Shown here piece after piece: positions 1 to 64,000 of a stretch of DNA of 64,000 bases; positions within the stretch are counted from its first letter, which is position 1, and each line of letters begins with the position of its first letter. The notes under the pieces are model-generated. The model was not told where the DNA came from. It ran no database searches and saw only the letters and a program-made list of their open reading frames with translations. The stretch is from Psychrobacter jeotgali (lineage in GTDB: Bacteria > Pseudomonadota > Gammaproteobacteria > Pseudomonadales > Moraxellaceae): positions 1,612,001-1,676,000 of the forward strand of contig NZ_CAJHAF010000001.1 in the NCBI RefSeq assembly GCF_904846315.1. The letters run 5' to 3'. The translations under genes and the position numbers were made by a program.

Positions 1-1558
1 TTTTTCCGGTGAAAAACGGTAGCTCTCCTAATTTAGCACTAGGAGAGAGTAACCAGTCGCCATAAAAGTCGTCTATCTCTTTGCGATTCAAAGTAGTGTT
101 ACTAAAGATCTGGGCAATTTTGCTAGCATGCTTACCTCTTAGCCCATACCATACGCTGTCGCCTACTTTTAATTGCGTGTTTGCATCTACTCCAACCAGT
201 TGTTGACCACGCACCAACGCAAACATTTTAATCTCATCAGGGTTGATTCTGCTGGAGATGGCTTTTGGATGCCGCCCATTAGCAAATGCTCCAGCTTTTA
301 CCTCAAACTCGTATAAAGTAATACTGGCATTGTCTGATACCCAAATCTCCATCTCCTCCTTAGGCTCATTTTTGACCGGAATACGCACTTTGAATAAATC
401 AGCCATCATAGGAATGGTCATGCCTTGTAATACCAAAGACAGAATTACCACCCCAAAGGCGATATCGAATAGCAAAAAAGCATCCTCTACCGAGGCCATG
501 ATGGGCAAAATAGCCAGCGTAATAGGCACGGCTCCACGCAGTCCGACCCAAGAAATAAAGCCGATTTCTCGATTTTTAAAACCAAAAGGTTTTACCCCGC
601 TATAAACAGCAAGCGGTCGAGCAACCAAAATCATAAAGGCGGCAATCGCCACCGAATAAGGCCATACGTCAATAATATTGGATGGCGTAACTAATAACCC
701 CAGCACTACGAACAGTATCGCTTGTGACAACCAAGCAAAACTATCCATCACTCGCATCACATGCTCGGTTGATCGCACTCTATTATTACCAATAATGATC
801 CCAGCCAGATATACCGCCAAAAAGCCACTACCCCCCGCTAGATTGGTAGCGGCGAATACTGATAGACCGGCGGATAGAATCAAAATCGCATACATACCCT
901 CTGCTAGGTTTACTTTTGGCAATAGTTTAGATAACAGATAGCCTGAGAGCAGACCAAATACCAATCCGAAGCCAAGTTGCTGTAATAGCAAACTCAAGAA
1001 ACCAAGTACAGTCTGGCCTGCTGGATCTACATTGAGGGTGATAAGTCCCGTAACCAATAAAATAGCAAAAGGGTCGTTAGCGCCAGACTCCAGCTCAAGC
1101 GTAGCTTGGACGCGATCGTTGAGCTTAACTCCCCCATTACGTAGCAAAGAAAATACTGCTGCTGCGTCAGTTGAACCGACAATAGCCGCCATCAACAAGC
1201 CAATTCGCCAATCAACATCGAGTAGCCAAGTAACAAAAACACCTAATATGACAACAGTAGCAAAGACTCCCCAAGTCGCTAGGGTGACCGCCGGTTTTAG
1301 ACCCACTCGAAAGGATTTGAAAGAAGTGCGTAAGCCGCCGTCTAACAGAATACAGGCTAAGGCCGCTTGGCCGATGAAATTTGCAGCGCCATACTGCGAG
1401 AACTCAATACCTAAGATACCCTGCTCGCCTGCCAGCATGCCTATTGCCAAAAATAATAGCAATAGGGGTATCCCCAAACGGGCGGACAAGGTACTTGCCA
1501 TGATGCTCGAAAATATTAACAACGCCCCTACTAAATATAGGATATTTAAGGTTTGCAT
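1..1558 (-). CDS. nhaP2: NhaP2/CvrA-type K+(Na+)/H+ antiporter, 3' end outside window
   Basis: Reading the complement from an ATG at 1558 gives an open frame that runs off the left edge, so the C-terminus is missing. The N-terminal part is a chain of hydrophobic segments typical of CPA1 exchangers, with the ion-binding type motif STDAAAVF and, later, LELESGANDPFA, both hallmarks of the NhaP/CvrA family. After about residue 390 the protein turns hydrophilic and holds a region (VKAGAFANGR...QQLVGVDANTQLKVGDSVW) that looks like the regulatory TrkA-C/RCK_C domain of NhaP2. Family members sit in the inner membrane and exchange K+ or Na+ for H+, affecting cell volume and pH. It is probably a single-gene unit. 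The specific cation cannot be read from the sequence. Confidence 0.85.
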   Translation of the reverse strand, partial: MQTLNILYLVGALLIFSSIMASTLSARLGIPLLLLFLAIGMLAGEQGILGIEFSQYGAANFIGQAALACILLDGGLRTSFKSFRVGLKPAVTLATWGVFATVVILGVFVTWLLDVDWRIGLLMAAIVGSTDAAAVFSLLRNGGVKLNDRVQATLELESGANDPFAILLVTGLITLNVDPAGQTVLGFLSLLLQQLGFGLVFGLLSGYLLSKLLPKVNLAEGMYAILILSAGLSVFAATNLAGGSGFLAVYLAGIIIGNNRVRSTEHVMRVMDSFAWLSQAILFVVLGLLVTPSNIIDVWPYSVAIAAFMILVARPLAVYSGVKPFGFKNREIGFISWVGLRGAVPITLAILPIMASVEDAFLLFDIAFGVVILSLVLQGMTIPMMADLFKVRIPVKNEPKEEMEIWVSDNASITLYEFEVKAGAFANGRHPKAISSRINPDEIKMFALVRGQQLVGVDANTQLKVGDSVWYGLRGKHASKIAQIFSNTTLNRKEIDDFYGDWLLSPSAKLGELPFFTGK

Positions 1559-1779
1559 CTTTTTTATGCCCTATTGTTTAATGATGGTGACCATAGCATT
1601 GGTAAATATTTATTATCTATAATGGAGCAAATATAAAGAGAGTATAAATAGAGTGAACAAGGAAGATCAATAAAGTAAAACTAAGGCTTTTTATTAGAGT
1701 CTGTTGCCATAACATCCTCTATTGCATTCAATAAAAGTAATAGCTCTATCAAATGAGAAATAAAAAAGCTAATTTTTTT

Positions 1780-2064
1780 CTAACGGTTAGTTAAAGTTAT
1801 TTGATACTCCAGCTCAACCTTTAACTTTTTAGCACATTCAATAATCTTTCTTCTATCAGCCGCTATAGCGCCATGTTCGATAGCAATCTCTCGCATTTGC
1901 AAAGTAACGTCATAATGTGGATAGCTGGCATTGCGATGAAATAAACGCTTATCCAACTCAATAAGCTCGGCGAATTCATGCAACTCTTGTAATGAGTCTG
2001 CCAGCATATGACACCATCGGTAGCCCTTGAACTCTATGCACATAAAATCTACATATATCGCCAT
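1780..2064 (-). CDS. DUF4031 domain protein
   Basis: A 94-residue protein with the layout of the DUF4031 family: an N-terminal MAIYVDFMCIEFKGYRWCHM segment, then LADSLQELHEFA and a conserved HYD(V) motif (SYPHYDVTLQMREIAIEHGAI). The family covers small, uncharacterised cytoplasmic proteins with no established biochemical role. It lies 36 bp downstream of the cytochrome b561 gene on the same strand and may be its cotranscribed neighbour. No signal peptide or membrane segment is present. Family assignment is by recognition of the conserved His-Met and His-Tyr-Asp motifs. Confidence 0.7.
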   Translation of the reverse strand: MAIYVDFMCIEFKGYRWCHMLADSLQELHEFAELIELDKRLFHRNASYPHYDVTLQMREIAIEHGAIAADRRKIIECAKKLKVELEYQITLTNR

Positions 2065-2100
2065 TAGGTCACCTCTCTAAATATTGTCATTTAATCTACA

Positions 2101-2637
2101 CTATAATATTCGATTCATTAGCTTATCTTTTTTAATAAACTGATGATGTAGTGCTGCTCCGATATGCAGCAAGGTAAATACAATAATCAGCGGCCAAATA
2201 ATATCGGTATGCAAATCGTTAAAGGTACGAGCCAAACCGCGATCAGGTGTAACAAAAACAGGAATCTCAAATAAACCAAACATATCTACCGGACGGCCGC
2301 CATAAACGGACATCAGCAGCCCAGCCATTGGCATTGCAATCAACAAAACATAGAGGGCAAAATGATTCAATTGCGAGATGATTTGCTGCCATTTAGGCAT
2401 CGGTATAGCGGGCGGCGCTCTATCAAATATACGGTTAATAACCCGAGCTATCATCCAAAAGAGTAAGCTGATACCAAAAGCTTTATGCAGCCCAATGTAT
2501 AAAGAGTTATCAGTATTTTCATACAAAAAAATAAGCGCCAAAACCATTAACAACAACAGCGCACTAATCCAATGAAAAATACGACTTATGGCCGACCATT
2601 TATTAATATAGACCGTATTAGATTGAGCCTTGTTCAT
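2101..2637 (-). CDS. Cytochrome b561 family protein
   Basis: A 178-residue integral membrane protein with four predicted membrane helices. Histidines sit where the family binds two b hemes: FHWISALLL in helix 1, LHKAFGISLLFW in helix 2, NHFALYVLLIAMPMAGLL in helix 3 and LLHIGAALHH in helix 4. Bacterial cytochrome b561 (CybB-like) proteins oxidise quinol in the inner membrane and can pass electrons to superoxide or periplasmic partners. An AGGTGA ribosome site precedes the ATG. It lies 24 bp downstream of the RidA gene, on the same strand as the modAB genes. The electron partner is unknown. Confidence 0.85.
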   Translation of the reverse strand: MNKAQSNTVYINKWSAISRIFHWISALLLLMVLALIFLYENTDNSLYIGLHKAFGISLLFWMIARVINRIFDRAPPAIPMPKWQQIISQLNHFALYVLLIAMPMAGLLMSVYGGRPVDMFGLFEIPVFVTPDRGLARTFNDLHTDIIWPLIIVFTLLHIGAALHHQFIKKDKLMNRIL

Positions 2638-2661
2638 ATATCACCTTTTATATAAAACCAT

Positions 2662-3066
2662 TTAATCAATAATAGCCGTCATCTCAATTTCAATCAGCAA
2701 GTCCGGCATAGCTAGGGATTGTACACCCACTAGCGTATTAGCAGGCGGCTCTATAGCGCCGTAAAAGTTGCTGATAGCTTTTCCTACAACTTCTAGATCT
2801 TCAGGCTTAAGATCTACAATATAAGTTCTCATCCGTACGACATCAGCTGACGTGGCGCCAGCTTCTTGTAGTACAGTAGCTAAGTTTTTAAAGACTTGTT
2901 CAGTCTGTGCTGCCAAATCCCCTTTACCGATAATCTCTTCATTTTCATCCCAAGCTAATTGCCCAGCACAGTGTATTACTGTTTTGCCTTGAGTTTTAGT
3001 AGCATGAGAAAAACCATATTGTAAACTATCATACATAACCGTTGGATTTATCGTTTCCCGACTCAT
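2662..3066 (-). CDS. RidA family protein (enamine/imine deaminase-like)
   Basis: A 134-residue protein of the RidA/YjgF/UK114 family, at the usual length. Visible signatures are the central FKNLATVLQEAGATSADVVRMRTYI, which carries the Arg normally used to bind the substrate carboxylate, and the C-terminal LVGVQSLAMPDLLIEIEMTAII, which supplies the conserved Glu. RidA proteins are cytoplasmic trimers that hydrolyse reactive enamine/imine intermediates released by PLP enzymes. The family is broad, and this member could belong to an Rid subgroup of different specificity. It lies 45 bp downstream of modB, in the place where modC often occurs. Confidence 0.85.
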   Translation of the reverse strand: MSRETINPTVMYDSLQYGFSHATKTQGKTVIHCAGQLAWDENEEIIGKGDLAAQTEQVFKNLATVLQEAGATSADVVRMRTYIVDLKPEDLEVVGKAISNFYGAIEPPANTLVGVQSLAMPDLLIEIEMTAIID

Positions 3067-3111
3067 CAGAATCTCCTTTTTTATTATAAATAATAAAGCA
3101 CATTATTAGCT

Positions 3112-3813
3112 TTAGGGCCGTTGATTTAATTTATTCACACTAGCAATCAAAGCTACCATTACCATGCCCACAACTATAAGGATAGCAGACATAGTATGGG
3201 CCATACCATAATTAAGCGCTTCAACTTGCTCATAAATTGCAATAGAGATGACTTTGGTTTCACCAGCGATGCTACCACCTATCATGAGTACCACGCCAAA
3301 CTCACCAATAGTATGGGCAAAACTAACTAGGCTACCTAAGATAATACCCACTCGTGCTTGCGGTAATGCTATTCGCATAAAGCGCCGCAAATGGCTAGGC
3401 TCTAATAAATGAGCCGCTTCCATCACACTAGCTGGAATACGCAAAAACTGCGCGTAGACAGGCTGCACATAAAATGGCAGAGAATAGATTATAGAGCCAA
3501 TAACTAGGCCCTCAAAAGTAAAGATAAAGGTTTTGATATTATGCGCAGCAAGCCAACCACCAATACCGGAGGTTGGACTCATCAGTAATAGTAAATAAAA
3601 ACCAATAACTGTGGGAGGTAATACCAACGGCATAGCAATAACGCCCATTAATATGACCTTTAGCCGGCCAACAAAATATCGATGGCTAGGCTTAGCCAAC
3701 CAGTAGGCTAGCGGAGTCGCCAGTAATAATAAGCACAATGTGGTAATACCAGCAAGCTTAATACTCACCCAAAACGGGACTAGCATCGCTGATAAAAGCG
3801 CTTCATCTATCAT
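3112..3813 (-). CDS. modB: Molybdate ABC transporter permease ModB
   Basis: A 233-residue inner membrane permease with about five to six hydrophobic helices. It carries the EAA-loop characteristic of ABC importers (EAAHLLEPSHLRRFMRIALPQARVGIILG), which docks onto the ATPase. The opening (SIKLAGITTLCLLLLATPLAYWLA) and LPLVLPPTVIGFYLL match the ModB/CysT group. It would import molybdate delivered by ModA, whose gene ends 89 bp upstream. The ATPase ModC is not in the window, which is unusual because modABC is normally contiguous. Confidence 0.92.
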   Translation of the reverse strand: MIDEALLSAMLVPFWVSIKLAGITTLCLLLLATPLAYWLAKPSHRYFVGRLKVILMGVIAMPLVLPPTVIGFYLLLLMSPTSGIGGWLAAHNIKTFIFTFEGLVIGSIIYSLPFYVQPVYAQFLRIPASVMEAAHLLEPSHLRRFMRIALPQARVGIILGSLVSFAHTIGEFGVVLMIGGSIAGETKVISIAIYEQVEALNYGMAHTMSAILIVVGMVMVALIASVNKLNQRP

Positions 3814-3902
3814 AAGGTCACTATTATTTGGTTATGATTGGCTTATTATTGAGGTCTATTGAACTATCATAAATGCTTTTATAATTTGGGCTATTCCACC
3901 AC

Positions 3903-4859
3903 TTATTTAACTTCTAAATAACCAGCATCAGCAAAGTACTTTTGTCCTGCAGGTGACAATAGATAGCTGGTGAAATCTGTCGCTACGGCGGCATCACTGA
4001 GCACCACGCCATCTTGCAAGATAGCAGGATAAGTGTCTTGCGCTAGTATATAAAATTGCTCTGGAGTGGCATTTATTGCCGATACTTGTGATTGGGCAAC
4101 AAATCCATAGTCGACACTACCGGTATGGGCATACTGAAAGGTTTGACCGATATTTTCCGCTTGAATCAGTCGTTTTTGGCTGTTCAATGGCTCATAAAGA
4201 TTCTGTGATTGCAGATAAGCTTGGGCAGACGCACCATAAGGGGCCAGATCAGGATTAGCAATAGTAATCTTGGTATTAGACTCTTTGGCTAATAGCTCAG
4301 CTAAGCTTGACTGGTTAAGCTCGCCTACTGGATGCTTGACACTATAAAAAGTCAATTGTCCTTGAGTATAAGTAAAAGGCTCATGCTTGGGCGCATCGGC
4401 TGGTCGCTCATTAGCCCATTTGGCTGGAAACTCTTGATTAGCGGATAAAAAGATATCATAAGGGGCACTCGCCGCTATTTGCGCATAGAGTTTACCTGAG
4501 GAGGCAAAGGTTAGCTCAATCTCTTGCTCGGGTACATTTCTCTCAGCCTTGTAGCCTTCAACAATTTTGGGCAATACATCCGATAAGTTAGCGGCCGCAG
4601 CAATACGTACTTTCTCTCCGGCTACAACAGCCTCGCTAGGTGCTACTGCAGTCTTCTCAGGCTGTACAATCGCTTCATCAGGAGTGGCTGGCGGTTGCTC
4701 GGCGGTATCGGTATTCTCTTTGGTACAAGAGGCTAATGTCAAAGCCACACAAGCTGAAACACCCACGGTCAAGACTGTCTTTGATGCTCTAGTAACCCGC
4801 TGCATCAAGGTTTGATTAAATTGATTATGATCATAACTACTGGATTTACTGATTTTCAT
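3903..4859 (-). CDS. modA: Molybdate-binding lipoprotein ModA
   Basis: A 318-residue substrate-binding protein. The start at 4859 has a strong AAAGGAG ribosome site 8 nt upstream. A rather long N-terminal stretch (about 27 residues) precedes a hydrophobic segment ending in the lipobox LASC (Cys near residue 45), so the protein is probably a lipoprotein on the periplasmic face of the inner membrane. A Pro/Glu/Ala-rich linker follows, then the ModA fold: VRIAAAANLSDVLPKI, LTFASSGKLYAQI (Ser ligands of the oxyanion), APYDIFLSAN and a late VDYGFVAQS. It captures molybdate or tungstate for ModB. A hairpin lies upstream, between this gene and moaE. Confidence 0.92.
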   Translation of the reverse strand: MKISKSSSYDHNQFNQTLMQRVTRASKTVLTVGVSACVALTLASCTKENTDTAEQPPATPDEAIVQPEKTAVAPSEAVVAGEKVRIAAAANLSDVLPKIVEGYKAERNVPEQEIELTFASSGKLYAQIAASAPYDIFLSANQEFPAKWANERPADAPKHEPFTYTQGQLTFYSVKHPVGELNQSSLAELLAKESNTKITIANPDLAPYGASAQAYLQSQNLYEPLNSQKRLIQAENIGQTFQYAHTGSVDYGFVAQSQVSAINATPEQFYILAQDTYPAILQDGVVLSDAAVATDFTSYLLSPAGQKYFADAGYLEVK

Positions 4860-4965
4860 AGCTTATCTCCTTTATCCACTATGATAGCTGCAAGCTAGTA
4901 ATGCCAAAGTAATTGCCTGCATAAGGTTGGCCACTTGTATTTAAATTATTTAAAAAGCTGCCAAA

Positions 4966-5009
4966 ACGACTAAGAAAAAATAGTTTTATAACTATTCTTC
5001 CTTAGTCGT
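4966..5009 (-). terminator. Hairpin between moaE and modA, probable terminator
   Basis: The arms ACGACTAAG (4966-4974) and CTTAGTCGT (5001-5009) are perfect complements, and the interior can pair further (ATAGTT...AACTAT). The structure lies between the end of moaE and the start of modA, both on the minus strand. A T-run flanks it only loosely, so it may attenuate rather than fully terminate read-through from the moa operon into modA. Confidence 0.5.
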
Positions 5010-5080
5010 GGTAATATTTTTATTATTTATAAACAGTTTTATTTGATATTTATCTAACTTTTGTCTTATTTAGGTCTTGC

Positions 5081-5572
5081 TTAACCGTTATTGCTAAGCC
5101 ATTTAGAAGAGTTATCATCATAATACTCTTGTTTCCAAACCGGGATATCAGCCTTGATGGTATCTAATATCCAGCGGCAAGCATCAAAAGCTGGATAACG
5201 GTGCGCAGACGCCACCCCGACCCAAACGGCTACATCGCCAATCTCCAGCGCCCCAATACGATGAATCGCCACCGCACCGATGATATCAAAGCGCTCTTTG
5301 GCTTCTTCGATAATGAGCCGACCTTGATTAATCGCTAAATCTTCGTAGCCGTAATAAGTCAAACTATCGACACTGCTATCGTTATTATGATTACGTACCC
5401 GGCCCTCAAAGCTCACAAAGGCGCCGCAGCCATCATCATCTAGCATAGCCTTTAGACGGCTCTCATCAATATCGATATCCAATAGTGCAAAACCGTCACG
5501 CTCTGCCAGTGCATAGACCTCATCCACGCTACGCTTAATGGTCATCGACTGGCTATGTACGTTGTCTGTCAT
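5081..5572 (-). CDS. moaE: Molybdopterin synthase catalytic subunit MoaE
   Basis: A 163-residue MoaE, slightly longer than the usual ~150 because of an N-terminal extension. Conserved pieces are GAFVSFEGRVRNHN, YYGYEDLA, AVAIHRIGALEIGDVAVWVGVASAHR and the active-site KADIPVWKQEYYDD, which carries the two catalytic lysines. With MoaD it forms the cytoplasmic heterotetramer that inserts the dithiolene sulfurs into precursor Z (cPMP) to make molybdopterin. The start lies 2 nt after the moaD stop, so the two genes are translationally coupled. It is the last gene of moaB-mobA-moaC-moaD-moaE. Confidence 0.96.
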   Translation of the reverse strand: MTDNVHSQSMTIKRSVDEVYALAERDGFALLDIDIDESRLKAMLDDDGCGAFVSFEGRVRNHNNDSSVDSLTYYGYEDLAINQGRLIIEEAKERFDIIGAVAIHRIGALEIGDVAVWVGVASAHRYPAFDACRWILDTIKADIPVWKQEYYDDNSSKWLSNNG

Positions 5573-5574
5573 GT

Positions 5575-5856
5575 CTAGCCCCCTGCTACTGGGGTAATGA
5601 ATACCACATTATCGCCTTCATTTATCTCATCGGTCCATTTAGCGAAATAATCATTTACCGCCACTCTTAAATCAGACTGTGGACGACTAAAGCGATGCTT
5701 TTGGCTCAGCTGCTCATAAAGCTCGGTCAAGGACGTCGCAGGCGCAACTTGGATTTGCTCTTCATTAAGATTGGCTTCGTCAGCTAGGCTCGCAAAATAT
5801 AAGACATTAATAGTCATCAGTGTATCGGTGTTGGTATTTTCAGCTATAGCGCTCAT
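5575..5856 (-). CDS. moaD: Molybdopterin synthase sulfur carrier subunit MoaD
   Basis: A small ubiquitin-like protein ending in VVFITPVAGG; the C-terminal Gly-Gly is adenylated and thiocarboxylated by MoeB and then donates sulfur within MoaE. I place the start at the ATG at 5856 (93 residues), which has GGAG seven bases upstream. In-frame upstream starts (TTG at 5874, ATG at 5868) would add only a few residues. The domain proper begins at MTINVLYFASLADEA, so even the chosen start leaves a short unstructured leader. It is sandwiched tightly between moaC and moaE. Confidence 0.93.
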   Translation of the reverse strand: MSAIAENTNTDTLMTINVLYFASLADEANLNEEQIQVAPATSLTELYEQLSQKHRFSRPQSDLRVAVNDYFAKWTDEINEGDNVVFITPVAGG

Positions 5857-5900
5857 CTTTATCTCCATCGTCAAAATTCAAACCAAAATTAAGCTAAAAT

Positions 5901-6395
5901 CTAAGCATGCTGATAATCAGACTTACCGCCAGTTTTGGTTAATAGGCGAATATTATCAATCACAATGTCATGTGATATCGCCTTGGTCATATCATATATC
6001 GTCAGGCAAGCGACACTCACCGCCGTCAATGCTTCCATCTCCACCCCAGTTTTATGGGTGACTTTTACTGTAGCGCTAACGTTAATACTATTAAGTGCAT
6101 CGTCATAAGCAAAAGTTAAGCCGATTTTATCCAGTGGCAACGGATGACAAAGCGGAATCAAATCATGGGTACGCTTGGCGGCCATAATACCAGCGATATG
6201 AGCGGTTTGGGTGATACTACCCTTTTTAGTCATCCCATCAGCGGCTTTGATTTGCTCATAAATTGCGCTTGGGAAACGCACTTCTCCTGCCGCATGCGCC
6301 TCACGTGTCGTTGGCGTCTTGCCGCTCACATCCACCATAGTAATATCACCGTCGCTATCTAAATGCGATAGGGTATTTTGTTTATTATTGCTCAT
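5901..6395 (-). CDS. moaC: Cyclic pyranopterin monophosphate synthase MoaC
   Basis: A 164-residue MoaC, standard length. Signatures present: MVDVSGKTPTTREAHAAG near the N-terminus, KRTHDLIPLCHPLPL (the conserved histidines), KTGVEMEALTAVSVACLTIYDM and a late KTGGKS. MoaC converts the 3',8-cyclo-7,8-dihydro-GTP produced by MoaA into cPMP, the first stable intermediate of molybdenum cofactor synthesis. It is cytoplasmic and hexameric in characterised homologues. The gene lies 25 bp after mobA and 44 bp before the chosen moaD start, within the same minus-strand operon. Confidence 0.97.
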   Translation of the reverse strand: MSNNKQNTLSHLDSDGDITMVDVSGKTPTTREAHAAGEVRFPSAIYEQIKAADGMTKKGSITQTAHIAGIMAAKRTHDLIPLCHPLPLDKIGLTFAYDDALNSINVSATVKVTHKTGVEMEALTAVSVACLTIYDMTKAISHDIVIDNIRLLTKTGGKSDYQHA

Positions 6396-6420
6396 AAGTG
6401 TTTCGTCTTATTATTTTATT

Positions 6421-7185
6421 CTACAACTCATTTAAGGCGGCACAAGCGCGCTTAAAGTCATCAGGGGTATTCAAATTGGTCAAGGGTTGCCATTCTTTGG
6501 TGACTGCGACTGCTTGAGTTCTAGGCTTTATAAACGTCATAACCTCACGTTTTCCACTGTCGATATAGGCTTTCATATCCGGCTCAATGCTCAATTTATA
6601 CAGCCCTAATAAGGGGTAAAGATGCGCATCATCCGTCAGACAAATGACCGATTTATCATAAGTTGCGTCTGTAGCTGTATAAGGACTTAGCGCTTGCCAC
6701 AGGTCATAAGCATTGATCAAGCTATCGCAGCTAATCACCATCAACCATGAAGCATCGGTATTTTCTACCTTAGCCGTACCCTCTTCTTTAGCCTTAAGCT
6801 TAGTCAGTGTCTGTAGCGCTGACTCAATAGCAACCAACGGTCCTTCTGTCTCGCTATCCGCCACAATGGACGGAGAATTATAATCAGTGATATGAGAAAT
6901 AGGCATCTGCGCACTTGCCAGCAGGGCCTCATCAATCTGAAAATCACGCTCATTATCCGCAATCATTATTGGTACGTTTATATTAACCGTATGTAGCTTA
7001 AGCGCTTGGCGTACGTGATAGTCGAGTAACCGTTCATTATTGGGCAAGGTCAGCCGAGCTTTAGGGGTCCCCATACGTCGAGATTTGCCGCCCGCTAATA
7101 TGACTATCCCTGCCAAGCTTGCTGTATCGTTGCCATGGCTCGAACTATCTAGGCTATCTGCATGCTTTAAATTTGAATTAGTCAT
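6421..7185 (-). CDS. mobA: Molybdenum cofactor guanylyltransferase MobA
   Basis: A 254-residue nucleotidyltransferase, longer than E. coli MobA because of extra loops and a roughly 25-residue N-terminal extension. The nucleotide-binding signature is LAGGKSRRMGTPKARL, followed by SDTEGPL-like and SCDSLINAYDLW segments. MobA attaches GMP to Mo-molybdopterin to form bis-MGD, the cofactor needed by NarG in this window. Its start overlaps the end of moaB by 8 nt, so the two are coupled. Because a MocA-like paralogue is also present (9266-10006), the two probably divide the GMP and CMP branches of cofactor maturation. Confidence 0.88.
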   Translation of the reverse strand: MTNSNLKHADSLDSSSHGNDTASLAGIVILAGGKSRRMGTPKARLTLPNNERLLDYHVRQALKLHTVNINVPIMIADNERDFQIDEALLASAQMPISHITDYNSPSIVADSETEGPLVAIESALQTLTKLKAKEEGTAKVENTDASWLMVISCDSLINAYDLWQALSPYTATDATYDKSVICLTDDAHLYPLLGLYKLSIEPDMKAYIDSGKREVMTFIKPRTQAVAVTKEWQPLTNLNTPDDFKRACAALNEL

Positions 7186-7708
7186 GGGTAGGATTCACTC
7201 GCATAAAGTGCGGGATAAAATTACAAGGACGGGTACGACTATCAAACTGCTCTTTTAGGATATCTTCCCAACCCGTACGGCAAGCTCCCGTCGAACCCGG
7301 TAGGCAAAAGATGCCAGTGCCATTCGCCATGCCCGCAACTGCGCGTGATTGTATGGTGGACATGCCGATATCTTCTTTGGAGATAAGGCGGAACATTTCA
7401 CCAAAACCATCGATAGCTTTATCGAATAGCACGCCTACCGCTTCCGGCATGCTGTCTCTGATATAAAACCCGGTGCCGCCAGTAGTAATCACCGCATGCA
7501 CATCAGGATCTGCTATCCAGCGGCTGATGACCGCTCTAATTTTATAAATATCATCGATAACCAATTCGCGGTCAGCTAGGTTATGGCCAGCGGCTTGTAA
7601 CTGGTCAACTAAATACTGACCTGAAGTATCTTCTGCCAGCGTACGGCTGTCAGAAACAGTTAGAATAGCGATATTAATAGGCGTAAACTCAGCTGCAGGC
7701 TTGCTCAT
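7178..7708 (-). CDS. moaB: Molybdenum cofactor biosynthesis protein MoaB
   Basis: A 176-residue protein of the MoaB/MogA family. It contains NIAILTVSDSRTLAEDTSGQYL, VITTGGTGFYIRDSMPEAV (the TTGGTG nucleotide/pterin loop) and FCLPGSTGACRTGWEDIL. MogA-type members adenylylate molybdopterin before molybdate insertion; MoaB-type members are close relatives whose activity varies between lineages. It is the first gene of the compact moaB-mobA-moaC-moaD-moaE run and is separated from moaA by a 247-bp spacer holding a repeat element. Confidence 0.94.
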   Translation of the reverse strand: MSKPAAEFTPINIAILTVSDSRTLAEDTSGQYLVDQLQAAGHNLADRELVIDDIYKIRAVISRWIADPDVHAVITTGGTGFYIRDSMPEAVGVLFDKAIDGFGEMFRLISKEDIGMSTIQSRAVAGMANGTGIFCLPGSTGACRTGWEDILKEQFDSRTRPCNFIPHFMRVNPTHD

Positions 7709-7745
7709 GATTGATCCTTAATAAGTATGGTTTTCAACTTTTTTG

Positions 7746-7880
7746 CGTAGGCTGGGGTGTTAGCCTAGCATTTTAATATTGTAAATTCTCATAGAAATTC
7801 TATTTAAAGAATTTCTCTTGCAAAGCTAAAATTGTAGTACAATTTTTTAACGCTTCTCAGGGTTAAAAACCCAGCCTACG
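7746..7880. repeat. Small inverted-repeat element with CGTAGGCTGGG ends
   Basis: The ends CGTAGGCTGGG (7746-7756) and CCCAGCCTACG (7870-7880) are perfect 11-bp inverted repeats enclosing about 113 AT-rich bases with no coding potential. The same core recurs as compact hairpins at 55662-55687 and 60902-60927. The structure suggests a non-autonomous MITE-like or REP-like element placed between moaA and moaB. Confidence 0.6.
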
Positions 7881-7955
7881 ATAGTCCATGCTAAATTGAG
7901 AGTCAGGTTTCAGATTAAATAAAGTACAGACAATAAAGACCTAACGACCTATCCC

Positions 7956-9074
7956 TTAACCACCAATCATGGACAGATTAGCCATCATACCGCTATTAGA
8001 ATCATGCAAATGATGATGTTCAGGCTTGATCGGCATAAAGCTGTGCAGTGTATTGACCAGTCCGTCGACATCATCGTTACGTAGATGCTCACGGATATCA
8101 TAGTTGCCCTGATCAAATAGGCACAAATGCACTTTACCTTGAGAGCTTACTCGTAGACGGTTGCAGCTATCACAAAAATGAGCAGCGTAAGGGGCAATCA
8201 TACCGATGCGCCCTAGATAATCCGGATGGCTATATTCCACCGCTGGGCCATCGCTACTGCCACGCACATGCGGCTGCCAGCCATGCTCTAACAAATAATC
8301 AATAATGGTATCGGACTGGGCATGCTGAGCGAAGAACAAATCACTATTGTCGCTGGTTTGCATAAACTCAATGAAGCGATAAGTAATCGGACGATGCTTG
8401 ACATAGTCCATTGCCGTTATCAGGTTTTCAAAAGCGGTTTCGGCCATCAAGATACTGTTTATTTTCAGCTTAATGTCGGTCGTTTCTAATAACTTATCCA
8501 TATCAGTCAGTAGCTGCGGCAACATATTAAAGCCGGTCATCTTATGAAAGATATCGGCATCGAAGCTATCCATACTGATATTAATCTGATCCAACCCAGC
8601 GGCATCCCAGTTGGCCAGATGCTTGCCCAGCTTATAACCGTTACTGGTCATCGCCATGGTTTCGATGCCATGCGTTTGCTTGATGGTATGCATAATATCA
8701 ACCACATCACGGCGAATAGAAGGCTCGCCCCCGGTGATTCTGACCTTTTTGGTACCCACTTGCGCAAAGCCGCGGATAAGAGTGTCAATCTCAGGCACAG
8801 TGAGCTCACCCTCAGGTGGCTTACCTTGGTAGCCATTAGGCAGGCAATACTCACAGCGAAAATTGCAAAAGTCGGTAATAGATAGACGTAAGTAAGTCAA
8901 ACGCCGTGAAAATCCATCAGTCAATGGTTGGGTAGCAGAAATAGAAGGGCTTGCAGACGAGATGGCTACTTTAGAAGATGGCTGCTTAGAAGATAGCTTG
9001 TCATCAAAAATAGCGGATGCAGCGGTAGGTGAATACATTTGAGTACTCCCTGTAATCGGGCTATGATAAGTCAT
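7956..9074 (-). CDS. moaA: GTP 3',8-cyclase MoaA (radical SAM)
   Basis: A 372-residue radical SAM enzyme. The N-terminal [4Fe-4S] motif is FCNFRCEYC (CxxxCxxC), the SAM region carries VRITGGEPSIRRD, the C-terminal cluster cysteines lie in HFCDSCNRLRVSSQGKVHLC, and the protein ends in the catalytic Gly-Gly (SMIGG). It is about 45 residues longer than usual at the N-terminus, where a Ser/Ala-rich stretch precedes the domain; internal starts cannot be excluded. It rearranges GTP to 3',8-cyclo-7,8-dihydro-GTP for MoaC. It is expressed from its own upstream region and separated from moaB by a repeat element. Confidence 0.96.
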   Translation of the reverse strand: MTYHSPITGSTQMYSPTAASAIFDDKLSSKQPSSKVAISSASPSISATQPLTDGFSRRLTYLRLSITDFCNFRCEYCLPNGYQGKPPEGELTVPEIDTLIRGFAQVGTKKVRITGGEPSIRRDVVDIMHTIKQTHGIETMAMTSNGYKLGKHLANWDAAGLDQINISMDSFDADIFHKMTGFNMLPQLLTDMDKLLETTDIKLKINSILMAETAFENLITAMDYVKHRPITYRFIEFMQTSDNSDLFFAQHAQSDTIIDYLLEHGWQPHVRGSSDGPAVEYSHPDYLGRIGMIAPYAAHFCDSCNRLRVSSQGKVHLCLFDQGNYDIREHLRNDDVDGLVNTLHSFMPIKPEHHHLHDSNSGMMANLSMIGG

Positions 9075-9265
9075 ATAGTGTTATCGCTAATGTTATGTGC
9101 GTTAAGCGTTGCCTCAGGTTATGAGTTGATAAAATAAGTGTAGATAAAAATAATATTTAACATTCATTATATCAGCTTACTGCCAGATAGCAATTGACCC
9201 TAATAGCCTAACCCTTACTACTTTAGTAGTATCATTAGACTATTAAAAGTAAGCTTTTTATAAAA

Positions 9266-10006
9266 TCAAGGGTCCAACCAACCTTGCTGTCTGGCATAAG
9301 CCAGTTGCTCAGGTGTATCAATATCATAGCTAAGTTGATTATTCACCATCGTCTCAATCTGCTGGGACGGCAAAGCTCTGATTAAATGACGTAAACCTTT
9401 ATCTCCGCTTAGTGCTGCTTGCCAGCTTTTAAGGCGCTGATAGTTTATAACCAAAGGTAAGCCTATGATGCCTTTCTTAGTATTATCTTCAGCAGTCTTA
9501 TTGAATTGAGAGTTGTTTTTAGATGGTTTGATTGAAGGAAAACCAATTAAAGGTTGCCAATTATCATAGCAGCTAGCCACTACTTCAGACTGCCCTGCGA
9601 GCAATCTGTGCAAATGTGACTCATCTAACAACACCTGATCAATGCCCATAATTAATATACGTTCAAGCGGCTTACTATTATTAAATTCAGCTAAGGCGGC
9701 AATACCTAAACTAAGACTATGCGCCATTCCCACTTTAGGAATAGGATTAATAATAGTATGGATAGCAGGATCTTTAGTAATTGACTTACTTATAACTGGA
9801 TAATCTTTAGGAATGATAACCAGCACGGTTCGCGGCTGGGTTGATAAAGCCTGTTCAATCATGTAGCTGACTAAAGGCAGCGAGCTTTTGCTTAACAATT
9901 GCTTGGGTTGACCCAAACGCTGACTTAAGCCGCTGGCTAAAATGATAACGGCATGATTTTGTACTCGTTGTTTAACGTTAGGTAACGGTTTTTGGTCAGT
10001 TATCAT
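9266..10006 (-). CDS. MocA-like molybdenum cofactor cytidylyltransferase
   Basis: A 246-residue protein of the MobA/MocA nucleotidyltransferase family. The signature is ILASGLSQRLGQPKQLL, in which Gly-Leu-Ser-x-Arg replaces the Gly-Gly-x-Ser pattern of strict MobA and matches MocA-like proteins. A C-terminal SYDIDTPEQLAYARQQG is also typical. It likely makes molybdopterin cytosine dinucleotide, the form used by xanthine-oxidase-family enzymes such as the PaoABC-like complex next door. The start overlaps the stop of the XdhC-like gene by 4 nt (ATGA), which ties it to that enzyme's maturation rather than to NarG. Confidence 0.82.
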   Translation of the reverse strand: MITDQKPLPNVKQRVQNHAVIILASGLSQRLGQPKQLLSKSSLPLVSYMIEQALSTQPRTVLVIIPKDYPVISKSITKDPAIHTIINPIPKVGMAHSLSLGIAALAEFNNSKPLERILIMGIDQVLLDESHLHRLLAGQSEVVASCYDNWQPLIGFPSIKPSKNNSQFNKTAEDNTKKGIIGLPLVINYQRLKSWQAALSGDKGLRHLIRALPSQQIETMVNNQLSYDIDTPEQLAYARQQGWLDP

Positions 10007-11349
10007 GCTTGGCTCATCAGCATATGACAGTGGGTAGTTTCAGTCGGCAAAAATGCGGCTGGCAACACTTTATCATGCATCACCGCATTGATCTGCGCCA
10101 TGATACCCAGCGCCAAGGCTTCGGGACCATCACCACCAAGTTTATAGCCGATGGGATAATGCAGTTTACTTATTCCCGCATTTAGAATACTAGGGTCAGC
10201 TTTAGTCGCGCTAATCTCGTTAATTAAGCGCTCAGTACGATAGCGCGGGCCCAATTGCCCGATATATTTATAATGCTCAGCGTGCTCTAATAAAGTCGCA
10301 AGACGGCTACGATCTTGGCTTAAGCTGTGAGACATCAGCGCCACTGCTGCATTGTTACTGAGCTCAAGCAGTTTCTCCGTCGCCTCAAGCGGCAAATGCA
10401 TCACCACATCTGCTTGTGGAAAACGCAGGCACGTGGCATATCTAGGGCGACTATCGATGACAGTGACATGCCAGTCTTGCAGCTTTGCCATGGTCACTAG
10501 CGGTAGCACGTCATCACCTGCCCCGCAAATCAGCAGACGTATTTGCGGCTCCACTCTTTGAATAAGCCATTCTGTTGATTCTGCCCCTGCATCGTTTTCT
10601 ATAAAGACGTACTCAGTATTGTTGTTACTTAAGTTATGGTCTAAATAGTGCTGTAGTAAAGTTTGGGCGCTATTAGCAAGTTTGCTTTCACTATCTTTAG
10701 GCAAAGCTTTTTTGCGGTCTTTATCAGTCTCAAGAATAGCAATTTGCCCCTTATAATTATAAGCATCTAAATCAAGGCGAGTGCCGATTGGTAAATAATC
10801 ACAGTTTTTTAAATAACTTTTGGGCGCAATACCAGTTCGAATTAAAGTCGCTATCGTTGCTGGCTTTTGGGTTTTGCGTACTTGGCGAATAAGGTTCAAT
10901 ACTGGCATGGCCGTTTTTAGGCGCTCAAACAACACATGCACACGCCCATTGCAGCCAAGACCGAAATTGAGCTCATCCGCTGCATAACGTAAGTCGTTAC
11001 CCCAGTCCTCATTTACTTCGTTTGATGCGATCTCAGAGTCAAGTCTCGCATCATCTGCAAATGCTGGTTTGGTCTTGCCATCATCGGTATAGCCAATATC
11101 ATCGCCAGTTTGATAGGACTGGACGTTGGCACCACCACGGGTCAACCAAAAGGCACGTTTGATAATATGGGGCTCAAGACAGCCGCCGCTAATCATCCCC
11201 ACCGAACGCCCATCCTCTAATATGAGCATCATCGCGCCAGCACGGCGATAAGCTGAACCCTCAGTGCGTACCACGGTCGCTAATACCGCATCAATTTTTT
11301 GCTGTTGAGCCTCGTCTGCCATTCTAAGAATATCAGCGATTTGAGTCAT
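10003..11349 (-). CDS. XdhC/CoxI-family maturation factor (PaoD-like)
   Basis: A 448-residue protein with the two-part XdhC/CoxI arrangement. The N-terminal domain has LATVVRTEGSAYRRAGAMMLI and GMISGGCLEPHI; the C-terminal Rossmann-like domain has LLICGAGDDVLPLVTMA and VTVIDSRPRYA, then LMSHS and YIGQLGPRYRTERL. Family members bind molybdenum cofactor, oversee its sulfuration and deliver it to apo-enzymes of the xanthine oxidase family. It lies 102 bp downstream of the large molybdenum subunit and overlaps the MocA-like gene, which fits a paoABCD-style operon plus a cofactor cytidylyltransferase. Confidence 0.88.
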   Translation of the reverse strand: MTQIADILRMADEAQQQKIDAVLATVVRTEGSAYRRAGAMMLILEDGRSVGMISGGCLEPHIIKRAFWLTRGGANVQSYQTGDDIGYTDDGKTKPAFADDARLDSEIASNEVNEDWGNDLRYAADELNFGLGCNGRVHVLFERLKTAMPVLNLIRQVRKTQKPATIATLIRTGIAPKSYLKNCDYLPIGTRLDLDAYNYKGQIAILETDKDRKKALPKDSESKLANSAQTLLQHYLDHNLSNNNTEYVFIENDAGAESTEWLIQRVEPQIRLLICGAGDDVLPLVTMAKLQDWHVTVIDSRPRYATCLRFPQADVVMHLPLEATEKLLELSNNAAVALMSHSLSQDRSRLATLLEHAEHYKYIGQLGPRYRTERLINEISATKADPSILNAGISKLHYPIGYKLGGDGPEALALGIMAQINAVMHDKVLPAAFLPTETTHCHMLMSQA

Positions 11350-11451
11350 AATATTCCTTATAAAGTTATAAAACCCGCTTTAGCAGTCATACTGAAGCGG
11401 GTTCTTGAGCTAAAAACTATAAGTGTAGATAGAACAATCTATCAACGACCC

Positions 11452-13947
11452 TTATTCTGGCATCTCATGAAGCAGCTTATCAAGCGTGATCGGGAAATCA
11501 TAAACCCTAACACCCACCGCATTATAGATAGCGTTAGCGATAGCAGCCGCAGCCCCTGATATAGACGTTTCACCAATCCCTTTTATATGCATCGGATTGG
11601 TATAAGGATCATCTTCCTCCATCAAAATTACTTCCAACTGCGGTACATCAGCGTTGACCGGCACGTGGTATTCGGCCAGGTCATGATTACACAAGCGGCC
11701 ATCACGTTTGTCATGGATAACCTCCTCCATCAAAGCAGAACCAATGCCAAATATCATACCGCCATAACACTGCGAGGTAGCCATTTTATGGTTAAGAATG
11801 CGTCCGGCGGCGAATACTCCGGTCATACGTTTGACCCGAATCTCACCAGTATATCGGTGGACCGCAACTTCAGCGAAGTTGGCACCGAAAGAAGACTGGC
11901 GCAGGTTCTTGCCGTTTTTACCCGGTTTAATTTGACCTTTAGCGCTGATCTCTTGCTCGTCAAATTCAGCGAGTATATCAGCCAAAGCATAAGATTGATC
12001 ACTACCGAAATCGTATGATTTAGCGGCTGATATTGATTCGGGCAATTCTACGCCAGTCTGCTCTGAGACTTTAACTGCCAAGTCCGCAGCTTTATCGACT
12101 AAGCCTGAGATCTTATCAGTTAAGTTATCAGCGACGTCTTCGTCAATGAGTGCTGAGACTTTTTCTTTACCAGCCTTAATAGCCGCTTCGGCTTTGCTTG
12201 GTTGGTGCTCGCCTGATTTTTTTACTTGACCTTTATCTATGCGAATCGTATCGGCATGTAGACCTACTTTTTTGGCCAGTATTTCACGCAGTTGCTCACA
12301 GGCTAGATAAACACCGCTACCGGCACTGGCTGCCCCAAAACTACCACCGGAGCCTGATGATGGTGGCAACTCACTATCACCAAGCTTCATCTCGATATGA
12401 TCGATGGGCAGTCCTAATAGATCGGCGGCGACCTGAGTGAATACTGTGTAAGAACCGGTGCCAATATCAGTCATATCGGTTTCGATAATAGCTTTGACAC
12501 CCAGCTCCTTTGAGCTATCTACTTGCAAAATCGCTCGTGCTTCAGAGGGTTGTAACTGATTACCACGAGAGGTTCCAGCCATCCCAGTACCTATCCACCA
12601 ATCACCTTCTAGCTGGCTTGCAGGCTTGGGGTTGTGTCGGTCCCATCCAAATGCTTCAGCGCCTTTTTCCATACAGGCAATCAGCTGACGGGTTGAGAAC
12701 GGAATATCTTCACTAGGGTCCTGTTCAGGCTCATTACGGCGACGGAATTCGATAGGATCAATATCAAGTTTGGCAGCCAGCTCGTCCATCGCACATTCGA
12801 CGGCAATCATACCGACCGCTTCACCAGGAGCACGCATAGAGCCAGATAATACCTGATTCATATCGACCATCTGATAGCTTACACGGCGATTCTCACCACG
12901 ATATAGATAATGAGTTGACAATGCCGTAGGTTCGAAGAACGCCTCTCCCGGTAAATTACTAGTAGTGGTATCGTGAATAAAGGTATTAATAATCCCGTCT
13001 TCATCACAACCAATGGCGATGCGCTGGCGGGTGTTCGAACGCCTTACAGTAGACTCCATCACTTGGGGACGGGTCATAGCAATCAGGACTGGACGACCTA
13101 CTTCTTTTGAGGCAATGGCTGCGGCGATAGATTCTGGTGCAATACCGAGCTTACTACCAAAGCCACCGCCGACATAGTAAGAGATAAGCTGAACTTGATC
13201 TTTATCCAAATCTAGCGCATCCATAACTTGCTGCTTACCAGGAGCAATCATTTGGTTGGAGGTGTACAAAACCAGCTTATCCTCTTCCCAATACGCCAAA
13301 GTAGTATGCGGCTCCATAGCAGCGCTGTTTTGACTGGGAGTATGATAAAAACGATCCAGGGTTACCGCTGAATCAGCCAGCCCTTTTTCTGGATCACCTT
13401 GCTCAGCATTCTTATCTGAGCCTTTTTTTTCATCGACCTCATGAGCATTAGGCAGCTCTTGGGTAAAGTTCAAAGCAGCTTTATCGGTCTCATCTTTATA
13501 AGTAATCTTAAGCGCATTAGCGCCTTCAGTCGCTGCTTCAAAAGTATCAGCAACCACAACGGCAATGGGCTGACCGTGATAAAAAATCTCAGTTGCACCC
13601 TGAGTCGGCGCTTCAGTTGCACCACCTTGCTGCGAATTACGCAGAAAACGCTCAGAATCGGTAACCACTTTGATAATGCCTGGAATATTTGCCACCGAAT
13701 CATTATCGATATTTTCAACTTGCCCTTTAGCAATGGTAGCTCCAACCAATACCCCATAAACTTGATTGTCTACTTGAATCTCTGCCGAATAAGGCGCTTG
13801 ACCGCTAACCTTTAATGAACCGTCCACGCGGTTAATCGGCTTGCCCACCAAATTGCTCGCTGTTTTATCGAATAAGGTCGCAACTGGCTCATTCATCGTC
13901 TCTTTATTGGTAGGTTCTGACGATAATACTGAATCTAATAATGACAT
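11452..13947 (-). CDS. Molybdenum-binding subunit of xanthine oxidase-family aldehyde oxidoreductase (PaoC-like)
   Basis: An 831-residue large subunit. The N-terminus has GKPINRVDGSLKVSGQAPYSAEI, the middle YYVGGGFGSKLG (cofactor contact) and SMRAPGEAVGMIAVECAMDELA, and the C-terminus GIGETSISGAA with the catalytic Glu. These match the aldehyde/xanthine dehydrogenase superfamily and most closely the PaoC group. It is about 100 residues longer than PaoC; most of the excess is an Ala/Lys/Glu-rich insertion around residues 570-650 that looks helical. It should oxidise an aldehyde or N-heterocycle at an Mo-MCD centre and pass electrons to the Fe-S and FAD subunits encoded upstream. The substrate cannot be read from sequence. 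Confidence 0.88.
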   Translation of the reverse strand: MSLLDSVLSSEPTNKETMNEPVATLFDKTASNLVGKPINRVDGSLKVSGQAPYSAEIQVDNQVYGVLVGATIAKGQVENIDNDSVANIPGIIKVVTDSERFLRNSQQGGATEAPTQGATEIFYHGQPIAVVVADTFEAATEGANALKITYKDETDKAALNFTQELPNAHEVDEKKGSDKNAEQGDPEKGLADSAVTLDRFYHTPSQNSAAMEPHTTLAYWEEDKLVLYTSNQMIAPGKQQVMDALDLDKDQVQLISYYVGGGFGSKLGIAPESIAAAIASKEVGRPVLIAMTRPQVMESTVRRSNTRQRIAIGCDEDGIINTFIHDTTTSNLPGEAFFEPTALSTHYLYRGENRRVSYQMVDMNQVLSGSMRAPGEAVGMIAVECAMDELAAKLDIDPIEFRRRNEPEQDPSEDIPFSTRQLIACMEKGAEAFGWDRHNPKPASQLEGDWWIGTGMAGTSRGNQLQPSEARAILQVDSSKELGVKAIIETDMTDIGTGSYTVFTQVAADLLGLPIDHIEMKLGDSELPPSSGSGGSFGAASAGSGVYLACEQLREILAKKVGLHADTIRIDKGQVKKSGEHQPSKAEAAIKAGKEKVSALIDEDVADNLTDKISGLVDKAADLAVKVSEQTGVELPESISAAKSYDFGSDQSYALADILAEFDEQEISAKGQIKPGKNGKNLRQSSFGANFAEVAVHRYTGEIRVKRMTGVFAAGRILNHKMATSQCYGGMIFGIGSALMEEVIHDKRDGRLCNHDLAEYHVPVNADVPQLEVILMEEDDPYTNPMHIKGIGETSISGAAAAIANAIYNAVGVRVYDFPITLDKLLHEMPE

Positions 13948-13949
13948 GA

Positions 13950-14942
13950 TTATGCTCCCTTGCCCGCTAATGCACGCTGAATAACTTGTTTGAGTAGACG
14001 GCGTGTTAGGGGAATTTTAAAGTCGTTTTGACCATTTCCTTTGGCGTCTTTTAATAACAAGTCGGCAGCTTGCTTAATAGTATCGTCATCACCTTTTGTG
14101 TCTGTAAGTAATTGCTCAACTTCTTCATTGCGCCAAGGCTGGGTACCGATGCCGCCAAATGCCAAACGTACTGTGGCTAAGTCGCCATTATCATCAGTGT
14201 CTATTATGGCTGCACAAGACACCAGCGCAAACGCATAAGAGGCGCGGTCGCGTACTTTGTCATAAGTGTGCATCCCTTTAGTGGCAGCGGGCAATACTAC
14301 ATGGGTAATCAGCTCACCACTCTCTAATACGGTTTCAATATGCGGCGTGTCTTTGGGCAAACAATAAAAGTCTTTTAGCGGAATCTGACGAATCGAACCA
14401 TCGGTTTTCACCGTTTCAATCGTAGCATCCAAGAGGCGCATGGCGACCGCCATATCAGAAGGATGCTGAGCGATACAAGCGTCACTAGTTCCTAAAATGG
14501 CTAAGGTACGGTTCTCGCCATTGATAGCAGGACAGCCGCTACCCGGCTCACGCTTATTACAAGGACTATCCGTCTGATAAAAATAATAGCAGCGGGTACG
14601 CTGTAAAAAGTTGCCGCCAGTGGTCGCTTTGTTACGTAATTGTCCAGTTGCTCCGGCTAAAATTGCCCTAGACAGTACTGGATAATGGGCAATAACGCTA
14701 GGATGCGCTGCTAAGTCACTGTTACTCACTAGCGTACCAATACGTAAACCGCCCTCTGCCGTATCCTCGATCTGCTCAAGCTCTAAGCGATTGACATCAA
14801 CCAATTGGGTTGGGGTTTCAATCTCAAGCTTCATCAAATCGAGCAGATTGGTACCGCCTGCAATAAAGAAGGCATCTTTTGGATTGGCATAATTTGCCGC
14901 TTGCTGTGGAGTATTCGCACGGAGATATTCAAAGCGTTTCAT
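13950..14942 (-). CDS. FAD-binding subunit of molybdenum hydroxylase (PaoB-like)
   Basis: A 330-residue FAD subunit. FIAGGTNLLDLMK and GATGQLRNKATTGGNFLQRTRC are the FAD-binding loops of the CO dehydrogenase flavoprotein family. The stretch CYYFYQTDSPCNKREPGSGC (within residues 118-140) supplies four cysteines and matches the extra [4Fe-4S] cluster loop known from PaoB and 4-hydroxybenzoyl-CoA reductase. It overlaps the 2Fe-2S subunit gene by 4 nt and ends 2 nt before the molybdenum subunit. Physiological electron acceptor unknown. Confidence 0.9.
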   Translation of the reverse strand: MKRFEYLRANTPQQAANYANPKDAFFIAGGTNLLDLMKLEIETPTQLVDVNRLELEQIEDTAEGGLRIGTLVSNSDLAAHPSVIAHYPVLSRAILAGATGQLRNKATTGGNFLQRTRCYYFYQTDSPCNKREPGSGCPAINGENRTLAILGTSDACIAQHPSDMAVAMRLLDATIETVKTDGSIRQIPLKDFYCLPKDTPHIETVLESGELITHVVLPAATKGMHTYDKVRDRASYAFALVSCAAIIDTDDNGDLATVRLAFGGIGTQPWRNEEVEQLLTDTKGDDDTIKQAADLLLKDAKGNGQNDFKIPLTRRLLKQVIQRALAGKGA

Positions 14943-15619
14943 GAGCGGTCTCCTGCGGTGTTGGAACGAGCAGATTTATTAGTTGAAGGGCGATCGGTTG
15001 CTGACGACTTACCGAGCTGCGCCACGCTTGGTGGCGGGGACCAAATACCCGTTACCGCTGTACCTGTGGTTGTAGGACTCATTTCTGAAAGCGAATTGGC
15101 TTTATCTGCAACTTGGCTCTCTAATACCTGAGAGATTGCTTTAATAATATTGGGATAAGCAGAACAGCGGCAAATATTACCGCTCATACGCTCAGCGATT
15201 TCCTGCACTAATAACCCATCCGGATTCTCTAAATCAGTACTAACGTAGCTTGGCCAATTCTGTTTGACTTCCTCAATGAGCGCCGTTGCTGAACAAATTT
15301 GCCCTGGGGTGCAATAACCACACTGAAAGGCATCATGATCTTTAAAGGCTTGTTGCAGCTCTGATAGTGATTCAGGCATACCGATGCCTTCGATAGTGGT
15401 GATTTTATCGCCATCGTGCATAACTGCTAGGGTTAAGCAGGAGTTGATACGCTCGCCATTAATAAGGATAGTACAAGCCCCGCACTGTCCGTGATCACAG
15501 CCCTTTTTGGGTCCGGTAATTTGTAGATGTTGACGACATAAGTCCAATAGTGTGGTGCGTGTATCGAGATTCTCAAAACGATGTTGTTTATCGTTAATCG
15601 TTAAGGTTAAAGTAGACAT
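14939..15619 (-). CDS. 2Fe-2S subunit of molybdenum hydroxylase (PaoA-like)
   Basis: A small subunit with two [2Fe-2S] clusters. The plant-ferredoxin-type cluster uses GCDHGQCGACTILINGERINSC and the second uses FQCGYCTPGQI and GNICRCSAYPNI. I take the ATG at 15619 (226 residues, MSTLTLTIN), where the domain begins; an in-frame TTG at 15688 would add 23 residues without a recognisable signal. There is no twin-arginine leader such as E. coli PaoA carries, so the complex may be cytoplasmic. A Ser/Thr/Pro-rich tail of about 50 residues follows the domain. First gene of the operon. Confidence 0.88.
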   Translation of the reverse strand: MSTLTLTINDKQHRFENLDTRTTLLDLCRQHLQITGPKKGCDHGQCGACTILINGERINSCLTLAVMHDGDKITTIEGIGMPESLSELQQAFKDHDAFQCGYCTPGQICSATALIEEVKQNWPSYVSTDLENPDGLLVQEIAERMSGNICRCSAYPNIIKAISQVLESQVADKANSLSEMSPTTTGTAVTGIWSPPPSVAQLGKSSATDRPSTNKSARSNTAGDRS

Positions 15620-15755
15620 GCTGGCTTCCCGCTGGCAGGTTATAGTAGTTTTTTTGATTTTTTGAATGGGAGTGAAATATTCTTTCAAACTTGAGTATAA
15701 CTTTAGAGCTGTTAACCTATTTTTTATACGGTATTAACGTAATAGAATCATAGGA

Positions 15756-16619
15756 TTAACGTAACAAAATTATGGGAGAAGAGGTTTTTGCGATGATTTT
15801 TGTAGTCGTACTACCAATGAATAACTGCCGCCATTTTGAATGGCCGTAGGCGCCCACAACGATAATATCGATAGCCTTCTCTGTTTGGAATTGCAGTAAT
15901 CCCGTGACCACATCAGACTCAGGCAGGTGATGCGCTTCTACGGTAAAGCCTGACTTTTTTAGCTGCATAGTAACTCTTGCCAGACTATTGGTAGTAGCGT
16001 CATCATGATTACCTATCATCACGATATGACCTTGCAAGCCTTTTAGCAGCTCACTGTTAGCCACCATTTCGGTGGCTTTAATAGCCGTTTTACTTCCATC
16101 AAAAGCGATCATATACGAGCTTGGCGTTTCAAACTCTGCTGAGCTAATTAGGATAGGAATACTCGATGCTCGGACCACGGTTTCTATCTGACTACCAATA
16201 TTAATTCTATCGTTTGTATGATCCTCTCTACGACGTCCCATAACGATAGCACGGTTTTTGGGATTAAAATGCTCAATAGCAGGTAATAGTTTACCGTGAC
16301 GCCGATAGGTATTGACCTCCACATCAGAGTAGCTCTTGATATGGCTTTTGGCATCTTGTATTAAAGCGTTGCTATAACTATTGACTACCCTTGCACGCTG
16401 CTCATCGAGTTGGGTCAACTCATCGAGCAAAAGCTGACGACTATCAATCCCTATCGAACCTGACAAATCACGTCTGGTCGATGCTGGAACCTCACTAACA
16501 TGAAGCAGTGCCACTGGTAGATTCAAGCGACTGGCATACCATGTTGCATAGTCGCAAACGGACTCAGTCACCGCCGAACCATCAATGCAAGCTAAAATGT
16601 GCTGTTGGGTAGTCATCAT
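15756..16619 (-). CDS. Universal stress protein with two UspA domains
   Basis: A 287-residue tandem UspA protein. The first domain begins HILACIDGSAVTESVCDYA and ends in AIVMGRRR; the second begins YMIAFDGSKTAIKATEM and ends with IIVVGAYGHSKWRQLFIGSTTTKI, containing the G-x(2)-G-x(9)-G-S/T ATP-binding pattern. Such proteins are cytoplasmic and respond to stress or energy state; the partner is unknown. It stands alone between the molybdenum hydroxylase operon and an NhaC antiporter, with untranslated gaps on both sides. Confidence 0.9.
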   Translation of the reverse strand: MMTTQQHILACIDGSAVTESVCDYATWYASRLNLPVALLHVSEVPASTRRDLSGSIGIDSRQLLLDELTQLDEQRARVVNSYSNALIQDAKSHIKSYSDVEVNTYRRHGKLLPAIEHFNPKNRAIVMGRRREDHTNDRINIGSQIETVVRASSIPILISSAEFETPSSYMIAFDGSKTAIKATEMVANSELLKGLQGHIVMIGNHDDATTNSLARVTMQLKKSGFTVEAHHLPESDVVTGLLQFQTEKAIDIIVVGAYGHSKWRQLFIGSTTTKIIAKTSSPIILLR

Positions 16620-16783
16620 TTATCCTTAATATAATAAGTGTGATTTTATCCTTTAACTAGTACGATAATAAATTATCCCCTCTAATCTAGCCTACAACAC
16701 TAACCTCTCCCTATCAATCCTAAAATTGTCTGCTCTTTGACGACCTATGACCCTGACTATATAGTAGATACTACCGTAGCATT

Positions 16784-18190
16784 TTACCTAGATTCACTTG
16801 TTTGACTGCTATTAGCAGGACTAATGGTCACTCCGGTAAAGCCGAATATGATCGTTAAGAATAAAGATAAATAGCAGAAAAACGCATAAGGCAGATAATC
16901 AAGCACCGGCACGCCTAGCGCTTGGCTAATAAAGACACCGCAGACACTCCAAGGGACTAATGGATTTATAACCGTACCGGCGTCTTCGATAGTACGAGAT
17001 AAGTTTTTGGGATGTAAGTTCAAACGCTCAAAGGTTGAACGAAAAGCGGTGCCCGATATCAAGATGCTTAAGTATTGTTCACCGATGAGCACGTTGATAC
17101 TGAGCGCAGACATAGCAGCCGCAAAAATAGCCCGTCCTGAGCTGGTCAAGCTGTCTTTGATACCGGCTAATAAGGCCGGCAAAATACCTAACGCCCTTAG
17201 CAATCCGCCTAAACTAAGCGCCAATATCACAATCGTTTGAGTAAAAAACATACTTTGCATGCCGCCGCGAGACAGGACGCCACCGATCTCCCCTAAATCT
17301 AGCGATTCAGCTGGGGCGTAACCGGCAAAGAAATAACCACCCAGTTGTTCAATGGATGGTGAGCTATGCAAATAAGTAATGATTAAGGCACTAATGATAG
17401 TAGCTATAATGGTATAAATAGCATTAACTCGAAATACAGCCAGTCCCACCAGCACTAAAAAAGGCAGAGCCGCATAACTATGCACCAAGCCGCTATCAAT
17501 CAATTGCGCTTGTAATACGGTAACTTGGCTTAGATCAGCGCTTACCGTTTGTCCGGAGAAAAACCAAAATAGCACCACGGTTAGCAGCCATGCAGGGACG
17601 GTGGTGTACATCATATTACGTATATGAGCAAATAAGTCGATGCCCACCACCGATGAGGCAATAGTACAAGTGTCTGACAAGGGCGACATCTTATCACCAA
17701 AGAATGCCCCTGATACCACCGCACCCGCAGCGATAGCCACATTGGCATCAAAAGCATGACTCATACCGATGAAAGCGACCCCCAAAGTCGCCGCGGTAGT
17801 CAAACTACTGCCGAGAGCAATCCCAATAATAGAGGTCAATACAAAGGCTGAGATATAATAAAACTCAGGAGATATCAGCTCAAAACCAAAATACATAAGC
17901 GTCGGTATAGCGCCCGACATCATCAAAGCGGCAATCATAAGACCAATAAAGAAGAACAGATATATCGCCCCAATCCCGCTCATGACCCCAGCTGCCATTT
18001 GCGCCTGCATATCATCAAAGCTAAGTCTCCTAAATAGACCGATGGCCAGTAACACACAGATAGCTAGTAGCAGTGACAGATGAGGCACCCAGCCAAAGCC
18101 AATCATAGTAACGCCCATAATGGCAATAACTACAGCGGAGATAAGGAACGCCAGCTTGGGTGAGAATTGAGTTAGGATTTTTGGAGGCAT
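16784..18190 (-). CDS. nhaC: Na+/H+ antiporter NhaC
   Basis: A 468-residue polytopic membrane protein with about eleven or twelve hydrophobic segments. Segments such as GSSLTTAATLGVAFIGMS, GAFFGDKMSPLSDTCTIASSVVGIDLF and EDAGTVINPLVPWSVCGVF are characteristic of the NhaC family, including the conserved Asp/Ser-rich motif in the GDKMSPLSDT segment. It would export Na+ (or another monovalent cation) in exchange for protons across the inner membrane. With the NhaP2-like gene at the left edge, the window holds two cation/proton antiporters, in keeping with a salt-tolerant organism. It appears monocistronic. Confidence 0.9.
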   Translation of the reverse strand: MPPKILTQFSPKLAFLISAVVIAIMGVTMIGFGWVPHLSLLLAICVLLAIGLFRRLSFDDMQAQMAAGVMSGIGAIYLFFFIGLMIAALMMSGAIPTLMYFGFELISPEFYYISAFVLTSIIGIALGSSLTTAATLGVAFIGMSHAFDANVAIAAGAVVSGAFFGDKMSPLSDTCTIASSVVGIDLFAHIRNMMYTTVPAWLLTVVLFWFFSGQTVSADLSQVTVLQAQLIDSGLVHSYAALPFLVLVGLAVFRVNAIYTIIATIISALIITYLHSSPSIEQLGGYFFAGYAPAESLDLGEIGGVLSRGGMQSMFFTQTIVILALSLGGLLRALGILPALLAGIKDSLTSSGRAIFAAAMSALSINVLIGEQYLSILISGTAFRSTFERLNLHPKNLSRTIEDAGTVINPLVPWSVCGVFISQALGVPVLDYLPYAFFCYLSLFLTIIFGFTGVTISPANSSQTSESR

Positions 18191-18538
18191 AAGACGTCCT
18201 CAGATTGCCGATCGAGTTTAATATTAGGTGGGCTTAGAATACACAAATTTAAGGCGTAACTTTACTAGCTTTTGTCCCATTGGGCTAGCTTCATTATTTA
18301 CTCGACAGGCTACCTTACTATCGGAGTTTCTCAGGCTATTCTAGTTTATAAATGCCACTCCCAGCTTTGCATAAGCTGTTATAGGTGAGGTTTTTATAAG
18401 AATAATTGCTCTTGTCTAAGACGATTTCATACTGCGGTAGCCTTAATAGTCTTATCCGCATCAATCTAACGTTGAGTTAATCGACAATCTAGTTTATGAT
18501 TTTTGTCGGCTTTATCTTATCTCTATTAAGGAAACGAC
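18191..18538. other. Intergenic region between nhaC and the aminotransferase gene
   Basis: A 348-bp divergent spacer that must hold the promoters of both flanking genes. An AAGGAA ribosome site sits just before the aminotransferase ATG. I see no convincing palindrome, hairpin terminator or small gene. Confidence 0.5.
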
Positions 18539-19735
18539 ATGTTTACCCGTATCGACTATTATGCTGGCGACCCCATCTTAGGCTTGATGGACAAGTTTGC
18601 GGCGAATACCAACCCCCGTAAGGTCAACTTAGGCGTGGGGGTCTATTATGACGAAAACGGCAAATTGCCGGTACTTGAGTGTGTTAAAGAGGCGGAACAG
18701 CGTATCGCCAATCCCATCTCCCCTCGCCCTTATCTGCCGATGGAAGGGTTAGCCGGACACCGTAAAGGCTGTCAGGAGCTGTTATTTGGCAGAGACGCCC
18801 AAATCCTCAAAGACGGATTAGTCGCTACTATTGCTACGATCGGCGGCTCTGGCGCCTTAAAAATCGGCGCTGAATTTATCAATCAATGGTTTCCTCACGC
18901 TAAATGCTACGTCAGCGACCCGACATGGGGCAATCATATTGCTATCTTTGAGGGCAGTAACGTTGAAGTGGGCAAATACCCCTACTATGATAAAGCCACT
19001 GGCGGTATCAAGTTCGATGAAATGATTGCCTTTTTTGATACTTTAAATAAAGACGATATAATACTACTGCACCCCTGCTGTCACAACCCAACGGGCGTAG
19101 ACTTGACTAAGGAGCAATGGGATACGGTACTCACAGTCATTCAAAAGCGAGGGCTGATTCCATTTATGGATATTGCCTATCAAGGCTTTGGCGAAGACAT
19201 GGATAGCGACGCTTATGCTATCCGTAAAGCGGTTGATATGGGTCTGCCATTATTTGTCAGCAACTCATTTTCTAAGAACTTATCATTATATGGTGAGCGT
19301 GTTGGCGGTCTATCGGTGGTTTGTGCTACTGCTGATGAAGCCAAGAGAGTCTTTGGTCAATTGATCTTTGGCGTGCGCCGTATTTACTCAAGCCCGCCGA
19401 CTCATGGCGGACGAGTAGTTGATATCGTTATGAATGACGAGGCGCTACATGAGCAGTGGATTAGTGAGGTCTACTCCATGCGTGATCGTATTAAATCGAT
19501 GCGCCTAAAGCTAAAGTCGGTACTAGAAGCCAAAATCCCTGAGCGTAACTTTGATTACCTGACTAAGCAAAATGGCATGTTTAGCTTTACCGGGCTGACT
19601 CCGGAGCAAGTCGAGCGTTTACAAAGCGAGTTCGGTATCTATATGGTCTCCAATTCACGCTTATGTGTGGCAGGATTAAATACCAGTAACGTCGATTATG
19701 TTGCTAATGCGATGGCCGAGGTGTTAAAAGCTTAG
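18539..19735 (+). CDS. Aromatic amino acid/aspartate aminotransferase (TyrB/AspC family)
   Basis: A 398-residue PLP-dependent class I aminotransferase of family Ia. It has VNLGVGVYYDENGKLPVL near the N-terminus, LHPCCHNPTGVDLT (the Asn-Pro-Thr-Gly loop), DIAYQGFG (Asp for the pyridine nitrogen), SNSFSKNLSLYGERVG with the Schiff-base Lys, and a C-terminal NSRLCVAGL carrying the carboxylate-binding Arg. It transfers amino groups between aspartate or aromatic amino acids and 2-oxoglutarate in the cytoplasm. AspC and TyrB are hard to separate by eye, so no symbol is given. Single gene with a strong terminator downstream. Confidence 0.93.
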   Translation: MFTRIDYYAGDPILGLMDKFAANTNPRKVNLGVGVYYDENGKLPVLECVKEAEQRIANPISPRPYLPMEGLAGHRKGCQELLFGRDAQILKDGLVATIATIGGSGALKIGAEFINQWFPHAKCYVSDPTWGNHIAIFEGSNVEVGKYPYYDKATGGIKFDEMIAFFDTLNKDDIILLHPCCHNPTGVDLTKEQWDTVLTVIQKRGLIPFMDIAYQGFGEDMDSDAYAIRKAVDMGLPLFVSNSFSKNLSLYGERVGGLSVVCATADEAKRVFGQLIFGVRRIYSSPPTHGGRVVDIVMNDEALHEQWISEVYSMRDRIKSMRLKLKSVLEAKIPERNFDYLTKQNGMFSFTGLTPEQVERLQSEFGIYMVSNSRLCVAGLNTSNVDYVANAMAEVLKA

Positions 19736-19784
19736 CTTTATTAAAAGTTGTTCAATTTACTTATTATATCTAACAAATATATCT

Positions 19785-19821
19785 AAAAAAACGCTGCTCT
19801 TAAAAAGGGGCAGCGTTTTTT
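19785..19821 (+). terminator. Rho-independent terminator of the aminotransferase gene
   Basis: AAAAAACGCTGC pairs with GCAGCGTTTTTT around a loop of about 13 nt, and a T-run follows. It lies about 50 bp after the aminotransferase stop codon. Confidence 0.85.
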
Positions 19822-19996
19822 ATTTAAGGAGTATTAAATATTCACCAATAGCTTCGGTCAATATAAGGACTAACGTTACACACGCCCTAGCCAATAAACG
19901 CTCTATTAGTATATAGTTAAACACAGGCTATATTTTCTATACAGCCAAGGTAATCTAATTTTTTTATTTTGTCTCAATTTATTAAGGTAGCTAACT

Positions 19997-20464
19997 ATGA
20001 AACGCGCTAAGCAATTACAACCTTTATCTCGTCAACACCACCTTGGTCTTAACTTGTCTCGCCATGCCAAAGAATGTGTGGATGAGCCTAAAGAGATCAG
20101 CAAGCATTGGCATAATCTTACCTCTTATATCAACGACATGAGCCAGCATTTCCAAATCGAAGATGACCTTATTGGCGCAGCTTTACTGCCTTACAAGGAA
20201 TCCCAACCTGAAGTAGCTACCGCTATTAATACGCTTGATGAGCAACATAAATCTATGTACAAGCTTATTGAAGAAACCAAAAATGATAGTAAAAACATAA
20301 CGGTCGACCAAGTCAAACAACTGGGTCATTTATTATATGATCATATTCGCTTTGAAGAGCGCGAGCTATATCCTCTTACTGAAAAGTATCTTACAGAAGC
20401 TGAGCTAGATGCTATCTACGCTGCTAGTCCTGAGCATATAAAGCGTGTAGATGAAGGACGTTAA
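19997..20464 (+). CDS. Hemerythrin-like domain protein
   Basis: A 155-residue four-helix protein with the metal-ligand spacing of hemerythrin-like domains: SRQHHLGLNLSRHAKE, HFQIEDDLI, LDEQHKSMYKLIEE and DHIRFEERELYPL. Such domains bind a di-iron centre and take part in O2, NO or iron handling; some (RIC/YtfE) repair NO-damaged iron-sulfur clusters, but the N-terminal Cys domain of RIC is absent. Its position just before nirK makes an NO-linked role plausible, although no NsrR-like box is visible immediately upstream of its own start. Confidence 0.8.
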   Translation: MKRAKQLQPLSRQHHLGLNLSRHAKECVDEPKEISKHWHNLTSYINDMSQHFQIEDDLIGAALLPYKESQPEVATAINTLDEQHKSMYKLIEETKNDSKNITVDQVKQLGHLLYDHIRFEERELYPLTEKYLTEAELDAIYAASPEHIKRVDEGR

Positions 20465-20613
20465 ACGACACCACTTTTGAGTATTATATAGCCTCATTTG
20501 TACTTGACTATCTTCAATTAAAAGCATATCCATGCTTTGCAGAATACATTTTTATATGACTCACTAGTCTCATACTAGACAGAAATATGTCAGCAATAAG
20601 TAGTGTCATTAAT

Positions 20614-20636
20614 AACATTCATTTATAATGAATGTT
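20614..20636. promoter_or_regulatory. NsrR-like palindrome upstream of nirK
   Basis: A perfect 23-bp palindrome made of the half-site AACATTCATTT and its complement around one central base. Length and base pattern match the AANATGNATTT-type operator of the NO sensor NsrR. It ends 81 bp before the nirK ATG. Sister copies lie before norZ and hmp. Confidence 0.7.
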
Positions 20637-20717
20637 ATAAGACCTACTGGCATCAGGGGTATAAATTCATTGCTCTTTGGTAGGTGTTATTACTTAATAC
20701 ACTTCGAGGAGAATTTT

Positions 20718-22250
20718 ATGATTTTATTTAAATCCAGTGCTAAAGCGCATAAATCACCTTTAGTCTATTCACCTTTAGCTTTGGCTTGCATGTTAGCCCT
20801 TGGTACTCTAACTCTAGCGGGCTGCGATAAATCGAACACAGAATCTATTGCCACTAGCAATGATATTCCAGCAACTAGCCAGCAGGCCGCAGAAGCTGAC
20901 AATGTGGACCAAGGAGAGCTGCCTGTTATCGACGCCGTGCTGACCTCTGCTCCTAAAGTCCCGCCTCCTATCGATCGTGACTATCCAGCTAAGGTAGTGG
21001 TAAAAATGGAAACGGTCGAAAAAGTGATGCGCTTGTCTGATGGCGTAGATTATAATTTCTGGACATTTGATGGCACAGTACCTGGTAGCTTTATTCGTAT
21101 TCGTGAAGGCGATGAAGTAGAGTTTCATTTATCGAATCACCCCGATTCAAAAATGCCACATAATATTGATTTGCATGCGGTGACGGGACCCGGCGGCGGC
21201 GCAGCGTCATCACTCACCTCCCCAGGGCATACCTCACAGTTTAGTTTCCAAGCTCTAAACCCAGGCTTATATGTCTATCACTGTGCTACAGCGCCAGTGG
21301 GTATGCATATTGCTAATGGCATGTATGGTTTAATACTGGTTGAACCTAAAGAAGGCCTGCCAAAAGTCGATCACGAATATTATGTCATGCAAGGTGACTT
21401 TTATACTAAAGGTGGTTATGGCGAGCAAGGACTACAGCCATTTGATATGGATAAAGCCATCGCCGAGAATCCAGACTATGTAGTATTCAATGGCTCAGTA
21501 GGCGCTCTCACCGGTGATAATGCGCTAAAAGCCAATGTCGGTGAAACCGTACGCTTATTTGTAGGTAATGGAGGACCGAACTTAGTGTCTTCATTCCATG
21601 CCATCGGTGAAATCTTTGATAAAGTCAATACCGAAGCTGGCACGTCAGAGAACCATAATGTTCAAACTACCCTGGTTCCAGCAGGCGGCGCGGCGATTGC
21701 GGAGTTTAAGGTTGAAGTACCGGGCGAAGTTGTCTTGGTCGATCACTCTATTTTCCGTGCCTTTAATAAAGGAGCGCTCGGAATATTAAAAGTAGAAGGT
21801 CAAGAGAATAAGCGGATCTACTCTGGCAAAACTAGCGAGCGTGTCTACCTCCCCGAAGGCTCAGTAAAACAAACCATTCCAAAAAGTGCCAGCGCCCCTG
21901 CTCCACAACAAATCGCGGCCACTAAACAGGAACGTATCGATACCGGTAAAGCGGTCTATGATAATAACTGCGCAGCTTGCCATCAGCCTAACGGTCTTGG
22001 CGTTCCTAAAGCTTTTCCGCCACTGGCCAAGTCCGATTATCTAAACCAAGATCCAAACCGTGCTATCAAGACGGTTATTCAGGGCTTGAATGGTAAAGTC
22101 ACTGTCAATGGTGAGGTTTATGACAGCATCATGCCAGCGGTAGCTTTAGACGACGAAGGGGTAGCAAATGTCTTGACTTATGTCTTCAATAGCTGGGGCA
22201 ATAATGGTACGGAGGTAACTCCCGAGCAGGTTAAAGCGGCTCGTAAGTAA
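20718..22250 (+). CDS. nirK: Copper nitrite reductase NirK with fused C-terminal cytochrome c
   Basis: I choose the ATG at 20718 (510 residues), preceded by CGAGGAG and followed at once by a signal peptide ending in the lipobox LAGC; the in-frame codon at 20628 lies in the promoter. The protein is therefore a probable lipoprotein like AniA. Two cupredoxin domains hold all copper ligands: [35 protein letters not shown] (His, Cys, His, Met), [11 protein letters not shown] and [12 protein letters not shown] Pro/Ala linker leads to a C-terminal c-type cytochrome with CAACH and a distal Met (SIMPAVAL). It reduces nitrite to NO in the periplasm, and the fused heme domain probably feeds electrons to the type 1 copper. 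nirV and a Sco gene follow. Confidence 0.96.
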
Positions 22251-22315
22251 AAAGGTTAATTTTAGCTGGACTTTATAGCAAACCACGTAGAGAAAAGGCT
22301 AAAGATATAACCATC

Positions 22316-22375
22316 AAAAGCTGTACGTAACTATAACGGCTTGAAGGTCCAGCGTTATTACAGCGTACAGCTTTT
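22316..22375 (+). terminator. Long hairpin downstream of nirK
   Basis: The 12-nt arms AAAAGCTGTACG (22316-22327) and CGTACAGCTTTT (22364-22375) pair perfectly, with further pairing inside (TATAACG with CGTTATTA). It sits between nirK and nirV and may limit read-through or protect the nirK mRNA 3' end. Confidence 0.6.
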
Positions 22376-22476
22376 CTACTATTAGCTTGATTATTATAAG
22401 CTTTAAGTTGAGACCTTTTTATAGCTTCATCTGAACCCTCTAGCTATAAAAAGGTAAATCGAGTCAAGGAGGAACC

Positions 22477-23298
22477 ATGTTATATAGCCAAACTCGTCCT
22501 TTGTTGATTGCGCTCGCTTTGGTTACTCTAGGTGTGAGCATAGAGTTAATCAGCGATTTTGACCTGATGGTTAAGACTGCACAGGCCAAAGAGCTACCTA
22601 TAAAGGCCGGCACTTATCGTCCTCTATATTTAAGTAAAAACTCACCTTTAGTCAAAGTAGATAGCTTTGAGATAGATGAGCTTCCAGTCACCAACATACA
22701 ATTTTATAAATTCTTAAAGAGCCATCCTCAGCTCAAAAAACAGACCATTGCATCTATCTTTGCAGACTCAGGCTATCTTAAGCATTGGCTAAAAGCGAAG
22801 AATGGCTATGTGCCCAAAGTGGCTGATTTTCAAAAGCCGGTAGTCAATGTGTCATGGTATGCAGCCAATCAATATTGCCGCTCTGAAGACAAACATCTAC
22901 CCACGGTTGAACAGTGGGAGTACGTCGGTCAAGCTTCTACTACTCAAAAAAACGGTAGTCTAGAGCAAGGATATAATCAGCGCATACTAGAATGGTATAG
23001 CAAATCAACAGGCAGCAATAATGAGCTAGCCACTGTGGGACAAAGCCCAGCTAACTATTGGGGGGTAAAAGATATGCATGGCCTAATTTGGGAATGGACA
23101 GAGAATTTCAATAACGCCCTAGTTACGGGAGAATCGCGCTCGGACAGCAACCTTAATCAAAACATGTTTTGTGGCTCAGGAGCTGTAGGTGCAGTAGATC
23201 CTAGTGATTACGCTGCTTTTATGCGCTATGGGTTTCGTTCAAGCTTAGAAGCTAAATATACGGTAAGTAGCCTAGGATTCCGTTGTGCTAAAGGCTAA
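22477..23298 (+). CDS. nirV: NirV-like formylglycine-generating-enzyme family protein
   Basis: A 273-residue SUMF1/FGE-sulfatase domain protein. A hydrophobic signal segment ends near AQAKE, suggesting export. The domain is recognisable from FEIDELPVTNIQFYKFL, PVVNVSWYAANQYCRSEDKHLPTVEQWEYVG, DMHGLIWEWTENF and the final SLGFRCAKG. NirV proteins are commonly encoded next to nirK and are thought to assist its maturation, but their reaction is not settled; here the link to nirK rests on position and family. A strong GGAGG site precedes the ATG. Confidence 0.85.
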   Translation: MLYSQTRPLLIALALVTLGVSIELISDFDLMVKTAQAKELPIKAGTYRPLYLSKNSPLVKVDSFEIDELPVTNIQFYKFLKSHPQLKKQTIASIFADSGYLKHWLKAKNGYVPKVADFQKPVVNVSWYAANQYCRSEDKHLPTVEQWEYVGQASTTQKNGSLEQGYNQRILEWYSKSTGSNNELATVGQSPANYWGVKDMHGLIWEWTENFNNALVTGESRSDSNLNQNMFCGSGAVGAVDPSDYAAFMRYGFRSSLEAKYTVSSLGFRCAKG

Positions 23299-23397
23299 TT
23301 ACTCTTCTTCATGAATAACAGTAATTCTGAATAACGATAAGTATCCGCCACTTTTACACTTACTTGTTATTTTATTGATCATAAAAAGGAAACCATC

Positions 23398-24147
23398 ATG
23401 AAACTCTCAAATAATAGCTCCTCAACCAATAGCTCCTCAAAAACATTCCTATCATTAAATTTATTAAAAGTAGCGGTTGCTAGCGCCTTATCTCTGACCT
23501 TACTAGGCTGCAATAGCCCTGAATCAAGGTCAGACACCACTGAGCAGACTACCACTAGTGCCTCAGATGCTCACCAAAACATGAATCATAGCAATAGTGA
23601 TAGCGCCATGGCGCACAATAATATGAACCCAACTGAACCTGCTGAAGCTCTTGGACAGGATTATTCCATTTACCAAGTCGGTGGTGATTGGATCGATCAA
23701 AATAGTAAGGCGCTGACTCTCGACCAATTGAAGGGCAAAAACCAAGTCGTGGTTATGGCTTATACTAGCTGCCAACATACTTGTCCTATTTTAGTTCGCT
23801 CGATGAAACAAATACATGACGAGATGACCCCAAGCGCTCGCGCGCAGACCGAGTTTGTATTAGCCACTCTAGATACCGAACGCGATACACCAGCCGTCAT
23901 GGCAAACTATGCCCAGTATAATGATTTAGGCGATAACTGGCACCTCATTCGTAGTGATGAAGCTAGTACCCGGATGTTAGCCAATACTCTGAATATTAAG
24001 TATCAGTTTGCTGATAATGGCGATATCAATCACTCTAATTTAATCTCTATACTAGATAAAGAAGGTCGGCTGGTTGCTCAAGGTGTTGGTATAGCAGATT
24101 CAGGCATTAAACCACTGATTGAGTACTTAAACACCCATAGTGAATAG
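23398..24147 (+). CDS. SCO1/SenC-family copper chaperone lipoprotein
   Basis: A 249-residue protein with an N-terminal signal ending in the lipobox LLGC (Cys near residue 38). A His/Met-rich linker (HQNMNHSNSDSAMAHNNMN) that could bind copper follows. The thioredoxin-like Sco domain has TSCQHTCPI (the CxxxC copper/redox pair) and a distal His in INHSNLISIL. Sco proteins deliver copper to CuA oxidases or keep target thiols reduced. Because it follows nirK and nirV, a role in loading copper into NirK is likelier here than CuA assembly, though unproven. Confidence 0.88.
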   Translation: MKLSNNSSSTNSSSKTFLSLNLLKVAVASALSLTLLGCNSPESRSDTTEQTTTSASDAHQNMNHSNSDSAMAHNNMNPTEPAEALGQDYSIYQVGGDWIDQNSKALTLDQLKGKNQVVVMAYTSCQHTCPILVRSMKQIHDEMTPSARAQTEFVLATLDTERDTPAVMANYAQYNDLGDNWHLIRSDEASTRMLANTLNIKYQFADNGDINHSNLISILDKEGRLVAQGVGIADSGIKPLIEYLNTHSE

Positions 24148-24206
24148 CTTTATTTTCGTCAACTCCTAACCCTGATTATCAATAAATGCTTTAATTTCAA
24201 TCAAAA

Positions 24207-24236
24207 AACCAGCCCTGCTAATTAGCAGGGCTGGTT
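24207..24236. terminator. Bidirectional terminator between the Sco gene and norZ
   Basis: A perfect 30-bp palindrome (AACCAGCCCTGCTA and its complement) flanked by A-rich sequence on the left and T-rich on the right. It lies between two converging genes and should stop both transcripts. Confidence 0.9.
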
Positions 24237-24264
24237 TTTATCTCAAGCTTTATATCATTTTTGA

Positions 24265-26541
24265 CTAATCATTTACTGGTTTTTCAGGATGATAGTTTGA
24301 ATGCGAAGGCTTAGCAAAGGTAAGTTTAACCACTTGCCATGCCACACTGAGCGCACCGATAATAAAGATTACATCTGCAAAGGTGCGAATCCAGCGTAAA
24401 GTCTGCAAGAAGTCTTGTTGCAAGAAACCTTCACTACGAGCATACCACAAACCTTCAGTCATCGAAGCGTACGCTTGGTATATACCGATGGGCAGCAGAC
24501 TGGTTGCAATCATCAGTACTAAGCCTAGGTTTAATGCCCAAAACCCTGTTTTCATGAGTTTTTCATTAAAAATATAATCTGGGCGAATATAACGCATCAC
24601 TAACATTACAAAACCAATCGCTAAGAATCCGTAAACCCCAAACAAGGCCGCATGCGAGTGCACAGCGGTGGTATTTAACCCTTGTAGATAGAATAACGAT
24701 ACCGGCGGGTTAATCATAAAGCCGAATACCCCAGCCCCAACCAGATTCCAGAAGGCTACCGCTACGAAATACATAATAGGCCATTTTAGCTTTTTCATCC
24801 AAGGTGATTGATGCTGCATGGACCAATGCTCATAGCCTTCATATCCCAAGACCACTAACGGCACTACTTCTAAAGCACTGAACGAAGAACCGATAGCCAT
24901 AATAGGCGTTGTCGTACCTGAATAGTATAAATGATGGAAAGTGCCTGGCACCCCGCCCACTAAGAACAGGGCTGCAGAAGCGATGGTAGAGGCAGTAGCG
25001 ATCTTTTTATTTACCAGACCTAAGTTAAAGAAAATGAAAGCTAGCGATGCAGTAGCGAATACTTCAAAGAACCCTTCTACCCATAAATGCACCACCCACC
25101 AGCGCCAGTATTCCATAATCGTTAGATGAGTACGTTCCCCGTAGAATAGACCACTACCGTAGAATAAGCCCACGCAAACTACTGAAGCAAAGAAGATGGC
25201 TAATAAGTTGTTATCCCCTTTATTCTTGAACGCGGGCAGAATAGCACGACTCATTAATACCAACCAAAAAAGGATACCTACCCACTTTAGAATCTGCCAA
25301 AAACGACCTAAATCAACAAACTCATAGCCTTGGTGACCAAACCAAAAGTTGTATTGAGCTGGCATAATATCGGCTAAAGAGAAATACTGTCCTGCAAACG
25401 AGCCCACAGTCACTATAATCAAAGCTACCCAAAGGATATCTACACCCAGTTTTTGATACTTAGGATCTTGCCCGCCATTAATTACCGGTGCTAAGTATAA
25501 TCCTGCCATTAAAAAGGCAGTGGCAATCCAAAATAATGCCGCCTGGATATGCCAAGTACGTACTAATGCATAAGGAAAGAAGTCAGATACCGGCAGTCCA
25601 TAAAACTCTTGACCTTCAACCGTATAATGGGCGACAAAACCGCCTATAAATACCTGAAAAACAAATAAAGCCACTACCAAAAAACCATACTTAGCGAGGG
25701 CTTTTTGTGAAGGCGTTAGTGCCACTTTAGTTAAAGGGTCGACATCAGGCGTTATCACTTTAACTTCGGTGTCTTCTGCCCGTAAGAATGCCCAGCCCCA
25801 AATCAAGAAGCCTACCCCAGCAATCAAAAAGACAATACTGGCGATGGACCACATAATATTTTCGGTCGTTGGGACGTTATCAATAAGCGGCTCATGCGGC
25901 CAGTTATTAGTATAAGTGGCATCGGTGCCGGGACGTTCAGCCGAAGCAAGCCAAGTCGTCCAGAAAAAGAAATTCGTTAGTTTTTGTCTATCTTTAATAT
26001 CAGTGATGGTGTTGTTCTTCATTGCAAAGCTTTCACGCGAGGTTTGCAGTGCAGGGTCATCACCATACAAGCTTATATAATAAGGGGCGACTTCATTGAT
26101 AGCCGCTATTCTAGTATCAGATAAGACTACTTGATTATTTTCCTCAAGCACACTACCACGATACTCTTTTTTAAGCTGTGCATTTAACACCGCTTTTTGA
26201 TCATCAGAGGCACTTTCATAATCGGTGCCGTAGAGTGTTTGCGCTTTGATATCGAGCCAAGCTACTAGCTCTCTATGGAGCCAATCAGCGGTCCAGTCAG
26301 GAGCCTGATAAGCACCGTGACCTAATACCGAACCCAGCTGCTGGCCCCCAGTGCGTTGCCAAGCCGACTGGCCATCCAAAACATCTTCTTTGGAAAATAA
26401 AACCTGACCACTGCTATCGACATACTGCTCAGGTATCGGCGGCGCAGTGCGGTAAATCTCAACCCCACCCCAGCCTAATAAAAAGAAGGTTACCGCCAAT
26501 ATAGCGATTAAGCCGAACCAATACTTCTTGTACTCACCCAT
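24265..26541 (-). CDS. norZ: Quinol-dependent nitric oxide reductase (qNor/NorZ)
   Basis: A 758-residue single-subunit NO reductase. The N-terminal extension, with one membrane anchor and a large periplasmic domain (GQSAWQRTGGQQLGSVLGHGAYQAPDWTADWLHRE), is typical of qNor and replaces the separate NorC subunit. The catalytic part is a heme-copper-oxidase-like core with about twelve helices; visible histidine motifs include RTWHIQAALFW, VVHLWVEGFFEVFAT, GTFHHLYYSG and TAVHSHAALFGVYG. It reduces two NO to N2O at the heme b3/non-heme iron site, using quinol. GAGGAGAG precedes the ATG, and an NsrR-like box lies 37 bp upstream. It detoxifies or respires the NO made by NirK. Confidence 0.96.
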   Translation of the reverse strand: MGEYKKYWFGLIAILAVTFFLLGWGGVEIYRTAPPIPEQYVDSSGQVLFSKEDVLDGQSAWQRTGGQQLGSVLGHGAYQAPDWTADWLHRELVAWLDIKAQTLYGTDYESASDDQKAVLNAQLKKEYRGSVLEENNQVVLSDTRIAAINEVAPYYISLYGDDPALQTSRESFAMKNNTITDIKDRQKLTNFFFWTTWLASAERPGTDATYTNNWPHEPLIDNVPTTENIMWSIASIVFLIAGVGFLIWGWAFLRAEDTEVKVITPDVDPLTKVALTPSQKALAKYGFLVVALFVFQVFIGGFVAHYTVEGQEFYGLPVSDFFPYALVRTWHIQAALFWIATAFLMAGLYLAPVINGGQDPKYQKLGVDILWVALIIVTVGSFAGQYFSLADIMPAQYNFWFGHQGYEFVDLGRFWQILKWVGILFWLVLMSRAILPAFKNKGDNNLLAIFFASVVCVGLFYGSGLFYGERTHLTIMEYWRWWVVHLWVEGFFEVFATASLAFIFFNLGLVNKKIATASTIASAALFLVGGVPGTFHHLYYSGTTTPIMAIGSSFSALEVVPLVVLGYEGYEHWSMQHQSPWMKKLKWPIMYFVAVAFWNLVGAGVFGFMINPPVSLFYLQGLNTTAVHSHAALFGVYGFLAIGFVMLVMRYIRPDYIFNEKLMKTGFWALNLGLVLMIATSLLPIGIYQAYASMTEGLWYARSEGFLQQDFLQTLRWIRTFADVIFIIGALSVAWQVVKLTFAKPSHSNYHPEKPVND

Positions 26542-26577
26542 ATCTCTCTCCTCTTAACTAATGGGTTAAATACCTCA

Positions 26578-26600
26578 AACATGTATATAAAATGAATGTT
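26578..26600. promoter_or_regulatory. NsrR-like box at the norZ promoter
   Basis: A 23-bp near-palindrome. Its right half is identical to that of the nirK box and the left half (AACATGTATAT) differs from the perfect half-site at three bases. It sits 37 bp upstream of the norZ ATG, a position suited to repression. Confidence 0.6.
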
Positions 26601-26773
26601 TAAGGGTACTAGAGTGCTCTAAATATTAAAACTTTACATCAATAATGATCAGTAACAAAAACGGCTTATCGCATAAATCATTATCAATAATTTGCCATAG
26701 AAATTATTTTTAAGTTAAAAATGGCTTTCTCTCAAAGTCTAGAACCTGCTTATTTCAAAAGCGATTTTATTAT

Positions 26774-26796
26774 AACATTCATTTATTATGAATGTT
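26774..26796. promoter_or_regulatory. Second NsrR-like palindrome in the norZ-cynS gap
   Basis: Half-sites AACATTCATTT and AATGAATGTT face each other in a nearly perfect 23-bp palindrome about 230 bp upstream of norZ. The surrounding spacer (26542-26927) holds the two boxes and a terminator. An ORF overlapping this region on the plus strand has no ribosome site and looks spurious. Confidence 0.6.
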
Positions 26797-26875
26797 TATT
26801 TTTTAAAGCTAAAATAATGAATTATTTTCAAATTTTGAGCTCTTATTTAACTATTTTTCTTTTTATTACCATAAA

Positions 26876-26902
26876 AAAAGTCGACGTAGAACGTCGACTT
26901 TT
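26876..26902 (-). terminator. Terminator downstream of cynS
   Basis: AAAAGTCGACGT pairs perfectly with ACGTCGACTTTT around a 3-nt loop. On the minus strand it is followed by a T-run, 25 bp after the cynS stop codon. Confidence 0.9.
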
Positions 26903-26927
26903 ATATTGTCACTATTGCAAAATTTAC

Positions 26928-27398
26928 TTAAAAAGGTTTATAAGGTAGGAACTTACCATCTAGGGTAATAACCACACGGTCACCACCTTCTGGGTCTTCT
27001 ACTTTTTTTAGATCCATTTTAAAGTTGATAGCGCTCATGATACCATCGCCGAATTGCTCATGTACTAATGCTTTTAGCGTGGTGCCGTATACTTGCATCA
27101 CTTCATAAAAGCGATAGATGGTTGGGTCTGTAGGCATATTATCCTCCACACTACCACGCAGTGGAATAGATTGAAGTAACTTAACTTCGCTTTCATCCAA
27201 ACCCAAGGTTTCGCCTACTTTTTGCGCAGCTTCAGCGGGCAGTGGATGCTGACCTAACAAAGCTGCGGTAACGAAGACATCACTTAATCCTGTTCCTGCT
27301 GCTATCTGCTCAAACGATAGGTTTTTTTCAGCTTTTGCCGTAATAATCGTATCGGTCAAAGCTTGGCGTGCACTATTACTGATTTGAGATTGGCTCAT
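26928..27398 (-). CDS. cynS: Cyanate hydratase (cyanase) CynS
   Basis: Starting at the ATG at 27398 gives 156 residues, the standard cyanase length; the open frame extends upstream but without family similarity. The N-terminal helical domain ([27 protein letters not shown]) and the catalytic C-terminal part ([36 protein letters not shown]) are clear; the latter supplies the Arg, Glu and Ser of the active site. Cyanase converts cyanate and bicarbonate to ammonia and CO2. It is last in the run narGHJI-hmp-isomerase-cynS. No cynR or carbonic anhydrase (cynT) lies beside it. Confidence 0.96.
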
Positions 27399-27568
27399 AT
27401 AACACCTCTTATTATGATTGACCGTATAGGTCTTTGTTATAATTATTGATAGTTTATCCAAGGTTCGGCTCAAAAGTGAACTTGCAAAATATCCTTTCAA
27501 AACACCTTTCAAAAAGCACTTAAGAGCCGGTCATAAGCTTTTATCATAACAAGCTTGTATGATAAGTA

Positions 27569-28597
27569 TTACCCTCGGAATACATTCTCTTGCTCAAGCA
27601 TCATCTCAATACCTTCTATATCAGCTTCGTGCTCTAAGGTGAACAGGTAATCACACAAAGATTGATGGAAGGCTTGTTGACTAAGCTTGTTATGTATCGC
27701 TGGACTTACCTGCTCATAAGTCATTTGGATACCAGGCTGTTTATCTAACACCTCGACAATATGAAAGCCATATCTGCTCTCAATAGGACTAGGCGCCAGA
27801 CCTTCATCTAACTTAAATAAAGTATTTTCAAACTCAGGAACCGTCTGCCCTTTATCGATAACTCCTAATTCGCCGCCCTGCTCTTTTGAAGGACAGGCAG
27901 AATATTGACGGGCCAATTCGATAAATGCGGCATCAGGATTTTTATCATTGTTAATCTGTTCAATAAGCTCATAAGCGGTTTTTTTCAGCTTTAAGCGCTC
28001 ATCGCCATCTTCAGGTAAGCAGGCCAATAGGATATGGCGTACTGACATGATAGGATCACTCTTAAAATCACTCATATTTTGCTGATAGTAACGCTCACAG
28101 GTTGCCATATCAGGAGTAGCGGCCTGTACGTTTTTATCGATTAAGGCCGATATTGCTTGCTCTTCATCAGCTTCCCAAGCTGACTCTCCAAGGCTAGGCT
28201 CATTCAATACCGCCAGCTTTAGTAGCTCTCTCACCACCAAAGCTTGAGTCGCTAGAAACAAAGCATCCTCTTTGGTTTCGGCAGGATGATACTGTAATTC
28301 TTGAGCGATAGCGGTTCTATCGATCATCACTCCATTGACCGTAACCGAAGGCAGCTCATCACGGCTTGAAGCGATCAGATTACTATGATTGCTACGCTCT
28401 TCCTGCATCGCCATATCGATGAACTCTTTATCCGAATGCGGCTTTTTGAGATCAGCAGCCGTGGGCATGATTCGAATAATCTCTTCGTTGCTCTCAGCTT
28501 CAGCAGAAGCATTAGTGGCATGAATATCATTATTAACGTCATTACTGAGGTTATTATGAGTAGCATGGTCAGCTGGGTTATAAGTATTGACAGTCAT
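27569..28597 (-). CDS. Parvulin-type peptidyl-prolyl isomerase of the nar cluster
   Basis: A 342-residue protein. The first ~90 residues are polar and low in complexity. A helical SurA/NifM-like region follows (ALFLATQALVVRELLKLAVLNEP), then a PpiC rotamase domain: VRHILLACLPEDGDERLKLKKTAYELIEQI, FIELARQYSACPSKEQGGELGVIDKGQTVPEFE and SRYGFHIVEVLDKQPG. There is no signal peptide, so it is cytoplasmic. Similar isomerases accompany narGHJI in some pseudomonads and are presumed to help nitrate reductase assembly; that role is inferred from context. Confidence 0.85.
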   Translation of the reverse strand: MTVNTYNPADHATHNNLSNDVNNDIHATNASAEAESNEEIIRIMPTAADLKKPHSDKEFIDMAMQEERSNHSNLIASSRDELPSVTVNGVMIDRTAIAQELQYHPAETKEDALFLATQALVVRELLKLAVLNEPSLGESAWEADEEQAISALIDKNVQAATPDMATCERYYQQNMSDFKSDPIMSVRHILLACLPEDGDERLKLKKTAYELIEQINNDKNPDAAFIELARQYSACPSKEQGGELGVIDKGQTVPEFENTLFKLDEGLAPSPIESRYGFHIVEVLDKQPGIQMTYEQVSPAIHNKLSQQAFHQSLCDYLFTLEHEADIEGIEMMLEQENVFRG

Positions 28598-28709
28598 AGT
28601 TGGTACTCCACTAATGATTCATATCGTAAAATAATATAAAAAGTAATATAAAAGTTTAAGTTTGCTACTAAAGTTACTTATAAAGGACAACTTAAGCAAC
28701 TTAAGTAGG

Positions 28710-29903
28710 TTACAAGCTCATTTTAGGCCCAAAAGGTTCGTAATGAACGCTGTCAGCCCCATGCTCCAGATCTATCAATCCGTCAATCATGCTTTCCATA
28801 AACGGCATAGAGCCACAAACATAAATATCGGCAGGCTTAGGCAAAGTGGCAAGATAAGTCTCATCTAATATTTGATGGTCTTCAAAATAAAAGATATGTT
28901 TTTCTACCGTTGCCGCTGACTCTAAAAGCTCATTGACTTGGCTCTTAAAGGCATGATGCTGCTCATTTTGGCAAGCATAAATCCAAATAATAGGTCTTTG
29001 AGGATTAAGGGTAACTTGCTTTTCTAACATGGACAAAATAGGCGTGACCCCGACACCAGCACTGATCAATACCAATGGCATTTCATTTTGGGTGACTAAA
29101 TCTTCATTTAAGGCAAAGTCGCCCGCAGGAGCGGATAATAAAATAGTATCGCCAACTTTAACCTCATCATGCAGGTAGTTAGACACTAAACCATAATGGC
29201 CATTTCGGTTATCACGTCTTACCGCAAACTGAATGCCTTTATCCGTATTAGTCGAGTACAAAGAATAATGACGCAGCGCTAAATGATCGCTATCTTCAGG
29301 GTCGGTTTTGACCGTGATATATTGACCAGCCGTTAAATTCAATTGCTCTAAATCTATATGTTGGCTTTTATCCACTGACTCGTCATTTATAGGAACTACG
29401 GTAAAAGCAGCAATATCTTGTGCAGCGGCAGTCTTTGCCACCACTTCAAAAGGTACAAAACCTTCCCACATCGCCTGCTCATACATATCTGCTTCTAGCT
29501 GAATAAAAACGTCGGCAATCTCATCATAAGCCTGAGTCCAAGCATCGATAATATCATCGTTGGCCGCCTCCCCTAGTACTTCTTTGATAGCGCCCAGTAG
29601 ATGCTTACCAACGATAGGATAATGCTCAGGCAGGATTTGTAAGGCGCGATGCTTATGACTGATTTGGGTTACTTGTGGCAATAAAGCTTCTAAATTTTCA
29701 AGATGCTTGGCGGCGGCTAGAACCGTAGTGGCTAGTGCGGTTTGTTGACGACCTAGTTTTTGGTTAGTTTCGTTAAAGATGTCGAGCAATTCTGGATGCT
29801 CATTAAACATATTTTGATAAAAGACGGTAGTAATGGCAGTCCCATGCTCTTCAAGCACAGGAACGGTTGCAGTTACAATCTCTATAGTTTTTGGTGAAGC
29901 CAT
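28710..29903 (-). CDS. hmp: Flavohemoprotein Hmp, nitric oxide dioxygenase
   Basis: A 397-residue flavohemoglobin of normal length. The N-terminal globin domain has the proximal heme region SHKHRALQILPEHYPIVGKHLLGAI. The FAD domain has RHYSLYS and the NAD(P)H domain GVGVTPILSML, with a final VHYEPFGPKM. It oxidises NO to nitrate aerobically, and may reduce NO slowly without O2. It lies between narI and the isomerase gene, inside the nitrate reductase run, but has its own NsrR-like box 55 bp upstream, so it can probably be induced separately from narGHJI. Confidence 0.96.
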   Translation of the reverse strand: MASPKTIEIVTATVPVLEEHGTAITTVFYQNMFNEHPELLDIFNETNQKLGRQQTALATTVLAAAKHLENLEALLPQVTQISHKHRALQILPEHYPIVGKHLLGAIKEVLGEAANDDIIDAWTQAYDEIADVFIQLEADMYEQAMWEGFVPFEVVAKTAAAQDIAAFTVVPINDESVDKSQHIDLEQLNLTAGQYITVKTDPEDSDHLALRHYSLYSTNTDKGIQFAVRRDNRNGHYGLVSNYLHDEVKVGDTILLSAPAGDFALNEDLVTQNEMPLVLISAGVGVTPILSMLEKQVTLNPQRPIIWIYACQNEQHHAFKSQVNELLESAATVEKHIFYFEDHQILDETYLATLPKPADIYVCGSMPFMESMIDGLIDLEHGADSVHYEPFGPKMSL

Positions 29904-29957
29904 TATGTTTCCTTAGTGAACTGAGTATTGGTTAGTTAGTGATTAAACGATTCTCAT

Positions 29958-29980
29958 AAGATTCATTTAAAATGAACCTT
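29958..29980. promoter_or_regulatory. NsrR-like box upstream of hmp
   Basis: A 23-bp near-palindrome with half-sites AAGATTCATTT and its partner AATGAACCTT. It lies 55 bp upstream of the hmp ATG, in the narI-hmp gap. hmp is a classic NsrR target in other proteobacteria. Confidence 0.7.
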
Positions 29981-30044
29981 ATGATATCGCTGTTAAATCG
30001 CCAATGCTGTATCACTATTGTGACGGTTTCTATTGCCTTTATTT

Positions 30045-30770
30045 CTATTGAGACTTCTTCTGTCTTACGATCTGATAACGACGCCCTAAGTACCATACTG
30101 GAGCACTGATGATATGGATCAAGCGCGTAAACGGGAAGATCATAATCAAGGTAATACCTAATGCCATATGGATTTGATAAATTAGATCGGCCTGTTCAAT
30201 ACGGGCAGCGGCTTGGATAGGTCTTAACACCGTAATGTCCTGGGCCCAACCGGCGTAGTTCATCATCGTCAGACCATCTAAATGCTGTGCTGAGGTAAAG
30301 ATAGTCATCAAGCCTAAATTAAGCTGAATGAACAGTAGTACTAATACCAGCTTGTCCGAAAAGTTTGAGGTATTGGAGATACGATCATCAGTGAAGCGTC
30401 TCCATAACAGCATAACCATCCCAATCCAGCAGAACACCCCGGCAATACCACCGACCACTACCGCTAATACCTGCTTTCGTCCAGCACTAATAAAAGTTTC
30501 ATAAACGAAATGCGGTGTTAATAGTCCAAACAAATGACCTAGTAGCACGACAATAATACCTACGTGAAATAAGTTACTCGCCCAGCGCATATTCTTGGTT
30601 CTGAGCATCTGTGAAGAGCCCGTTTTCCACGAATACTGCGATAAGTCAAAACGCACCCAAGTACCAACGATCGCGATGGCCAAAGCAATATAAGGATAAA
30701 CACCAAAAAGGAATATCTGTAGCCAATTTAGGCTGGCTAGAGCCTCTAAACTAGGGCCTGCAATATTCAT
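30045..30770 (-). CDS. narI: Respiratory nitrate reductase gamma subunit NarI
   Basis: A 241-residue membrane subunit with five hydrophobic helices. The heme b ligands are expected in HVGIIVVLLGHLFGLLTPH (helix 2) and in QIHMALGITLIMIFPFTRLIH (helix 5). NarI oxidises quinol at the inner membrane and passes electrons through NarH to NarG, contributing to proton motive force. It is the last of the four nar structural genes, 11 bp after narJ. Confidence 0.95.
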   Translation of the reverse strand: MNIAGPSLEALASLNWLQIFLFGVYPYIALAIAIVGTWVRFDLSQYSWKTGSSQMLRTKNMRWASNLFHVGIIVVLLGHLFGLLTPHFVYETFISAGRKQVLAVVVGGIAGVFCWIGMVMLLWRRFTDDRISNTSNFSDKLVLVLLFIQLNLGLMTIFTSAQHLDGLTMMNYAGWAQDITVLRPIQAAARIEQADLIYQIHMALGITLIMIFPFTRLIHIISAPVWYLGRRYQIVRQKKSQ

Positions 30771-30781
30771 GTCTTTTCTCC

Positions 30782-31648
30782 TTATGAATGGTTGACTGGC
30801 TGTTTTTGTTTAAAATCCACCCAATGTACGGGAGCGTCAACGACTTTTGCAGGTGAGGTTTTGACCCCTGCTTTGGCTGCAAGATTAAGAGTACTGGTTT
30901 GTGAAGAGCAACGCTCCTCTTGCTGGGCATCTAGGAAGTCAACAACTTCTTCTTCCCACTCCTTATCTATAGCTTCAAAAGTATCATCACGCTTCTCTTT
31001 ACTAATCTTTTCTTTATATTCTTCGATCATATCAAGTGGCTTGCCTGCAATTTGCAAGAGCGCATTGAAGCAGCCTTGATAAATACTGCCACGATCATCT
31101 AGTCTGGCAGCAAGCAGCGCAATAATATGACTGACATCAGCAATATCCATTCGAATCTGAATATCATCATTAATAACAGTAGCTTGATAAGCTAAGAACT
31201 CTAGATATAAAGGCAAGAAGTCTGGTAACTCTTTAACCCCGATCTCAAAGCCTGCCTCTTCATATTGGTTCATAAGATCAACCATAGCTTGACCGCGATC
31301 ACGCGACTCCCCATGGACGTGCTCAAACAACCAAAGCGATAAAGAGCGTCCTCGTTCGAACAAGCCGTCGTAACGCGCTTGCGCCTCAAGAGATCCGGTG
31401 TCAATCAAGTCTTCAATCAAATCAATTATTTGAGTGCGAACTTCTGGGCTAATTAGTGTCGAGGTTGCTACGATCTCAGTACAATCAGCCAGATTGTCAC
31501 CTACAAAAAGCTCACTGCTCGGATAGTCTATAAGTAAGCTTATTACCTTGAGTAGCTTAAGATCAGACTCACCAATATTAGGTGGCATCGTAGGCTCATC
31601 AACTGAGCTGGTATTAAGCGCAGGATTATGTAATTGAGTAGTTTGCAT
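30782..31648 (-). CDS. narJ: Nitrate reductase assembly chaperone NarJ
   Basis: The start is set at the ATG at 31648 (288 residues), which sits 1 nt beyond the narH stop and has GGGAG inside the narH tail; a longer open frame upstream overlaps narH in another reading frame. The protein is recognisable from LKVISLLIDYPSSELF, LSLWLFEHVHGESRDRGQAMVDLMNQYEEAGF and ELPDFLPLYLEFLAYQ. NarJ binds apo-NarG and is needed for insertion of the molybdenum cofactor and the Fe-S cluster; it is not part of the final enzyme. It is longer than E. coli NarJ through N- and C-terminal extensions. Confidence 0.94.
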   Translation of the reverse strand: MQTTQLHNPALNTSSVDEPTMPPNIGESDLKLLKVISLLIDYPSSELFVGDNLADCTEIVATSTLISPEVRTQIIDLIEDLIDTGSLEAQARYDGLFERGRSLSLWLFEHVHGESRDRGQAMVDLMNQYEEAGFEIGVKELPDFLPLYLEFLAYQATVINDDIQIRMDIADVSHIIALLAARLDDRGSIYQGCFNALLQIAGKPLDMIEEYKEKISKEKRDDTFEAIDKEWEEEVVDFLDAQQEERCSSQTSTLNLAAKAGVKTSPAKVVDAPVHWVDFKQKQPVNHS

Positions 31649-31649
31649 C

Positions 31650-33188
31650 TTATGACTCCCACTTTTGTACGGTATCAATGAAATCACGGCGGTTGGTTTT
31701 GCGTTGTCCAAACATACTGTTATCAGAATGTCCTGAACAGCCTTCACCAAAGGTAAAGCCGCAGCCATTACGCTCAGCAAAAGCATCACTTAATGCTTCT
31801 TCACGGTGCGCCGTTGGGATAACAAAACGGTCCTCGTAATTGGCAATGGCTAGATAACGATACATCTCTTCAACTTGTAGTTTAGTAAGACCTACGTCAT
31901 CCAAGATGCTTTGGACTTCTTGTTTTTCAACCAATTGCATACGTTTGTAGCTACGCATCGCTAGTAGACGTTTTAGGGCCAAACGTACGGGCTCTTCATC
32001 ACCTGCGGTGAGCATATTGGCTAAGTAGCGTAACGGAATACGTAGGCTATCAACGTCCGGAATCAGACCATCCATACCGACGTGCCCTGCTTCAGCAGCG
32101 TTTTGAATCGGTGATAATGGCGGTACATACCAAACCATGGGCAGCGTACGATACTCAGGGTGTAGCGGTAGCGCCAATTTCCAATCCATCGCCAACTTAT
32201 AAACCGGTGAGCGCTGGGCTGAATCAATAACGGACTGCGGTACGCCATCTTTTAATGCTTGGGCAATAACAGCCGGATCGTTAGGATCTAAAAACACATC
32301 CAGCTGTGCTTGATACAAATCTTGCTCATTAGGTACGCTAGCCGCTGCTGAGATCTTGTCCGCATCATAGAGCAACACGCCAAGATAGCGGATACGGCCT
32401 ACGCAAGTCTCTGAACAAACGGTTGGCAATCCTGCTTCAATACGGGGATAACAGAAGATACATTTTTCTGACTTACCCGACTTCCAGTTATAGTAGATTT
32501 TTTTGTAAGGGCAACCGGAGATACACATGCGCCAGCCGCGACACTTCTCTTGGTCAATCAGTACAATACCGTCTTCTTCACGCTTATAGATTGCGCCGCT
32601 AGGACAAGCTGCTACGCAAGTAGGGTTCAAGCAATGCTCACAAAGGCGCGGCAGATACATCATGAAAGTATTTTCATACTGTCCATAAATATCAGCTTGA
32701 ATATTATCGAAGTTCTTATCTTTACGACGTTTTTCAAACTCCGATCCTAAGATCTCTTCCCAGTTAGGGCCCCATTCAATCTTTTGCATACGCTTACCAG
32801 TGATGGCAGAGCGCGGACGAGCGATGGGTGAGTAATTACCAATCGGGGCGGTATGCAGATGCTGATAATCAAAATCAAACGGTTCGTAGTAATCATCAAT
32901 CTCTGGTAGATCAGGGTTGGCAAAGATATTTGCCAACACTCTGAATTTGCCACCGATTCGCGGATTGATACTGCCGTTAGCATTACGTATCCAACCGCCG
33001 TTCCATTTATTTTGATTCTCCCATTCTTTGGGATAACCGATACCAGGCTTTGATTCAACGTTATTGAACCAAGCGTATTCCATTCCTTCGCGAGTGGTCC
33101 AAACGTTTTTACAGGTAACTGAGCAGGTGTGACAACCGATACATTTATCGAGGTTAAGCACCATGCCGACTTGTGAACGAATTTTCAT
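31650..33188 (-). CDS. narH: Respiratory nitrate reductase beta subunit NarH
   Basis: A 512-residue iron-sulfur subunit. Four cluster-binding Cys groups are visible: CIGCHTCSVTCK, CEHCLNPTCVAACP, CRGWRMCISGCPYKK (Trp replacing a Cys, as in NarH, giving a [3Fe-4S] centre) and CIFCYPRIEAGLPTVCSETC. It carries electrons from NarI heme to NarG on the cytoplasmic side of the membrane. It lies 50 bp after narG and is almost joined to narJ. Confidence 0.97.
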   Translation of the reverse strand: MKIRSQVGMVLNLDKCIGCHTCSVTCKNVWTTREGMEYAWFNNVESKPGIGYPKEWENQNKWNGGWIRNANGSINPRIGGKFRVLANIFANPDLPEIDDYYEPFDFDYQHLHTAPIGNYSPIARPRSAITGKRMQKIEWGPNWEEILGSEFEKRRKDKNFDNIQADIYGQYENTFMMYLPRLCEHCLNPTCVAACPSGAIYKREEDGIVLIDQEKCRGWRMCISGCPYKKIYYNWKSGKSEKCIFCYPRIEAGLPTVCSETCVGRIRYLGVLLYDADKISAAASVPNEQDLYQAQLDVFLDPNDPAVIAQALKDGVPQSVIDSAQRSPVYKLAMDWKLALPLHPEYRTLPMVWYVPPLSPIQNAAEAGHVGMDGLIPDVDSLRIPLRYLANMLTAGDEEPVRLALKRLLAMRSYKRMQLVEKQEVQSILDDVGLTKLQVEEMYRYLAIANYEDRFVIPTAHREEALSDAFAERNGCGFTFGEGCSGHSDNSMFGQRKTNRRDFIDTVQKWES

Positions 33189-33238
33189 GGGTGTGCTCCA
33201 AGCTTTTGTATAAAAAGCATTAATATTAAAAAGTGCTA

Positions 33239-36200
33239 TTAGCCATCAATGGTTGTTGGTAATGGGCGCGGTAGTGAATCATCTGGTTTTTCTTCTAACC
33301 AGTCGATCTTCGACATTTTGCGAATCACTACGAACTCATCACGGTTACAGCCTACGGTTCCATAGTAGTTAAAGCCATAAGACTGCTGCGCATAACTACC
33401 AATCATATGGGTCGGTTTCAAGATAGTACGAGTGACCGAGTTATGAATACCACCGCGAATACCGGTTTGCTCAGAGCCTGGTACGTTGACCAATTTTTCT
33501 TGAGCGTGATACATCATGGTCATGCCTTCTTTAACCCGCTGACTGACGATAGCGCGAGCAGTGATAGCACCGTTAGCATTAAAGACCTCAATCCAGTCGT
33601 TGTCGACGATATCTGCTTTTTGAGCATCAACTTCTGACATCCACACACAAGGACCACCACGGCTAAGCGTCAACATCATTAGGTTTTCAGAGTAAGTACT
33701 ATGAATACCCCATTTTTGGTGCGGTGTTAAAAAGTTCAGTACAATCTCTTTATTACCATTAGGCTTAGCGTTTTTGATAATATCAGTGGTTTTAGTATCG
33801 ATTGGTGGACGATACTGCTGCATTTGCTCGCCAAACGCCTGCATCCATGGATGATCCTGATAAAACTGCTGACGGCCAGTAATGGTACGCCAAGGAATCA
33901 GCTCATGAACGTTGGTATAACCAGCGTTATAGCTCACTTCGTCGGACTCAATACCTGACCAAGTCGGGCTTGAGATGATCTTACGCGGCTGTGCGACGAT
34001 ATCTTTAAAGCGAATTTTTTCGTGTTCGCTCGATTTTGCCAAATGCGTGTGATCACGACCGGTAAATTCAGATAGAGCAGCCCAGCCTTTAACCGCTACA
34101 TGACCATTGGTTTCAGGAGCTAACATCAAAATCATCTCTGACGCATGCACAGCGGTATTTATCTGTGGTCGACCTTCAGAGATACCGGGCTCAGTAACTC
34201 GGTGATTAAGATCACCCAATTGCTTAACCTCAGTTTTCATATCCCAATTCAAACCTTTAGAGCCGTTACCTAGTTTTTCTAACGCAGGTCCAAGAGAAGT
34301 GAATTTTTTATAAGTGTTAGGATAGTCACGCTCAACCACTTTAATCATTGGGCAGTTCTTACCCGGTACTGGTTTTTCACCTGCTGTTTTCCAGTCCGTA
34401 CCACCAAAGGGCTGTGCCAGCTCACCAGGGCTATCATGCTGCATGGGTAGGGTTACTACATCAGTCTCAACCCCTAAGTGCCCTTTGGTTAACTCAGAAA
34501 AGCTTTTGGCAATGCCTTTATAAATCTCCCAGTCGGTCTTAGATTCCCAAGCTGGATCTGTAGCAGCCGTCAATGGATGAATAAACGGATGCATATCTGA
34601 GGTATTCATATCATCTTTTTCATACCAAGTTGCGGTAGGTAAAACGATGTCAGAATATAAACAGGTAGATGACATACGGAAGTCTAAGGCGACTACCAAA
34701 TCAAGTTTGCCTGTTGGGCCTTTTTCAACCCAATCGACTTCTTTTGGCTGCAAATGACCGGTAGGGTTCTCTTCGTTGAGCAAACCGTTTCTAGTGCCCA
34801 AGAAGTAATGGAGCATATATTCATGACCCTTACCCGATGAACCCAAAAGGTTTGAGCGCCAGATGAACATATTGCGTGGGAAGTTCACAGGATTATCTGG
34901 TGACTCACAAGCGAAACGTAAGCTACCATCCTCTAAAGAGTCCACTACGTGATCTTCAATCCCTTTACCTTTTGCCTGCGCTTGGGCGGCAATGGTCAAT
35001 GGGTTACGGTTAAGCTGCGGCGCTGAAGGTAACCAGCCTGCACGCTCGGCCTGGATGTTGTAATCGAGCATGTGCTCAGGGAAGAACTTTTTATTAGCAT
35101 TAGGAGACAATATCTCGTGAGCCGAGATGGTCTCATGACGCCACTGTGAGCTGTGGTTATAGAAAAAGCTGGTACCGTTCATATGACGCGGCGGACGATG
35201 CCAATCAAGAGCAAACGCTAATGGTAACCAACCGGTTTGCGGGCGTAGTTTTTCTTGACCAACATAATGCGCCCAGCCACCACCTGATTTACCGACACAA
35301 CCACAAAGCATCAACATGTTGATAACGCCGCGATAGTTCATATCAAGGTGATACCAATGGTTCATGCCGGCACCGATGATAATCATCGATTTACCGTGGG
35401 TCTTGTGAGCGTTTTCAGCGAACTCACGAGCCACTTGGATAACACGCTCACGGCTAAGACCAGTGATCACTTCTTGCCATGCTGGCGTACCTGGCACGGT
35501 AGCGTCATTATAATCGTCGGTGACATGGTCGCCGCCAACGCCATTATCGACGCCCAAGTTAGCTACGGTTAAGTCAAATACCGTTGCTACTATAGCGCTT
35601 GAGCCATCGGCCAATTGTACAGTTTTACAAGGTACGGTTTTTTGCTGGATAGGCTCACCTGGTACTGAGGTAAAGTGCGGATGATCCACATGCCCGAAGT
35701 AATCAAAACCAACGACGCAAGTCTCGTTGCTATCTTTTAGAGTCAAGGTTAGATCGATATCTTCACCGGTAGCTCCGCTTTTTTGCTCGAGGTTCCATTT
35801 ACCTTTTTCGCCCCAACGATAACCAATCGAGCCTAAAGGCGATACTAGCTCACCATTACTGTTGAGACCGATTGTTTTCCACTCAGGATTATTTTCTTCA
35901 CCTAAATTGTCCACTAAATCTGAGGCACGTAGATAACGACCCGGACGACGTGCGCCCTCTTCGCCTTCTAGCATCACTAGAACAGGTAGATCAGTATAGC
36001 GCTTAGCATAATCTAAGAAATAGTCGCTTGGCTGCTTAAGATAGAACTCTTTGATAATGACGTGACAAAAGGCTTGGGCAACTGCCGCATCTGTCCCTTG
36101 TTTAGGGTTGAGCCATAAGTCAGTTAGCTTAGAGATTTCAGCATAGTCAGGAGTTATAGAAACCGTTTTGGTGCCTTTATAACGAACTTCGGTAAAGAAA

Positions 36201-36997
36201 TGCGCATCTGGTGTCCGGGTTTGCGGTACGTTAGAGCCCCAAGCGATGATATAGTCAGAGTTGTACCAATCGGCTGATTCAGGTACGTCTGTTTGCTCGC
36301 CCCAAGTCATTGGAGAAGCTGGTGGCAGGTCACAATACCAATCATAAAAAGACAGGCAAGAGCCGCCGATAAGCGATAAATAACGCGTACCTGCTGCGTA
36401 ACTCACCATCGACATCGCTGGAATAGGTGAGAAGCCAATAATACGATCAGGACCATAAATCTTGGCAGTATAAACGTTACTAGCGGCAATGATTTCATTG
36501 ACTTCAGCCCAGGTCGAGCGGATAAAGCCACCAAGTCCACGCTTAGATTTATACTGTTCAGCTTTGATCGGGTCTTCTACGATACTTTCCCACGCATCAA
36601 CAGGATCTGGATGCTGGGCTTTGGCTTCACGCCACAATTTTAGTAGTGGTTTACGTACCTTTGGATATTTAACCCGGTTAGCTGAGTACATATACCAGCT
36701 ATAGCTGGCGCCACGTGGACAGCCGCGTGGCTCATGGTTTGGTAGGTCCGGACGGGTTTCTGGATAGTCAGTTTGCTGAGTTTCCCAGGTAACTAGGCCA
36801 TTTTTGACATAGATTTTCCATGAGCAAGAGCCGGTACAGTTAACCCCATGCGTTGAGCGCACAATCTTGTCATACTGCCAGCGGCTGCGATAGACGTTCT
36901 CCCACGCACGAGACTCATCACGGGTCTCACCATGTCCATCGGAGAACTCTCCTTTTTTACGTTTAAAAAAGCGGAATTGGTCGAGTAAATGACTCAT
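33239..36997 (-). CDS. narG: Respiratory nitrate reductase alpha subunit NarG
   Basis: A 1252-residue molybdenum catalytic subunit of standard size. The N-terminal FS0 cluster region is HGVNCTGSCSWKIYVKNGLV, with the His ligand typical of NarG. YSWYMYSANRVKYPKVR, GGSCLSFYDWYCDLPPASP and IIAWGSNVPQTRTPDAHF follow, as in membrane-bound nitrate reductases. There is no Tat signal beyond the usual short vestige, so the site faces the cytoplasm. It reduces nitrate to nitrite using bis-MGD, which the mo cofactor genes in this window would supply. First gene of narGHJI. Confidence 0.97.
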   Translation of the reverse strand: MSHLLDQFRFFKRKKGEFSDGHGETRDESRAWENVYRSRWQYDKIVRSTHGVNCTGSCSWKIYVKNGLVTWETQQTDYPETRPDLPNHEPRGCPRGASYSWYMYSANRVKYPKVRKPLLKLWREAKAQHPDPVDAWESIVEDPIKAEQYKSKRGLGGFIRSTWAEVNEIIAASNVYTAKIYGPDRIIGFSPIPAMSMVSYAAGTRYLSLIGGSCLSFYDWYCDLPPASPMTWGEQTDVPESADWYNSDYIIAWGSNVPQTRTPDAHFFTEVRYKGTKTVSITPDYAEISKLTDLWLNPKQGTDAAVAQAFCHVIIKEFYLKQPSDYFLDYAKRYTDLPVLVMLEGEEGARRPGRYLRASDLVDNLGEENNPEWKTIGLNSNGELVSPLGSIGYRWGEKGKWNLEQKSGATGEDIDLTLTLKDSNETCVVGFDYFGHVDHPHFTSVPGEPIQQKTVPCKTVQLADGSSAIVATVFDLTVANLGVDNGVGGDHVTDDYNDATVPGTPAWQEVITGLSRERVIQVAREFAENAHKTHGKSMIIIGAGMNHWYHLDMNYRGVINMLMLCGCVGKSGGGWAHYVGQEKLRPQTGWLPLAFALDWHRPPRHMNGTSFFYNHSSQWRHETISAHEILSPNANKKFFPEHMLDYNIQAERAGWLPSAPQLNRNPLTIAAQAQAKGKGIEDHVVDSLEDGSLRFACESPDNPVNFPRNMFIWRSNLLGSSGKGHEYMLHYFLGTRNGLLNEENPTGHLQPKEVDWVEKGPTGKLDLVVALDFRMSSTCLYSDIVLPTATWYEKDDMNTSDMHPFIHPLTAATDPAWESKTDWEIYKGIAKSFSELTKGHLGVETDVVTLPMQHDSPGELAQPFGGTDWKTAGEKPVPGKNCPMIKVVERDYPNTYKKFTSLGPALEKLGNGSKGLNWDMKTEVKQLGDLNHRVTEPGISEGRPQINTAVHASEMILMLAPETNGHVAVKGWAALSEFTGRDHTHLAKSSEHEKIRFKDIVAQPRKIISSPTWSGIESDEVSYNAGYTNVHELIPWRTITGRQQFYQDHPWMQAFGEQMQQYRPPIDTKTTDIIKNAKPNGNKEIVLNFLTPHQKWGIHSTYSENLMMLTLSRGGPCVWMSEVDAQKADIVDNDWIEVFNANGAITARAIVSQRVKEGMTMMYHAQEKLVNVPGSEQTGIRGGIHNSVTRTILKPTHMIGSYAQQSYGFNYYGTVGCNRDEFVVIRKMSKIDWLEEKPDDSLPRPLPTTIDG

Positions 36998-37388
36998 TAG
37001 GCTATCCTCTATTTTGTGGCTTATGTTATGAGCTGTGATCGTTTTGGCGCTGATTACATAGAGTGGGGTAATATATCTGGGTTCAAATTTACGGCTCTAT
37101 ATTTATAAGCGGTCAATATTATTTCGATATCATCATTCTAATTAACTACCCATAGCCTTACTATTATCTAACGTGAGCAGCCAACTACTCCCTTGGTGGT
37201 AGTCGCTAACTAAGCCCTAACTATTAAAACCCACTTAAAATTGTGATTAATTTAAAATACATAAGACGCTTGGTAATAAATAAAAAAAGCCACTTAACTA
37301 AGTAAGTAGCTTTTAAAAAGGCATAAAGGATTTTTGAATAGCTTGGTAGAGCTTCTAGAATAATAGCTTCTAAAATAAACAGAGCTAT
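36998..37388. other. narK-narG intergenic region with narK terminator
   Basis: A 391-bp spacer on the minus-strand path from narK to narG. A hairpin at 37285-37314 (AAAAGCCACTTA with TAAGTAGCTTTT, one mismatch, T-run beyond) should end narK transcription. The remaining ~270 bp must hold the narG promoter; I could not find a convincing FNR box (TTGAT-N4-ATCAA). Confidence 0.6.
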
Positions 37389-38753
37389 TTAAGAAGGGTA
37401 AGGAGCATTTTTACGGCTGTAATACCACCATGTTAGCGCTATACAAACGATATAGAACACTATCAGAACAATAAAAGTACCATAAGCGCCCAAGCCTGAA
37501 CCAAACATTTTAGGAATAAAGAACGCACCGTAAGCGGCAAATGCTGAGGTAAAGCCAACGACTGCTGCCGCTTCTTTACGAGCTTCTACCAATAAATTTT
37601 TGGTACCCAGTTTTTCATGTAGCGTTCTAAAGATGACCGGAATCATACGGAAGGTAGAGCCATTACCAATACCAGTAGTAATAAACAGCACCATAAAGGA
37701 GATGAAATAGCCTGTAAAGCTGCCTGGACGAGTTTCGCTAGGCAAGAAGAACATCACTGCTACTACCGCTAGCACCATGACAATATAGTTCCAGAAGGTC
37801 ACTCTTGCGCCGCCTATTTTATCGGATAACCAGCCACCGAATGGACGAACAATTGCACCTACGAACGGACCTAGAAAGGCGAACTTTAACGCATCAATTT
37901 CAGGGAATGAGCTCTTGATGAGCATAGGGAAAGCCGCAGAATAACCGATAAAAGAGCCGAATGTTGCTAGATAAAGAATACACATAATCCAGTTATGTTT
38001 ACGCTTAAAGATAATCGATTGATCTTTAAAAGAGGCTTTGGCATTAGCCAAATCATTCATACCAAACCAAGCCAGAACTGAGAATAGAATGATGAAAGGT
38101 ACCCAAATAAAACCGGCGTTCTGTAAGTAAAACACTTCGCCTGTGCTGGTAACTTGAGGGTCGCCGCCTAGTGAGCCGAATACAGCAAAAAGAATAACTA
38201 TAGGCACTACAAACTGCATTACCGATACGCCCAAGTTACCTAAACCGGCATTAAGACCAAGGGCTGAGCCTTGTTTTTCTTTAGGATAGAAAAATGAGAT
38301 ATTAGCCATAGATGAGGCAAAGTTCGCTCCACCAAATCCACACAATAGCGCAATGATAGCGAATGTCATAAAAGGCGTATTAGGGTTCTGTACGGCAAAG
38401 CCCATCCATAGCGATGGAATTAATAGCGAAGCCGTTGAGATCGCTGTCCAGCGCCTACCACCAAAGATCGGCACCATAAAGGAGTAGAAAACTCGTAAGG
38501 TCGCCCCTGATAATCCGGGCAAAGCCGCCAACCAAAAGAGCTGTCCTGAATCGAAATTAAAACCAATTTCAGGCAAGCGCACAATGACTGCGCTCCACAC
38601 CATCCATACTGAAAACGCTAGTAGTAATGATGGGATAGATATCCACAAGTTACGACTCGCAACCTTTTTACCGCCCTCCTCCCAGAACCTTTCATCTTCA
38701 GGTCGCCAGTCAGTGATGAGCTTACCACCTTTCAAACTATTATTAGTGCTCAT
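37389..38753 (-). CDS. narK: NarK-family nitrate/nitrite transporter (MFS)
   Basis: A 12-helix major facilitator of the nitrate/nitrite porter family. I start at the ATG at 38753 (454 residues) because GAGGAA lies just before it; a GTG at 38765 is the alternative. The nitrate signature appears in NAGLGNLGVSVMQF and, in the second half, FTSAFAAYGAFFIPKMFG. The hydrophilic N-terminal WRPEDERFWEEGGKKVASRNLWIS is typical of the NarK2/NarU branch, thought to exchange nitrate for nitrite. It precedes narG on the same strand, with a terminator between, and diverges from narX. Confidence 0.93.
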   Translation of the reverse strand: MSTNNSLKGGKLITDWRPEDERFWEEGGKKVASRNLWISIPSLLLAFSVWMVWSAVIVRLPEIGFNFDSGQLFWLAALPGLSGATLRVFYSFMVPIFGGRRWTAISTASLLIPSLWMGFAVQNPNTPFMTFAIIALLCGFGGANFASSMANISFFYPKEKQGSALGLNAGLGNLGVSVMQFVVPIVILFAVFGSLGGDPQVTSTGEVFYLQNAGFIWVPFIILFSVLAWFGMNDLANAKASFKDQSIIFKRKHNWIMCILYLATFGSFIGYSAAFPMLIKSSFPEIDALKFAFLGPFVGAIVRPFGGWLSDKIGGARVTFWNYIVMVLAVVAVMFFLPSETRPGSFTGYFISFMVLFITTGIGNGSTFRMIPVIFRTLHEKLGTKNLLVEARKEAAAVVGFTSAFAAYGAFFIPKMFGSGLGAYGTFIVLIVFYIVCIALTWWYYSRKNAPYPS

Positions 38754-38886
38754 TCTGTTCCTCACTTAGTATCATGTATACTCAATTTTACTTAGCATTT
38801 TTATATCATTAAGTGCTTATAAAAACACGGTGCGCAGTAGCCTTTAAGGGTGCATATAGCTATCAATCAATGAACTACTGCGATTA

Positions 38887-38919
38887 TTCGTTAGTCATAA
38901 CTTTCTATGTACTAACGAA
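38887..38919. promoter_or_regulatory. Inverted repeat in the narK-narX divergent promoter
   Basis: TTCGTTAGT (38887-38895) and ACTAACGAA (38911-38919) are perfect inverted 9-mers separated by 15 bp, near the middle of the divergent spacer. This could be an operator for both directions. The regulator is unknown; the arms do not match FNR or the NarL 7-2-7 arrangement. Confidence 0.4.
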
Positions 38920-39107
38920 AGGTAATAACTCACGTTACTTTGTTACTACAATTATTAGTATTCATACATAGTGGTATACTGATAGCTTAAAGAGGTATAT
39001 TGATTATCTGTTCTTGACTAAAACTGCGGTTGCGCCGAGATCTTTATTTGTTTTAGAGTCAATATTCTTACAAACACATATTATTGATAGATAAAGACTT
39101 ATTCATT

Positions 39108-41162
39108 ATGAATAGTATATTACGACAGTCTCTCCCCGTTCAGGCTTGGGTATCCATCTGTACCATTGCCTTATTGTGCTTTATGTCCGCTTTAGGTGGT
39201 GGGGTATTGGCGTGGGTATCAGAAGCCGATGCACAAGCTATCAATACCGCAGGGTCAATTCGGATGGCGACCTATCGTATTAACTTTCAAATTGCTACTG
39301 ACTTTACTGCGGACAGCCCATCGAATTTGAGTATCGCTGTTGAGCAAGACCGTTTGAATGAGACTTTAGAAAAGGAGGTATTGGCTTTAAGTGAGTCAGC
39401 AGGTACAGGTATTCCCAATCAAAGCAGGTCTGCCAAAGTAGATGCCTTAGTGACTGATATGGAAAACCGACTCACCAATTTACGTGAGTATCAAATGGCT
39501 TATGCCAACAAACATAGAATCATCAATGACCAGTTGCAACGTATAGAGTCGCAGTGGTTCAACACCCTCAAACCTATTGTTTTGTCGCAAAATAAAGAAG
39601 CTTTTTATGATGCATCGCCACCTTACATCAGAAACGTCGATAACTTTGTCAATGAATTACAGATTAGAAATGAGCAGCGGCAGATATGGCAACAGTTCCT
39701 ACAAGTGCTATCGTTAATCTTGACCATTATCATTATGCTGATTGGCATGTATAAGCTACGCCAGAATGTCCTGGTGCCAGTGCAGCGCCTTATTAAAGCC
39801 AATAGTCTATTTAAGCAAGGCAAGCACGATACTAGAGTGTCTATCTCTGGCTATACCGAGTTCAAAAAGCTGGGCGATTCTTTTAACAATATGGCCAGTA
39901 CCATTGAGACTCATCAGCGCTCACTCAAAAGTGAGATGCAGATAAAAACCAAACATTTAACCACAGCTAATGAAGTGTTGTCACTGTTCTATGACTTCTC
40001 CAAACAGCTGACCACCAGCTCCGTTACTTTATATAAGCTCGACCAATTGATTACTGACTTTGGGCATATATTTCCTCATTTAGACTTCACCTTATGTATT
40101 CAAAACGATATCTTAAATGGGAAGGAAGCCATCGCTCTACACGATGACAAAATGAAAGAGCTGTGTTCCAAGCTTAGCTGTGATAACTGTTTTATTAAAA
40201 ACAACGTTTATGCTGAAACCTATCCCATTACTCACCAAAATCTTGAGTTTGGAGAGTTAAAAGTTCGACCTAAATCTATTTTGCTTATGAATAGCGAGCT
40301 TGCTACAGAGCTTGATGCTAAAGATAAAAAAGAGGATAAAACCTCTAAACGTATTCAGACCGTAGATCTGGACTCTACTTATCTAAATGCTGAAAATAGT
40401 GAGCTGATTACTGCGCTCACCAACCTTATCGGTACCGCTTTGTCATTACGTAAGCAGCGTCAACAAGAGCATCAAATTATCTTGTTAGAGGAGCGCTCAA
40501 CGATTGCAAGAGAGCTGCACGATTCGTTAGCTCAGTCGCTGTCTTATCTAAAGATTCAAGTAAGCGTATTAGAGAAACGCTTAGAGAACGCTTCTGAAGC
40601 CGCCAACGATGATCATGTTTTGCAGAGTATTAATCAAATAAAGCTCGGTCTCAGCTCCGCTTATCAGCAATTAAGAGATTTACTCGTCACCTTCCGTCTT
40701 ACTATAGATAGTGATAACTTCGATGAAGCATTACGTGAGGCCGCTGATGAATTTGCGACCAGAGGTCATTTTGATATCCAAATAAATAATAGTATTATGT
40801 CGCTCAATTTAAGTGCAACCGAACAAGTGCATCTGGTCCAAATCATAAGAGAGGCACTATCAAACATCAGTCGTCATGCTATGGCCAAAAACGTAACCAT
40901 TGATTTAGGCTATGATGATGAAAGCAATTATATTGTCATGAAAGTGTTAGATGACGGGGTCGGTATAGTCGGAGAAGTCGATCAAACCCAGCACCATGGT
41001 TTAATGATTATGAAAGAGCGTGCGCATAATTTAGGGGGTATTCTAAAGGTAAGTAGCAACCAACCCTCAGGTACCATTATTACGGTCAAATTCGCCCCTA
41101 ACTTCTTTAACGAATATTTAATAGAAAAAACCAGAAGTAATACTACAGACGAGCTGTCTTAA
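39108..41162 (+). CDS. narX: Nitrate/nitrite sensor histidine kinase NarX
   Basis: The ATG at 39108 gives 684 residues; a TTG eight codons upstream is less likely. Order of domains: membrane helix (WVSICTIALLCFMSALGGG), a periplasmic sensor with the P-box-like AQAINTAGSIRMATYRINFQ, a second helix (LSLILTIIIMLIGMY), HAMP, a central module with a Cys cluster (CSKLSCDNC), the HisKA_3 phosphoacceptor region ERSTIARELHDSLAQSLSYL and an HATPase (DDGVGI, HHGLMIMKERA). It would sense nitrate or nitrite in the periplasm and phosphorylate NarL, encoded 55 bp downstream. Confidence 0.94.
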   Translation: MNSILRQSLPVQAWVSICTIALLCFMSALGGGVLAWVSEADAQAINTAGSIRMATYRINFQIATDFTADSPSNLSIAVEQDRLNETLEKEVLALSESAGTGIPNQSRSAKVDALVTDMENRLTNLREYQMAYANKHRIINDQLQRIESQWFNTLKPIVLSQNKEAFYDASPPYIRNVDNFVNELQIRNEQRQIWQQFLQVLSLILTIIIMLIGMYKLRQNVLVPVQRLIKANSLFKQGKHDTRVSISGYTEFKKLGDSFNNMASTIETHQRSLKSEMQIKTKHLTTANEVLSLFYDFSKQLTTSSVTLYKLDQLITDFGHIFPHLDFTLCIQNDILNGKEAIALHDDKMKELCSKLSCDNCFIKNNVYAETYPITHQNLEFGELKVRPKSILLMNSELATELDAKDKKEDKTSKRIQTVDLDSTYLNAENSELITALTNLIGTALSLRKQRQQEHQIILLEERSTIARELHDSLAQSLSYLKIQVSVLEKRLENASEAANDDHVLQSINQIKLGLSSAYQQLRDLLVTFRLTIDSDNFDEALREAADEFATRGHFDIQINNSIMSLNLSATEQVHLVQIIREALSNISRHAMAKNVTIDLGYDDESNYIVMKVLDDGVGIVGEVDQTQHHGLMIMKERAHNLGGILKVSSNQPSGTIITVKFAPNFFNEYLIEKTRSNTTDELS

Positions 41163-41217
41163 GTTTTTAACTATTTGAATACCTTGCTTTTACGATTTTT
41201 TAATTTGTGAGTATCTT

Positions 41218-41877
41218 ATGAGTACCAATGTTTATACCTCCAACTCCCCTGCCAAGCTGTTGTTAGTCGATGACCACCCCATGCTACGCCGTGGCATAGC
41301 AGAGCTACTAAGCTTGGAGGATGACGTAAAAGTAGTGGGTGAAGTTAGTAATGGACAAGAGGCTTTAGACTTTTTAGAAAATAACGAAGTCGACTTGGTA
41401 ATACTAGATCATAAAATGCCAGTATTAACTGGTATTGAAACCTTGCGAGAAATCAAAGCTAGAGGTATTGAGGTCAAAGCTCTGTTGTTCACGGTCTCTG
41501 ATAGTGGTGAAGATGTACAAGAAGCGCTGAAATTAGGAGTAGATGGTTATCTGCTAAAAGATATGGAGCCTGAGCTGATTATTCTTGATATCCGAAAAGT
41601 ATTGCGTGGCGAGCTGGTCATTAGCCCTAACCTAGCATCGATATTGGCACAAACTATGCGTAAGCCCAGTATTGAAGATATCGCAGGCAATCTAACCAGT
41701 AGAGAGCTGCAAGTGATTCAGATGATAGCAGAAGGACTTAGCAATAAAATGATTGCTAATAAGCTAGATATTGCTGAGTCAACTGTCAAGGTACACGTTA
41801 AACATATTCTCAATAAAACTGGCCTACGTACTCGGGTGGAAGCTGCTGTATGGACGGTGAATCATTTGTCGAAATAG
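41218..41877 (+). CDS. narL: Nitrate/nitrite response regulator NarL
   Basis: A 219-residue two-domain regulator. The receiver has LLLVDDHPMLRRGIAELL (acidic pocket), LVILDHKMPVLTG (phospho-Asp) and LLKDMEPELII; the C-terminal LuxR-type helix-turn-helix is LTSRELQVIQMIAEGLSNKMIANKLDIAESTVKVHVKHIL. It is the partner of NarX and should activate narGHJI and the narK genes. It is followed after 25 bp by a cytochrome P450 gene on the same transcript. Confidence 0.95.
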   Translation: MSTNVYTSNSPAKLLLVDDHPMLRRGIAELLSLEDDVKVVGEVSNGQEALDFLENNEVDLVILDHKMPVLTGIETLREIKARGIEVKALLFTVSDSGEDVQEALKLGVDGYLLKDMEPELIILDIRKVLRGELVISPNLASILAQTMRKPSIEDIAGNLTSRELQVIQMIAEGLSNKMIANKLDIAESTVKVHVKHILNKTGLRTRVEAAVWTVNHLSK

Positions 41878-41902
41878 TTTAGTCATTTTTAAAGGGTTAA
41901 CT

Positions 41903-43090
41903 ATGTTTTCTTATCCTCAAAAAAACAATCTATCATCAAATCCCGAACCAGATAGTCATTCAAACCATGACCGACGTACCCTGACGGATAAGCTACGTCA
42001 ACAACATGAAGTGATAAAAAATGATGCTGGCGAGTGGGTACTTTTACGCCATGCGGATGTTATGGCTGCTGCACTAGATGACAGCACTTTTTCTAGTCAA
42101 GTATCGCGTTTTTTACAAATACCTAATGGCCTTGATGGCGCTGAACATGACCGTTTTCGCGCCCTCATAGATAGCTACCTTAATCAATCAGCGCTTACTC
42201 CCTATTTACCTGTTTTTAAAGATGTCGCTTCAGAGATTATGAGCGCTTTACCTAAAGACACTGTAATCAATGCGGTCACCGATATCGGTGCGGTATTTGC
42301 AGTACGGGCTCAATGTGCTTGGCTTGGTTGGCCGGCTGGTCTGGAACCTGTACTCCTGCAGTGGATAACCGACAATCACAACGCTACTCGCTCAAAAGAC
42401 AATGCCAAAATGGCGCAAGTCGCGCAAGATTTTAATGAAATTATTCGCTCGGTTATAATACCTTATCGTAGCGCAGATAATACAGATAATGCGCTTAAGG
42501 ATATCGATGGGCATACGGTGACTGCGCAGTTGTGCTGTGAGCGTGTGGACGGAAGAGAGCTTAGCGAAGCTGAACTGGTGTCCATTTTACGCAACTGGAC
42601 GGGTGGTGATTTAGGATCTATCGCTTTATGTGTTGGGGTTATTGTAGCCTATCTTGTTGAGCACCCTGAACAGATTAACGTCTGGGCCGGTGCCTCTAAC
42701 ACGGATCTTGAAGCCATGATTGATGAGGTCTTACGTATCGATGATCCTTTTCCATCAAACCGACGTGTTACTACCTGTCCGGTCACTATTGGTGAACATC
42801 AACTACCTAAAGGCGCACGCGTGCAACTAAACTGGACATCAGCTAACCGAGATGAGACCGTCTTTGGTGATAACAGCTTTGCGCCTGAAGATCACGCCGC
42901 TGATAACCTCGTTTATGGTATAGGCAGACACGTATGCCCTGGGCGACTACTGGCTACTTGGCAACTTAGAATAGCCACCCAAGCGCTATTAGCTCACATA
43001 AACCATATCGCTCTCGCTCCCAACCATCCGCTTGAACGTGAGCAACCACCCTTGGGCGGCTATAGAGATGTACCGGTGATTCTCAGCTAA
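41903..43090 (+). CDS. Cytochrome P450 in the narXL operon
   Basis: A 395-residue soluble P450. The heme-thiolate loop is VYGIGRHVCPGRLLA with Cys345, and the K-helix ExxR motif is in DEVLRIDDPFPSNRR. The I-helix, normally AGxDT, reads WTGGDLGSIAL (about residues 232-242): the acidic residue is present, but the following Thr is replaced by Leu. Loss of that Thr is known in P450s that do not perform ordinary O2 activation. There is no membrane anchor and no ferredoxin or reductase gene nearby. It follows narL by 25 bp and precedes a terminator, so it is cotranscribed with narXL. The substrate is unknown; an NO-related role is speculative. Confidence 0.85.
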   Translation: MFSYPQKNNLSSNPEPDSHSNHDRRTLTDKLRQQHEVIKNDAGEWVLLRHADVMAAALDDSTFSSQVSRFLQIPNGLDGAEHDRFRALIDSYLNQSALTPYLPVFKDVASEIMSALPKDTVINAVTDIGAVFAVRAQCAWLGWPAGLEPVLLQWITDNHNATRSKDNAKMAQVAQDFNEIIRSVIIPYRSADNTDNALKDIDGHTVTAQLCCERVDGRELSEAELVSILRNWTGGDLGSIALCVGVIVAYLVEHPEQINVWAGASNTDLEAMIDEVLRIDDPFPSNRRVTTCPVTIGEHQLPKGARVQLNWTSANRDETVFGDNSFAPEDHAADNLVYGIGRHVCPGRLLATWQLRIATQALLAHINHIALAPNHPLEREQPPLGGYRDVPVILS

Positions 43091-43102
43091 ATTAAAATGA
43101 TA

Positions 43103-43132
43103 AAAAACCACCTAACAAGTTAGGTGGTTTTT
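43103..43132. terminator. Bidirectional terminator between P450 gene and second narK
   Basis: AAAAACCACCTAAC pairs perfectly with GTTAGGTGGTTTTT across a 2-nt loop, between converging genes. A- and T-runs on both sides allow termination of either transcript. Confidence 0.92.
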
Positions 43133-43162
43133 CGTATTAAACATAGAATCATACTGAAAGTA

Positions 43163-44644
43163 CTATCGAGCTTCATCCGCAGCAATTTGACGATCCACCG
43201 ATGACATTTTGTACTCATCATCAAAGGCACCTTCAGGCTCTTGTAGCCAGAAGTAGCATATGACCCAAGCAACAAATGCGCCTATAGCAATGATAAAGAA
43301 GAACTGGTTAGGCTCTACAAAGGTGAAGATAAATAAGTAGAATACCGCACCAACGTTACCATACGCGCCAGCCATACCTGATATCTGACCCGTTAAACGG
43401 CGTTTAATTGAAGGAATAATACCGAAGGTCGCTCCCTCTGCCCCTTGCACGAATACCGAACAAAGTATGGTGAAAACAACAGCGATAAACAAAGGCCATT
43501 CAGCATTTAGCAGCCCCATAAGTCCAAAGCCAATACCGATACCAAACATATATATCAACATAACCAAGCGGCGGTTACCAACCTTATCGGAGATATAGCC
43601 ACCTAGCGGACGCGCCCATAAGTTAACAAAAGCAAAGGTTGAAGCTACCAGTCCTGCTACCGTCGGATCAAGTTTCCAAGTGGCAGCAAAGAACATTGGT
43701 AGCATTGAGACCACCGCTAGCTCAGCGCCAAAGTTAGCAAAATAAGTAACGTTCAAAGCTGCTACTGATTTGAACGGATATTTATCATCCTCAGGAATAC
43801 CCGCTTTGAGCATAGGCGCATTGACGCTAATAGCTTTGTATATCTGATAAACAACTACCACAGCGATCAGAATATAAAATCCCCAAGCCGCTGTTTCACC
43901 CAAAAAGCCCATATTCTGAGTCCGATAAACCAAGACCCCCAATATGCCGTATAAAGGAATGATAAATAGACAGTATAACCAAAGATCGCGCCAGCTTGAG
44001 ACTTCTAAAGCCCCCGCCTTGCGAGCTTTTTTGTGCGTATCTACGGTAGGACCATCAGTAATCAAGAACCAATAAGCAACACCATAAGCGGCCATAAGTA
44101 TACCGGATAAGGCAATAGCCCAACGCCAACCATCATCACCACCAAAGAATTGCAAAGCTACGGTTGGAATAGTGATAGCTGCTGCTGCTGAACCAAAGTT
44201 ACCCCAACCGGCATAAAACCCTTCAGCGAAACCAATGTCTTTAGGTTTAAACCACAGCGCTGTCATATGAATACCGACGACGAAACCGGCACCAACGATA
44301 GACATAAATAACCGCGCCACAAAGAACTGCATGGCAGACGTACCAAAAGCGAAAAACCAAGTCGGTATCGCCATTATAACCATCAATATCGAAAACACTC
44401 GCCGAGGCCCAAAGCGATCCAAGGCCATGCCCACCACCACTCGCCCAGGAATGGTTAAAGCAACGTTTGCTATTAAAAATAACTTGATATGATCAGGTGT
44501 AAGATAATCCTCAGTTGCTAGCATCGAGGTTGCTAGCGGAGCCATATTGAACCACACGTAAAAGGTTAAGAAAAAAGCGATCCACGTATAGTGGAGCGCC
44601 CTTATATCACGGCGTTCAAACTCCAGTAATTCTTTTGCATGCAT
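43163..44644 (-). CDS. Second NarK-family nitrate/nitrite transporter
   Basis: A 12-helix major facilitator. The ATG at 44644 (493 residues, MHAKELLEFERRDIRALHYT) has GGGAG eight bases upstream and is preferred over upstream in-frame starts at 44659 and 44665. Nitrate-porter signatures are FYAGWGNFGSAAAAI in helix 5 and GMAGAYGNVGAVFYLF in helix 11. It differs clearly from the NarK at 37389, which suggests the two have separate roles such as nitrate/proton symport and nitrate/nitrite exchange, as with NarK1/NarK2 of other denitrifiers. Which is which cannot be decided from sequence alone. Confidence 0.9.
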   Translation of the reverse strand: MHAKELLEFERRDIRALHYTWIAFFLTFYVWFNMAPLATSMLATEDYLTPDHIKLFLIANVALTIPGRVVVGMALDRFGPRRVFSILMVIMAIPTWFFAFGTSAMQFFVARLFMSIVGAGFVVGIHMTALWFKPKDIGFAEGFYAGWGNFGSAAAAITIPTVALQFFGGDDGWRWAIALSGILMAAYGVAYWFLITDGPTVDTHKKARKAGALEVSSWRDLWLYCLFIIPLYGILGVLVYRTQNMGFLGETAAWGFYILIAVVVVYQIYKAISVNAPMLKAGIPEDDKYPFKSVAALNVTYFANFGAELAVVSMLPMFFAATWKLDPTVAGLVASTFAFVNLWARPLGGYISDKVGNRRLVMLIYMFGIGIGFGLMGLLNAEWPLFIAVVFTILCSVFVQGAEGATFGIIPSIKRRLTGQISGMAGAYGNVGAVFYLFIFTFVEPNQFFFIIAIGAFVAWVICYFWLQEPEGAFDDEYKMSSVDRQIAADEAR

Positions 44645-44748
44645 AATGAATACTCCCATCACCAATTTTTATAGTTGTGATGAGGGTAATGTAACAATAA
44701 GAGTAAGGGATAACTATTAGGCGAAAGCAGTATGCATTACACTTTAAC

Positions 44749-44833
44749 TACTACTTAATGAGGACTAAGGAGTAGTTTTGTAACTTTTATGCCCGCTCAG
44801 TCACATCTACTGTTTAGTTATAGGTACCTATAA
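44749..44833. promoter_or_regulatory. Possible NarL heptamer cluster upstream of the second narK
   Basis: TACTACT (44749-44755) and AGGAGTA (44768-44774) fit the NarL heptamer TACYNMT on opposite strands. A perfect 16-bp palindrome, TTATAGGTACCTATAA (44818-44833), contains two overlapping heptamers. The spacing is not the classic 7-2-7, so NarL binding is only possible. The divergent spacer (44645-45026) serves the second narK and the YeaR-like gene. Confidence 0.3.
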
Positions 44834-45026
44834 CCTTCTACTTAAAGCTATTGAACTCACATTCAATCATTAAGACTAGCATCAAGTATTTATGAAAATC
44901 ATGAGTTTTGAGCGTTATTTATACACCTTATTAATAATGATTATCATTTACATTGCAGTTTTAGAGGATTAAGATAGGAGAGGTATGATTCATTCAATTA
45001 AATTGAATTAAATAGGAAGGTTTATT

Positions 45027-45410
45027 ATGAATAAGTCAGTTATACCCAGCCATTGGAAAATAAAACGCTCTACCCATTTTTTCACTAAAGATAAAGTACC
45101 CAAAGCTTTATTGACTCATCACAATACTGCTGAAGGAGTATATGGCCAGATTTGTGTGATGCAGGGGACAGTCACCTTTTATGGGTTTGCTAACGAAGCG
45201 GCTACCGAACCTGAGCAAACTATAATCATTCACGCAGGAGAATTTGCTGTTAGCCCGCCGCAATACTGGCACCGGGTAGAGTTAAGCGACGATGCTCAAT
45301 TTAATATTAACTTTTGGACAGAAGGCGATACGGGCAATAAATCACTGTTCAATAGCTCTACTATTCACACTAAACCTATTGAGGCATTATTCGATAAAAA
45401 TTCTGAGTGA
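45027..45410 (+). CDS. YeaR/TehB-like cupin protein (DUF1971)
   Basis: A 127-residue cupin-like protein of the DUF1971 family, shared by E. coli YeaR and the N-terminal part of some TehB proteins. Typical segments are PSHWKIKRSTHFFTKDKVPKALLTHHNTAEGVYGQI, the turn GEFAVSPPQYWHRVEL and NINFW. In E. coli, yeaR is induced by nitrate and NO through NarL and NsrR, which fits this gene's place beside narXL and narK. An AATAGGAAGG ribosome site precedes the ATG. The molecular role is unknown; histidines in THHNT and YWH could bind a metal. Confidence 0.75.
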   Translation: MNKSVIPSHWKIKRSTHFFTKDKVPKALLTHHNTAEGVYGQICVMQGTVTFYGFANEAATEPEQTIIIHAGEFAVSPPQYWHRVELSDDAQFNINFWTEGDTGNKSLFNSSTIHTKPIEALFDKNSE

Positions 45411-45505
45411 TAATATCTTAGCAACAATGAAATAGTGGTTAAAGCTATATCCTGATATAAAATGCTAATAGCCGTTTAGCCGTTGTTGAACCCCTAGGAT
45501 AGTCC

Positions 45506-46453
45506 ATGAGTGAACCTATAGAGCAGTCTGTGTCTCAGCAAAAAAGCCGCTGGTTAGTGCCTGTTATGTGTCTATTAGCGGGCGGCTTTTTGATAGGTAT
45601 CACGACTAATGTAGCAAAATATGCTGGGGAGATAGGCTTAACTCCGCTGGCTTTTTTATTTTGGTCAATCGCAGGCGCTGCTCTTATTCTATTAGTCTTT
45701 GGACTTATGCGTCATCAGCCTCCACCTTTCAATATTCGTAGCATTGAATACTATTTAGTGGCGGCACTGGTCAGTGTCGCTGGTTCTAATCTAATATTCT
45801 TCTCAGCTATTCCTCGTGTTGGTGCAGGATTTGTGGCGCTCATTATTACTCTGCCCCCATTATTGACTTATGTTGGCGCTTTACTCTTGCGCATGGAACG
45901 TTTTCAGATCCTGCGGGCTTTGGGAGTAATAGCCGCCCTCATGGGCGCAGGGGTGCTAGCGGCACGCAAGTTTTCGGCACCTGATTCTAGTATATTTTGG
46001 ATAATACTCGCGCTGTGTGGCCCCATCTTGCTGGCTATTGGCAATCTCTACCGTACTCTGCGATGGCCAGAGAACGCCTCTCCTACTGCGCTGGCACCAG
46101 GGATGTTAATAGCGGCGGTCATTTTGCTCGGCATGTTCAGCTTATTACCGAATTACTCGCTTGCGATCCCCTTAACATCAGCTTTACCCATTGCCTTAGT
46201 CGCCCTGCAAGCGGTTATCTTTGCCGGTCAATTCCTATTGCTGTTTTTGCTACAAAAAACCGGCGGTCCCGTTTTACTTAGCTTACTAGGCTCAGTCGGG
46301 GCGGTAGTCGGCGTTCCCGTCGCTATTTTCTTACAAGGTGAAGCGCCACCAGAGGGTCTGATACTCGGTGCTTCTTTGATTGCTCTGGGTGTAGCATTGG
46401 TAACTTGGGGCGGTATAAAGATAGCGAAAGGTGTTCACGATGAGCCTAATTAA
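45506..46453 (+). CDS. EamA/DMT-family transporter
   Basis: A 315-residue inner membrane protein with about ten hydrophobic segments in two repeats, as in EamA drug/metabolite transporters. Recognisable pieces are PLAFLFWSIAGAALILLVF, YLVAALVSVAGSNLIFFSAIPRVGAGFVALIITLPPLLTYV and a final LGASLIALGVALVTWGGI. Family members export or import small metabolites, amino acids among them. It begins the plus-strand cluster leading to the amidase and deacetylase, with a gap of 113 bp to the amidase, so it may move their substrate or product. Confidence 0.85.
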   Translation: MSEPIEQSVSQQKSRWLVPVMCLLAGGFLIGITTNVAKYAGEIGLTPLAFLFWSIAGAALILLVFGLMRHQPPPFNIRSIEYYLVAALVSVAGSNLIFFSAIPRVGAGFVALIITLPPLLTYVGALLLRMERFQILRALGVIAALMGAGVLAARKFSAPDSSIFWIILALCGPILLAIGNLYRTLRWPENASPTALAPGMLIAAVILLGMFSLLPNYSLAIPLTSALPIALVALQAVIFAGQFLLLFLLQKTGGPVLLSLLGSVGAVVGVPVAIFLQGEAPPEGLILGASLIALGVALVTWGGIKIAKGVHDEPN

Positions 46454-46566
46454 TAATAAATTTCAACAGAGCTTAAATTGACTATAGTTGGTTTTTGTCC
46501 TATGTTAAGGATACAACCTCCAATAAATCAGTAATATGGAGTAAAATCAGTAACATGGAGTGAGTT

Positions 46567-47934
46567 ATGGCGCATAGTGCAAAAGAAGCAGTTTCAGCAC
46601 TAGGTATAGCAGCTGGTCTTGATGATGGTAGCCTTTGTCCGGTTGAGCTGGTTGAACAGACCTTTGCTCGCATCAAAGCTTCGGACCCAGCTATATTTAC
46701 CGAATTACTGGTAGAGCGGGCATTTAAAGAAGCACAGGCTGCCAAACAACGCCGCCACGCCGGTCGTCCTTTAAGCTCATGGGATGGGATGCCCATCGCT
46801 TGGAAAGACCTCTTTGATATAGAAGGACGGGTGACCACCGCAGGATCAACGGTTCTTAAATCTAATGCCCCAGCTAGCCGTGATGCTGATATCGTTTCCT
46901 ATGCTACTCAAGCTGGTTTAGTCTCCATCGGCTGCCTTAATATGACTGAGTTTGCCTATTCAGGACTCGGTCTCAATCCACATTATGGTACGCCCAAAAA
47001 CCCTTATGGAAACGGCCCTGCCCGCATTCCGGGCGGCTCGTCCTCCGGCTGCGGAGTCGCCATTGCCCGTGGACTGGTGCCACTAGCTATCGGTAGTGAT
47101 ACGGGCGGCTCTATCCGTATCCCTGCCGCCTTGAATGGCGTGGTCGGTTATAAAGGCTCGAGCGTAGCCTTTCCCAAGGGCGGCACCTATCCCTTATCAG
47201 TGACGCTAGATACCTTCGGCCCGCTGGCCGCTGATGTAAAAAGCTGCATTGGTGCCGCCGAGATTCTAAACGGGCGCACGCTTACGATGCCCAAGCCTAC
47301 ATCTATCAACAACCTTAAATTCCTAATTCCTACCAATGTGGTTTTCGATGAAGCTCAAGAAGCGGTAATTGATAATTTCGAAGCCAGCGTCCGTGCTTTA
47401 GAACAAGCTGGAGCGACGGTAACCCGAGGCGTCTGCACCGAATTTGATGCGATTAATACGCTTACGGCGGAACACGGCTATCTAGTAGGTCCTGAAGCGT
47501 TAGATCTACATTGGGATTTGGTACATTCTGCCAAGGCGGCTGAAATGGATCAAAGGGTGCTTGAGCGCATCCTCGATGCAGGAGATCTATCGGCTCGCGA
47601 CTTGATTGTTATTCAAAGAACTCGGGCTAGATTAATAGCCGCCAATCGCCAAGCTTTGGGGGATCAAATTGTACTGTATCCGACTACCCCCATTACCGCT
47701 CCTAAGCTTGAACCCCTTGAGCAAGATGATGATTTATACAAGCGCACCAATCAATTGATGCTGCGCAACCCGGGCTTTGGCAACTTTTTGGACTGGTGCG
47801 GTGTCGCTTTACCTAATGGCATGGATGAAAATCAGCTGCCGACCAGTATTTTGCTATCGATGCCGGGTGGTCGTGAAAGCGATATCCTTGCGGCGGCGCT
47901 TACTGTGGAAGAGCTATTACTAAAGCTTAATTAA
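46567..47934 (+). CDS. Amidase (amidase signature family)
   Basis: A 455-residue amidase. The catalytic Ser-cisSer-Lys triad is visible: Lys in MPIAWKDLFDIEG, the cis-Ser in PGGSSSGCGVAIARG and the nucleophile in GSDTGGSIRIPAALNGVVGYK. It hydrolyses an amide to acid and ammonia in the cytoplasm. The shape resembles AtzF-like and GatA-like amidases, but the C-terminal allophanate hydrolase domain is absent and the Glu-tRNA amidotransferase partners are not nearby, so it is a catabolic amidase of unknown substrate. It is followed after 92 bp by a deacetylase-family gene. Confidence 0.9.
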   Translation: MAHSAKEAVSALGIAAGLDDGSLCPVELVEQTFARIKASDPAIFTELLVERAFKEAQAAKQRRHAGRPLSSWDGMPIAWKDLFDIEGRVTTAGSTVLKSNAPASRDADIVSYATQAGLVSIGCLNMTEFAYSGLGLNPHYGTPKNPYGNGPARIPGGSSSGCGVAIARGLVPLAIGSDTGGSIRIPAALNGVVGYKGSSVAFPKGGTYPLSVTLDTFGPLAADVKSCIGAAEILNGRTLTMPKPTSINNLKFLIPTNVVFDEAQEAVIDNFEASVRALEQAGATVTRGVCTEFDAINTLTAEHGYLVGPEALDLHWDLVHSAKAAEMDQRVLERILDAGDLSARDLIVIQRTRARLIAANRQALGDQIVLYPTTPITAPKLEPLEQDDDLYKRTNQLMLRNPGFGNFLDWCGVALPNGMDENQLPTSILLSMPGGRESDILAAALTVEELLLKLN

Positions 47935-48026
47935 AACTTATAACACTCATTGATACACGTTAATACAATTTAATAATGATAACACTCGTTGATAACACTT
48001 ATTGATAACAAGGAAAGGAGAACAAC

Positions 48027-48929
48027 ATGGCTAAAACTATTATATGTGGTTTCGGAACTGACGTTGATTCAGTAGCAGGACAAATCGGCTCCTACGGCGG
48101 CGGCGAAAGCCCATCGGATATTCAGCGCGGGGTATGGGCATCTGAGGTCGGCGTTCCGCGCCTCTTAAGATTGTTCAAAAAGTACGATATGCGTACCTCA
48201 TTTTTTATTCCCGGTCATAGTATCGAGAGCTTCCCCGATGTCGCCAAAATGATCGTTGATCACGGTCACGAAGTCGGCGCCCATGGCTACTTACATGAAA
48301 ACCCCATTGCCATGACCCGCGCGCAAGAAGAGGCGATAATGGAGAAATCTGTTGAGCTGATTACCAAGCTCACCGGTCAAAGCCCACGTGGTTATGTAGC
48401 TCCATGGTGGGAGATGTCGGCGGCGACCCCTGAGATCTTAGCCAAATATGATTTCAAATACGATCATAGTCAAGGCTACCGTGATTTCCAGCCGTTCTAT
48501 GCGCGCGTTGGTGATGAATGGAACGTGATCGATTATTCCAAAAAAGCAGAAGACTGGATGCATCCTATGATCCATGGTGATGAGATTGATCTGGTCGAGA
48601 TTGGCGCTAACTGGTATATGGACGACCTGCCGCCAATGATGTTTATGAAAAATGTGCCGAACAGTCACGGTTTCGTCAATCCCCGTGATATCGAAGAGAT
48701 GTGGCGTGATCAATTCGATTGGGTCTATCGTAATATGGACTATGCGGTTTATCCTTTTACCATTCACCCTGACGTGTCTGGACGTCCACAAGTGCTCATG
48801 ATGCTGGAGCGTTTAATTGACTATATCAATAGTCACGAAGGCGTAGTTTGGATGCCATTTGAAGATATCGCCGCAGATTTCCGTAAACGTTTTCCTTTTG
48901 AAAGCGGCAAACGTCCTGAAGTGATATAA
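48027..48929 (+). CDS. Polysaccharide deacetylase (NodB-homology) family enzyme
   Basis: A 300-residue cytoplasmic NodB-fold enzyme without a signal peptide. The metal triad is visible as the Asp-containing [10 protein letters not shown] near the N-terminus and [14 protein letters not shown] with the two metal His. [16 protein letters not shown] and the late [26 protein letters not shown] complete the active site. The sequence resembles the PuuE allantoinase/HpPgdA branch, which acts on small cyclic amides or peptidoglycan rather than on chitin. Next to an amidase, hydrolysis of a cyclic amide is likelier. A GGAGAACAAC ribosome site precedes the ATG. Confidence 0.88.
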
Positions 48930-48971
48930 GGCGTATTAAACGTTTCAAAAATAAGGACTACTAAGCAGAAA

Positions 48972-49009
48972 TGACCTTGTTGACGTTGTTAACTTTCTCA
49001 ACAAGGTCA
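48972..49009. promoter_or_regulatory. Perfect stem-loop between the deacetylase gene and the 99-residue gene
   Basis: TGACCTTGTTGA (48972-48983) and TCAACAAGGTCA (48998-49009) form a perfect 12-bp inverted repeat with a 14-nt spacer. No T-run follows, so it is not a typical terminator. It ends 27 bp before the next start codon and could be an operator or an mRNA structure. Confidence 0.5.
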
Positions 49010-49036
49010 GCAAGGCTAATGTTAAGGAGAATATAA

Positions 49037-49336
49037 ATGTGTAACGCATGTGGCAACCCAGCCGCCCCCGGGCACTGGACAGAAGCAGGCGCGCAAACTG
49101 GCGGCATACGCCTAAGGGCGGTATTTCAGCGCATCTCAGTATTAAAACGCGTGCTGCACCCTTACGGCTTTTCAGTTTATGCCGATGGTGTTATTCCGCA
49201 AATGCAGCTCATTTGCCCAGGAGGTGCTAGAGTTTTAGTTGATAATTTATCGGAGCTTTGGACAGAGGTCGAACGCCGTCAAGGGTTCGCTATAGACCCA
49301 TTGGCCGCGCCATTAACCATAACCCTGACCAGCTGA
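49037..49336 (+). CDS. Small conserved-looking protein beside CobW GTPase, function unknown
   Basis: A 99-residue cytoplasmic protein I do not recognise. It begins MCNACGNPAAPGHWTEAGA, with a CxxC pair at residues 2 and 5 and a nearby His, and has a further Cys in MQLICPGGARVL; these could form a metal site. The rest is a small mixed alpha/beta sequence. A GGAGA site precedes the ATG. Its stop codon overlaps the start of the CobW-type GTPase (TGATG), so the two are translationally coupled and probably work together. It could be a partner or metal donor for the GTPase. Confidence 0.7.
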   Translation: MCNACGNPAAPGHWTEAGAQTGGIRLRAVFQRISVLKRVLHPYGFSVYADGVIPQMQLICPGGARVLVDNLSELWTEVERRQGFAIDPLAAPLTITLTS

Positions 49337-50292
49337 TGTCAACCTCACAAGACCATCGGCTCGATATCGTTCTATTGAGCGGCTATCTGGGTTCCGGTAA
49401 AACCACATGGCTACGGCATGCACTCTTTACTCAAGCGTTTGGTCATGCTCAAGTCTTTACTCAAGAAGCGGCTCAGCAGCCCGTCGACGACTTACTGCTA
49501 GAGCAAGCGCTGAGCGTCACTGTACTGACTGGCACAGCGGGCACGCCAAAAGGTAAAGAGGAGCTGATCGCTGCCTTACTTGAGGTTGCCGAATCTCGTA
49601 CCAGTGCATCATCCGGCCCTCAACCAGACACCCTGATTATAGAAACCAGCGGCTTAGCTGATCCTGCTGAGATTATCGTGGCTATCAGAGTACATCCGAT
49701 TCTGATTTATCATTTTGCCTTAAAACAAACTATCATCATGGCTGATGCCCTCCACTTTGAGGAGGCGCTAAAAACTGATGCGTTATGCCGTCAACAACTG
49801 CTATCTGCGGATCGAATAGTCATCGCAAAATCAGAGGATATCTCCCTACCTGCCTTATCAAATCTGGTCTCTACCATCGAGCACATTAATCCAGCCGCTC
49901 CTATCTCTTTATCGACATTCGGTGTCGAAAGCCCCTTACCTGCTTTGCCTACGCCCACTGAAACTTACCAATCTACTCTCGCTGATACCAGAGCGCCCAC
50001 TACTGTGGTCACCCTACCGATGCCTGAGAATATAAATTGGATTGAGTTTACCGTTTGGCTATCGGCATTGCTGCACGCTCGAGGGGATAAAATCCTGCGT
50101 GTTAAAGGCGTTTTGCACACTGATGAAGGTGCACTGTTGCTACAATCGGTACGTAAAGTCATGCAGCAGCCTGAAATTCTAGCTCGTGAGAGCAGCGAAG
50201 CGAGATCTGGAGATATGGTCTTTATAGGAGAAAACATGAATAAACAGGATCTGCTTGCCTCTCTTTTTGCTTTTATTAACAAAGAAGATTAG
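49336..50292 (+). CDS. CobW/COG0523-family GTPase (putative metallochaperone)
   Basis: The start is the ATG at 49336 (318 residues) that overlaps the previous stop; the open frame extends further upstream without similarity. The P-loop LSGYLGSGKTTWLRHAL, the Walker-B-like ETSGLADPAEI and DRIVIAKSED (base-recognition NKxD replaced by AKSED) mark the G3E family. A short C-terminal CobW_C domain follows (HARGDKILRVKGVLHTDEGALLLQSV). The CXCC metal motif is not obvious. COG0523 proteins load metals such as Zn, Co or Fe into specific enzymes. By position its client may be the metal-dependent deacetylase-family enzyme at 48027. Confidence 0.85.
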   Translation: MSTSQDHRLDIVLLSGYLGSGKTTWLRHALFTQAFGHAQVFTQEAAQQPVDDLLLEQALSVTVLTGTAGTPKGKEELIAALLEVAESRTSASSGPQPDTLIIETSGLADPAEIIVAIRVHPILIYHFALKQTIIMADALHFEEALKTDALCRQQLLSADRIVIAKSEDISLPALSNLVSTIEHINPAAPISLSTFGVESPLPALPTPTETYQSTLADTRAPTTVVTLPMPENINWIEFTVWLSALLHARGDKILRVKGVLHTDEGALLLQSVRKVMQQPEILARESSEARSGDMVFIGENMNKQDLLASLFAFINKED

Positions 50293-50656
50293 GTCTGAAT
50301 TTAATTTGAATTAGATAGCTTATTTTAAACTCAACTTAGGTTATTAAAACGAGCAAAAAACCCTTTTTTTAGACCGCTTAAAAAATCACAATAAAATCAG
50401 ATAGTTATGACCTCAATCATGTCAAGATAGGTCTAGCAATAAGTCTCAAATGGTCTTAAATGCCGTATTCTTACATACCTTGTACTGACGGGCTTAGAGC
50501 CTTGTTTCCATAACTGCAGATTACTAGCACATTAATATACATCAATATTTAACTCGTATTTGGGCACTGCCACTTTGCAGTGTTTTTGACCTCTACCCTA
50601 CCGCTATTTCTATCAAAATGGCCTAATAAACTACCCTTTTCTATATTTTTAGAGGT
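50293..50656. other. Spacer at the border of the CDI region
   Basis: A 364-bp AT-rich stretch between the GTPase gene and the leftmost CDI fragment. I see no gene, no convincing hairpin with a T-run and no tRNA. It marks the boundary where the conserved metabolic cluster gives way to the variable region. Confidence 0.5.
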
Positions 50657-51408
50657 TCAATATTGTAAGAGAATACAATAATACTCAGGTTCTTCAAGAC
50701 GCTTTTTACCGAACTCTTTGGTAATTTGTGACTGCGCCCCAAGCTCTTTATTCACTCGTGTCGCATTAAACACATTATCCAGTACTCCAGCATATTCTTC
50801 ATGATTGTCAGTCGTGATATCCCTATTACCCGTAATGCCAGTAATACCCGCTTTGGTGACACTGCTATCACTATCGCCATCGGTGCCATAACCTAAGCCG
50901 TTACTATTAGCCTGAGGTTTGTTCTCAGTCATACCAAGACTGACGCCAACTTGGATCGCATCTCCATCATAGGTCGTAGAGTTCTTGATATCTTCTGAAG
51001 TAACGCCTTGTTTAAAGACGATGTTACTCTTACCATTGGCTTGGGCATCCGCTGAAGTGGTGAACACGCCACCGATGAAGTTGCCTTTGCCTTCAGTAAC
51101 GAGGTCGGCTTCATTGGCAAAGATGCCTGATTGCGCGCCTACGGCTTTGTAGTCCGCATCGATATCTGTCTTGCCACCATTCAAGGATAGACTGGATCCT
51201 GCACCACCCTTTAAGTCAATGTCTGCTGTAAAGCCCATGTTCTTTTGCTTGCTGTCATAAGTTGCCGTATCCTGTAGCGATTCGATGTTGACGTTACCGC
51301 CGATCACGCCCTGCGCTTTATTAGTGTTTATAACACCGCCTTTGATGTTGACGTCGTTACCAATGTCAAAGGTAGTAGTGCCGCCGACGTTGATTTGGCT
51401 GTTAGCGT
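50657..51408 (-). pseudogene. Truncated CdiA/filamentous-hemagglutinin module (remnant)
   Basis: On the minus strand the frame translates to the same FHA-like block found in the modules to the right: INVGGTTTFDIGNDVNIKGG, IGGNVNIESLQDTATYD, SSLSLNGGKTDIDADYKAVG, GLGYGTDGDSDSS. The similarity begins abruptly at about 51408, with no start codon or signal peptide. It ends abruptly after QITKEFGK, where the intact modules continue with EAPKAVGDFA; here 15 unrelated residues and a stop follow. The pretoxin and toxin parts are gone. It is the left-most, decayed orphan of the CDI array. Confidence 0.8.
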
Positions 51409-51496
51409 AAATAAATGAAAAAAGCTACGATTCGTTTAAAATCATAGCTTTTAGTTAAATCGAGATTAATTTATAAAGTTATAGGCTAAAAATCAA

Positions 51497-51706
51497 TTAA
51501 TCATTATTGTAATTCATTGATGTTGTTACAGTAGTTGGCAGAGTAGATAGAATATCCTCATAATCGTTTATACTAAGCATGCCGCCTGCTACCAATCCAA
51601 ATAAATAGCCTTGCCAAAGTATTGAACCTTGACGAGGGTTGTTGCTGAGTTCTAAATATTCAGGAATTTCTTCTTGAAAATCTTTTTTACTATACTTAAA
51701 TGCCAT
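51497..51706 (-). CDS. Small orphan immunity-like protein (paralogue 1)
   Basis: A 69-residue protein with a strong AAGGAGG ribosome site. The segment ILWQGYLFGLVAGGMLSINDYEDILSTLP is shared in pattern (WQGYLF, then an acidic helix and LxxLP) with its neighbour at 51735-51968, so the two are paralogues. No known immunity family was recognised. Its place in a stack of short AT-rich genes after CdiA modules suggests an immunity protein that protects from a cognate toxin. The toxin that matched it is no longer beside it. Confidence 0.55.
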   Translation of the reverse strand: MAFKYSKKDFQEEIPEYLELSNNPRQGSILWQGYLFGLVAGGMLSINDYEDILSTLPTTVTTSMNYNND

Positions 51707-51734
51707 AAAACCTCCTTAAAATTGAAATAATTAG

Positions 51735-51968
51735 CTAATCAGGTTCTATATCTGAGGGTTCCCCTAATAGAAAGTCATAACACTCTTTATCTCCAACTTG
51801 CGGTAAAAGAGTATACAGCTCACTATCACCCTCAATTATACTAAACTCAAGTAAGGCGAATAAATAGCCTTGCCAAAACAAAGCAACGTCATCGCAAAAA
51901 TCGTCACGTTCCATCTGTTTTTTTAGCATTATTTTAATGTTTTCTACATTCAAATTTTCATTCTTCAT
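51735..51968 (-). CDS. Small orphan immunity-like protein (paralogue 2)
   Basis: A 77-residue, acidic, cytoplasmic protein. It shares FWQGYLFALLEFSIIEGDSELYTLLPQV with the neighbouring 69-residue protein, so a duplicated immunity gene is the simplest reading. No good ribosome site precedes the ATG. Function is inferred from location only. Confidence 0.5.
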   Translation of the reverse strand: MKNENLNVENIKIMLKKQMERDDFCDDVALFWQGYLFALLEFSIIEGDSELYTLLPQVGDKECYDFLLGEPSDIEPD

Positions 51969-52031
51969 AATTATTTATTGTAAAACTCAATAATAGAAAT
52001 AATAAGGCTTTTAAGTAAAAAAATATCTTAA

Positions 52032-52442
52032 TTATAAACAAGATATATTAAACTTATATTCCTCAGGTAAGTCTTTTGGATACGAATCAGTATTGACACC
52101 CCAAGGAGATATTTCTAAATAAAAATCATTTGTATTCCAAATACATAATTTACACATGAAAATGATTTCTTTTAAATGATTTGATATTTCAATATCATGT
52201 TTAGCTTCAACTATTACTATTTCTAAATCTTCAATTAATTCCAATATTTCTGAAATTTTCATCAAAATAGAAGGATCGCAGTCATCCACATATCTTAATA
52301 TCTTAAACTTATCCTCATCATTTTCTCTCTCTAAGAAACTACTGTTTCTAAGGTGTTCAGAGCGATATATAACCCTTTTATGTTTTTCTGCTAAACCTAA
52401 ATCATTTGGAGATATCTTTCTATATACACTGAAAAACTGCAT
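52032..52442 (-). CDS. Probable orphan CDI immunity protein
   Basis: A 136-residue cytoplasmic protein of unrecognised family, rich in Ile, Lys and acidic residues with mostly helical character (ISEILELIEDLEIVIVEAKHDIEISNHLKEIIF). GAGGGAA precedes the ATG. It lies among short AT-rich genes between CdiA module remnants, as immunity genes do, and no toxin gene is directly upstream. The AT content is higher than in the metabolic genes, consistent with lateral acquisition. Confidence 0.5.
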   Translation of the reverse strand: MQFFSVYRKISPNDLGLAEKHKRVIYRSEHLRNSSFLERENDEDKFKILRYVDDCDPSILMKISEILELIEDLEIVIVEAKHDIEISNHLKEIIFMCKLCIWNTNDFYLEISPWGVNTDSYPKDLPEEYKFNISCL

Positions 52443-52557
52443 AACTTATTCCCTCTATAAAGTACCAGGGAAAGTATTAATCAGCTCCCCTTTTGATTAG
52501 TAATAATTATTATGACAAAATCACTAAATGTATTAGGTAAGCTTTTCCTTATGACTA

Positions 52558-52788
52558 TTAAGCGATTAGTTTGTCGATAATTTCAAGACATTCTTCTTTC
52601 GGTAATACAAACTCATCTCCCATGTCCATTGCTATTAAGCTATGTAAATCACTATGAAGATCATAAGGTATCTCACTAGAATAATCGAGTAAAACCTTCA
52701 TAGCTTGTGTTGATATCTTAGTAGGCTGATAATCAGTCAATATCTGTCTTTTTAATTCTAATAATTCAATTTTGATAAGTTCATTCAT
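52558..52788 (-). CDS. Probable immunity protein for the adjacent orphan CdiA module
   Basis: A 76-residue helical protein (MNELIKIELLELKRQILTDY...EECLEIIDKLIA) with a good GAGGTGA ribosome site. It begins 39 bp after the stop of the CdiA module at 52828, the usual place of cdiI. It has no recognised family. It is the likeliest partner of the unknown toxin domain encoded there. Confidence 0.55.
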   Translation of the reverse strand: MNELIKIELLELKRQILTDYQPTKISTQAMKVLLDYSSEIPYDLHSDLHSLIAMDMGDEFVLPKEECLEIIDKLIA

Positions 52789-52827
52789 ACTTTCACCTCA
52801 GACTTCGTCTTTATAAATGCAATTAAC

Positions 52828-55374
52828 TCAACGACCTAGCTCCTTACCTGTGGGTGGATAATGTTGCCCAGTAACTTGTTGTCCATTAATCGATTTCGGA
52901 TTCACTCTAATAACTTCACCTTTATGGTTATAGCTTTCCATCCACTGCCTAACAAAGCCTGTTTTAGGATTATGCTCAGTGACAAAAGATGCTCCTCTAG
53001 TAGATCCTGGTTTACTTGCAAGTTTCTCTTGTGCGTAATATCTAACACGTCCATCAGGTAATACTTTAGTTTTAATTGCCGTATTTTGAGCTGTTTGAAG
53101 AGCTGAAAGTTTTGCTTTTAACGCAGCTTGAGCATTAATATTCGTAGCATTCGTAGTGTTAGGAAAAGAATTATTTTTACTGTTTGTAGTTACTTTAGTT
53201 GCAGGAGCCTTAGCCGAAACTGCTGAACCACCTCTGCCGCCTCCATAAGATGATACATACCAAATCTCTCCTGCTATCGCTTGAGCTGTTTTTCCCTCTG
53301 CTCTAGCTATATTTGAAATACCACGGTCTCGAGCTTGTATAGCATAACCGTTATTATTCCTAGTATTGAAAGACGTATTAGAACCGCCACCTAATTTGTT
53401 TATTTGCTTATATAAAGGCTCGGCGACATTGGCACTAGGATAAGCACTATTATAGTTGATGATCTCAGCCTTACATTGTGCAAGATTGAAATTATCATTA
53501 CAAACATTGTTAAGTCTATTTTGCTGATCCTTATCTAACTTTTGATAGATATCGTTGACTCGTGTCACGCAGGTTGAGTTGCCATTACAGGCTTTTAAAC
53601 CGTCTACCCAATTCTGCAATTGTATATGATTCAAATAATTATTCTGAGTCTGATTTACACTACTCGCTGCACCTGCGGTATCACCACCAACGGCGCTACC
53701 AATGCCCGCCGACAATCCTAAAAGTAAAGCGTTTTTCGTCGTTTCATCAACGCCTTGCTCATCTAAGTAACGACCTACCGCAGGAATAGAAACTGCTGTA
53801 GTACCACTAGCTAATGCACCGTCAACACTACCCGTAGCAATAGCACCAACTAGCGTATGCAAACCAACCCGATAAGCCCCGCCTTCTGCCCATTTATCCG
53901 CTTCGTCTATTCTACCTTGTTCAATAAGGTCTAGTTGTCTGCTAGCTGCAAAGTCCCCAACCGCCTTTGGCGCTTCCTTACCAAACTCTCGGGTAATCTG
54001 CGTCTGAGCCCCAACCTCCTCACTAACTCGTATCTCATCAAAGGCGTTTACAAGCGCACCCGCGTACTCTTCGCGGTTGTCCGTTGTAATACCACTGTTA
54101 CCTGCAATACCTGTGATACCCGCTTTAGTAATACTGCTATCACTATCTCCATCTGTGCCATAGCCTAAACCATTCATCGTAGCTTGTGGCTTGCCTGTGG
54201 TGTTGCCCAGACTGACGCCAACAGAGATGGCATCACCTTCATAGCTACTGCTGTTCTCAATATCTTGGGTGACAATGCCGCCTTTGCTAACATATTTGTT
54301 TAGACCTAATTCTAATGCTTTGTCAGTGGTGGTAATCGCTCCACCAATAAGGTTGGTCTTACCCTCAACTTCTAGATCAAAGCCACCATCCCCTGTAAAG
54401 ATGCCTGACTGCTGACCAACGGCTTTATAGTCCGCGTTGATATTGGTCTTACCGCCATTAAGAGATAGACTAGATCCTGCGCCATTATTGACTAGATCAA
54501 CGTCAAGGGTAAAGCCTACGTTCTTTTGATTGCTGTCATAGACGGCAGTATCTTGTAAGGATTCGATATTGACGTTACCGCCTATGGTGCCTTGGGCTTT
54601 ATTCGTATCAATAACGCCGCCTTTGATGTTGACGTCGTTGCCAATATCAAAGGTACTGGTACCGCCAACGTTAATTTGGCTATTGGCATAGGTCACTGAG
54701 TCGCTATTAGCATAGCCTTTACCTTTGCTGGCATTAGCCGTGATGCCGCCGCTTGGGCCTTGTCCGCCAAAGCTGGCGTAACCGCCAATAGCGGCGCTTG
54801 AGCTTGAATTGGTGCTACGGGTATTACTGTTTTGTGCGACGCCACTGACGTTGAAGTCGTTGTCGGCTTGGAAAAGGGCATTATTGTTGACATTAATGTT
54901 ACTGCCATTAATATTGATATTACTATCTTTGCCAGCGCCTGTAGCGATAAGCGCTAGGTTGTTAGTATTAATATTTGAGCCTTGGTTGACCTCGGTGTAG
55001 CTTGAGCTGTTCGATTGACTCTTTTGCGAGCCGATGGTGGCTTGGATGCGGGTGTTGCCAAGCGTTGATACTCCACTAATGGCATCGCCTGTTTGCTTGG
55101 TTATAGCGCGGGCTTTTAGTAAACCACTGACTGCTGCCATACCTTTCATGCGGGTGCTATCAGTATTACCGCCAGCATCAACTAAATTATCGATGGCTTT
55201 GGCACTGTCAATCAAACTGTTAGAGACAGAGACGGTAAGACCGCTTGTTTTAGACTTTTGCTCGCTTTGGTTGGTTTCGATGTCCAGGGCGTTATCGATG
55301 TTGATATCTTGGGCGCGAATGATGGCGTTGCCACGGTTGGGGTCGCTGATAGCTTTGTCGGTGTCTTCTCCCAT
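52828..55374 (-). CDS. Orphan CdiA C-terminal module 1 (FHA block, pretoxin, unknown toxin)
   Basis: A ~850-residue frame; in-frame CdiA sequence continues upstream to a TAA at 55482-55480, so there is no proper start and no secretion signal. Order: FHA-type repeats (GNTRIQATIGSQKS, LALIATGAGKDSNINING), a pretoxin region (QFGKEAPKAVGDFA-like segment, then a hydrophobic GLSAGIGSAVGG), a VENN-like QTQNNYL, and a distinct tail ending in SINGQQVTGQHYPPTGKELGR, the toxin. This last part resembles C-termini found on Rhs and CDI proteins, but I cannot name its activity. Probably silent until recombined with the full-length gene upstream. Confidence 0.75.
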   Translation of the reverse strand: MGEDTDKAISDPNRGNAIIRAQDINIDNALDIETNQSEQKSKTSGLTVSVSNSLIDSAKAIDNLVDAGGNTDSTRMKGMAAVSGLLKARAITKQTGDAISGVSTLGNTRIQATIGSQKSQSNSSSYTEVNQGSNINTNNLALIATGAGKDSNININGSNINVNNNALFQADNDFNVSGVAQNSNTRSTNSSSSAAIGGYASFGGQGPSGGITANASKGKGYANSDSVTYANSQINVGGTSTFDIGNDVNIKGGVIDTNKAQGTIGGNVNIESLQDTAVYDSNQKNVGFTLDVDLVNNGAGSSLSLNGGKTNINADYKAVGQQSGIFTGDGGFDLEVEGKTNLIGGAITTTDKALELGLNKYVSKGGIVTQDIENSSSYEGDAISVGVSLGNTTGKPQATMNGLGYGTDGDSDSSITKAGITGIAGNSGITTDNREEYAGALVNAFDEIRVSEEVGAQTQITREFGKEAPKAVGDFAASRQLDLIEQGRIDEADKWAEGGAYRVGLHTLVGAIATGSVDGALASGTTAVSIPAVGRYLDEQGVDETTKNALLLGLSAGIGSAVGGDTAGAASSVNQTQNNYLNHIQLQNWVDGLKACNGNSTCVTRVNDIYQKLDKDQQNRLNNVCNDNFNLAQCKAEIINYNSAYPSANVAEPLYKQINKLGGGSNTSFNTRNNNGYAIQARDRGISNIARAEGKTAQAIAGEIWYVSSYGGGRGGSAVSAKAPATKVTTNSKNNSFPNTTNATNINAQAALKAKLSALQTAQNTAIKTKVLPDGRVRYYAQEKLASKPGSTRGASFVTEHNPKTGFVRQWMESYNHKGEVIRVNPKSINGQQVTGQHYPPTGKELGR

Positions 55375-55479
55375 TCCTGCGATGATATTACTACCGGTTT
55401 GTTGGTAGCTGCCACCAGCGTCAATGATGACGTTGCCGTCGATGGCAGCGACGTTACTGGCAGTATTGGTGAGTGCGGT

Positions 55480-55645
55480 TTAACAAAGAACAAAAACATA
55501 AGAAACATGACCTATAGACTTAGGTTCTTTAAGAGTCGTGAAATATGCGGGGCATGGGTTATCTATTTTTAATGGTTAGGTTTGTGCCTCGTCCCTCGGC
55601 AAAAACAGATACAACTTGATATTTGAATGAAACGATAATTTAATA
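55480..55645. repeat. Spacer duplicated upstream of two orphan modules (copy 1)
   Basis: The sequence starting GCGGTTTAACAAAGAAC (55475-) and running through GTGCCTCGTCCCTC is a diverged copy of 58992-59160. The similarity continues without a break from the upstream end of the CdiA frame into the spacer, so spacer and module were copied as one unit. Confidence 0.65.
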
Positions 55646-55696
55646 TTTAATTTAAAAAGATGCTGGGTGTCGCTAGCTCCACCCAGCCTACGCGCT
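55646..55696. repeat. 51-bp GCTGGGTG hairpin repeat, copy A
   Basis: Arms GCTGGGTG and CACCCAGC at 55662-55687 form a hairpin inside a 51-bp unit that is identical to 60886-60936. A diverged version lies near 59160-59205. The unit shares its GGCTGGG core with the element at 7746-7880. Confidence 0.7.
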
Positions 55697-56130
55697 TAGC
55701 TAAATTGAGAAAAATCTATTGATTCAATATTAATTTTCTCTTTTTTAAAAACAGGAATTATTTTAGATAAGTACCAATCAAAATCAGTCATGCCATAGCT
55801 ATTTATCTGCCTATTGTTGCTCAGAGATATGCTAATCATTAAATCTTGATCTATTAAAAACTCACCGCCTACATTGGTATCTAGCCATGATAATGAAACC
55901 CCCAATGTTTCTTTAAAGTTGTTTTTTCTAATCAATATATTAAAAATTTCACAATCTTCAATATCAGTACTTGATTGCCAATCAAACATATCGTCATCAT
56001 GCAGAGGCAGAAAAACTTTATTTCCATTATCCTCGATTCTCCAACCATGATTTAACAGATATCTAAATACAGTTACTGGATCAATATTTTCCTCAGATAA
56101 ACTAATATCTATGCTAGCTGAAACTGACAT
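55696..56130 (-). CDS. Probable immunity protein of orphan CdiA module 2
   Basis: A 144-residue cytoplasmic protein (MSVSASIDISLSEENIDPVTVFRYLLNHGWRIEDN...), beginning 31 bp after the stop of the nuclease-type CdiA module. The pattern of alternating strands with a central WQSSTDIEDCEIFNILI is compatible with an immunity fold, but I recognise no named family. AAGGA precedes the ATG. Position gives the assignment. Confidence 0.6.
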   Translation of the reverse strand: MSVSASIDISLSEENIDPVTVFRYLLNHGWRIEDNGNKVFLPLHDDDMFDWQSSTDIEDCEIFNILIRKNNFKETLGVSLSWLDTNVGGEFLIDQDLMISISLSNNRQINSYGMTDFDWYLSKIIPVFKKEKINIESIDFSQFS

Positions 56131-56161
56131 AAAAAATCCTTACTTATAATTACTCGAAATT

Positions 56162-58876
56162 TTATTGATGTTCATAAGATGAAATTCCTTTCTTATTTAA
56201 CCAATCTTTTATATCTTTTGGAATCGGTGTATTAGAGTGTAGTTCATAAGTACCGCCGTTTTCATTTGCGATTCTTTTCCTAGCTCCCATATCCGATTTG
56301 AACTTTTCTAGACCTCGTGATTTAGAAGTAACATCTCTCCAATAGTTACCAGATTTTGCCTCATACCATCTATTTCCAAAAGCTCCGTCAAATTCTCTTC
56401 CACCTTTTGAAAAACTTTTGCTACCCCCATAACTAGAATGTAACCAATCCTCAAAATCTTTGCCGTTCAATCCCTTAGCTATCTCTCTCTTGCCACTCGG
56501 CTTATTACCCAAATCATCATCTATCTGATTGTTATTTGTGACTCTTGCTTTCTGCACGCTATCTTCTGCTGCTTTCTGTGCTTGTTTTAGGGTTTTATAC
56601 TTGTTAACAATTTTTCCGCCTATTTTTAAAGTGTATTCAGCCCCTTTTCCACCTACAGCTGATCCAACGATCATCACTGCACCTGCTTTAACAGAATTCA
56701 CCATCTCTTGGTCAGTAGCAACCCTGAAGTTGCTACTTGCGCCACAGCTATGACTACTAGTTGGAATACAAATAATAGTTTGACCCTTAGCATTTTTTCC
56801 AAAGACTGGCATATGAGGTAGCATCCAGTCAGGTACTACTTGCGTACTATTTGAACCATGATTTGGATCCTTGTTCCAATAGTTATCCTCAACTGCGACT
56901 AAAGCTGTTTCACCCGCGTTTACTGAATCAGTCACACTACCTGTAGTCGAGCCAATAACAACGCCTGTAAGACTGACAATACCTCTAATCGTATCTTTTT
57001 GTTCAGCGGTTAATTTATCAGTATCTTTGGTTTGGTATAAAAATTGAGAGATAAGAGGCGCAGTCGCTTCTCCGGCACTAGCAGATAATCCTCCTGTGAA
57101 TACATCATTACCAGTAGCATAACTAACAGCAGCACCTAGAATGCCATGCGCTAAGATATGAGCGGCACTACCTGGTTCTAATCTATTGCCGTTGTCATCT
57201 CTGTTATCTGCTCTATTATTTTTGAAATAATCTCCAATTTGACTGGCTATAAAGGGACTTGCCGCTTTGGCAGCATAGCCTATTGTTCCATTGCTGTTTG
57301 GTCCATATAAAGCACCAGATATGGCGTCAAATATTAGTCCTTGTGTTTGAAGCTTATCAGCTTGATTAACTAGGTTATCACGAGCAGTAATATTACCTAG
57401 TTTGTCTTGTTCTGCTGCTGTTTCTAATAGCTTTTGCTTTTTCTCTTCGATTTCATTTTTAATCTTACGCCGCTCTTGGTCGAAAGCTTGAGTAATCTCA
57501 ACCTGCGCCCCCAGCTCCTCATTAACTCTTGTTTCGTCGAACACATTCTCAAGCGCACCTGCATACTCAGCACGGTTGTCCGTTGTAATACCGCTGTTGC
57601 CTGCAATGCCGGTGATGCCCGCTTTGGTTGTACTGCTATCACTATCGCTATCGCTGCCATAGCCAAGCCCACTCATGCTAGGTTTTCTCTCTTTACCAGC
57701 ACTTAAACCAATAGAGATGGCATCGCCTTTATAACTGGTCGTGTTCTCAATGTCTTGAGTGACTATACCGCCTTTGCTGACGTAGTTATTACGTCCAGCT
57801 TGGAGGGCAGCATCAGTCGTGATAATCGCCCCGCCAATCAGCGTGGTTTTACCCTCAGTGGTGAGATCAAAGCCACCATCTCCTGTGAATATTCCAGACT
57901 GTTCACCAACCGCTTTATAATCCGCATTGATATCAGTCTTACCACCATTGAGTGATAGACTTGAGCCTACACCTTCTAAAGCGACATCAAGGGTAAAGCC
58001 TGCGTTCTTTTGATTGCTGTCATAAGTGGCCGTGTCTTGTAAGGACTCGATGTTAACGTTACCACCGATAGATCCTTGGGCACTACCCGTGTTAATGACG
58101 CCACCTTTGAGGTTGAGGTCATTACCAATGTCTAGGGTAGTGGTAGCACCCACGTTGATGTTGCTGTTGGCATAAGTCACTGAGTCGCTGTTGGCATAGC
58201 CTTTGCCACGGCTAGCACTGGCAGTAATGCCGACACCACTACCTGTTGAAGCATAACCTCCAATAGCGGCACTTGAGCTTGAGTTCGTGCTGCGGGTATT
58301 ACTGTTTTGTGCCACACCACTGACGTTGAAATCATTGTCCGCTTGGAATAGGGCATTATTGGTGACATTAATGTTACTGCCATTAATATTGATATTACTA
58401 TCTTTGCCAGCGCCGGTTGCGATAAGCGCTAGGTTGTTAGTATTAATATTTGAGCCTTGGTTGACCTCAGTGTAGCTACTGCTATTAGATTGGCTCTTTT
58501 GCGAGCCGATGGTGGCTTGTATTCGGGTGTTGCCTAAACCTTTCAGGCTACCTGCATTGACACCGCTAGCTAGACCTTTTGCAGCACTAGCAGCCTCTTT
58601 AGCTAGTGATCTGGTCTTAAGAGCGCCTGCTACTGCGGCCATTCCTTTCATGCGTACGCTATCAGTATTACCACCAGCATCAACCAAACTATCGATATCT
58701 TTGGCACTGTCAATTAAGCTGTTGGAAACAGAGACGGTCAGACCGCTTTGCTTGAACTTACTCTCGCTTTGGTTAGTGTAGACATTTAGGGCATTATCGA
58801 TGTTAATCTTTTTGGCACGTACCACAGTATTGCCACGGTTAGCGTCATTACTGTCTAAGCTACTGTCATTGCCCAT
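56162..58876 (-). CDS. Orphan CdiA C-terminal module 2 with predicted nuclease toxin
   Basis: A 904-residue frame that starts in mid-protein; in-frame CdiA sequence continues upstream to about 58999, without signal peptide. FHA-like repeats (GNTRIQATIGSQKS, NSDSVTYANSNINVG, GLGYGSDSDSDSS) are followed by a Glu/Lys-rich coiled stretch (ERRKIKNEIEEKKQKLLE), hydrophobic pretoxin sequence and a VENN-like VEDNYW. The last ~110 residues form the toxin: GREFDGAFGNRWYEAKSGNYW, whose Glu...Asp...Glu-x-Lys arrangement fits a PD-(D/E)xK nuclease, and a closing NTPIPKDIKDWLNKKGI. Its immunity gene follows at once. Probably a silent cassette. Confidence 0.78.
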   Translation of the reverse strand: MGNDSSLDSNDANRGNTVVRAKKINIDNALNVYTNQSESKFKQSGLTVSVSNSLIDSAKDIDSLVDAGGNTDSVRMKGMAAVAGALKTRSLAKEAASAAKGLASGVNAGSLKGLGNTRIQATIGSQKSQSNSSSYTEVNQGSNINTNNLALIATGAGKDSNININGSNINVTNNALFQADNDFNVSGVAQNSNTRSTNSSSSAAIGGYASTGSGVGITASASRGKGYANSDSVTYANSNINVGATTTLDIGNDLNLKGGVINTGSAQGSIGGNVNIESLQDTATYDSNQKNAGFTLDVALEGVGSSLSLNGGKTDINADYKAVGEQSGIFTGDGGFDLTTEGKTTLIGGAIITTDAALQAGRNNYVSKGGIVTQDIENTTSYKGDAISIGLSAGKERKPSMSGLGYGSDSDSDSSTTKAGITGIAGNSGITTDNRAEYAGALENVFDETRVNEELGAQVEITQAFDQERRKIKNEIEEKKQKLLETAAEQDKLGNITARDNLVNQADKLQTQGLIFDAISGALYGPNSNGTIGYAAKAASPFIASQIGDYFKNNRADNRDDNGNRLEPGSAAHILAHGILGAAVSYATGNDVFTGGLSASAGEATAPLISQFLYQTKDTDKLTAEQKDTIRGIVSLTGVVIGSTTGSVTDSVNAGETALVAVEDNYWNKDPNHGSNSTQVVPDWMLPHMPVFGKNAKGQTIICIPTSSHSCGASSNFRVATDQEMVNSVKAGAVMIVGSAVGGKGAEYTLKIGGKIVNKYKTLKQAQKAAEDSVQKARVTNNNQIDDDLGNKPSGKREIAKGLNGKDFEDWLHSSYGGSKSFSKGGREFDGAFGNRWYEAKSGNYWRDVTSKSRGLEKFKSDMGARKRIANENGGTYELHSNTPIPKDIKDWLNKKGISSYEHQ

Positions 58877-58991
58877 TCCAGCAATCAGATTGCTGCCAGT
58901 TTGCAGGTATTTGCCACCAGCCGAGATGATGACGTTGCCATCGATGGCAGCGACGTTGCTTGCGGTGTTGGTGAGGGAAGTGCTGCTATTG

Positions 58992-59205
58992 CGGTTTGAT
59001 AAAGAACAAAAATATAAGAAGCATGGCCTCGATATTTGAGTTCTTTAATGAGCTGGAAATATGCGGAGCAGGGATTATTAGTCTTTAATAGTTAGCTTCG
59101 TGCCTCGTCCCTCAGCAGGGGCAGATATAGTTTTGTATTTGGGCAGTGCTCTGCTATTTTATATTTTAAGATGTTGGGAGTCGCAAGCTCCTCCCAGCCT
59201 ATGCG
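58992..59205. repeat. Spacer duplicated upstream of two orphan modules (copy 2) with diverged hairpin
   Basis: Counterpart of 55475-55696: both begin GCGGTTT(A/G)A(C/T)AAAGAACAAAAA and contain GTGCCTCGTCCCTC. Here the hairpin reads TTGGGAGTCGCAAGCTCCTCCCAGCC (abbreviated), a diverged version of the 51-bp unit. It separates module 2 from the genes at 59222 and beyond. Confidence 0.6.
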
Positions 59206-59221
59206 CTAAAGTGACAGTGTC

Positions 59222-59506
59222 CTATTTTTTGAAAGATTTTACCTCGACGCTACCGTCCTCAATGTTGACTATATAGTCGACACCGTTCCAGTTACTAGCA
59301 ACTAAACTATTGTGAGATGAAGTATGAATCGAAACATACGGCTTATTTTCCTGTGTTCCATGAGAACTAGGTTCAATCTGCCACAAACAATCTCCAGAAA
59401 GAGTAAAACGATATACGTTACTATTAAATAATTCTTTAGCTGGAGGATCTACTCTAACAATAACAGATTGTTCATACTCTAAAGCTTCTGCTACTGGAAA
59501 AGGCAA
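59222..59506 (-). CDS. Probable orphan immunity protein with unclear start
   Basis: The C-terminal part is a compact beta-rich sequence (YRFTLSGDCLWQIEPSSHGTQENKPYV ... NWNGVDYIVNIEDGSVEVKSF), a pattern seen in small immunity-like proteins. The nearest start codon is a TTG at 59506. The frame stays open, with compatible sequence (NINDGVIYINNEKIYL), up to a stop at 59593-59591, and contains no ATG or GTG there, so the true start may be TTG or a rare ATT after an AAAAAGG site, or the gene is broken. No toxin module lies directly upstream. Confidence 0.5.
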   Translation of the reverse strand: MPFPVAEALEYEQSVIVRVDPPAKELFNSNVYRFTLSGDCLWQIEPSSHGTQENKPYVSIHTSSHNSLVASNWNGVDYIVNIEDGSVEVKSFKK

Positions 59507-59733
59507 ATATATCTTCTCATTATTTATATAAATGACCCCATCATTGATATTAAAATTTGAAAAAATAATTTTTATAACCTTTTTGTATTTTTAAATGAAG
59601 ATTCAGGTAAACGTTCTAAAAGTTCGGAAACCCTCCAGACATATGCACTATCTAGACTACAAACTATCTATATAAATCTTAGTTTCTTAATATAAGTGGA
59701 GATATTCTCAATAAAAGAAACAATATAATTTTT

Positions 59734-59946
59734 TTATATACTATTATTAACTACAATAATTTCATTCCAAGTAGGACTTAGTCCTTTACTAATCATATAT
59801 GTTCCAAAATCAACAAAAAGAGCATTTCCAATATCAATGACCTTAAACCACATTGCATCACATTCATCGCATAAAAATGTTTCAGCTTGTAGTTTATTAA
59901 TCAAAACTTTAAAGATTTCACCTTGATTACAACGTGGGCAGATCAT
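59734..59946 (-). CDS. Small zinc-ribbon protein, function unknown
   Basis: A 70-residue protein with two CxxC pairs, CPRC at residues 3-6 and CDEC at residues 26-29, which should hold a zinc ion. The rest (AMWFKVIDIGNALFVDFGTYMISKGLSPTW) is a short mixed domain. Proteins of this shape occur as orphans beside polymorphic toxin genes. I cannot say whether it is an immunity protein or a regulator. AGGTG precedes the ATG. Confidence 0.5.
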   Translation of the reverse strand: MICPRCNQGEIFKVLINKLQAETFLCDECDAMWFKVIDIGNALFVDFGTYMISKGLSPTWNEIIVVNNSI

Positions 59947-59992
59947 ATTTCACCTCATGGAATGGGATAAGCAGTAATAATTTGATTAGTTC

Positions 59993-60885
59993 GGTAACCC
60001 TCCCAACCATAAGACACCTAATAAATAGAATTAAGCTGCCTGATTAAGTTTCTGTATTGGCGTAAAACCGCCATTGCCCATATTAGGTCGTTCATGATTA
60101 TAGTGGTATAACCAGTTTTCTGCTTGTGCGCGTACCTGTTCTAGGTTATCAAACAGCTCCTGATTTAACCAATCATATCTCATCGTTCTGTTAAAGCGCT
60201 CTACATAAGCATTTTGCTGTGGATTGCCAGGCTCAATATAACTAATAGTGATGCCTTGCTGATCGGCCCAATCTTTGAGCGCATGACTGATGTATTCAGG
60301 GCCATTATCGCATCTTATTTGCACAGGTTTACCTCGGTACTCAATCAACTGGTTCAAGCTACGTATAACCCTCCTAGCCGGTAGCGAGAAGTCACGTTTG
60401 CCCCAGACATAAGCCACAATCTCATTAGTAGCACGGTCATAAGCATAAATAAGCCAGACTTTACGCTTCTTGCGGTACACGTAAGTCCAGAACTCATCAA
60501 CCTCTAAGCGTTCATAGTAGCGCTTTTTAGGTGTAATCTTATAGACCGATGAGTCTATGGTGCTAAGGACTTTACCAATGCTAACTGAGGCTATCAGGGC
60601 AATGTCTCTAACACCACATCCCCTAACCGTCATTAGCCGTATCTTTTCTTCTATTTTAGAATGGCAGCCTTGGTAGGTTAAAGCATGGTCGCCAATGAAT
60701 TGACGCTTACAGTCTTTACATTGGTAATTCTGCTTGCCATAGCTTTTTATACCGTTTTTCTTTAAACTAGGACTGTGACAGTCGGGGCAGATAATTTCTA
60801 TTTGTGTCTTCATAACCTCAAATATATCATCTTGCTTCGGCTGTCACCCTCCTTTATTCCTCAGCATACTTTCTGATACACCACC
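59993..60885 (-). mobile_element. Insertion sequence with unlike ends and a chimeric transposase
   Basis: The right boundary is set by the start of the 51-bp repeat at 60886, identical to its copy at 55646. The minus-strand left end therefore reads GGTGGTGTATCAGAAAG, in an IS1-like arrangement with the transposase start about 70 bp in. The other end, read inward from 59993, is GGTAACCCTCCCAACCATAAG and does not match as an inverted repeat beyond GGT. A clear target duplication was not found. Boundaries are therefore provisional on the left. Confidence 0.55.
60031..60813 (-). CDS. Chimeric transposase: IS1-type N-terminus, IS3-type C-terminus
   Basis: A 260-residue protein. Residues 1-141 match IS1 InsA/InsB: a zinc ribbon (Cys 9, 12, 32, 35), a helix-turn-helix and LEVDEFWTYVYRKKRKVWLIYAYD ... 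AYVWGKRD. Residues 142-260 match the second half of IS3-family OrfB integrase domains: FSLPARRVIRSLNQLIEYRGKP, IRCDNGPEYISHAL, NPQQNAYVERFNRT and YNHERPNMGNGG. The joint falls at 60388-60393. Asp106 comes from the IS1 part; Asp169 and Glu205 come from the IS3 part, with 35 residues between the last two. Whether it is active cannot be seen. Confidence 0.8.
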   Translation of the reverse strand: MKTQIEIICPDCHSPSLKKNGIKSYGKQNYQCKDCKRQFIGDHALTYQGCHSKIEEKIRLMTVRGCGVRDIALIASVSIGKVLSTIDSSVYKITPKKRYYERLEVDEFWTYVYRKKRKVWLIYAYDRATNEIVAYVWGKRDFSLPARRVIRSLNQLIEYRGKPVQIRCDNGPEYISHALKDWADQQGITISYIEPGNPQQNAYVERFNRTMRYDWLNQELFDNLEQVRAQAENWLYHYNHERPNMGNGGFTPIQKLNQAA

Positions 60886-60936
60886 TTTAATTTAAAAAGA
60901 TGCTGGGTGTCGCTAGCTCCACCCAGCCTACGCGCT
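60886..60936. repeat. 51-bp GCTGGGTG hairpin repeat, copy B
   Basis: Identical over all 51 bases to 55646-55696, including the hairpin now at 60902-60927. It directly abuts the insertion sequence on one side and a CdiA fragment on the other. Confidence 0.75.
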
Positions 60937-61026
60937 GAGTCGCTATTGGTATAGCCTTTGCCGCGATCAGGTTCGCTCATCATTTTATCGCTGTCAGCGC
61001 CCATTTAGGCGATGAGGTTGCTTGGC
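60935..61026 (-). pseudogene. Short decayed CdiA fragment
   Basis: Translated on the minus strand, the fragment reads SNLIA, a stop codon, MGADSDKMMSEPDRG and then directly KGYTNSDS. The first parts match the module start (SNLIAGMGNDS...NRG) and the last matches KGYANSDS some 200 residues further on. So an internal deletion and a stop codon have left only about 30 codons of a further CdiA module. Confidence 0.7.
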
Positions 61027-61053
61027 TAGAAGCCCAGACTAAGCTTGAAGCTA

Positions 61054-61431
61054 TTAAGTTGTGTATTTATATAGTTGTTCACTTACAAAATCTGAATCAT
61101 CAGAAAGAAAAACTTCTTTTGGAAACTCTTTCAGACCATTTATTATGAAGCAACCAGCCTCTAGTCCATATTTAAACCAATATTCTTCTAAATAGCAAAA
61201 CTCTAAAAGCTCAAACCATGTATCAATTAGGCTATATATACTATGTTTAAAATTGATATGTTTCTCTAGTCCAGCAGCACTTCCAACTAACATACTTTTA
61301 AATTCATGAAAATCTATTTTTTTCATTTCAAAGTCACAAATGGTTTTATCAAAATATTTGATTAAATTGTTATGTTGTATTTCCCATTCATGATCTAGTG
61401 GTTTTTTTTGATTCGTTTTTATATAGTTCAA
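61054..61431 (-). CDS. Probable CDI immunity protein of the main CdiA
   Basis: A 125-residue helical cytoplasmic protein (LIKYFDKTICDFEMKKIDFHEFKSML ... LIDTWFELLEFCYLEEYWFKYGLEAGCFIING). It begins 18 bp after the stop of the CdiA toxin, the classic cdiA-cdiI arrangement. No ATG is available between the upstream in-frame stop and this point; the start appears to be a TTG at 61431 with GAGG just before it. No named family was recognised. Confidence 0.65.
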   Translation of the reverse strand: MNYIKTNQKKPLDHEWEIQHNNLIKYFDKTICDFEMKKIDFHEFKSMLVGSAAGLEKHINFKHSIYSLIDTWFELLEFCYLEEYWFKYGLEAGCFIINGLKEFPKEVFLSDDSDFVSEQLYKYTT

Positions 61432-61449
61432 GACCTCATCCCCATTTTA

Positions 61450-64000
61450 TTAATTAATAATAGTTATAACTCTCTTTTTGTCTGGACTTAATATTACTTC
61501 GACATCTCCAGATGTATGTTTCCAGTTTCCATTGTTTTGTTTAATTGGTTTAGAGTTGTTAATTACAGCTTCAACGTTATTAGGTGAAATAGATCTTCCA
61601 CGGATCATTTCTCTTCCATCATAATTTAAAATTCCTGGCTCCATACCTTTAGTGCCAGTATTGTAGCGTAGTCCTTCTTCAGATGAAATTCCCGATGAAT
61701 ATCTTTGATTACTAGGTTGCATTCTTCCTACTGCATGACTTGAATAATACCTGTCTCCTATTAGTGCAAAATCTTGCGGACCCTTTGGAGTTTCGAAAGA
61801 TTTTTTAGGATAAGAAGACCACGTGCCCCACGGTAGAGTATTTTTAGTAGCTCCCTTAACAGCACTACTCTTAGCAATATTGGTAACTGTTTTAGCAGCT
61901 CCATATCCTAAGAGTGCATAGTCCTCAGGATGTACCGGTGTTATAGCACCAGAACCTACATTAGCCACCTGACTAGCAGCAGCTTTAGTTTGTGAGTCCA
62001 ACGCAGTACCAAGATTTCTTCTTGGATCATTACTCCGTAAGGATGTACCACCGTTTGGCGGTGAAGGCGGATAAGTATTTGTTAATAAAGTATTATAATT
62101 ATACTGATTACTATCAGCATTTAAGAAACCAATGTCATTACCTTTATTGTCAGTAAGTCTATTTCCTTTATTGTCTTTTAAGTAAACTGACCCTTTTGCA
62201 TTGTTAGACATCTCATTGATTATAGATTCAGCTTTTTGGTAGTCTGCAAGGTAAGCGTTTCCAAGTTCAGCGCCTAGTTGACTTGATGCATCAATTCCAT
62301 TATTTATTCCCTGTTTATATTGATTAAACTTGTTGTTACCTTGGGCATCTACTTTAGCATAAGCTGCACCGTACAGAAGATTTAACCAGTATTCTTCTGT
62401 ATCTTTATCTCCTTTGGCTAATATTTTTGCACGTTGTTTGAGTTGACTAATCTCACTCGGATGCAACTGCCTATTGTTAGCATCGACATTCACTCCAGTT
62501 GCTGTACTCGACGTATCAAGCCCAGCTGCACTGCCAGCACCTAGTAATGCCAGACTAACCACACCACTTGCAGCGCCTTCGGCAATGTCTGCACTCATAC
62601 CTTTATCGACAAGTGCTTTAGCTAGTTTGGTTTGTACCTCATTAAGCGTTGGCGCAGCGGCAGCAACGCCGCCTGTCGTTAGTGCACCCTCAACACTGCC
62701 AGTGGCTAGTGCTCCAAGTGCGGTGTGTGCCGCGACTCGGTAAATACCGCCTTCATCCCATTTGGCAATTGCTGCGTTTTTCTCGGCATCACTAAGAGTG
62801 GCGTCAGCTCTAATGGCTTTAATACGATTATTAGCAAAGTCCCCAACCGCCTTTGGCGCCTCTTTACCAAACTCTTTAGTGATTATCGTCTGTGCCCCAA
62901 GCTCTTCATTCACTCGACTGGCATCAAATACACTCTCAAGCTTACCGCCAAGAGTTTCACGATTCTCAGTGGTAAGAATGCCCTCTGGATCATTGTAACC
63001 ACTGACGCCGCCTTTAGTGATACTGCTATCGCTATCACTATCAGTACCGTAGCCAAGCCCACTCATAGTCGCTTGTGGTTTGTCTTTGATCTTACCAGCA
63101 CTTAAGCCAACAGAGATCGCATCGCCCTCATAGCTTGTGGTATTGTTAATGTCTTGTGAGGTCACGCCTTGTTTAAAGACGATGTTGCTCTTACCATTGG
63201 CTTGGGCATCCGCTGAAGTGGTGAACACGCCACCGATGAAGTTGCCTTTGCCTTCGGTTACGAGGTCGGCTTCATTGGCAAAGATGCCAGATTGTTCGCC
63301 TACCGCTTTATAATCTGCGTTGATGTCGGTTTTGCCGCCATTGAGTGAAAGACTCGAGCCTGCACCTTCTAAAGCGACATCAAGGGTAAAGCCTGCATTC
63401 TTCTGCTTGCTGTCATAGGCTGCCGTGTCCTGTAGCGATTCGATGTTGACATCACCGCCTATCGCGCCTTGGATCTTGTCTGTGTTAAGTATCCCGCCTT
63501 TGAGGTTGAGGTCATTGCCAATATCTAGGGTAGTGGTATTACCAACGTTGATGTTGCTATTGGCATAAGTCACTGAGTCGCTATTGGCATAGCCTTTACC
63601 TTTGCCAGCATTAGCGGTAATACCAAAGCCGTTACCTGTAGACGCGTAACCGCCAATAGCCGCGTTTGAGCTTTTGTTAGTGCTGCGCGTTTGACTATTT
63701 TGTGCCACGCCACTGACATTGAAGTCATTGTCCGCTTGGAATAGGGCGTTATTAGTAACATCAAGATTACTGCCGTTGATGTCGATGTTGCTATCTGCCC
63801 CAGCACCAGTAGCAATCAGTGCTAGGTTGTTAGTAGTGATGCTTGAGCCTTGGTTGACCTCAGTGTAGCTACTGCTATTAGATTGAGACTTCTGACTACC
63901 GATGGTGGCTTGAATACGCGTGTTGCCAACGCCTTTGAGGTCGCCATCGAGTAAATCATATCCTGCACTGTTCGCTTGTTTAGCCAATGCTTTGGTTTTA
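61450..64000 (-). CDS. cdiA: CdiA-like contact-dependent inhibition exoprotein, C-terminal part (N-terminus beyond window)
   Basis: The frame is open to the right edge, so the secretion domain and most FHA repeats lie outside. Visible are the FHA-type region (LALIATGAGADSNIDINGSN, NSDSVTYANSNINVG, IGGDVNIESLQDTAAYD), a pretoxin region with GVVSLALLGAGSAAGLDTSS and NNRQLHPSEISQL (VENN-type boundary), then a variable part. The last ~100 residues, YYSSHAVGRMQPSN ... RGRSISPNNVEAVINNSKP ... VEVILSPDKKRVITII, resemble the DUF4258/BrnT-like RNase fold with its HA-xx-RM and RxIS-xx-V motifs. CdiA is presented on the cell surface and delivers its C-terminus into neighbouring cells. Whether this is the full-length gene or another orphan module cannot be decided here. 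Confidence 0.8.
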   Translation of the reverse strand, partial: KTKALAKQANSAGYDLLDGDLKGVGNTRIQATIGSQKSQSNSSSYTEVNQGSSITTNNLALIATGAGADSNIDINGSNLDVTNNALFQADNDFNVSGVAQNSQTRSTNKSSNAAIGGYASTGNGFGITANAGKGKGYANSDSVTYANSNINVGNTTTLDIGNDLNLKGGILNTDKIQGAIGGDVNIESLQDTAAYDSKQKNAGFTLDVALEGAGSSLSLNGGKTDINADYKAVGEQSGIFANEADLVTEGKGNFIGGVFTTSADAQANGKSNIVFKQGVTSQDINNTTSYEGDAISVGLSAGKIKDKPQATMSGLGYGTDSDSDSSITKGGVSGYNDPEGILTTENRETLGGKLESVFDASRVNEELGAQTIITKEFGKEAPKAVGDFANNRIKAIRADATLSDAEKNAAIAKWDEGGIYRVAAHTALGALATGSVEGALTTGGVAAAAPTLNEVQTKLAKALVDKGMSADIAEGAASGVVSLALLGAGSAAGLDTSSTATGVNVDANNRQLHPSEISQLKQRAKILAKGDKDTEEYWLNLLYGAAYAKVDAQGNNKFNQYKQGINNGIDASSQLGAELGNAYLADYQKAESIINEMSNNAKGSVYLKDNKGNRLTDNKGNDIGFLNADSNQYNYNTLLTNTYPPSPPNGGTSLRSNDPRRNLGTALDSQTKAAASQVANVGSGAITPVHPEDYALLGYGAAKTVTNIAKSSAVKGATKNTLPWGTWSSYPKKSFETPKGPQDFALIGDRYYSSHAVGRMQPSNQRYSSGISSEEGLRYNTGTKGMEPGILNYDGREMIRGRSISPNNVEAVINNSKPIKQNNGNWKHTSGDVEVILSPDKKRVITIIN

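Follow-up and report, generated by a model that had tools for sequence, protein, structure and literature searches.

The window analysed here, a stretch of 64,000 nucleotides of Psychrobacter jeotgali DNA, contains a 260-aa ORF with an ATG start at 60813-60031 on the minus strand, as given in the window's ORF list. In BLASTN comparisons with relatives, nucleotide identity to IS1 was found over 60885-60389 and to IS3 over 60394-59993, the two matches overlapping in the six bases TGACTT, and no IS3 identity was detected upstream of 60394. The features of the hybrid are listed below, the sizes of intact relatives (IS1, about 803 bp; IS3, about 1199 bp) serving as reference.

60861..60885, minus strand: IS1 left terminal repeat GGTGGTGTATCAGAAAGTATGCTGA, intact, with its outermost base at 60885; like the ends of intact IS1 copies
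60389..60885, minus strand: left 497 bp of an IS1-family element with a full length of about 803 bp; from nucleotide identity to IS1 loci
60031..60813, minus strand: hybrid transposase ORF, IS1 residues 1-141 plus IS3 residues 142-260; from the ORF list, Pfam and NCBIfam
60389..60394, minus strand: joint, the six-base word TGACTT common to IS1 (L010-type allele) and IS3; from sequence comparison
59993..60394, minus strand: right part of an IS3-family (ISPar2-like) element, 402 bp of about 1199; from identity to IS3 copies of the same genome

The hybrid is situated among small ORFs between two large ORFs, each encoding a Fil_haemagg_2 domain (56162-58876 and 61450-63987, both on the minus strand), which share stretches 81-83% identical in DNA; the surroundings look like a filamentous-haemagglutinin tail array. 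A 70-aa ORF with two CxxC pairs at 59734-59946 (minus strand) gave no Pfam match at an E value of 0.01. A 16-base repeat with one mismatch is present at 59621-59636 (AGTTCGGAAACCCTCC) and 59988-60003 (AGTTCGGTAACCCTCC). The latter copy consists of the IS3 right end and five flanking bases, and the former, which adjoins the same GAACT flank, may thus be a further IS3-type end that has become worn. At 60902-60927 there is an imperfect palindrome whose arms are 13 bases long (GCTGGGTGTCGCTAGCTCCACCCAGC); it is similar to a stretch at about 59175-59199 (TGGGAGTCGCAAGCTCCTCCCAGCC), and the two are possibly a dispersed small repeat.

The two element parts and their joint

Of the 26 IS1 loci compared (L009-L034), 25 were 82-91% identical to the IS1 part at the nucleotide level and the remaining one, L034, was 79% identical; the best match reached 92% over 60395-60885. 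Intact IS1 copies with the same kind of end in related genomes have a length of 799-811 bp. The IS3 part was 90.3% identical to four IS3 copies of the same genome, and its right end (...TTGGGAGGGTTACC) is intact and terminates at 59993. Within the window and allowing up to 3 mismatches, neither a second 25-base IS1 end nor an IS3 left end was found, the IS3 element being represented by its right end only.

The word TGACTT comprises the last base of codon 140, all of codon 141, and the first two bases of codon 142. At the corresponding position, IS1 copies of related genomes contain CGTGACTT, CGTGACCT or CGTGATTT and the IS3 copies of the same genome contain GTTGACTTC, giving a shared word of 3 to 6 bases that varies with the IS1 allele. 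The joint can be located only to within up to six bases, because TGACTT occurs both in some IS1 copies and in the IS3 of this genome. The first-pass annotation had placed the joint exactly after the motif GKRD; it can in fact be set anywhere within TGACTT (60394-60389), and other IS1 alleles share 3 or 4 bases.

Mis-assembly is common at IS copies, and the genome holds four other copies of IS3. The joining of two different IS copies by an assembly or sequencing artefact is nevertheless very improbable, as the IS3-derived half differs by about 10% from all four of these copies, the nearest IS1 found in the genome (L006) is only 68% identical to the IS1-derived half at the nucleotide level, and the contig has a length of 3.11 Mb in a 7-contig assembly with 100% completeness. 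Among up to 6 candidates scored per genome, no other place in the genome gave a close match to either half; one further IS3-end fragment comprised 79 bases with 79% identity. With no closely similar copy found that could have been mis-joined, the error at the joint that had earlier been named as a possible objection is unlikely, and an assembly chimera was rejected.

The hybrid transposase and its possible activity

The proposal that an IS1 N-terminal half is fused to an IS3 C-terminal half was borne out when the two halves were profiled separately. Residues 1-141 alone scored 134.0 bits with the NCBIfam IS1 transposase model NF033558 (cut-off, 100), the match spanning residues 9-141, whereas residues 142-260 alone scored 118.6 bits with the NCBIfam IS3 model NF033516, whose cut-off of 160 applies to whole proteins. 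The N-terminal half carries an InsA-type zinc ribbon and helix-turn-helix (NF050000, 49.9 bits; cut-off, 28) and matches Pfam DDE_Tnp_IS1; Pfam Zn_ribbon_InsA scored 24.4, slightly under its cut-off of 26.1, and HTH_Tnp_IS1 13.1, under its cut-off of 24.9. The IS1 DDE domain is incomplete, PF03400 covering only profile positions 6-45 of 131. The last 119 residues were contributed by the ISPar2-like IS3 element and matched Pfam rve_3 with 89.6 bits and rve with 44.0 bits. The layout of IS3 with OrfA and OrfB in two frames connected by a frameshift is absent, as the hybrid is read in a single frame.

A full-length match to one IS family, which would speak against a fusion, was obtained in part: with the whole ORF, NF033558 scored 140.1 bits against the cut-off of 100 and its alignment extended over residues 9-209, yet the C-terminal half accounted for just 6 of the 140 bits. 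As the IS1 model passes its cut-off, routine annotation would probably label the ORF an intact "IS1 family transposase." The hybrid is mainly a caution in this respect, since half of such a call is another family.

The residues Asp106, Asp169, and Glu205 that had been pointed out in the fused protein are all present, the first being derived from IS1 and the other two from IS3; we take them to be the catalytic residues of these families. Of the spacings reported with them, the 35 residues between Asp169 and Glu205 proved correct, whereas 62 rather than 63 residues lie between Asp106 and Asp169, 63 being the difference in numbering. The assertion that the spacing is close to that of IS3 enzymes held, with a distance from the first to the second Asp of 63 in the hybrid versus 59 in the IS3 parent.

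These properties raise the question of a working hybrid transposase that has an IS1 DNA-binding part and a mixed IS1/IS3 core, acts in trans, and was kept for its function. We consider this quite unlikely. The frame is intact, the in-frame joint falls where the folds of the two enzymes correspond, the three residues are retained, and the rve profile matches residues 102-198 with its positions 7-102 of 102 (60.8 bits). In two AlphaFold2 models, strands and helices follow each other as in an RNase H core and the joint is placed between the third strand and the next helix, but the quality of the models is low (mean pLDDT, 53.6 and 58.2; pTM, 0.31 and 0.40). Because the joint (residues 138-145) and the stretch with Glu205 (residues 194-221) fall below a pLDDT of 50 in the better model, the geometry of the triad is not established by them. 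Retroviral integrases were matched both by Foldseek (best E value, 1.5e-9), albeit with TM-scores of about 0.3, and by a PDB sequence search (best E value, 3.4e-6 over residues 113-212). Further points against a functional enzyme are the single copy, the mismatched ends, and the finding that L006, with its low identity, was the closest IS1 found elsewhere in the genome. There is only a slim chance that a cross-over between IS1 and IS3 at an equivalent RNase H point gave a foldable and perhaps active enzyme. If it did, domain shuffling between transposase families would have been caught at its first step, and an active hybrid would be a natural example, with a precise joint, of DDE transposases exchanging DNA-binding and catalytic parts.

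An excess of synonymous changes in the C-terminal half also bears on a possible function. Compared with 22 distinct relatives, private changes in the N-terminal half were confined to 3 sites in 420 bases (1 synonymous, 2 non-synonymous). Of the private changes in the C-terminal half, 14 were synonymous and 4 non-synonymous, a synonymous excess with P of about 1.5e-6, in a comparison in which the 12 nearest loci represent 6 distinct rows, against 22 distinct rows for the N-terminal half; the smaller number of rows inflates the private count of the C-terminal half. The excess could reflect selection on the hybrid. More likely it reflects an unsampled IS3 parent, a soft reading given 6 versus 22 rows. 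As an old fusion should give both halves similar counts, most of the 18 changes in the C-terminal half probably predate the fusion, and the intact frame may simply reflect a young fusion.

Further joined loci and mobility of the hybrid

The first-pass annotation had proposed that several loci with the same fusion would indicate a mobile chimeric element and a single locus a local recombination product. Only the locus of the window was found, in line with the second alternative and not with the first. Among the matches listed, no joined locus was present in the 104 other genomes of the genus (105 including that of the window) or in the 298 other genomes of the family, where at most 8 candidates were scored per genome; the family sample of 299 genomes includes the 105 genus genomes. 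The genus and family matches were ordered by E value, and the joined gene ranked far above all others.

At the protein level, 120 of 7473 matches were listed, and PF03400 occurred in combination with PF00665 or PF13683 in only one of these 120, P0001. It is the window's own gene annotated with a later start, and no other joined protein was seen among these 120. Its cluster has 2 member sequences with one contig named, equal in length to that of the window, and these may include a second strain copy of the gene. A degenerate junction pattern gave 3 matches in a set of genome contigs, all in unrelated short frames of 31-55 residues. When plasmids were searched by megablast with 501 bases spanning the joint, one record was obtained, and it matched the IS3 half alone. 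The three relatives detected in viral contigs contained the IS1 half alone, the matches of L104 and L105 stopping at or next to the sequence end.

The plasmid protein search returned at least 5000 records, of which the best 40 rows were inspected; in at least 105 records one place covered at least 80% of the query. Within the best 40, six rows (H1 and H4-H8) reached this coverage. H5-H8 are single pieces with 45-50% identity, three annotated as IS1 family transposase and one as hypothetical protein, and such coverage is what distant relatedness along the DDE core would produce. The matches of H1 and H4 fall into two pieces, H1 consisting of an annotated IS1 transposase of 702 bases and a separate second piece, and H4 beginning in an ISAba14 IS3 transposase; at the level of annotation, neither contains a joined ORF. 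Judged from literature listings, a description of an IS1-IS3 fusion was not found.

The outer flanks of the hybrid are TTTTAAATTAAA and GAACTAATCAAA; they have no terminal match, and thus no target duplication is present. IS1 elements generate target duplications of 8-9 bp and IS3 elements of 3-5 bp. Among the relatives, 22 distinct intact IS1 loci had both flanks, and of these 12 showed an exact 8-bp duplication and 10 did not; a 4-bp duplication was present in seven of eight distinct single-span IS3 loci. These numbers were counted by hand after dropping repeats, as many of the loci L043-L102 repeat L001-L037; L015 was excluded from the IS1 count because it has no left flank, and L051, with a span of 2509 bases and a 4-bp duplication, from the IS3 count. 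A missing duplication alone is weak evidence, because 10 of the 22 intact IS1 loci also have none; stronger arguments against transposition as a unit are that the ends do not match and that a single locus was found.

Both outer ends of the hybrid are intact, as would be expected of a mobile chimeric insertion sequence in which the left end of IS1 and the right end of IS3 spread together. Such an element is extremely improbable here, as the two ends are dissimilar, a target duplication is absent, and one locus was seen among the matches listed in the protein, genus, and family searches. Judging from its anatomy, with ends derived from two different families, the hybrid should be unable to transpose like a standard IS. 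A mobile chimeric IS was rejected on the basis of the single locus and of the mismatched ends without duplication.

Origin of the hybrid and comparison with known families

The hybrid is very probably an IS remnant that was formed when an IS1 and an IS3 element were joined by deletion, or by an equivalent illegitimate recombination, within a few bases common to both. The two elements, one of the IS1 family and one ISPar2-like member of the IS3 family, would once have been located at this place in the same orientation. A microhomology deletion or an equivalent event could then have fused both within the shared word of 3-6 bases, with loss of the right part of IS1, of the left part of IS3, and of anything in between. 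The fusion would by chance have been in frame, and in both enzymes the cross-over would fall at roughly the same place in the RNase H fold, after the third strand and before the helix that follows it. The predicted product has the zinc ribbon, the helix-turn-helix, and the first catalytic strands of IS1, followed by the second and third catalytic residues of IS3; at most, this protein might bind to IS1-type ends through its IS1 domain. The scarcity of private changes in the N-terminal half agrees with this reading. A deletion is supported by the finding that the outer end of each parent was kept and that each opposite end is missing from the window within 3 mismatches. We infer this deletion, as the preceding arrangement with an intact IS1 adjoining an intact IS3 at this place was not seen.

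A comparison of IS1 L010 with IS3 L002 revealed 241 maximal shared words of at least 6 bases, of which 132 are located inside both ORFs and 76 are in frame. Only two of the 241 keep the first Asp of IS1 and the second Asp of IS3 at a spacing of 55-65, and the actual joint is one of these two. Pure chance would seldom produce a joint as favourable as this one, the probability being about one in a hundred as reckoned post hoc; a fusion that comes to attention through the length of its frame is necessarily a lucky case. We conclude that the hybrid is a real, apparently solitary, and probably inert remnant of what looks like a single event rather than a mobile chimera, and that it belongs to a known kind, the recombined IS fragment.

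Among known elements, the IS1 single-ORF group represented by the Psychrobacter copies shares with the hybrid residues 1-141, the upstream region, and the left terminal repeat (79-92% nucleotide identity), and ISPa14 of the IS1 family is a more distant relative with about 63% amino acid identity. Compared with IS1, the hybrid lacks the C-terminal 92 of 233 residues (the length of the L010 copy), the second and third catalytic residues of IS1, the right terminal repeat, and the 8-bp target duplication. Of IS3, the hybrid is missing OrfA, the beginning of OrfB including the first catalytic Asp, and the left end, and the target duplication of 4 bp is also absent. From the ISPar2-like IS3 element, a family after which the matching Psychrobacter arcticus protein P0053 is named, the hybrid keeps the last 119 residues, the stop codon, the 3′ non-coding stretch, and the right end, with 90.3% nucleotide identity.
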